26,651 nt of DNA, taken from positions 1 through 26,651 of the IMG/VR virus record IMGVR_UViG_3300034280_000691. One strand, given 5' to 3'. Position numbers and translations under genes: made by a program. Origin of the DNA: a virus. Numbering within the stretch: position 1 is the first letter of the stretch; each line of letters opens with the position of its first letter. Below are positions 1 through 26,651 of this stretch, piece after piece. The notes under the pieces were generated by a model, which was not told where the DNA came from, ran no database searches, and worked only from the letters and a program-made list of their open reading frames with translations.

Positions 1-2
1 CA

Positions 3-2129
3 ATAGGAGCAGACAAGTCTTCCCCATATAAAAAATACGCGATGCAGCGCATGAGTGTTGCTGGGATTGCTTCTGGTATGGCAATGGCTGAACTTGGCCC
101 CAGAATTTTTGGCGAAGAAAGCTCTACAGCAATGCAGCTAGGCGGCGCAGTATCGTCATTTAGCCCATTTGTGGGTGCTGGCGTTGGACTTCTCGGTGCT
201 GGCATGAGTGCACGAACGGAAGAGGGCGGGAAGTACCTAAGTGGCGCAGGTGGCGCGATGCTTGGCGCAAAGATAGGAGCTTTCGCCGGGCCTTGGGGAA
301 TTGCTGCTGGCATCATCCTTGGTGGCGTTGCAGGAGCGATAATAGGAAAGTTCCGCGGTGGTTCAGCGGAACGTAAATTAGCTAAAAGCATCGGTGGAAA
401 AGTTCAGACATCAGCCTTGCAAAATGTTGTGTCAGCGCTTGTATCTGGAGATACTTTGACTGCGAAGACAGTAATTAGTGATGCGTCCAAAAAGGCAAAA
501 GAATACGATCGCGCAGACGATGAAGGAAGAAAGAAGATTATTAGGTCCCTAGGAGCTTCAGGACTGCTCACTCCAGAAGAAATGAAGGCGGCGTCAAAGC
601 ACTTAGATAACTTCGGTAAGGGTTTTAAAGATCTTCAGTCAAATCTCCAGAAGGCCATGGATGGCCCAATGAAGAATTTTGATGAGTTAATTAGAGGTGT
701 GGGATCTGCAAGCGGTCTAACGAAGGAAGAGATAGTTGATCTTGCTCGCAAAATGAATGTCAACCTTTACGATCCGACACTTAAACTGCAGGATGCTATA
801 GCAGCGCTCGGTGCTGGAATGATTAAAACATCAGCCGAGCTTTCAGTAGCAATGCGTGATGTGCTTATTGACTCAACATCCGTATTTGACGAGATTCGTA
901 AAATTGACGACACTGTTAGTGCGCTAGCACAAGCTGGAGAAAGATTTAGAACTGGAAGCGTTGGAGACTTTGTCAAGTCCGATTTCCTAGATCTTCTTGA
1001 AACAAGCGTTTCGTTTTTCACGCAAGAATTTCCGGACGACCCCATCAAGAGCATTCGTGCGATGGTTCAAATGTACGGCGGGCCTAACGCCACAGCATTT
1101 GCAGCAGATGCTAGTCCGCTTGGCAGAGCCGGAATGTATGATGCGTTTGTTAAAACTGGTGGAGCATCTGCTTTCGGTCAGTACACCAGCAAAGCATTCG
1201 GTGGATTAGGGGCCGAAGTATTTGGCAATGTTGGCGCACAGCTAGCCAACCAAGGTCTTATATTCCAAAATCCTGAGATGCTACAGACATTAACAAAGCG
1301 CCTAGTAGATATGAGCGCAACGGATCCATTGAAGGCAGTTGAAATCCTCAGTAAATTGCAAAATATAGATGTTAGTCAGTTTGGCAAGACAAGTGACGGA
1401 ATAGGCAAAGGACTGCTGACTTTCCTCAAAAACCAAGGTATTGATGTAGGCGGCATTGGCATTAGGACGTCTTCTGCTGGAAAAAACACAACACTTGACC
1501 CATCTCTTCAGCCATTACAAGAAAGCATCATCTCTGCAATCAGTATCGGATTTGATAAAAAGCCAGAATGGTGGGAAATCGCTCCAGGCTGGTGGACTGG
1601 TACAAAACCGGCAACAAGTACGTCTGGAGGAACGTCTGGAGGAACTGGAGCGCCTATAGATCTTCCTGGGATTACCGCTAATGATACTCGGACTTCTCGT
1701 TTAATGCGAACAATGTCTTCTCATAAGCGCTTTGATTCAGCCATAGCAGGCAAACGCTCAGTCACATCTTCGTTGCGTAATTTTAATCTTGGGTCACCGA
1801 GCTCAGATCATGCAACTGGAAATGCTTATGACTTAACTGGTCAAAACCTTGGCATGTATGCCACAATGATTAAGGGATCTGGTGGTTTTGCAGAGTTCCA
1901 CGGAGGCGGCGCATCTCGTCATTTGCATGTTGTTCCGCCATCTTCACCAATGGGTGACAGGACGAATCCAGTAAGAGTTGCGCCATCTTCGCAGTCTGGT
2001 GGCTCTTCTGTAGGTGGAAATGTAACGCTTAATATTTACGGATCTGAGAACCAGAATGTCAAAGAGCTGGCGCGTATCGTGATTAACGAAATAGATAAAG
2101 CACAGCGTTCATCGAGGGAGCGCAGATAA
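3..2129 (+). CDS. Tape-measure protein, C-terminal part, with M15-like peptidase domain (5' partial)
   Basis: The reading frame is open to the left edge, so the ATG at 42 is probably internal and the gene is cut by the window. Numbered from that ATG, residues about 70-105 are a long Gly/Ala-rich hydrophobic stretch, as in the membrane-active segments of tape-measure proteins. A mostly helical region follows. Around residues 560-635 is a zinc-peptidase-like module: an SxDH motif with H590, D597 (HATGNAYDL) and a later HLHV with H627/H629. This is the H...D...HxH pattern of M15 D-Ala-D-Ala carboxypeptidase/endolysin-type peptidases. The extreme C-terminus (NIYGSENQNVKELARIVINE) resembles the ends of other tape-measure proteins. 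Expected role: setting tail length and opening the cell wall during DNA injection. It overlaps the next start by one base (taATG). Family call is good; the peptidase activity is inferred. Confidence 0.85.
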   Translation: MGADKSSPYKKYAMQRMSVAGIASGMAMAELGPRIFGEESSTAMQLGGAVSSFSPFVGAGVGLLGAGMSARTEEGGKYLSGAGGAMLGAKIGAFAGPWGIAAGIILGGVAGAIIGKFRGGSAERKLAKSIGGKVQTSALQNVVSALVSGDTLTAKTVISDASKKAKEYDRADDEGRKKIIRSLGASGLLTPEEMKAASKHLDNFGKGFKDLQSNLQKAMDGPMKNFDELIRGVGSASGLTKEEIVDLARKMNVNLYDPTLKLQDAIAALGAGMIKTSAELSVAMRDVLIDSTSVFDEIRKIDDTVSALAQAGERFRTGSVGDFVKSDFLDLLETSVSFFTQEFPDDPIKSIRAMVQMYGGPNATAFAADASPLGRAGMYDAFVKTGGASAFGQYTSKAFGGLGAEVFGNVGAQLANQGLIFQNPEMLQTLTKRLVDMSATDPLKAVEILSKLQNIDVSQFGKTSDGIGKGLLTFLKNQGIDVGGIGIRTSSAGKNTTLDPSLQPLQESIISAISIGFDKKPEWWEIAPGWWTGTKPATSTSGGTSGGTGAPIDLPGITANDTRTSRLMRTMSSHKRFDSAIAGKRSVTSSLRNFNLGSPSSDHATGNAYDLTGQNLGMYATMIKGSGGFAEFHGGGASRHLHVVPPSSPMGDRTNPVRVAPSSQSGGSSVGGNVTLNIYGSENQNVKELARIVINEIDKAQRSSRERR

Positions 2130-2908
2130 TGGCAAAGCAAGAATCTAGGCTGTATCCAAAAAACAAAAAAATTGCTTCAGTATTTGTGAGCCTCCCTTCG
2201 GAGTCGCTTGGTCGGGCGCGGGCAAGGCTTCCACAAGGCACAGATAATGAACCACGACGACGCATGATCCAGACTGGTGAACCATACGCAGTATTTGAAT
2301 TTGGTACACCACCTAACCAAATTAGTTTTGAAGGCATGGCAGCTGAGTACACAGAATTGCCTCGCCCACTAATGAACCCAGCAGTTGATGTCAAAAACTC
2401 TAGGTCGTACAGGGTGAGTTTTGAATTCTTGGTTGCGCACGTTGAGTCAATTAACGGTGGAAAGTTAATTGATGGAATGTTTGTTCCAGTGCACGCTCAA
2501 CTTAAAACTCTTGAACTAATGGCAAATAGGCCAGTGCCAGTTCGGTTTGAAAACTTTGATCCAATGATGACTGGAAACACTTGGTATATAAGTGAAATGA
2601 CCTTTAATGCGGTGAGATACAACACTGCGGGTGAAATAACATCCTGCCAAGTATCAATAAACCTTATAAGCTTCCAACAACAAACATCAAGATTCGTCTC
2701 GATGCCCAAGATCTCATATAGGCCAGCAGCTAAAAAGGATAGTTCATCTACGGATAAAAAAAATTTGCCATCTACTGAAATTACGATTGACGAACTAGCC
2801 CGCCTTCAAGTTGCGGCACAGACAAACATGCATATGGCGCAACGGCTTTTTGAAATTAAGGCTGGTATAAGTTCAGGCAGAATAACCGTCGTCGCTCCCG
2901 GTGAATGA
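2129..2908 (+). CDS. Tail-tube/baseplate adaptor candidate (XkdP/gp53-like, degenerate LysM-like end)
   Basis: A 259-residue protein between the tape measure and the hub, the position usually held by the tail-tube initiator or baseplate adaptor of contractile-tail phages. The middle (about 60-200) is beta-rich and contains PPNQISFEG, and an RVSFEFLV strand. That recalls tail-tip proteins that give a reference frame for tube polymerisation. The C-terminal 50 residues (TEITIDELARLQVAA...AQRLFEIKAG) look like a worn LysM-type module, as in XkdP-like proteins, but the match is weak. There is no signal peptide or catalytic motif. It starts at the taATG overlap with the upstream gene. The exact name is an inference from synteny; the gene itself is secure. 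Confidence 0.72.
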   Translation: MAKQESRLYPKNKKIASVFVSLPSESLGRARARLPQGTDNEPRRRMIQTGEPYAVFEFGTPPNQISFEGMAAEYTELPRPLMNPAVDVKNSRSYRVSFEFLVAHVESINGGKLIDGMFVPVHAQLKTLELMANRPVPVRFENFDPMMTGNTWYISEMTFNAVRYNTAGEITSCQVSINLISFQQQTSRFVSMPKISYRPAAKKDSSSTDKKNLPSTEITIDELARLQVAAQTNMHMAQRLFEIKAGISSGRITVVAPGE

Positions 2909-2920
2909 GCGCAATGTCTT

Positions 2921-4675
2921 ATGGCAACAACATACACCTACAACTCACCAGAAGATTTTTTTAACGACATAGCAAACTTTTCACTCGGAAAAGGTTCGCA
3001 GTTTGTTGAATTTGATTTCACACCAATAGTCCCTGGAAATATAGATCTTTTTAACAGGCCGGTTGTTATAAACGATGTTGGTAATATTGCAACAGTACGA
3101 TCAATAACTATTTCTGAAGACAAACACTTTGTTCTCATACCCACTGTGCTGGAAATGCCAAGCAAAAAAGGCATGATCGTAACTGATGCTGACGCAATAA
3201 GGCATTACAAGAAAACTGGGGAACATTTAGGAAAGTTTGCCTTACAGGCACATGCTGACGAGTTTGCAAAAGCTTTGTCAAAACAGCAAGGAATTGTATA
3301 CACACCATCCTTTTGGTACAAACCAAAATATGCCCAAACCCTAGAGCAAATACGCAAAGGTGAAAAAGTCCAAGACGGCGTCATTAACTTAAGCGGAACA
3401 ACTCAATACTATTCAAATCTTGCGGATTTTATGCTGGCGTTTAATGTTAGCTATTCCATGGATTCGTCGAGTCAAATCACGATGGAATTTTTTGATCCTG
3501 AGTACAGAATGGCAGAGTCTAATTTTTTTCAAATAAGACAAGAATTTCAATATAGAGAAATGGCATTTGAAGTAGCCTCAGTTGAGTTTGGCCCCGGCCC
3601 AGGTGGATCGCCATCTGTAAAGATTGAAGCTCGTAACGCCGCAATACAAAAGATGAAGCGCAATAAGGACACGACATCCATATCTGGATCGTCTGGATAC
3701 GAGTATGCCCGTAATGTTGCCGCTAAATACGGGCTCCGTTTTCTTGGTGAGCAGTCCCCCGATCAAAAAAATATCGTTCACCCACGATCCTCCGACAAAG
3801 ATGCATCGGTTTGGACGGTTTTGCAGTCAGTGGCTTCCGAGAATCAATTCGTTGTTTTTGAAGTTGATGGATTGCTTGTCTATGCATCCCAGCCGTTCCT
3901 ACTGTGGAGACTAGGTGTTCAAACGCGCATTAAAACGACTACATCTAAGAAGAAAGCTGGAAGCGGAACAACTCCAGTTAAAAAGTCAACAATCCAGCGT
4001 TTTAATAAGCTTTTCTTTGAGACGGACCTTGATACTGTTCAGTCATCTCTCGAGTACTCTGACAAAGCAATAGACATCGCAACTGCGCAATCCACGGTTA
4101 TTGCAAATGTTGAGGCAACAATTGACTTGATCACTTACTATATTGCTTCTAGGGGCCTATCCAGAACATCACCACTTGCATACGAGTATTCTGATGGCAA
4201 GCATATAGTGCTGATCCCGAGCATCACGTTAACTGGTGTTTTCGAGCCACGTATAGATGCTATAAAGCGCTATAAAAACAGTGGATACCATTTTGGTAAG
4301 TTTTTAGCGAAAGGTGCAGTAACTGCATCAAAGCGCGCATCCATTCATTTAGCTCATATAAATACACAGTATGCAAAATTGCGCGCTCTTGGGGATGGAC
4401 TGTATACATCTGTTCCCGCATTTGAGCTTGTCACATACCCAATTTTTAGAAGGTCAGATAATGATCCATTGGAGGGCGATGGTGGTGTAGTTGTACGCAA
4501 GCCAAACGGTCAACTACTTAGACCCGGGCAGACTGCATTTGTGGGCCCAAAACCAACTCGCATGAAGGGTGGTTATCTCATAACAGAAGTATCATATGAT
4601 GAGCTAACACCAGATCCAGTGCAGGTAACATTTAGAACACCGATAAAGCCAGAAGAACAAGACAGCCCAGAGTAG
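2921..4675 (+). CDS. Baseplate hub protein (P2 gpD / T4 gp27-like) with two inserted 'HYKKTGEHLGKF' modules
   Basis: A 584-residue protein. Residues about 255-330 (GYEYARNVAAKYGL... SVWTVLQSVASENQFVVFEV) match the gpD/late-control hub pattern. The C-terminal GGYLITEVSYDELTPDPVQV is typical of hub proteins that clamp the central spike. Two copies of a small module interrupt it. Copy 1 (residues about 42-127) has VLIPTV, then DAIRHYKKTGEHLGKF and a short helix ending in KQQG. Copy 2 (about 405-486) has VLIPSI, then DAIKRYKNSGYHFGKF. This module is familiar from phage tape-measure, internal virion and other tail proteins; its function is unknown. The hub normally forms a trimeric platform between tube and spike. 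Length exceeds a typical gpD mostly because of these insertions. Spacing to the next gene is 8 bases. Confidence 0.83.
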   Translation: MATTYTYNSPEDFFNDIANFSLGKGSQFVEFDFTPIVPGNIDLFNRPVVINDVGNIATVRSITISEDKHFVLIPTVLEMPSKKGMIVTDADAIRHYKKTGEHLGKFALQAHADEFAKALSKQQGIVYTPSFWYKPKYAQTLEQIRKGEKVQDGVINLSGTTQYYSNLADFMLAFNVSYSMDSSSQITMEFFDPEYRMAESNFFQIRQEFQYREMAFEVASVEFGPGPGGSPSVKIEARNAAIQKMKRNKDTTSISGSSGYEYARNVAAKYGLRFLGEQSPDQKNIVHPRSSDKDASVWTVLQSVASENQFVVFEVDGLLVYASQPFLLWRLGVQTRIKTTTSKKKAGSGTTPVKKSTIQRFNKLFFETDLDTVQSSLEYSDKAIDIATAQSTVIANVEATIDLITYYIASRGLSRTSPLAYEYSDGKHIVLIPSITLTGVFEPRIDAIKRYKNSGYHFGKFLAKGAVTASKRASIHLAHINTQYAKLRALGDGLYTSVPAFELVTYPIFRRSDNDPLEGDGGVVVRKPNGQLLRPGQTAFVGPKPTRMKGGYLITEVSYDELTPDPVQVTFRTPIKPEEQDSPE

Positions 4676-4683
4676 GCATTCGT

Positions 4684-5445
4684 ATGGAAAATCAAATCTT
4701 TACAAACCGTACGAAGGCATCATCTAGGCCTCTCGGGTCAGTTGGTACATATCTAGGAAAAGTAGTGCGCATTGCTGACAATGGAGATTTATTCGTAAAA
4801 ATCCCAAATCTATCAACCAACAGCGTATTCGGCCCGTGTAAAAACTTTGCGGGTCATGCTCCTGTTGACATATATGTAATTGTGTCATTTCTTGACTCGC
4901 GCCTAGATGAGCCAGTCGTAACTGGTGTTGAAACAAGCGTGAGGTACAAAGTTGGCGACACTGGCCCTGGTGGTGGAATTGTATTTTATGTTGACAGATT
5001 TGGTGAATATACATTTCTTGATTTTGGGTACCTTGAAGTGTCCGCATCCCATGCAGACACATCGCGAACTTGGGCTCAAGCCTCAAAGCAGACCAGTAGT
5101 GTGAGTGGCGCCTCTGGCAAAGGACTGGGGCGCGGTTATCAGAATACGATTGACATCGTTGAACAGGGAAATACCAGCGCAACTACATGTGCGGCAAAGT
5201 ATTCTTCAGAGTTTACAGATCAAGGAATCAGCGACTGGTACCTACCAAGTCTTGGTGAGCTTGGGCTGCTGAGGACGAATATTCAGCTTGGCATAGATGG
5301 GGAATCTTTTTGGAATGCTCAGTATTGGAGCTCAACTCAGTACACAAACGCAAACGCTTATGCCCAAGACTTTGTAACAGGAACTGTGGCAACACCATCA
5401 AAGGCCACGAATTTACGCACGCGACCTATCCGGCGCTTCAAGTAA
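4684..5445 (+). CDS. Central spike protein: gpV/gp5-like OB fold fused to a C-type-lectin-like DUF1566 domain
   Basis: Residues 1-88 form a small beta-barrel-like region (GTYLGKVVRIADNGDLFVKI, then VDIYVIVSFLD), the OB-fold signature of gpV/gp5 spikes that sit under the hub. The expected C-terminal beta-helix is missing. Residues 88-253 are instead a DUF1566 (Lcl C-terminal) domain: KVGDTGPGGGIVFYV, GYQNTIDIVEQGN, SDWYLPSLGEL, YWSSTQY and a final RTRPIRRF. This family has a C-type-lectin-like fold related to formylglycine-enzyme-type and Mtd-type binding domains. The same domain type begins the fibre protein at 19209. Position between hub and wedge genes supports a baseplate role. The fusion suggests a ligand-binding face near the tail tip, which is inference. 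Confidence 0.8.
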   Translation: MENQIFTNRTKASSRPLGSVGTYLGKVVRIADNGDLFVKIPNLSTNSVFGPCKNFAGHAPVDIYVIVSFLDSRLDEPVVTGVETSVRYKVGDTGPGGGIVFYVDRFGEYTFLDFGYLEVSASHADTSRTWAQASKQTSSVSGASGKGLGRGYQNTIDIVEQGNTSATTCAAKYSSEFTDQGISDWYLPSLGELGLLRTNIQLGIDGESFWNAQYWSSTQYTNANAYAQDFVTGTVATPSKATNLRTRPIRRFK

Positions 5446-5471
5446 CCTATACTTAAAATGGAGACTTCGCT

Positions 5472-5765
5472 ATGGATACAATAAAATTTCCAATTTCTTT
5501 TAAAAATGGTGTCACCGAGAAGCTATCCGAGGACACGGATCAGTACTGGGCGCAATTCTTAGCCATGCTCGTGAGGGTTGAGACAGGTGAAATGCTCCTG
5601 GAGCCAACATACGGCATAAATGATCCAACATTTTCAAAACTTGACACAGGAAGAGTTAAACTTGTTGCGCGTCGTTTCTACCCTGAAATTGAAATAGATA
5701 GCGTAGATGCTCAACGTCCATCTGGCGATGGGGCACAGAAGATTAAGATCTCATACTCGTATTGA
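5472..5765 (+). CDS. Baseplate wedge protein, gp25/gpW-like
   Basis: A 97-residue protein, the normal size for this family. The pattern of an N-terminal hydrophobic strand, a central amphipathic helix (QYWAQFLAMLVRVETGEML) and the segment MLLEPTYGINDPTF fits the gp25/GpW 'lysozyme-like' wedge family, which links the wedge to the sheath. The family has lost lysozyme catalysis, and nothing catalytic is seen here. It lies directly before the gpJ homologue, as in P2-type baseplates and most contractile injection systems. The start at 5472 follows the weak purine-rich stretch GGAGAC. Confidence 0.85.
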   Translation: MDTIKFPISFKNGVTEKLSEDTDQYWAQFLAMLVRVETGEMLLEPTYGINDPTFSKLDTGRVKLVARRFYPEIEIDSVDAQRPSGDGAQKIKISYSY

Positions 5766-5776
5766 TAGGTTGACAA

Positions 5777-7363
5777 ATGGCTTCTCCTGATTTCAAACAA
5801 TACATTGACCTAACAGTTAATGATTTACAACCTACAGATCTCTATACGGCAGCGGCGGACTATGCGCGTATAGCGTTACCAGAATTCGAGCCACGAGTTG
5901 GTTCGGTTGAAGATGCGTTATTGCAAGCCGTTTCAACAGTTGGCGCAATAAACCTGGCGGCAATAAACAGACTGCCCAACGGTCTAATGGAAGGCGTTTT
6001 GCGACTACTTGGGCTAGAGAGGCGTGAGGCATCCTCTTCAACGGTTCAAGTTCAATTTGAGCTACTCAATGCCGGATCAACCGTTCCCGCAAACTTCACA
6101 GTTGTTTACGAAGTTGTATCAAACGATCAGGTATTTCAGTACCCATTTGTTTTACAGTCATCTGTTGTGGCGTCTGCTTTAAGCACTACCGTAGCTGCCA
6201 CTCTTGTATGTTCTGTGGTTGGAACAATACCTACAATAACTGTCGGCACAGAGCTTGAACTGGCAACGACATCATCAAATGTTTTTAGTTGCACAACTAC
6301 AGCAATAGTCGCACAAGGCCTAGACGCAGAAACAGATATTGAATTTTTAAACCGCGGAACAACATACCTCGCTTCACTTAGTCGTACGCTTAACACAGCT
6401 CGTCAAATAGAGAGCTATATTCTTGCCACCTATCCAGAAGTTGGCAGATGCAAGGTTTATGATCTTGTTTACTCAGTATCTAATATAACAACTCCTGCGT
6501 CGTCCTCAATATCTTCTGACGGTACAGATGTTTCACTTTACACAACAATCACAAATCAGTCAGCAGGAAACCCTTATGCAGACATTGACCCCCCATCCAT
6601 ATGGCGAGTAATTTTGCCGCCGTTCTATGGCATAACTGAAACCGATGGGCTTAATGATCCAATTACCGAGGCTTGGGCAAGCGGTCTTTTTACTGGCCTT
6701 GAGTGGGACGAGTTCGGTGAAGCAGAAGGAGGAATGGGAACAATCTCGTTCACCCCAGCTAATACATTTGATTCAACCACAGTTGAAGATGTTGATTTTA
6801 TTGAATTCATCTTGTGTAATGGACTAAAGAAAAGCACACATGACACATATCCGGTGCCAGGATCATTCACTGTTGTGATTCTCGGCCAGAATGGCATACC
6901 TGTTTCACGGGATGTAAAGCTTGCGATATATGAAGACATAGTTAGCAGGACAACGCCGGGAATGCTCGTATCCGTGATATCGGCATTTCCGTACAACATT
7001 GACATAGAGGTTGCCGTTGTCCTAGAGGCTGGATACTCTGGCGTCACAATAGAAGACGAAGTTAAGACTTTGTTGGAGGAATACTACTCAATGGAGTCAT
7101 TCCCATACTGGTCTGATCCTATTGGTTATAATCAAATTGCATCTCTTGCTGGCTCTGTAACTGGTGTCAAGAGTGTTCACTCGGTCACCGCAACAATTCC
7201 TGAATACGGCACAGATGGAATAACGCGAAGCATCTTTAACGCAAATGATTCATCTGTGAGCATAACCGCCATCGGTGGCGTTGACTATATTAATCCAGAG
7301 TTTTATGGAACTCTTCCATCAGCGCTTGTAACGGTAACTTCCTCAACAGAAATACCAGCATAA
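5777..7363 (+). CDS. Baseplate wedge protein J (gpJ/gp6-like)
   Basis: A 528-residue protein with the gpJ layout. The N-terminal helical part has SVEDALLQAVSTVGAINLAAINRL. A beta-rich middle leads to the family hallmark GLDAETDIEFLNRGTTYLAS followed by TARQIESYILATYPEV. The C-terminal part (SVISAFPYNIDIEVAVVLEA, then a helix DEVKTLLEEYYS) is the repeated alpha/beta unit that forms the baseplate ring. It should dimerise around the gp25-like protein to build the wedge. It ends two bases before the next start. Confidence is high from both sequence and gene order. Confidence 0.9.
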   Translation: MASPDFKQYIDLTVNDLQPTDLYTAAADYARIALPEFEPRVGSVEDALLQAVSTVGAINLAAINRLPNGLMEGVLRLLGLERREASSSTVQVQFELLNAGSTVPANFTVVYEVVSNDQVFQYPFVLQSSVVASALSTTVAATLVCSVVGTIPTITVGTELELATTSSNVFSCTTTAIVAQGLDAETDIEFLNRGTTYLASLSRTLNTARQIESYILATYPEVGRCKVYDLVYSVSNITTPASSSISSDGTDVSLYTTITNQSAGNPYADIDPPSIWRVILPPFYGITETDGLNDPITEAWASGLFTGLEWDEFGEAEGGMGTISFTPANTFDSTTVEDVDFIEFILCNGLKKSTHDTYPVPGSFTVVILGQNGIPVSRDVKLAIYEDIVSRTTPGMLVSVISAFPYNIDIEVAVVLEAGYSGVTIEDEVKTLLEEYYSMESFPYWSDPIGYNQIASLAGSVTGVKSVHSVTATIPEYGTDGITRSIFNANDSSVSITAIGGVDYINPEFYGTLPSALVTVTSSTEIPA

Positions 7364-7365
7364 TC

Positions 7366-8637
7366 ATGCCAAAAGTAATAAATCGCATACCAGATGCACT
7401 TGCAAGGTTTGAAACGATAGGAACCGCTGCCTCGTGGCAGGTGTATAACGGAGTTGCGGAAAAAGCTGGAAGATCTGCTTTTCTAACGACACATCAGACT
7501 CTACGTATAACACCATCAACTAACGGCACTCCAATAACACTAGAAACATCGTTTTATGCAGACTCAGCCGATCTTGCGCGCGCAATGTTATTTTCAACTT
7601 TCGTTAGGTGCCATGTCGGAGCAACGGTTACTACTCTTTTATGTGATGCTCTTAGCCCAATGCCCGCATATTCAACTGGTTCACAAATTTCCATAGAAAA
7701 AAACATTCCACGATCAGAACATGGAACATTGGCAACGGGTGGATGGACGGTAGCTAGGTCAAATAGTTATACGCCACCGAATACTGGCTCACAGCCAAAA
7801 CTAAAAATGTCTATGCGTATATCTGTTGCTGATCATAGTGCTCTAGTTAGTTCAGTAGAGCCATATGTTTATATTTCAATACCTGCGTGCTACGGAGAAT
7901 ATGATTTTCAGAATAACCAGTCGGCACTGTATTCATTTTTGGGACTACCGCAGGTATTCCGCGATTATGAGAAATCAAGCACGCCAGAGTGGCCTATTTT
8001 CAGAATGCTAGATGTGCTTAATTTTGGAACTGGGATATCAGATGATTATGCAAATGAGTGGACATATGTTGATTACTTAGATGGCTTTGATGGCACAACA
8101 GACACCAGAAGTAAGCTTGTTGATCCAGTAGTTGCCCCAATTACGATACTCCCATGGTTGAATCAGTTTGTGGGTAGTAAGAGTATTGCTGGCACGGCAA
8201 CACGTACCCCATGGGCCTCAATTCCCACTACTTGGGGACTTATTGATAGCGAAATGGACGAGAATGCAGACGGAACTCTTGAATGGGACGAATTTGAAGC
8301 ATATAGTCCGTCGTTTGCAAATAGCGAAAATTCCTTAAGGTGGCAGGCTAGCACTGGTTTTGCAGGTTACGCCGCGGGGTCGTACGAGGCAATTGAGGCA
8401 GCTGTAAAGTTTGTTTTAACAGGAACAAAATCGGTAGACATCTCAATAATGGGATTCACAGTAGAAACTTCTCCATACAAGATAGTTCCATCATGGACAC
8501 TAACCGTTACAACATACGTTGAAGAAACTCCAGATGTTGCTGATGTTTCCGATACGAGTGCTTTAGTCGAGGGTATTATTAATGATGTTAAGCCAATCGG
8601 CATAAAAGTTATACATGAACTTATAGTAATGCCGTAA
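7366..8637 (+). CDS. Baseplate protein I-like (P2 gpI) carrying an EF-hand loop
   Basis: A 423-residue protein in the gpI slot just after gpJ. Residues about 252-272 (KLVDPVVAPITILPWLNQFVG) resemble the gpI core that reads 'LLPWLA...'. About 340-370 (GYAAGSYEAIEAAVKFVLTG) resembles its 'KGT..AV..AL' helix. The N-terminal 200 residues are a beta-rich domain I do not recognise. Between the two gpI motifs, residues 298-309 form an exact EF-hand calcium loop: D298, N300, D302, G303, a hydrophobic Leu305 and E309, followed by Phe. gpI normally links the baseplate to the fibres, and the fibre genes follow here. The gpI call is moderate. The EF-hand motif is seen directly, but calcium binding is inference. 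Confidence 0.75.
   Translation: MPKVINRIPDALARFETIGTAASWQVYNGVAEKAGRSAFLTTHQTLRITPSTNGTPITLETSFYADSADLARAMLFSTFVRCHVGATVTTLLCDALSPMPAYSTGSQISIEKNIPRSEHGTLATGGWTVARSNSYTPPNTGSQPKLKMSMRISVADHSALVSSVEPYVYISIPACYGEYDFQNNQSALYSFLGLPQVFRDYEKSSTPEWPIFRMLDVLNFGTGISDDYANEWTYVDYLDGFDGTTDTRSKLVDPVVAPITILPWLNQFVGSKSIAGTATRTPWASIPTTWGLIDSEMDENADGTLEWDEFEAYSPSFANSENSLRWQASTGFAGYAAGSYEAIEAAVKFVLTGTKSVDISIMGFTVETSPYKIVPSWTLTVTTYVEETPDVADVSDTSALVEGIINDVKPIGIKVIHELIVMP
8257..8292 (+). other. EF-hand calcium-binding loop coding segment
   Basis: These twelve codons in the gpI-like gene read DENADGTLEWDE and are followed by Phe. Positions 1, 3 and 5 are Asp, Asn, Asp; 6 is Gly; 8 is hydrophobic; 12 is Glu. This meets every main requirement of the canonical EF-hand loop. 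A single loop with no obvious second partner is closer to excalibur- or dockerin-type single sites than to paired calmodulin hands. Confidence 0.6.
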
Positions 8638-8664
8638 AGCTTTTGCATAATCTTTTACTTAGAT

Positions 8665-8670
8665 AGGTGA
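8665..8670 (+). promoter_or_regulatory. Ribosome binding site, AGGTGA type
   Basis: AGGTGAT just upstream of the ATG at 8674 is fully complementary to the downstream half of the 16S anti-Shine-Dalgarno. Related tagg(t) forms precede the starts at 4684, 5777 and 9518, so this may be the preferred initiation signal of this phage rather than plain GGAG. Confidence 0.5.
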
Positions 8671-8673
8671 TTC

Positions 8674-9504
8674 ATGACAGCCATACAGGGAGACAGATTC
8701 GGGATATATACATGGACGCAGGACTCAGACGAGTTCACGCGTGTTCAGATGAATACTTCCCACGATGCTATAGAGGACTACAGCGCAAAATTTTTTACTG
8801 GATCTGACGCTCCTCCATCGCCTGGAACAGCAATACATGTAGGTGCTGTTTACTACAGGACTTCCAATGCTGTTCTTTACTGGTATACGGGTTTAATCAA
8901 TTTAGGAACTGGTGTATTCACGGCTGGCACATGGTTACCCCTAAACCAGTACGGAGTTGTTGGCGATATTCAGTCAATAACTGCAGGAGGATCGTCTTCC
9001 GCTGGAGTTTCATCAAGCATAGCTAGGGCTGACCATACGCACGCTCTTTCGGCATCTACAACGCCATCATCAATTAGCACTACGGCGGCTGTTGGAACTA
9101 GTTCGCAGGTAGCTAGAGCCGACCATGTTCATGCTCTTTCTAGTGGTTCAATTGACTCATCTGCCTTTTTCACTTCTGGTATAGTTGACGAAAGCGCAAT
9201 AGGGTCAGCCGCAGTAACGTCTGCAAAAATAAAGAGTAGCGGCTCAGTTGACGCTGACAGAACAATTGAGTCCAATCACATAAAAAATAACGCTGTTATA
9301 GAGAGAACAATAAATGCTGCAGCTGTATCAAAAGACAAGATTGCATCAGACAGTATTGTCAAAGTCAAGGTTCACACAGACGTAGCTGGTGGTCCGGGAG
9401 TTTATTTTAACGCCACTGCTTCTGGTGGTGGAGCAATCACTTACGGAACAGCTGCTGTATCTGGAGCGGCAAACGATGGTGACATATACCTAAGGTATAT
9501 CTAG
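8674..9504 (+). CDS. Tail fibre protein with ADHTHALS repeats
   Basis: A 276-residue low-complexity structural protein. Two imperfect repeats occur in the middle: ISxxxAxG(T/S)SSxxARADHxHAL, with ADHTHAL near residue 126 and ADHVHAL near 150. This motif is common in phage tail fibres. A Ser/Ala/Lys-rich segment follows (AVTSAKIKS... DADRTIESNHIKNNAVIERTI), with spacing typical of trimeric fibre shafts. The C-terminus is beta-rich and Gly-rich. It is the first gene after the baseplate block and has a good AGGTGAT ribosome site. The likely role is a fibre or baseplate-to-fibre connector. The receptor is unknown. Confidence 0.75.
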   Translation: MTAIQGDRFGIYTWTQDSDEFTRVQMNTSHDAIEDYSAKFFTGSDAPPSPGTAIHVGAVYYRTSNAVLYWYTGLINLGTGVFTAGTWLPLNQYGVVGDIQSITAGGSSSAGVSSSIARADHTHALSASTTPSSISTTAAVGTSSQVARADHVHALSSGSIDSSAFFTSGIVDESAIGSAAVTSAKIKSSGSVDADRTIESNHIKNNAVIERTINAAAVSKDKIASDSIVKVKVHTDVAGGPGVYFNATASGGGAITYGTAAVSGAANDGDIYLRYI

Positions 9505-9517
9505 TAGGTCATTAACC

Positions 9518-11614
9518 ATGCCAGCTGAACAACAATCACACATATACGTCAATGATGCTTGGCGAGCCGTTGACGAGGTGTTTGTCTACACTGATGGTGC
9601 ATGGAAGCGCGTAAATCAAGCCCACGTTAATCATTCTGGAGCATGGCGTAGATGGTACGCCTATGACGCAACGGCCCCTACTGTTTCCTCGTTTAACTTG
9701 AGTGGATTGACAGCGGGAGCTACATACGGACCATCTCAGACATCTGCTACATATATACTTACATTCTCTGAAGCTGTAACCGGTCTAGCGATTGGGGATT
9801 TATCTTTCGTTGGTACATCAACTGGATGGACAATCGGAACGCCAACAAATCCGTCCAGTGATCAAAAGACATATCAAATACCACTAACTGCAACATCGCC
9901 AACAAGCGGAACTGTTCAAATACGGCTAGCAAATAGTTCAGTCTCGGATTTAATAGATGGCTCTGCATATAATGTTTTCAGTTCTGGGCCAGTGAATTCT
10001 CAATCTTTCATAATTGATGCTGAGACACCTTCTGTCGTGTCCTTCTCGAGCAACACCTCAGGAGCATCTAGAACTGTTGTATTTAATCTAACATTTTCTG
10101 AGTCTGTAACTGGCTTGACGACATCAGACATACAGGTCGGATCCGGTACATCAACTGGGTGGCAAGTATCTTCAGTGGCTGGTTCTGGAGCTGCCTACAC
10201 GGTTACATTCACAGAAACATCAACTGGATCAACCATTGACGGAACTTTAGTTCCACGATTACTAGCCGATGGTGTTACGGATTTGTTCGGAAATACTGGG
10301 CCAACTGCGAACGCAACGGCAACATCGTTTGCTGTTGTCAGAAAACCACCCACGCCATCCATAACCGCAAACACGTCAGTTAATACAAGTCTTCACAACC
10401 GCAGGATTGACACAACAGCATCAATGCCAGCAAGCCTCACATCCATTGATACTGTATATGCGTATTACTACGATTCAAACGACAACTATATTGCAAGTAG
10501 CGTTTTAACAAATAGTGTTACAGCTACAACAAGTGCTTTCACATCATCTTTTGCAAAAGATGTTGGTCGTAATCCAGGCACTAAATATTATGTTCGTATT
10601 CAGACGAGGAACACAGATGGACTATTTAGTGATGTCTCAGCTCGATCTGAGATAACAACCGGTGCAGATCAGACCCCGCCAACCGTTGCGACGCCAACGA
10701 TTGATAGACCAACAGTGTTCACAGATCCAGGCTATCCAGGAAGATCTTCAAACACCCGTGATCTCCGAATTAACTGGAATTACTCTGCCTTATCAAACGA
10801 GGTTGGTTCAATTACCGTCTATTTAGCTGGTACTAGCTGGGACATCACTAGGCCGGCACTTGGATGGGGCAGTGGTGGCGACTCTAGAACAGCAACCGGC
10901 CTCACGTGGAATACTTCTTATTCTGGGTTTATACGGTCACATGATATTTATGGTGGAGTAAATAGCACTGCAGACTCTGGAAGCGCAAGTAACACAACTC
11001 AGGCCCCAGGGTCAACGGCTCAGGCTAATTTTACCCAGACTTATACGAATAACCCGCTACGAAGAGTGGCTGGATCGGCTAGTACTGTCAGCGGAACCAA
11101 CTCTGGGAGTGTTGCCGAAGTCTTTGACGGAGATTTAAACACATATTGGATAAGTGGTTCCCAACCAGCCTCATCGGGTATTCGTTGGCAGGGTTCTTTT
11201 TCTGGTTACCCAGCAAAAACTGGGGCTTTCCTAGATCGCGTATACCTCACGTCAATAAGCATCAGAACAGTATTGCAACATACAAACATATACACATGCT
11301 TGTTAAGAAACATTACAAACGTGTGGGACAGCCAAAACGCATACACTAGTACTGATCAATATTCAGGGCAGTACTTTTTGACGCAAATAACTGGCCAAGG
11401 TGGAGATCAGTGGACCACCACATGGGCTGGCGACTACACATTGGCTACACCCGCAAATGATGCTTCAGGCGGGCGATTCACTCTATATTTCCCAATGAAC
11501 GGGCGTTCATACAACGGAACGCTGGGTATTACAAATACGAATTTACGCGCAATAATACGGGAAGTTGATTTTACTGCAGTTGTGTCCAGCTACAACCCTG
11601 CCTACAACTGGTAA
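9518..11614 (+). CDS. Modular adhesin-like tail fibre: Ig-like, fibronectin-like and discoidin-like domains
   Basis: A 698-residue protein. The N-terminal 45 residues repeat a short motif (VNDAWRAV, YTDGAWKRV, NHSGAWRRW), common at the attachment ends of phage fibre proteins. Two bacterial Ig-like domains follow (about 48-165 and 168-270), each with YILTFSEAVTGL- or NLTFSESVTGL-type strands. Two fibronectin-III-like domains come next (about 275-378, with YYVRIQTRNTDGLFSD, and about 382-490). The C-terminal 190 residues resemble a discoidin/F5-8C-type jelly roll, with AEVFDGDLNTYWISG as its typical N-terminal motif. Such domains bind carbohydrates or cell surfaces. The domain names are pattern-based. 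The gene is certain and an adhesin role is likely. Confidence 0.75.
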   Translation: MPAEQQSHIYVNDAWRAVDEVFVYTDGAWKRVNQAHVNHSGAWRRWYAYDATAPTVSSFNLSGLTAGATYGPSQTSATYILTFSEAVTGLAIGDLSFVGTSTGWTIGTPTNPSSDQKTYQIPLTATSPTSGTVQIRLANSSVSDLIDGSAYNVFSSGPVNSQSFIIDAETPSVVSFSSNTSGASRTVVFNLTFSESVTGLTTSDIQVGSGTSTGWQVSSVAGSGAAYTVTFTETSTGSTIDGTLVPRLLADGVTDLFGNTGPTANATATSFAVVRKPPTPSITANTSVNTSLHNRRIDTTASMPASLTSIDTVYAYYYDSNDNYIASSVLTNSVTATTSAFTSSFAKDVGRNPGTKYYVRIQTRNTDGLFSDVSARSEITTGADQTPPTVATPTIDRPTVFTDPGYPGRSSNTRDLRINWNYSALSNEVGSITVYLAGTSWDITRPALGWGSGGDSRTATGLTWNTSYSGFIRSHDIYGGVNSTADSGSASNTTQAPGSTAQANFTQTYTNNPLRRVAGSASTVSGTNSGSVAEVFDGDLNTYWISGSQPASSGIRWQGSFSGYPAKTGAFLDRVYLTSISIRTVLQHTNIYTCLLRNITNVWDSQNAYTSTDQYSGQYFLTQITGQGGDQWTTTWAGDYTLATPANDASGGRFTLYFPMNGRSYNGTLGITNTNLRAIIREVDFTAVVSSYNPAYNW

Positions 11615-11617
11615 GCC

Positions 11618-11941
11618 ATGGAACAAGTATTTATCGCCGTAGCAACTGTCCTAACCGCCATTATCTCTAGCGCAGTAATAATGCGTGGACAACGCCGCGA
11701 AAGCGCGCAACACGAGGCAGATAACAACACAGTCCAAATACAAACCATATTTGATGGTTATAGTCGCATCGTTGCTGACCTGCACGCAGAAGTCCAGAGG
11801 CTACACTCTGTAGTGGACGCACTCCATAGGGAACAGGAGATATGCGAAGAGCGAAATGTTGCTCTAGAGCTAGAAATTGAAAACCTGCAAAGCAGGATAT
11901 GCCGACTGGAGGAGACTAGTAATGGAGCCAGAAGAGACTAA
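11618..11941 (+). CDS. Small membrane-anchored coiled-coil protein
   Basis: A 107-residue protein. Residues about 4-24 (VFIAVATVLTAIISSAVIM) are one hydrophobic helix followed by basic residues RGQRR, giving a predicted N-out/C-in or signal-anchor topology. Residues about 45-100 are rich in Leu/Glu/Arg heptads (DLHAEVQRLHSVVDALHREQ), a clear coiled coil. Small TM-plus-coiled-coil proteins occur in phage lysis cassettes (spanin-like or holin-associated), and another candidate lysis protein lies at 14233. No endolysin is adjacent, so the lysis role is only a guess. Its end overlaps the next gene by 20 bases. Confidence 0.65.
   Translation: MEQVFIAVATVLTAIISSAVIMRGQRRESAQHEADNNTVQIQTIFDGYSRIVADLHAEVQRLHSVVDALHREQEICEERNVALELEIENLQSRICRLEETSNGARRD
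11908..11914 (+). promoter_or_regulatory. Shine-Dalgarno deciding the start at 11922
   Basis: GGAGGAG lies 7 bases before the ATG at 11922, inside the 3' end of the upstream gene. It favours this start over an in-frame ATG at 11877, which lies deep in the previous gene. Confidence 0.6.
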
Positions 11942-12161
11942 TAATATATTTATTGACATTGTTAAAAAAGCAATGCCAGACAAAATTGTCGCGAATTTTT
12001 TAGTTGTCGCAGAAGTGGTTGACGGAACAAATACAGAGCTGTCAATTTTCGTTAGTGAATCAATGACTCCTTGGCTGGCTAGTGGAATGTTGCAAGCGGC
12101 CATGGATATGGTTGCCGATAACCAACAGTCAATAATTGAAGACGATGAAGATGATGAGTAA
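11922..12161 (+). CDS. Small acidic protein of unknown function
   Basis: A 79-residue protein when started at 11922, the ATG preceded by GGAGGAG. It begins MEPEETNNIFIDIVKKAMPD and has a compact hydrophobic centre. It ends in an acidic tail (SIIEDDEDDE). I do not recognise a family. The acidic C-terminus recalls small chaperone- or decoy-type proteins, but nothing proves it. It overlaps the membrane/coiled-coil gene by 20 bases, so the two are probably translated together. Confidence 0.6.
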   Translation: MEPEETNNIFIDIVKKAMPDKIVANFLVVAEVVDGTNTELSIFVSESMTPWLASGMLQAAMDMVADNQQSIIEDDEDDE

Positions 12162-12175
12162 CAGAATCATCATCT
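12149..12175 (+). other. Perfect 9-bp hairpin across a stop codon
   Basis: AGATGATGA (12149-12157) pairs with TCATCATCT (12167-12175) around a 9-base loop. The TAA stop of the acidic-protein gene lies in the loop. No T-run follows, so it is not a classical terminator. It could be an mRNA stability element, or simply a by-product of the Asp/Glu codon run. Confidence 0.3.
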
Positions 12176-12213
12176 GTAAGTCATTAAAAATAAGTAAACT
12201 ATAAAGACTGGTT

Positions 12214-12218
12214 GGAGG
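12214..12218 (+). promoter_or_regulatory. Shine-Dalgarno deciding the GTG start at 12224
   Basis: GGAGG lies 5 bases before GTG at 12224. A longer version would start at TTG 12212, which overlaps this signal and would have no ribosome site of its own. Confidence 0.6.
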
Positions 12219-12223
12219 CCAAG

Positions 12224-12589
12224 GTGATTGCGGGCACATACAACATCTTATGCGAACAAGGAACAACATTTGGCCGCGTGCTGGATTTGCAGTACCCAGA
12301 TCCGGATGATCCAGAGATTTACTATCCTTTTGACTTACAAAACTTTACAGCACGAATGCATGTGAGACGATCTATTGACTCTAGCTCTACTCTTGTAGAG
12401 CTAACTACCGCAAATGGTAGGATAATACTAAATGAAGAGCCAGGAAGAATTAGGTTATCAATGACAGACGCAGTAACTGCTGGAATAACAACTAGCGGCG
12501 TATATGACTTGGAAATAATTAACGGTGGCGGTGTTGTCTCTAGGGTGATTCAAGGCAACTTCACCCTCTCGCAGGAGGTAACACGATGA
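12224..12589 (+). CDS. Beta-sandwich fibre/baseplate accessory protein (BppU-N-like)
   Basis: A 121-residue protein starting at GTG (VIAGTYNILCEQGTTF), chosen for the GGAGG at ideal spacing. The pattern (QGTTFGRVLDLQYPDPDD, LQNFTARMHVR, ITTSGVYDLEIINGGGVVSRVIQGNFTLSQEVTR) matches the small phage domains found in upper-baseplate and fibre proteins. These are Ig-like sandwiches that join fibres to the baseplate, and they often sit just upstream of a hinge/fibre gene, as here. It overlaps the following start by 4 bases. No enzymatic motif is seen. Function is inferred from this family resemblance. Confidence 0.65.
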   Translation: MIAGTYNILCEQGTTFGRVLDLQYPDPDDPEIYYPFDLQNFTARMHVRRSIDSSSTLVELTTANGRIILNEEPGRIRLSMTDAVTAGITTSGVYDLEIINGGGVVSRVIQGNFTLSQEVTR

Positions 12590-12900
12590 GCTCTGGGCCA
12601 CTACCAAACCAAGTCAACATCTATCAGGACACTCCAAATCAAGTAATAATTGATCAGGATGCTGAAAATAGAGTAATTGTCCGAAGCGTCTCTGCAGCTG
12701 CTAACACTAGGCGTCATGTTCACTCTCAGGCGAGCCCGCAGACAACGTGGACAATAAATCACACGCTGGGTGGAAAACCTTCTGTAATGGTCGTGGATTC
12801 TGCAGATACAGTCGTTATTGGTGAGGTAAAATATGATAGCAGTACGCAGATAAGGATCTTGTTTACTGCAGCGTTTTCCGGGTATGCATATCTCACATAA
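12586..12900 (+). CDS. Small fibre protein with a 'PSVMVVDSA' beta domain
   Basis: A 104-residue protein. The N-terminal 35 residues repeat NQVNIYQDTPNQVIIDQDAE. Residues 45-104 (TTWTINHTLGGKPSVMVVDS, then EVKYDSSTQIRILFTAAFSGYAYLT) form a beta domain that occurs at the ends of many phage fibre proteins. A related version closes the next gene, with VTHNFNNVNVIVQIFHVSSGEIVIGDV. It overlaps the preceding gene (cgATGA), which points to translational coupling. It is probably a fibre cap or connector. Confidence 0.7.
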   Translation: MSSGPLPNQVNIYQDTPNQVIIDQDAENRVIVRSVSAAANTRRHVHSQASPQTTWTINHTLGGKPSVMVVDSADTVVIGEVKYDSSTQIRILFTAAFSGYAYLT

Positions 12901-12912
12901 AGTCGAGGGCTA

Positions 12913-14226
12913 ATGGCACAAAAATTTCTTACAAATATTGACCTAAATCAGAACCAACTGATTAATGCCACTTTTGAAAAACTGGCCACCGAACCAGCAT
13001 CGGGCAATTTTGAAGGTCGTCTTATATACGATACGGCTACCGACACCATCAAGGTGTACACAGGTTCTGCATGGAAATCTATCCCACACACCATTGTTTC
13101 TGGTGGCGGTGCTGGAATCGCAGAAGCGCTTACAGTTTCCGAGGCAAATGGTACGGTAACCCTCACTCTTAATGTTGCAGATACAGACAGTGCCGGTCTG
13201 CTACCTGCGGCAATGTGGCAAGCACTGACTGATGCAACTTCCGACGCAACAGCTTCCAAGCTGGTCAAAAGAGACGCAAACGGAAATGCCAAGGTTGCTA
13301 CCCCAACGGATGCCGCACACATTGCCACAAAAGGATACGTAGACGCTGCTCGTCAGGGTCTTGACGTAAAGCAATCGGTAAGAGTCGCTACAACTGCGCC
13401 AATCAACCTTGCCACCGACCTTGAGGCTGGGGAAACGATTGACGGAGTAACCCTCGCTGCTGGTGACCGCGTTCTCGTAAAAGACCAAAGCACAGCAACA
13501 GAGAACGGTATTTATGTCGCAGTTGCAGCAGAAGCAGGCGCTGCTTCTCGTTCGTCTGATGCTAATGGAACCGCCGACACTGGCGAACTGAAGGCTGGAA
13601 CATTCACCTTTGTTGAAGAGGGTTCCACTCACTCAGACAAGGGATTTGTTGTTTCCACAAACGGAACAATAACGATTGACTCAACTTCAATTACCTGGAC
13701 ACAGTTTTCTGGTGCTGGCTCATTTACTGCCGGTGACGGGCTTAGTCAATCTGGAAACACAATCAATGTCAACGTAACTGCTAACAGAACAGCAATTACC
13801 GCAGATGCGATTGACATTGCATCAACTTACGTTGGTCAAGACTCAATTACGACACTTGGAACAATCGGAACTGGTACTTGGGCAGCCACAGATGTTGGCG
13901 TAGCGCACGGTGGTACTGGCTCTTCAACAGAATCTGGTGCTCGTACCAACTTAGCATCATCGTCTGCTGAAGCCACGGGCCGTACATCAAGCACACCAAC
14001 GCTTGCCCGTATTGCCAAGCAAGGGTGTGCTGCTCACTCTGGTGGAACTTCAACTACCGTAGTTACGCACAACTTCAACAATGTTAATGTGATTGTGCAG
14101 ATTTTCCACGTTTCTTCTGGGGAAATTGTTATTGGAGACGTTACCTCAAGAACAGCAGACGCCATAACCGTAGTGCTGCTTGGAACAATCTCAGCAAACG
14201 ACTACACAATCGTAGTGACAGGATAG
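12913..14226 (+). CDS. Long tail fibre protein (MAQKFLT family)
   Basis: A 437-residue fibre protein. The N-terminus MAQKFLTNIDLNQNQLINA is a phage fibre attachment motif and is shared with the collagen-like gene at 14465. Recognisable units follow: GRLIYDTATDTIKVYTGSAW, ATKGYVDAARQGLDVKQSVR, then VLVKDQSTATENGIYVAVA, and a shaft segment with GLSQSGNTINVNVTANRTAI. This order is typical of T4-like aquatic phage fibres. The C-terminal 60 residues are the same beta domain type as the protein before it. Role: adsorption fibre. No catalytic or chaperone domain is visible. Confidence 0.8.
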   Translation: MAQKFLTNIDLNQNQLINATFEKLATEPASGNFEGRLIYDTATDTIKVYTGSAWKSIPHTIVSGGGAGIAEALTVSEANGTVTLTLNVADTDSAGLLPAAMWQALTDATSDATASKLVKRDANGNAKVATPTDAAHIATKGYVDAARQGLDVKQSVRVATTAPINLATDLEAGETIDGVTLAAGDRVLVKDQSTATENGIYVAVAAEAGAASRSSDANGTADTGELKAGTFTFVEEGSTHSDKGFVVSTNGTITIDSTSITWTQFSGAGSFTAGDGLSQSGNTINVNVTANRTAITADAIDIASTYVGQDSITTLGTIGTGTWAATDVGVAHGGTGSSTESGARTNLASSSAEATGRTSSTPTLARIAKQGCAAHSGGTSTTVVTHNFNNVNVIVQIFHVSSGEIVIGDVTSRTADAITVVLLGTISANDYTIVVTG

Positions 14227-14232
14227 GAAAAT

Positions 14233-14421
14233 ATGAAAATTACAGCAGAACAAAAAGCAATTGCAGCATCGTACGCAAGAAGCGTTCTTGGTGCAGCAGT
14301 AGCGGTTTACGCTTCAACAGGAGACGTAAAGATGGCAGCTAACGCCCTCTGGGCAGCTGGCCTCCCTGTTATTATGCGTTACCTGAATCCAAACGATAAA
14401 GCATTCGGCAAAAAAGCTTAA
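14233..14421 (+). CDS. Holin-like small membrane protein
   Basis: A 62-residue protein with basic/polar ends and a hydrophobic centre (ARSVLGAAVAVYASTG and ANALWAAGLPVIMRYL), giving one or two short membrane segments. It ends LNPNDKAFGKKA. Similar small proteins with an 'RYLNPNDPAFG' end are annotated as holins or unknown membrane proteins in aquatic phages. Its place inside the fibre cluster is common for lysis genes of such phages. The start follows AGGAAAAT. Holin activity is inferred. Confidence 0.6.
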   Translation: MKITAEQKAIAASYARSVLGAAVAVYASTGDVKMAANALWAAGLPVIMRYLNPNDKAFGKKA

Positions 14422-14464
14422 TGACTAGCCCTGAGGGGCATTAACAAGAGAAACGACTGAGGTC

Positions 14465-17517
<3,053 letters not shown>

Positions 17518-17518
<1 letters not shown>

Positions 17519-18432
17519 TGGCTGGTGTTCTTTCTGGAGCAGTTGGGAGTAAAAAACGAGTCACTCCCACTGTTGAATATCTTGTTATTGCAGGTGGTGG
17601 TGGAGCAGGCGGTTCATCTGGTACTAGCATTGCTGGCGGGGGTGGCGGTGCTGGTGGCTATCGCACAAACGTAACAGGAGCAACATCTGGTGGAGGCGCT
17701 TCTGCTGAAGCACCTTTCGTTGTAACTCCTGCTATTTCTTACACAGTTACCGTTGGTGCTGGAGGGAATGGTGGTACTGGTTTTGTTATGGGTACTAACG
17801 GTTCCAACTCAGTCTTTAGTACGATTACATCTCTTGGTGGCGGTGGCGGCTCCACTTGGGCAGTTGGGAATGCTCTAACTGGTGGTTCTGGCGGTGGTAC
17901 TGGAGAAAATGGTCAATCAAGTGGACCTGGCTCAGGTACAACTGGACAGGGTTTTGCTGGTGGAGATGATTCTGGATACGACAGTGGTGTTCCCTCGGCT
18001 GGAGGCGGTGGAGGTGGGGCAGGTGGAGCTGGTGCAAATACGGCAAACACTTCAACTGGTGGAAACGGAGGAGTTGGGGTATCTTCATCTATAACTGGTA
18101 CTGCCATTTTTCGTGGCGGTGGCGGCGGCGGAGCAGGAAATACAGCAGGCTCAGGAGGAAATGGCGGTGGTGGCGGAGGTCGTGCATCAACTACGGGAGC
18201 AGGCACCCCTGGCACGGCAAACACTGGCGGAGGTGGCGGTGGTTCTCTAACAAACGCAAATGAAGCAGCACAGACTGGTGCCGCTGGAGGTTCAGGAGTA
18301 GTTATTATCCGCTATCCAGATAGTTATGAAGACTTATCTTCCATTGGTGCTGGTTTGACTTATACAAAAACAACTCCGACAGGTTACAAAGTTTATACTT
18401 TTACAGCAGGAACAGGAGCAGTGACTTTCTAA
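17518..18432 (+). CDS. Glycine-rich fibre-tip adhesin
   Basis: I start it at ATG 17518 (MAGVLSGAVG), which overlaps the upstream stop as taATG; an in-frame ATG at 17488 has no ribosome site. The protein has 304 residues. VEYLVIAGGGGAGG leads into about ten runs of Gly-Gly, with YTVTVGAGGNGG between them and GGSGVVIIRYP near the end. A C-terminal beta strand pair (YKVYTFTAGTGAVTF) closes it. This layout, VxYLVVAGGGGGG ... GGSGVVIIRY ... F.GTG.ITF, is widespread in phage receptor-binding tips, where poly-Gly segments pack as polyglycine-II sandwiches (known for S16-type gp38 adhesins). Likely tip of the preceding collagen fibre. Confidence 0.8.
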
Positions 18433-19205
18433 TGCCAGCAATTACTTTTCCCGCCTCTCCTTACCAGTATCAGGTTTATACTGTTGGCTCTAAAAGTTGG
18501 CAGTGGGATGGTTCGTACTGGGTTGCTTACTACAACGAAGGCGTAGATGCTGTCTATGGCAACGGCTATGACGGTGATCAAACATTTGACGGCACCACGA
18601 CTATTACGCTTGGTGATTCAAGCACTATTGCCCCATCGAGTAGCGTCTATTCGCTGACTCAAGATGTGTACTTCAATGACTTAACCATTAACGCAAACGT
18701 GCGGATTGCTCCAAACGGATACCGCATTTTTGTAAAGAATATGTTGAAGTTCAATTCAGACTCAACAATTGGTTTTACTACTGGTTACTCAACTGCTGGT
18801 TCAATCAATCAAGGTGGCGCTGCAGCAACGTCGGTCTCGCACTCATTAGGTGGTTCTGCTACTGGTTACACGGCGACTCCCCCTACTGCCGCAACAGGTG
18901 GAACCAATGGCTACAGAAACGCACCGCAGGCGGTAAATGGATATGTAGTTGCCCTTGGCAGTTTTGCATTCCTGCGTGGTGGTGCTGGAGGTTTAGGTCA
19001 AGCTGGTGGAGGAGTTGTTATTATAGCGGCTCGCTACATCGCTGGACCATCTTCTGGAACTGGCTACATTAAAGCTCCCGCAACCGCTCCTGCTGGCGGT
19101 GGTGTTGTTATCGTAGTATCGTCTGCTGGTGAACTCCCAGCATCTATTTCAACAGATGTTACTGGTCAGAACCCGGGAACTTATATTTACGTCCAACAGG
19201 TATAG
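18432..19205 (+). CDS. Fibre-tip protein, compact paralogue of the next gene
   Basis: A 257-residue protein that starts at a taATG overlap. Its first 35 residues (FPASPYQYQVYTVGSKSWQW) are the 'WQWDGSYWV' attachment motif. Residues about 37-125 (AVYGNGYDGDQTF, then DVYFNDLTINANVRIAPNGY, RIFVKNMLKF) match the middle domain of the next gene (DTVYGTGSDGNVV, DMYYKNLTINSGVILKTNGF). A short Gly-rich stretch ends in GGGVVIVVSSAGELP and TYIYVQQV, also paralogous to the next gene's end. It lacks both the lectin-like head and the His-rich insert. It is probably a second version of the same adhesin tip. Confidence 0.75.
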   Translation: MPAITFPASPYQYQVYTVGSKSWQWDGSYWVAYYNEGVDAVYGNGYDGDQTFDGTTTITLGDSSTIAPSSSVYSLTQDVYFNDLTINANVRIAPNGYRIFVKNMLKFNSDSTIGFTTGYSTAGSINQGGAAATSVSHSLGGSATGYTATPPTAATGGTNGYRNAPQAVNGYVVALGSFAFLRGGAGGLGQAGGGVVIIAARYIAGPSSGTGYIKAPATAPAGGGVVIVVSSAGELPASISTDVTGQNPGTYIYVQQV

Positions 19206-19208
19206 AAA

Positions 19209-21356
19209 ATGACTCAATATTTTATTGGTGACAGGGGACCTGCGGGCGGAGTTGTATTTATAACTCCAAGTACAGCCGGTAACACAACTGGCCAATACTT
19301 TGAGATGTTCACTGCCGCTGCTGATGCACAAAGAACGTGGTCACAGTCAACTCCCGTAAACTATCAATCAACTGCCGTATCTGGTGCTGACGGAACAGCA
19401 ATCGGAACTGGATATCAAAATACTTTAGACATTATTGCTCAAGGCAACACAAACACAAGCACGTGCCTTGCTGCGTACTGCAGGTCACTAACCCAGAATG
19501 GGTACTCTGACTGGTTTCTTCCTTCAAAAGACGAGATGAATCAGATATATGTAAATCGCGCGATTCTAAACAACTTTGTAACGCTTTTGCCAACTTACTA
19601 TTGGACTTCGTCTGAGTCTAGCGCCACTGAAGCGTGGGGACAGTACGGAGAGCCAACTTCATATCAGCAGTTAGCAATTAACAAAGGCGGGTCAAACTAT
19701 GCCCGGCCAGTGCGGATGTTCTCTGCTCCGTCATATACATATAGAGCAAGCCTCGGAAACGACACGGTCTACGGAACTGGTTCTGATGGAAACGTAGTTA
19801 TCGCCACAGACACTACGTTGACATCAGACATGTACTACAAGAACCTTACGATTAACTCCGGCGTAATACTTAAAACAAATGGATTCCGTGTTTTTGTTCA
19901 AGATACTTTGACCCTCTATGGATACATTGGCAGCGGAACAAATACTGGCGCAGAGCCAACATCAAGCGTACCCAATGGATCACTTTATGGGACTTTGGCA
20001 ATAACTGCCCTTACATACTCGGTCGGTGGTGCTGGAGGCGGTGCAACTCAAGCAACAGCTACGCAACTGCCAAAATCTTACCGTCAGCGTATTCAAACAT
20101 TAGTGTCTGGAGTTGTCCTTGACGCAGTAGACGGGAACAACTACATCGTTGGTGGCTCAGCAGGGACTACTGGAGCTGCCGGCTCAACCACTCCTGCCTT
20201 AACAAACTCTGACACATGGCCAGGAAAAGCAGGAACAACTAACGCTGGTTCTGCTGGATCAAACGGTCTGTATTCTCCCAACGCAGCAACAGTCAATGCT
20301 CCTGGGGGAAAGGGCAATACAGGCTACACAAGCACAGTGGTTGCAGGTTCGGCAACTGGAGCAACTGCTGGCCCAGGCGGCTCTGGCGGTGGCGGCGGTG
20401 TTGGTGGAGCGTTAGTTTTAATTGTTGCAAGAAACGTTGTTGGAACTGGAAAGATAATTTCAAGAGGCATAAGTGGATCTACTGGGTCTGCTGGTACTGC
20501 CGGAAACCCTGGAACTGCTGGTTCTGCATCACCTGGCGCTGGTGCAACTGCTTACAATAGCACTACACAAAGAGGAACTTCAGGAGTTAACCTATTTGAC
20601 GGGCACCAAGCTCCAACGATGCGCCATACGGTGAACCCGCACCACTCAACGAACCCGCACCATACGACGAACCCGCACCATACGACAAACCCTCACCACA
20701 CTTTCCACTCTGGTGCGTATCACCATCACATTTATAACTTTAGAAACTTGCATTCGCACTCGAATAACGTGAACCCAAACACATCGCGCACGCACTCTGG
20801 GCACTTTCACGGAATACATAACTTTGGACACGGCAACAATGCTCATTACTACCACATTGGGAGCAAGCACGGTACTCAAATTCACGTTGCGCCGAGCCAG
20901 AGCGCACAGCCGCACGCCAACTCGTACGCACATCACCAAGAAAATGGGTACGCAGGACACTTATCTGGCGGACGAAACGAGCCAGGCTGGAACCTTGGTT
21001 ACCAAAACCACGCTGCTAGGTGGTCTGAGCCACATACAAGCTCGCACCATACGGTAAACGGCGGACACCACTCTGTAAACGGTGGGCACCACTCGGTAAA
21101 TGGCGGTCACCATAACCAAGACTACGCAGGTGGAGCTGGTGGCGCGGGTGGAACGGCAGGAACTGCAGGAGCCGCCGCACCAGCCGTTACTGGAGGAACT
21201 GGTGGCCGAGGGGGAGCTGGGGGAGGCGGTGGCATTATTGTCATTACCGAAACTACTCCATCAGGAATAAGTTATGATGTACTTCCAGGGCAGACAGCAG
21301 GCTCTGGATCCTATTCAGCTAACTCTGGTTATACTTATATAGTTCTTAATGCATAG
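19209..21356 (+). CDS. Fibre protein: lectin-like head, beta domain, glycine-rich shaft and His-rich insert
   Basis: A 715-residue protein. Residues 1-175 are a DUF1566/C-type-lectin-like domain (IGDRGPAGGVVFI, GYQNTLDIIAQGNTN, YSDWFLPSKDEMNQIY, YYWTSSES, final YARPVRMF), paralogous to the end of the spike at 4684. Residues about 180-245 repeat the beta domain of the preceding gene. Residues about 260-465 are Gly/Ala/Thr-rich, with GGSGGGGGVGGALVLIVAR. Residues 471-635 hold 38 histidines by my count. The last 80 residues are Gly-rich and end in YTYIVLNA. HxH motifs (HSHS, HFHG) could bind metal, as HxH sites do in T4 fibre needles. The receptor is unknown. Confidence 0.82.
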   Translation: MTQYFIGDRGPAGGVVFITPSTAGNTTGQYFEMFTAAADAQRTWSQSTPVNYQSTAVSGADGTAIGTGYQNTLDIIAQGNTNTSTCLAAYCRSLTQNGYSDWFLPSKDEMNQIYVNRAILNNFVTLLPTYYWTSSESSATEAWGQYGEPTSYQQLAINKGGSNYARPVRMFSAPSYTYRASLGNDTVYGTGSDGNVVIATDTTLTSDMYYKNLTINSGVILKTNGFRVFVQDTLTLYGYIGSGTNTGAEPTSSVPNGSLYGTLAITALTYSVGGAGGGATQATATQLPKSYRQRIQTLVSGVVLDAVDGNNYIVGGSAGTTGAAGSTTPALTNSDTWPGKAGTTNAGSAGSNGLYSPNAATVNAPGGKGNTGYTSTVVAGSATGATAGPGGSGGGGGVGGALVLIVARNVVGTGKIISRGISGSTGSAGTAGNPGTAGSASPGAGATAYNSTTQRGTSGVNLFDGHQAPTMRHTVNPHHSTNPHHTTNPHHTTNPHHTFHSGAYHHHIYNFRNLHSHSNNVNPNTSRTHSGHFHGIHNFGHGNNAHYYHIGSKHGTQIHVAPSQSAQPHANSYAHHQENGYAGHLSGGRNEPGWNLGYQNHAARWSEPHTSSHHTVNGGHHSVNGGHHSVNGGHHNQDYAGGAGGAGGTAGTAGAAAPAVTGGTGGRGGAGGGGGIIVITETTPSGISYDVLPGQTAGSGSYSANSGYTYIVLNA
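20631..20702 (+). repeat. Four tandem 18-bp units coding NPHHxT-type repeats
   Basis: Units start at 20631, 20649, 20667 and 20685. The second and third are identical (acgaacccgcaccatacg), the outer two differ by a few bases. The frame is kept, so copy number can vary without breaking the gene. Confidence 0.85.
21054..21113 (+). repeat. Three tandem 21-bp units coding VNGGHHS
   Basis: Units start at 21054, 21075 and 21096, the last lacking its final Ser codon. They differ mostly at third codon positions, so they appear older or more strongly selected than the 18-bp repeat at the left end of the insert. Confidence 0.8.
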
Positions 21357-21364
21357 GAGAAAAA

Positions 21365-21607
21365 ATGGAACTTGAAAACATTACAACACAAGAAAAAATC
21401 TTGATCTTGGGTCAAACTGTTACCCAACTTGAAACGGAAATCTATCGTTCTTGCGTGGTTGTTGGGATTGACATAAATACATTAGATCCAGCAACATATT
21501 CGTACGAGGTTCCAGTTGTTCAGCATGAGTATGTAAAGATAAGGCAGTCACTTGACTCCCTTGCTTTAGTCAAGGCAGAATTAGAAAATCTCAACGCTAC
21601 GACATAG
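21365..21607 (+). CDS. Small helical protein of unknown function (fibre-linked)
   Basis: An 80-residue protein with a strong site (GGAGaaaaaATG) just after the last fibre gene. Two helices (QEKILILGQTVTQLETEIYR and EYVKIRQSLDSLALVKAELEN) flank a short extended segment with DPATYSYEV. No motif identifies a family. Small helical proteins directly after fibre genes are often fibre-assembly chaperones or caps. That is the best guess, but it is not supported by sequence beyond position and helix content. Confidence 0.55.
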   Translation: MELENITTQEKILILGQTVTQLETEIYRSCVVVGIDINTLDPATYSYEVPVVQHEYVKIRQSLDSLALVKAELENLNATT

Positions 21608-21618
21608 AAAGAATAAAT

Positions 21619-22035
21619 ATGAAAAGGGTTATCTACGTACCTTCCGAACTTGACGTAGAACGCGGAGAGCAAATATCCCGATCACTGAATCTTCCAATAC
21701 AGATCGGTGACTCATTGAATACAGAAAATATGGATTTCAATAGAAAAGAAATTCAAATTCTTTCAATCCCTAGCATAAAAGAAGCAGACATACCAGCCAA
21801 CGTATATTCGCAAATCACTTTTCCCTGCAACTTTACTGATGACTGGAGTAATTTTCTAAAGTCAAAAGCAGTGCTTGTAGCAAAAAATCAAAAAAATGAA
21901 TATTTATGCTCACCGCAGTTCAGAGAAATACATTTTTTGAGATTTGGAATGCGAATATGGGAACCGGGGGAATACGTTCTCTCGTTGATAGTTGATGATA
22001 GTGTTGTTTTTGAAGGCGGAACAACGGCACTATGA
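21619..22035 (+). CDS. Conserved-looking hypothetical protein before the oxygenase
   Basis: A 138-residue protein that overlaps the following 2OG oxygenase start (ATGA at 22032), indicating translational coupling. The C-terminal part (REIHFLRFGMRIWEPGEYVLSLIVDDSVVF) looks like a beta-sandwich edge of the 'W.PG.Y.l.v..D' type. The N-terminal part is mixed and has no signal peptide. I recognise no catalytic residues. Its coupling suggests it belongs functionally with the enzyme block, perhaps as a scaffold or substrate. Confidence 0.55.
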   Translation: MKRVIYVPSELDVERGEQISRSLNLPIQIGDSLNTENMDFNRKEIQILSIPSIKEADIPANVYSQITFPCNFTDDWSNFLKSKAVLVAKNQKNEYLCSPQFREIHFLRFGMRIWEPGEYVLSLIVDDSVVFEGGTTAL

Positions 22036-22619
22036 AAAAGTACGAGACAACCGAAAACCCAGTTGTAGGAGTATCCGTCTACCGAGGCGCTTTTGACGCA
22101 ACGAAATTTCTTTCAATCCTTGAAAGTTCATGCGGGTCAACTCAAGATCCGCTCATGTGGGAAGATTCCTACATAGGGCCACAGGCGGGTCAAGTATCTG
22201 ACTACAGAACATCTGTTAACTGCGACCTTGATGTCATTATGTCAAACAATAGCAAGCACCAGCTGCGTCCAGAACTATTGATCATAAAAGATAAAATAGA
22301 CATGTGCGTAAGTGACTATGCAAATCAGTACAGATTGTCTATTGGGGTGCATGAGCCGTATCAGGTCTTAAAGTATGCGGAGGGCGCACATTACCGCGCT
22401 CACCACGACAGGAGTAGTGAAAACGGCAGGACGGTAAGCGTCGTTGCGTCGCTTCAAGCGCCGGAAGAAGGCGGAGAACTTGAGTTCCCATTTTTTGACT
22501 ATACATTTAAGGCAACTACAGGGAGTTTGATCGTATTTCCATCAACTCACCCATACACGCATATAGCGCATCCAGTTAAGAAAGGACTAAAGTACTCTTT
22601 AGTTACGTGGTACATATGA
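22032..22619 (+). CDS. 2OG-Fe(II) oxygenase 1, prolyl-4-hydroxylase-like
   Basis: A 195-residue protein with the double-stranded beta-helix pattern of P4H-type dioxygenases. The iron motif HxD is H124-H-D126 (GAHYRAHHDRSSE). The strand after it (TVSVVASLQAPEEGGELEFP) is the typical 'LN...GGEL.FP'. Distal His is H177 (THIAHPVKKGLKYSLVTWYI), with H180 as an alternative, and K187 is the likely 2-oxoglutarate Lys. It would couple decarboxylation of 2-oxoglutarate to substrate hydroxylation. The start overlaps the upstream stop (ATGA), and its stop overlaps the halogenase start in the same way. Substrate unknown; the collagen-like fibre is a reasonable candidate. Confidence 0.88.
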   Translation: MKKYETTENPVVGVSVYRGAFDATKFLSILESSCGSTQDPLMWEDSYIGPQAGQVSDYRTSVNCDLDVIMSNNSKHQLRPELLIIKDKIDMCVSDYANQYRLSIGVHEPYQVLKYAEGAHYRAHHDRSSENGRTVSVVASLQAPEEGGELEFPFFDYTFKATTGSLIVFPSTHPYTHIAHPVKKGLKYSLVTWYI

Positions 22620-24100
22620 GCAAAGATAAAGAACAGATAGAAATAGCGGTAGTTGGAAGCGGAACTGCAGGATTTGTTGCAGCACTTATGCTCAAGGCCG
22701 CATTCCCGGTCCTAGATATAAAACTGGTGTCTTCTTCAAAAATAGGGATCATAGGGGTAGGTGAAGGATCAACAGAGCACTGGAAGCAGTTTATGCATCT
22801 ATGCAAAATACCACTACTTGAGATGCTGAAAGAGACAGAAGCAACGCACAAGTATGGGATCAGGTTTGAAGGATGGTCAAACCATCATCCAGACTACTTC
22901 CATAGCGTTTCTGGAGATGACTCAATTTTTGCCTTTGGCTTATTCCCAATGTACATGGGATTCATTAACAACAACATGCTTCTCACAAATCAGACGACAT
23001 CTGTTGGTCTGATACAGAATAAAATTCGCATAGAAAATTTACATGAAAACACAAATCAATACCATTTCAACACGCATAAGCTAAATGAGTATTTTGACAA
23101 ACTCTGCTTTGAGCGAAAAATAAAAAAGATTGATGGTGAAGTTAAAAAAGTAAATATTGACTCAGAAATTGGAAGCATTGAATCAATTGATCTTGAAGAT
23201 GGAAGCAATGTAACTGCTGATTTTTGGTTTGACGCAACTGGGTTTAGCAAAGTCCTAATGTCAGCACTTGGGAATACGGAATGGGAGTCATTCAGCGAAT
23301 ACCTTTTGTGCGACTCGGCATTTGCGTTCCCAACTGAATCAGATCCATCTGGAGAAATACGTCCATACACAAGAGCAAGAGCGCTTTCTGCTGGTTGGGC
23401 GTTTGAGATACCAGTTCTTAGCCGCCGAGGAAATGGTTACGTGTACTCATCCAGGCACATCACTGAAGACAAAGCAGTTGATGAAATGTCTATGCTTCTC
23501 GGAATTGATGTTCAACCAGCTAAGACATTCAGGTTTGACCCAGGATACCTAAAGAAGTCTTGGGTAAAAAACTGCGCAAGCATCGGACTTGCCAGTTCTT
23601 TCGTTGAGCCACTTGAAGCAACATCAATTGGAACGTCAATCATGCAGATGCAGATGATAATTCCATACCTTGCTTCATACCAGCAGCGCTATGAGCACTC
23701 GCAAAATCACTACAATAAGCGCATGGAAGCAATGATGGATAATATTCTCACGATGATAAGACTCCACTATCACACAGATAAAACAAACAGTCAATTCTGG
23801 GTTGATGCTAGAAATGCAAAACTTAATGACGAATTGCAAGATTGCTTAAATCTATGGCAGGAAAGAACCCCAACTAGGTATGACTTCCCCGGAAATAGCA
23901 ATCAGTTATTTGGGGGAGCGCATCTGATACATGTTGCTCAAGGGCAAAATGTGTTAGACAGAAGTAACATAGAAACAGCATTAGTGCGAATGCAACTGAA
24001 AGACCTTGTTGGCGAGGCAATGTCACAATCTCGAGTCAGAAGATCAAATCATGAACTAATTGACCACCGAGAATCACTGGAGAGTATTGATGTTTGGTAA
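22616..24100 (+). CDS. Flavin-dependent halogenase (tryptophan-halogenase family)
   Basis: A 494-residue protein from ATG 22616, which overlaps the oxygenase stop (ATGA); a GTG at 22607 would lie inside the upstream gene. FAD motif GSGTAG is at 14-19, and GVGEGST, the second halogenase FAD motif, is at 47-53. K79 in ATHKYGIRFEGW matches the catalytic Lys of PrnA-type halogenases (same residue number here). The WxWxIP signature reads W261-A-F-E-I-P266, with the second Trp replaced by Phe. GNGYVYSS and FVEPLEATSI (E334 candidate catalytic Glu) follow. These enzymes need FADH2 from a reductase, O2 and halide to make HOX. A viral halogenase, VirX1, is known from a marine cyanophage and is iodide-active. 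Substrate here is unknown. Confidence 0.87.
   Translation: MSKDKEQIEIAVVGSGTAGFVAALMLKAAFPVLDIKLVSSSKIGIIGVGEGSTEHWKQFMHLCKIPLLEMLKETEATHKYGIRFEGWSNHHPDYFHSVSGDDSIFAFGLFPMYMGFINNNMLLTNQTTSVGLIQNKIRIENLHENTNQYHFNTHKLNEYFDKLCFERKIKKIDGEVKKVNIDSEIGSIESIDLEDGSNVTADFWFDATGFSKVLMSALGNTEWESFSEYLLCDSAFAFPTESDPSGEIRPYTRARALSAGWAFEIPVLSRRGNGYVYSSRHITEDKAVDEMSMLLGIDVQPAKTFRFDPGYLKKSWVKNCASIGLASSFVEPLEATSIGTSIMQMQMIIPYLASYQQRYEHSQNHYNKRMEAMMDNILTMIRLHYHTDKTNSQFWVDARNAKLNDELQDCLNLWQERTPTRYDFPGNSNQLFGGAHLIHVAQGQNVLDRSNIETALVRMQLKDLVGEAMSQSRVRRSNHELIDHRESLESIDVW
24079..24084 (+). promoter_or_regulatory. Shine-Dalgarno deciding the start at 24090
   Basis: GGAGAG lies 5 bases before ATG 24090, within the halogenase 3' end. 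It beats the in-frame TTG at 24060, which has no such signal. Confidence 0.55.
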
Positions 24101-24908
24101 TAGGAAACAAATAAAAACATACAGAGATGTAAAAAAACCAAAACCAGGCGAAATAGTACTAGTACCAAGAGATAACAGAATCAACGAAACAAAACCATTT
24201 GTAAATTCAGCAAAAACGCTTCCGGAGTGGTTCAAAAGCATAGATAGAAAAAATGGATCAATTAGATCATGTTCTGGGACATTGGATTTTTTACAGCTAG
24301 GCATAACTGTTCCAATGTGGACAAATGCCTACTTTACGCCAAATCTCAATCTTGGTGCTCAATGGGAGGTGAACTTAGATCAGATTTCATATGCTGAGCC
24401 ATTTAATAACGAGCCATTCCCATTCCATGCTGTTGGAAGATGCCCAATGACTGACATGCGTGGAATTGAGAGAAGTGCATTCCCTAAGTTAGTTAACCCT
24501 TGGTGCTTCATGACTGCGCCGGGGTGGTCGTCAATTGTCCTTCCCCCGCTATTTGAACCAAGCAAAGACTGGCAAACAGTGCCATCAATAGTACATACAG
24601 ACTTTTATCACAACTTAAATCTTGTTCTTAACGTGACTGCAGAGTCAGCTTTTACGATAAAAGCAGGAACTCCAATGATGCATATCATTCCGTTCAAGCG
24701 CAACAAAGATATTGATAAAATAAATATTGAAGATGAGTCTTTGTTTAGGTTTGTTACTGCACGTGGATTTGGGGAAACTGGAGTAATTCCAACACAAACA
24801 ACAGGAAGATCCTACAAAACGTATCAACGCAAAATTGACTACGAAGTAGAGCAAGTAGAGTCATCAAAAAACAGTTTCCTAAAAAGAATAAAAAATGGCA
24901 AAAGTTGA
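24090..24908 (+). CDS. Conserved phage protein of unknown function (DUF6065-like)
   Basis: A 272-residue protein starting at 24090 (MFGNRKQIKTYRDVKKPKPG). The C-terminal two thirds show AFPKLVNPWCFMTAPGWSSI, PSIVHTDFYHNLNLVLNV and IKAGTPMMHIIPFKR. That order (a 'NPW...TP.GYS' strand, a D..Y segment and 'KGTP..Q.IPFKR') recalls DUF6065-type proteins, which occur in aquatic phages near oxygenases. I cannot confirm the name. The protein is probably a beta-rich fold. It overlaps the halogenase by 11 bases and the next oxygenase by 14, so it belongs to the same operon. Enzyme or substrate carrier are both open. Confidence 0.6.
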   Translation: MFGNRKQIKTYRDVKKPKPGEIVLVPRDNRINETKPFVNSAKTLPEWFKSIDRKNGSIRSCSGTLDFLQLGITVPMWTNAYFTPNLNLGAQWEVNLDQISYAEPFNNEPFPFHAVGRCPMTDMRGIERSAFPKLVNPWCFMTAPGWSSIVLPPLFEPSKDWQTVPSIVHTDFYHNLNLVLNVTAESAFTIKAGTPMMHIIPFKRNKDIDKINIEDESLFRFVTARGFGETGVIPTQTTGRSYKTYQRKIDYEVEQVESSKNSFLKRIKNGKS

Positions 24909-25398
24909 ATATATAAAAAATGTAATAACAGACTTCTACAAGGAAGAAATACTTCAAGAAATAAATAGAAGTTTTGACACGCCAATATGGAAAAGCAGCC
25001 ATAAGTGGAGCAGTGTTCTCACCAACAATATGCGCCCGATACTTATGCGTGATCTGGAAAATGAAAAAGAGACACTTCACAGCATGCTCTGCCTGAAGAC
25101 AGAAACATTAAAAAACCTTAGGCCAATGACCCCAGTTCTTTACTTGTGGGAACCTGGGTCACACATAGACTGGCACAATGATGCTGGATGGGCAGCTGCT
25201 GCTTCAATATACCTGACAACTCAGGACAGGCATGGCGGAGGCGCTTTTGGCTGGGAAGAGGATGATGGAACAATGAAGATGATATTTCCAGAAGAGTGCT
25301 CAGCGATTATTCAGAGCGAAAATACTAATCACCACGTAACAATGATCCACCCAACAAATACTTTTTATAGAATGTCAATACAGATCTTCTATAAGTAA
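24895..25398 (+). CDS. 2OG-Fe(II) oxygenase 2
   Basis: A 167-residue, short DSBH oxygenase. HxD is H94-N-D96 in PGSHIDWHNDAGW. A strand ASIYLTTQDRHGGGAFGW follows, then FPEECSAIIQSENTNHHVTM with the distal His at 146 or 147. The final YRMSIQIFYK includes R159, the likely 2-oxoglutarate ligand. It is not closely similar to oxygenase 1, so the two probably have different substrates rather than being a recent duplicate. It is smaller than most P4H enzymes and similar in size to the small phage oxygenases found among structural genes. Its start is 14 bases inside the preceding gene. Confidence 0.83.
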   Translation: MAKVEYIKNVITDFYKEEILQEINRSFDTPIWKSSHKWSSVLTNNMRPILMRDLENEKETLHSMLCLKTETLKNLRPMTPVLYLWEPGSHIDWHNDAGWAAAASIYLTTQDRHGGGAFGWEEDDGTMKMIFPEECSAIIQSENTNHHVTMIHPTNTFYRMSIQIFYK

Positions 25399-25409
25399 CG
25401 GAAGCAAAA

Positions 25410-26126
25410 ATGACTCCACATTACAACGTAGTTATATGCACACCAGGTGACATTGCCTACAAAGAGTACATACGTTGTTTATTGGTGACAATTAAATATA
25501 TGGAAGAAAATAACATAACGTGGACGTGCGTGCTTGAATCTTCCCCGCACATTCCAAAAACAAGGGCACTAATACTAAATAATGGCTACCTGGATAATGG
25601 TGGCTTTCAAGAATTCCTGTCAAATGAGAGGCTAAAAAAATGGCAAACATTTGGCGGCAAGTTTACCTATGACCAAATTCTGTGGATTGATAATGACATA
25701 GTCTGGTCAATAGACGACTTTAAAAAGATACTTAGCCACCAAGAAGAAGTAGTTTCAGGCGTTTACATGTTTGATAACAACAAAAGCGTTGTTGCCTCTA
25801 TGGAGCCAGGAAAGATACTTGAACTTGATGAGTTGCAAGAAATGAACCAGACTCAACTACATGAAGTTCATACTTGTGGAATGGGCTTCTTAAAGGTCAG
25901 GTATGGAGTTACTGAAAAACTTATGCATCCTATTTTCCTGCTGCACCAATATGATTATTTTGTTAAAAGCCTAAATCAGATGTTTACTTTTTTCACAACA
26001 GACGAAGATACGTCATTTTGCGCTCGCGTCAGGGAGAGCGGGAGCAAGGTATATCTTGATCCTTCAATTAGGGTTGGACACTTTAAAAGAGTTGTACTAT
26101 CTGCTCCACAAATTGAAAACCAATAA
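25410..26126 (+). CDS. Glycosyltransferase, GT-A fold
   Basis: A 238-residue protein. The DXD-type metal site is D94-N-D96 in YDQILWIDNDIVWS, after a Rossmann-like N-terminus (NVVICTPGD) and helices. HTCGMGFLKVR (154-164) and TDEDTSFCARVRESGSKVYLDPSIRVGHF (197-225) follow the GT2/GT-A plan: an acidic motif before the acceptor region, then a His near the end. It should move a sugar from a nucleotide donor; donor and acceptor are unknown. There is no membrane segment, so it is likely cytoplasmic. It lies between oxygenases 2 and 3. In this setting it may glycosylate hydroxylated or Thr-rich fibre segments, which is inference. Confidence 0.8.
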   Translation: MTPHYNVVICTPGDIAYKEYIRCLLVTIKYMEENNITWTCVLESSPHIPKTRALILNNGYLDNGGFQEFLSNERLKKWQTFGGKFTYDQILWIDNDIVWSIDDFKKILSHQEEVVSGVYMFDNNKSVVASMEPGKILELDELQEMNQTQLHEVHTCGMGFLKVRYGVTEKLMHPIFLLHQYDYFVKSLNQMFTFFTTDEDTSFCARVRESGSKVYLDPSIRVGHFKRVVLSAPQIENQ

Positions 26127-26127
26127 A

Positions 26128-26651
26128 ATGACGTATTGCAACATACAAAACTCAATTGCATTATACGACAAGGCCGTCCCAGATCAGTTATGCGATGAAG
26201 TAATTGATTTCTATGAATCAAATAAACACCTCCACATGCAGGGGAAAACAGCTGCTGGCATATCTGATATGAAAGTGTCAACAGACATGGCAATAGCCTC
26301 TCCGTCAATTCCGATTTCCGAAGAATCTGATTACAGGGTTAGAACGGAACTCGATGATTACTTGGCAGACTTTGTGAATATTTCCATACGTAACTACATC
26401 TCAGTTTTTGATTGGATAAAATGTGCACAGTCAACACAAGATACTGGTTACCAAATACAAAAATATATCGCTGGTGAGGGGCACTACAAAGAACATATTG
26501 ACGGCGATCCCTGGACGGAAAGATTAAACCAAAGGATATGCGGAATTATTTTGTATTTAAATGATGTTCACGAAGGCGGCGGAACGTATTTCAGGCATCA
26601 GGACATGTATGTAGACGCAAGAAAAGGCAGAGTAGCAATATTCCCAGCAAG
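26128..26651 (+). CDS. 2OG-Fe(II) oxygenase 3, prolyl-hydroxylase-like (3' partial)
   Basis: Open reading frame from ATG 26128, one base after the glycosyltransferase stop, to the window end; 174 residues are present and no stop is reached. The segment QIQKYIAGEGHYKEHIDGD gives HxD as H123-I-D125. RICGIILYLNDVHEGGGTYF is the P4H-type 'LYLN....GGGT.F' strand. GRVAIFPA is the conserved stretch before the distal His, which should lie just beyond the window. It is the third oxygenase in the block and resembles bacterial and phage P4H-like proteins most clearly of the three. Confidence 0.85.
   Translation, partial: MTYCNIQNSIALYDKAVPDQLCDEVIDFYESNKHLHMQGKTAAGISDMKVSTDMAIASPSIPISEESDYRVRTELDDYLADFVNISIRNYISVFDWIKCAQSTQDTGYQIQKYIAGEGHYKEHIDGDPWTERLNQRICGIILYLNDVHEGGGTYFRHQDMYVDARKGRVAIFPA

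Follow-up and report, generated by a model that had tools for sequence, protein, structure and literature searches.

Flavin-dependent halogenases have long been recognized in aquatic phages without an assigned natural substrate, antibiotic protection and metabolite synthesis being guesses (PMC2984593, PMC7824862). In several cyanophages and pelagiphages (P-SSM2, Syn1, S-H38, S-SCSM2R and HTVC008M), the halogenase lies near 2OG oxygenases and, in HTVC008M, among structural genes. Glycine-rich phage adhesins offer a second point of comparison: in S16 gp38 and in the solved adhesin Pam3 gp24, glycine-rich motifs bracket hypervariable loops that make up the proposed receptor-binding tip, and a chaperone acts on the fibre (PMC9608196). 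Among papers on halogenases with tail fibres, most of them represented by title and the start of the abstract, none describes the combination of genes reported here.

The window, a 26,651-base virus fragment that constitutes a whole record, contains a block of enzyme genes behind a series of fibre genes, laid out as follows.

14465..17518, plus strand: collagen-like/tail-fibre protein, upstream context (PHROG tail fibre and collagen-like minor tail families)
17488..18432, plus strand: glycine-rich fibre-like protein immediately 5' of FIB0, a neighbour outside the conserved core (phrog_2295, E 4e-48)
18432..19205, plus strand: FIB0, glycine-rich fibre protein, conserved, with which the conserved unit begins (homologues in halogenase loci)
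19209..21356, plus strand: FIB, fibre/adhesin (homologues at the same place in cassettes)
21365..21607, plus strand: s80, small 80-aa protein after FIB (homologous ORFs in cassette loci)
21619..22035, plus strand: unk138, beta-rich adaptor-like protein, usually adjoining an oxygenase gene (homologues; AF2/Foldseek)
22032..22619, plus strand: OG1, 2OG-Fe(II) oxygenase, prolyl-4-hydroxylase-like, H124xD126...H177 (PF13640, E 3.4e-13)
22607..24100, plus strand: HAL, flavin-dependent halogenase (PF04820, E 8e-98)
about 24087..24908, plus strand: P7084, DUF6065-like protein with a dUTPase-like fold, in every cassette (phrog_7084, E 9e-24)
24895..25398, plus strand: OG2, weak, probable 2OG oxygenase, lineage-specific (PF13640, E 0.0015)
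25410..26126, plus strand: GT, probable GT-A glycosyltransferase with a DND motif, lineage-specific (phrog_1574, E 6e-31; phrog_34859, E 4e-6)
26128..26651, plus strand: OG3, prolyl-4-hydroxylase-like 2OG oxygenase, incomplete because the contig stops at 26651 (PF13640, E 2.5e-6)

The sequence-only reading of this DNA had proposed that three 2OG oxygenases, a flavin halogenase, a GT-A glycosyltransferase and two unknown proteins lie directly after the fibres and are translated together as one decorating system. The ORFs are where it placed them, with the two unknowns encoded at 21619 and about 24087, and the block does follow the fibre genes, except that a conserved 80-aa gene (21365-21607) stands between. 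The short overlaps are also present (ATGA at 22032/22035; 22607/22619, 24090/24100 and 24895/24908), the other gaps measuring 1-11 nt, and promoter-like sites in 17400-26651 number 8 versus a mean of 15.6 in shuffles, that is, fewer than in shuffled sequence.

Flavin halogenases were recognized by a PF04820 match, the FAD-binding GxGxxG and the catalytic Lys and Glu (RebH K79 and E357), and HAL possesses all of these: the PF04820 match has an E-value of 8.1e-98, the motifs are GSGTAG, K82 and E334 (in EPLEATS), and the catalytic residues K82 and E334 are invariant in the alignment. In the WxWxIP region the window has GWAFEIP, with Phe in place of the second Trp, compared with mostly WxWEIP in relatives. 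HAL shares its fold family and its nucleotide-binding and catalytic residues with the tryptophan halogenases of PF04820 and with the viral VirX1 (6qgm), and resembles them in part at WxWxIP; unlike VirX1, to which it is a distant relative (phmmer E 1.6e-41, with 6y1w the nearest solved chain at 2.9e-54), it is linked to one fibre family. Its motifs identify HAL as a flavin-dependent halogenase that is predicted to incorporate halide with reduced flavin; no flavin reductase was recognized in the enzyme block of the window.

As for the oxygenases, two of the three are clear. OG1 has the HxD...H facial triad (H124 in 44/44 homologues, D126 in 40/44, H177 in 42/44) and a PF13640 match above the cut-off, with prolyl 4-hydroxylases as the nearest solved chains (E 3e-4). 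OG3 is above the cut-off in spite of being truncated, and its full-length 211-aa ortholog (L002:13008-13643) matches prolyl 4-hydroxylases at E 2e-7. The likeness of both to solved enzymes is weak, and prolyl hydroxylation of a protein is a prediction. The gene at 24895, OG2, is the weak member, its PF13640 match falling below the curated cut-off. The glycosyltransferase assignment is a probable one that draws on the two PHROG matches (phrog_1574 carries no named function, phrog_34859 is a glycosyltransferase family) and a DND motif seen by eye, whereas Pfam gave no match and PDB none below E 0.05.

P7084 belongs to the DUF6065/dUTPase superfamily, given that 8/34 homologues match the DUF6065 profile (best E 4.8e-8) and that its AF2 model (pLDDT 88) retrieves dUTPases with Foldseek (E 3.5e-4). 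An active dUTPase is not supported and the protein was not filed as one, because the catalytic Asp of motif 3 (GxID) is replaced by His (SIVHTDFY in the window, judged by eye). A literature search on DUF6065 found nothing. A phrog_7084 homologue occurs in haloarchaeal viruses between nucleotide-metabolism and tail genes, an observation neutral as to the role of P7084. The model of unk138 (pLDDT 96.5) matches Ig/TIG/filamin-like domains (E about 2e-4), and its homologues adjoin an oxygenase gene in rearranged loci as well.

FIB0 is without a Pfam or PHROG match, and some 60 positions are nearly invariant across 37 homologues from halogenase loci. FIB comprises an Lcl_C-like N-terminal domain in the window and L002 type (E 1e-6, below cut-off), a FIB0-like domain, and, overlooked by the first reading, a His-rich hypervariable segment between glycine-rich motifs, followed by a conserved C-terminal Gly motif, GGAGG...RGGAGGGGGIIVIT. 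This layout, glycine-rich motifs flanking a hypervariable segment, is that of the gp38/gp24-type adhesins; FIB differs from S16 gp38 and Pam3 gp24 in the His-rich segment, the linked modifying enzymes and the lack of a sequence match to isolate phages, FIB0 and FIB both being without a match among 50,697 of these. The gene after FIB, s80, has homologous ORFs in 35/41 cassette loci and keeps its place even where gene order is rearranged; it is a candidate fibre chaperone, which would parallel S16 gp38 and Pam3 gp24. The fibre-like protein at 17488..18432 has weak matches alone and is found in few of the cassette loci.

The neighbourhood is conserved. Scans starting from FIB0, unconditioned on the enzymes and pooled with the loci of an earlier halogenase scan, yielded 242 loci with the FIB0+FIB pair, forming 93 clusters at 90% identity, of which 91 are distinct lineages with readable flanks (the other two have incomplete loci and were left unassigned). 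P7084 is present in 91/91 of these lineages and HAL in 69/91, with a median FIB-HAL distance of 1.6 kb; the identities of HAL and FIB0 correlate across pairs (rho 0.65). In the reverse scan from P7084, HAL was found in 80/80 loci, and in all 12 that lack FIB0 the cassette sits at the contig start. The random, non-conserved neighbourhood that would count against the first reading is thus not what is seen, and its coupling of enzymes to fibre is strongly supported. Its five-enzyme set is not a conserved unit: GT and OG2 are confined to the window and L002/L003 and were rejected as core members, and OG1 is absent from a few HAL lineages. What is conserved is a core of FIB0, FIB, the halogenase and DUF6065, joined in most cases by unk138-OG1, and GT and OG2 of the window are lineage-specific extras.

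Plain synteny, in which related phages pass on their late genes together and auxiliary enzymes have become fixed next to the fibre by accident, draws on the frequent synteny of structural modules, on closely related contigs that inflate raw counts, and on HAL status marking one side of a single branch of the FIB0 tree. It is already weakened by retention of the unit in 91 clusters at FIB0 identities down to 32%, in several gene orders, some with the enzymes 5' of the fibre or transcribed towards it, in both orientations and varied genome contexts, and we regard it as very improbable. The cyanophage and pelagiphage groups differ from the module in halogenase identity (about 30-38%) and in the absence of FIB0/FIB from isolates, and the unk138-OG1-HAL-DUF6065 order was not seen in the groups compared.

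The enzymes could instead produce a small molecule or alter a glycan of the host, adjoining the fibre since both serve late infection or attachment. One source invoked for this is 2019 work cited in PMC10452541. The phage of that work is Syn10. For a different cluster, the halogenase/2OG genes of cyanophage SSM6a, PMC7824862 proposes that they decorate the capsule or yield a halogenated secondary metabolite; the GT of the window and the existence of multi-halogenase loci point the same way. However, across the cassette loci compared, the module has no further constant gene from a carbohydrate or metabolite pathway, whether for nucleotide sugars, carriers or scaffold synthesis, and the most constant partners, kept through rearrangement, are the two fibre genes and DUF6065. 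We regard this explanation as unlikely.

The composition of FIB bears on the possible substrate. The densest 100 aa of the window's FIB contain 26 His (the next highest ORF has 9), and the segment is 18.5% His versus 0.6% in the rest of the protein. Among pairs with a median FIB0 identity of 78%, the segment is 30% identical versus 45-48% in its flanks, and His content is kept. In HAL lineages, His in the densest 100 aa has a median of 25% versus 0-10% in the 22 without HAL, six HAL lineages with just 6-11% being exceptions. HAL-less lineages have Tyr/Asn- or Asn/Pro/Tyr-rich segments or repeats and different enzymes; in one (L231), a PF11397 GlcNAc-transferase (E 3e-28) and a P4H-like oxygenase lie beside an NPP-repeat, Asn-Pro-rich fibre. 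This pairing shares the 2OG prolyl hydroxylase plus GlcNAc-transferase logic of the Skp1 pathway of Dictyostelium and Toxoplasma (PMC3515798), which differs in being eukaryotic, with one target protein and without a halogenase; the window has no GlcNAc-transferase. Since HAL status switches only once on the FIB0 tree and so represents one independent event, the HAL/His contrast is suggestive, and independent co-variation is not claimed despite a raw Mann-Whitney p of 1e-10. Tyr is low in HAL lineages (3-12 per densest 100 aa), some lack Trp, and HAL-less fibres are Tyr-rich, which makes Tyr or Trp less likely as the sole halogenase target.

Frequent HxH/HHH motifs and a His periodicity near 6-7 residues (lag 7, z 10.5) also fit a metal-binding adhesin tip that needs no modification, with the enzymes acting elsewhere, for example on another virion protein. 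T4 gp37, with its HxH iron sites, is the model for such a tip, and six potential iron-binding domains are described for a marine Alteromonas phage fibre (PMC11705849). The strict tie to the halogenase is left unexplained by this account, which appears quite improbable; metal binding and modification of the segment are compatible with each other.

We lean, if only slightly, towards a module of protein-tailoring enzymes dedicated to the fibre, with a RiPP-like logic and predicted chemistry. RiPP tailoring cassettes include peptide-acting halogenases, and the module resembles them in adjoining a gene-encoded substrate to halogenase, oxygenase and transferase genes, differing in that the substrate would be a large virion fibre and no leader peptide or protease was seen. 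From the genes, motifs and linkage observed, a substrate, residue, order of steps and benefit can be predicted. FIB0 and FIB would form a receptor-binding fibre whose Gly-rich scaffold presents the hypervariable His-rich distal segment, on which the co-translated enzymes would act before or during assembly. HAL would target side chains rich in electrons (His, or Tyr/Trp), and Pro, Asn or His would be the targets of the prolyl-4-hydroxylase-like oxygenases. DUF6065 and the Ig-like unk138 may serve for docking or as adaptors, and extras specific to a lineage, OG2 and GT in the window, could add further groups; +16 Da, halogen or hexose groups on the fibre itself are a prediction. The likely benefit would be a broader range of chemical groups with which to recognize hosts, or a tip that is better protected and more stable. 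Counted against this module are the HAL lineages without OG1, the six low-His HAL lineages, the single switch of HAL status behind the His contrast, the lack of a recognized flavin reductase in the window's block, the frequent synteny of virion genes in any case, and related halogenase+2OG groups in cyanophages away from the FIB0/FIB family.

A more specific and rather doubtful version holds that the virus encodes a system to halogenate and hydroxylate the side chains of His and other residues at the hypervariable tip of its receptor-binding fibre. The enzyme set would be matched to tip composition, with a halogenase for His-rich tips, a GlcNAc-transferase for Asn/Pro-rich ones and a methyltransferase for Tyr/Asn-rich ones, and the result would be a modular code of non-canonical side chains by which hosts are recognized.

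The tight tie of a fibre gene to one subset of halogenases provides a concrete, testable protein substrate, and our analysis suggests that many uncultured aquatic phages may chemically rebuild their host-binding fibre through adjoining conserved enzymes with the potential to halogenate, hydroxylate and in some cases glycosylate its side chains. If so, receptor binding would be widened by side chains outside the genetic code, affecting host-range prediction from sequence, and chemistry would gain new protein-acting halogenases and hydroxylases. The absence of the FIB0/FIB family from the isolate collection searched flags an unsampled aquatic phage group. A genome scan with P7084 for prophage or MAG contigs that would point to a host found none, and that with FIB0 gave short, weak matches, one of them in a 3.2 kb Phycisphaerae MAG contig.

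Behind baseplate and tail genes and collagen-like fibres, the 26,651-base virus fragment, which is the entire record, carries an enzyme block; this together with the two fibre genes preceding it comprises:

18432–19205, + strand: FIB0, glycine-rich fibre protein
19209–21356, + strand: FIB, adjoining fibre/adhesin
start 21365: s80, 80-aa protein, block member
start 21619: unk138, beta-rich, adaptor-like, with an Ig/filamin-like part
start 22032: OG1, clear 2OG-Fe(II) oxygenase
start 22607: HAL, clear flavin halogenase (PF04820, E 8e-98)
start about 24087: P7084, near DUF6065
start 24895: OG2, 2OG oxygenase under the Pfam cut-off
start 25410: GT, putative glycosyltransferase, from PHROG profiles
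start 26128, contig ending within the gene: OG3, clear 2OG-Fe(II) oxygenase

The sequence-only reading had counted three oxygenases, a halogenase and a glycosyltransferase, a count that is secure for HAL, OG1 and OG3 and provisional for OG2 and GT. HAL retains GxGxxG and its two catalytic residues, Lys and Glu, and the nearest kin of OG1 and OG3 among solved structures are prolyl 4-hydroxylases. P7084 has a dUTPase-like fold in the predicted structure, with the usual catalytic Asp absent.

The block is tightly spaced, and its linkage to the fibres is conserved across relatives. FIB0 and FIB adjoin the halogenase in 38 of the best 80 loci from a halogenase scan. Three further scans took FIB0 as the sole query, so that enzymes played no part in selection; combined with the earlier loci, these yielded 242 loci with the FIB0–FIB pair, forming 93 clusters at 90% FIB0 identity, of which two were cut off and left out of the counts. 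With the best 80 matches taken from each scan, so that the frequencies apply to nearer relatives rather than to all of nature, P7084 was present in 91/91 scored clusters and halogenase in 69/91. Conversely, a scan with P7084 alone recovered halogenase in all of its best 80 loci; the 12 without FIB0 all have the cassette at the contig start. The neighbourhood is thus non-random, as the proposed coupling of enzymes to fibres demanded. The median FIB–HAL distance is 1.6 kb, at FIB0 identities down to 32%, and gene orders vary (fibres to enzymes, enzymes to fibres, convergent). Pairwise identities correlate between HAL and FIB0 (rho 0.65) and between HAL and P7084 (rho 0.79). The fibre family had no match in 50,697 isolate phages and is therefore known here from environmental contigs only.

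FIB0, FIB and P7084 are the constant members; HAL is constant within one large branch, where s80, unk138 and OG1 are mostly present too. Since OG2 and GT are confined to the window and its relative L002/L003, and OG3 is variable, as are families f11 (about 353 aa) and f16 (about 234 aa), the pathway read from the window represents a local variant within a broader module. A membrane-protein-like family of about 96 aa (L002:13640-13921 and homologues) lies at the module's downstream end in 23/41 core loci.

FIB contains a hypervariable segment whose position is fixed, between Gly-rich repeats and a conserved C-terminal Gly motif. Among lineage pairs with FIB0 identity of at least 70% (median 78%), segment identity is 30% vs 45-48% for the flanks. 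The arrangement is similar to that of the Gly-rich tips of the S16 gp38 and Pam3 gp24 adhesins, in which receptor binding is proposed to take place at the hypervariable end (PMC9608196). Across 68 halogenase lineages, His makes up 18.5% of the segment vs 0.6% of the remainder, recurring every ~6-7 residues. The window FIB holds 26 His in its densest 100 residues, the runner-up window ORF 9. Metal binding by such a tip is the second rival to enzymatic modification, with which it may coexist.

In the 22 clusters without HAL, His does not exceed 10% per 100 aa in the segment, which is rich in Tyr/Asn or Asn/Pro/Tyr. The loci examined hold other enzymes: at least two P7084 copies, or an FkbM-like methyltransferase (weak match, E 0.003) with ferredoxin, or a PF11397 GlcNAc-transferase (E 3e-28) adjoining Asn-Pro-Pro repeats and a P4H-like oxygenase. 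The last set, found with two DUF6065-like genes next to the fibre in L231:8343-13879, resembles Skp1 hydroxyproline-GlcNAc logic. Together these data suggest that tip composition and enzyme set go together; HAL presence changes once on the FIB0 tree, so the His contrast amounts to one independent event, and in six HAL lineages even the densest 100 residues reach just 6-11% His. Asn/Pro/Tyr-rich fibre repeats with nearly no His occur in HAL-less L231, L285, L286, L290 and L292. HAL-less L212 (8614-17744) pairs a (YGYS)n/NYG-rich fibre with two OG genes, an FkbM-like methyltransferase, ferredoxin and two DUF6065-like genes, and has HAL-less relatives among L247-L284.

Phage-encoded modification of virion proteins is known for glycosylation. 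The block is most likely a fibre-dedicated protein-tailoring module, in which FIB would be the enzymes' substrate, presumably to the phage's benefit: halogenation would fall on His first, then Tyr/Trp, and hydroxylation on Pro/Asn. A pathway acting on a metabolite or glycan is the main rival and has been proposed for another cyanophage cluster (PMC7824862); it accounts less well for the constant fibre partnership, because the pathway genes that stay constant are limited to DUF6065, unk138 and the oxygenases. Fibre tailoring is close in logic to RiPP cassettes; here the putative gene-encoded substrate, FIB, adjoins halogenase, oxygenases and candidate docking proteins. Aquatic phages with halogenases and 2OG oxygenases are already known (PMC2984593, PMC10452541; VirX1), with no natural substrate assigned to these enzymes. 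We found no fibre-linked halogenase module in the open-access literature searched, as judged mostly by titles and abstracts; the parts are of known kinds, and their pairing with one adhesin family is new.

An Lcl_C/DUF1566-like domain (phrog_4245) occupies the FIB N-terminus (window 19209-19720) and recurs in a second window protein (4684-5445). The L002 FIB starts similarly; that of L010, for example, lacks the domain and begins with a FIB0-like one. In L002 the module lies between genes judged from sequence to be capsid-like and neck-like (1544-2575, 19093-20411); in the window the genes ahead of it are those for baseplate and tail fibres. In some phages, FIB may serve as a head fibre. Families f29/f31/f32 lie downstream of the module in L002, L013, L023, L024, L029 and L030.

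A larger, separate arrangement without FIB0 has three to five halogenase paralogues per locus (L044, L045, L046, L049, L053, L055, L062, L065; three copies in L052 and L085). Downstream in L049, which also has 2OG-like genes, the opposite strand encodes a tandem of three Gly-rich fibre-like proteins (about 30% Gly). In the haloarchaeal tailed viruses HSTV-2 (L324) and HF2 (L326), a phrog_7084/DUF6065-like gene lies between nucleotide-metabolism and tail genes.
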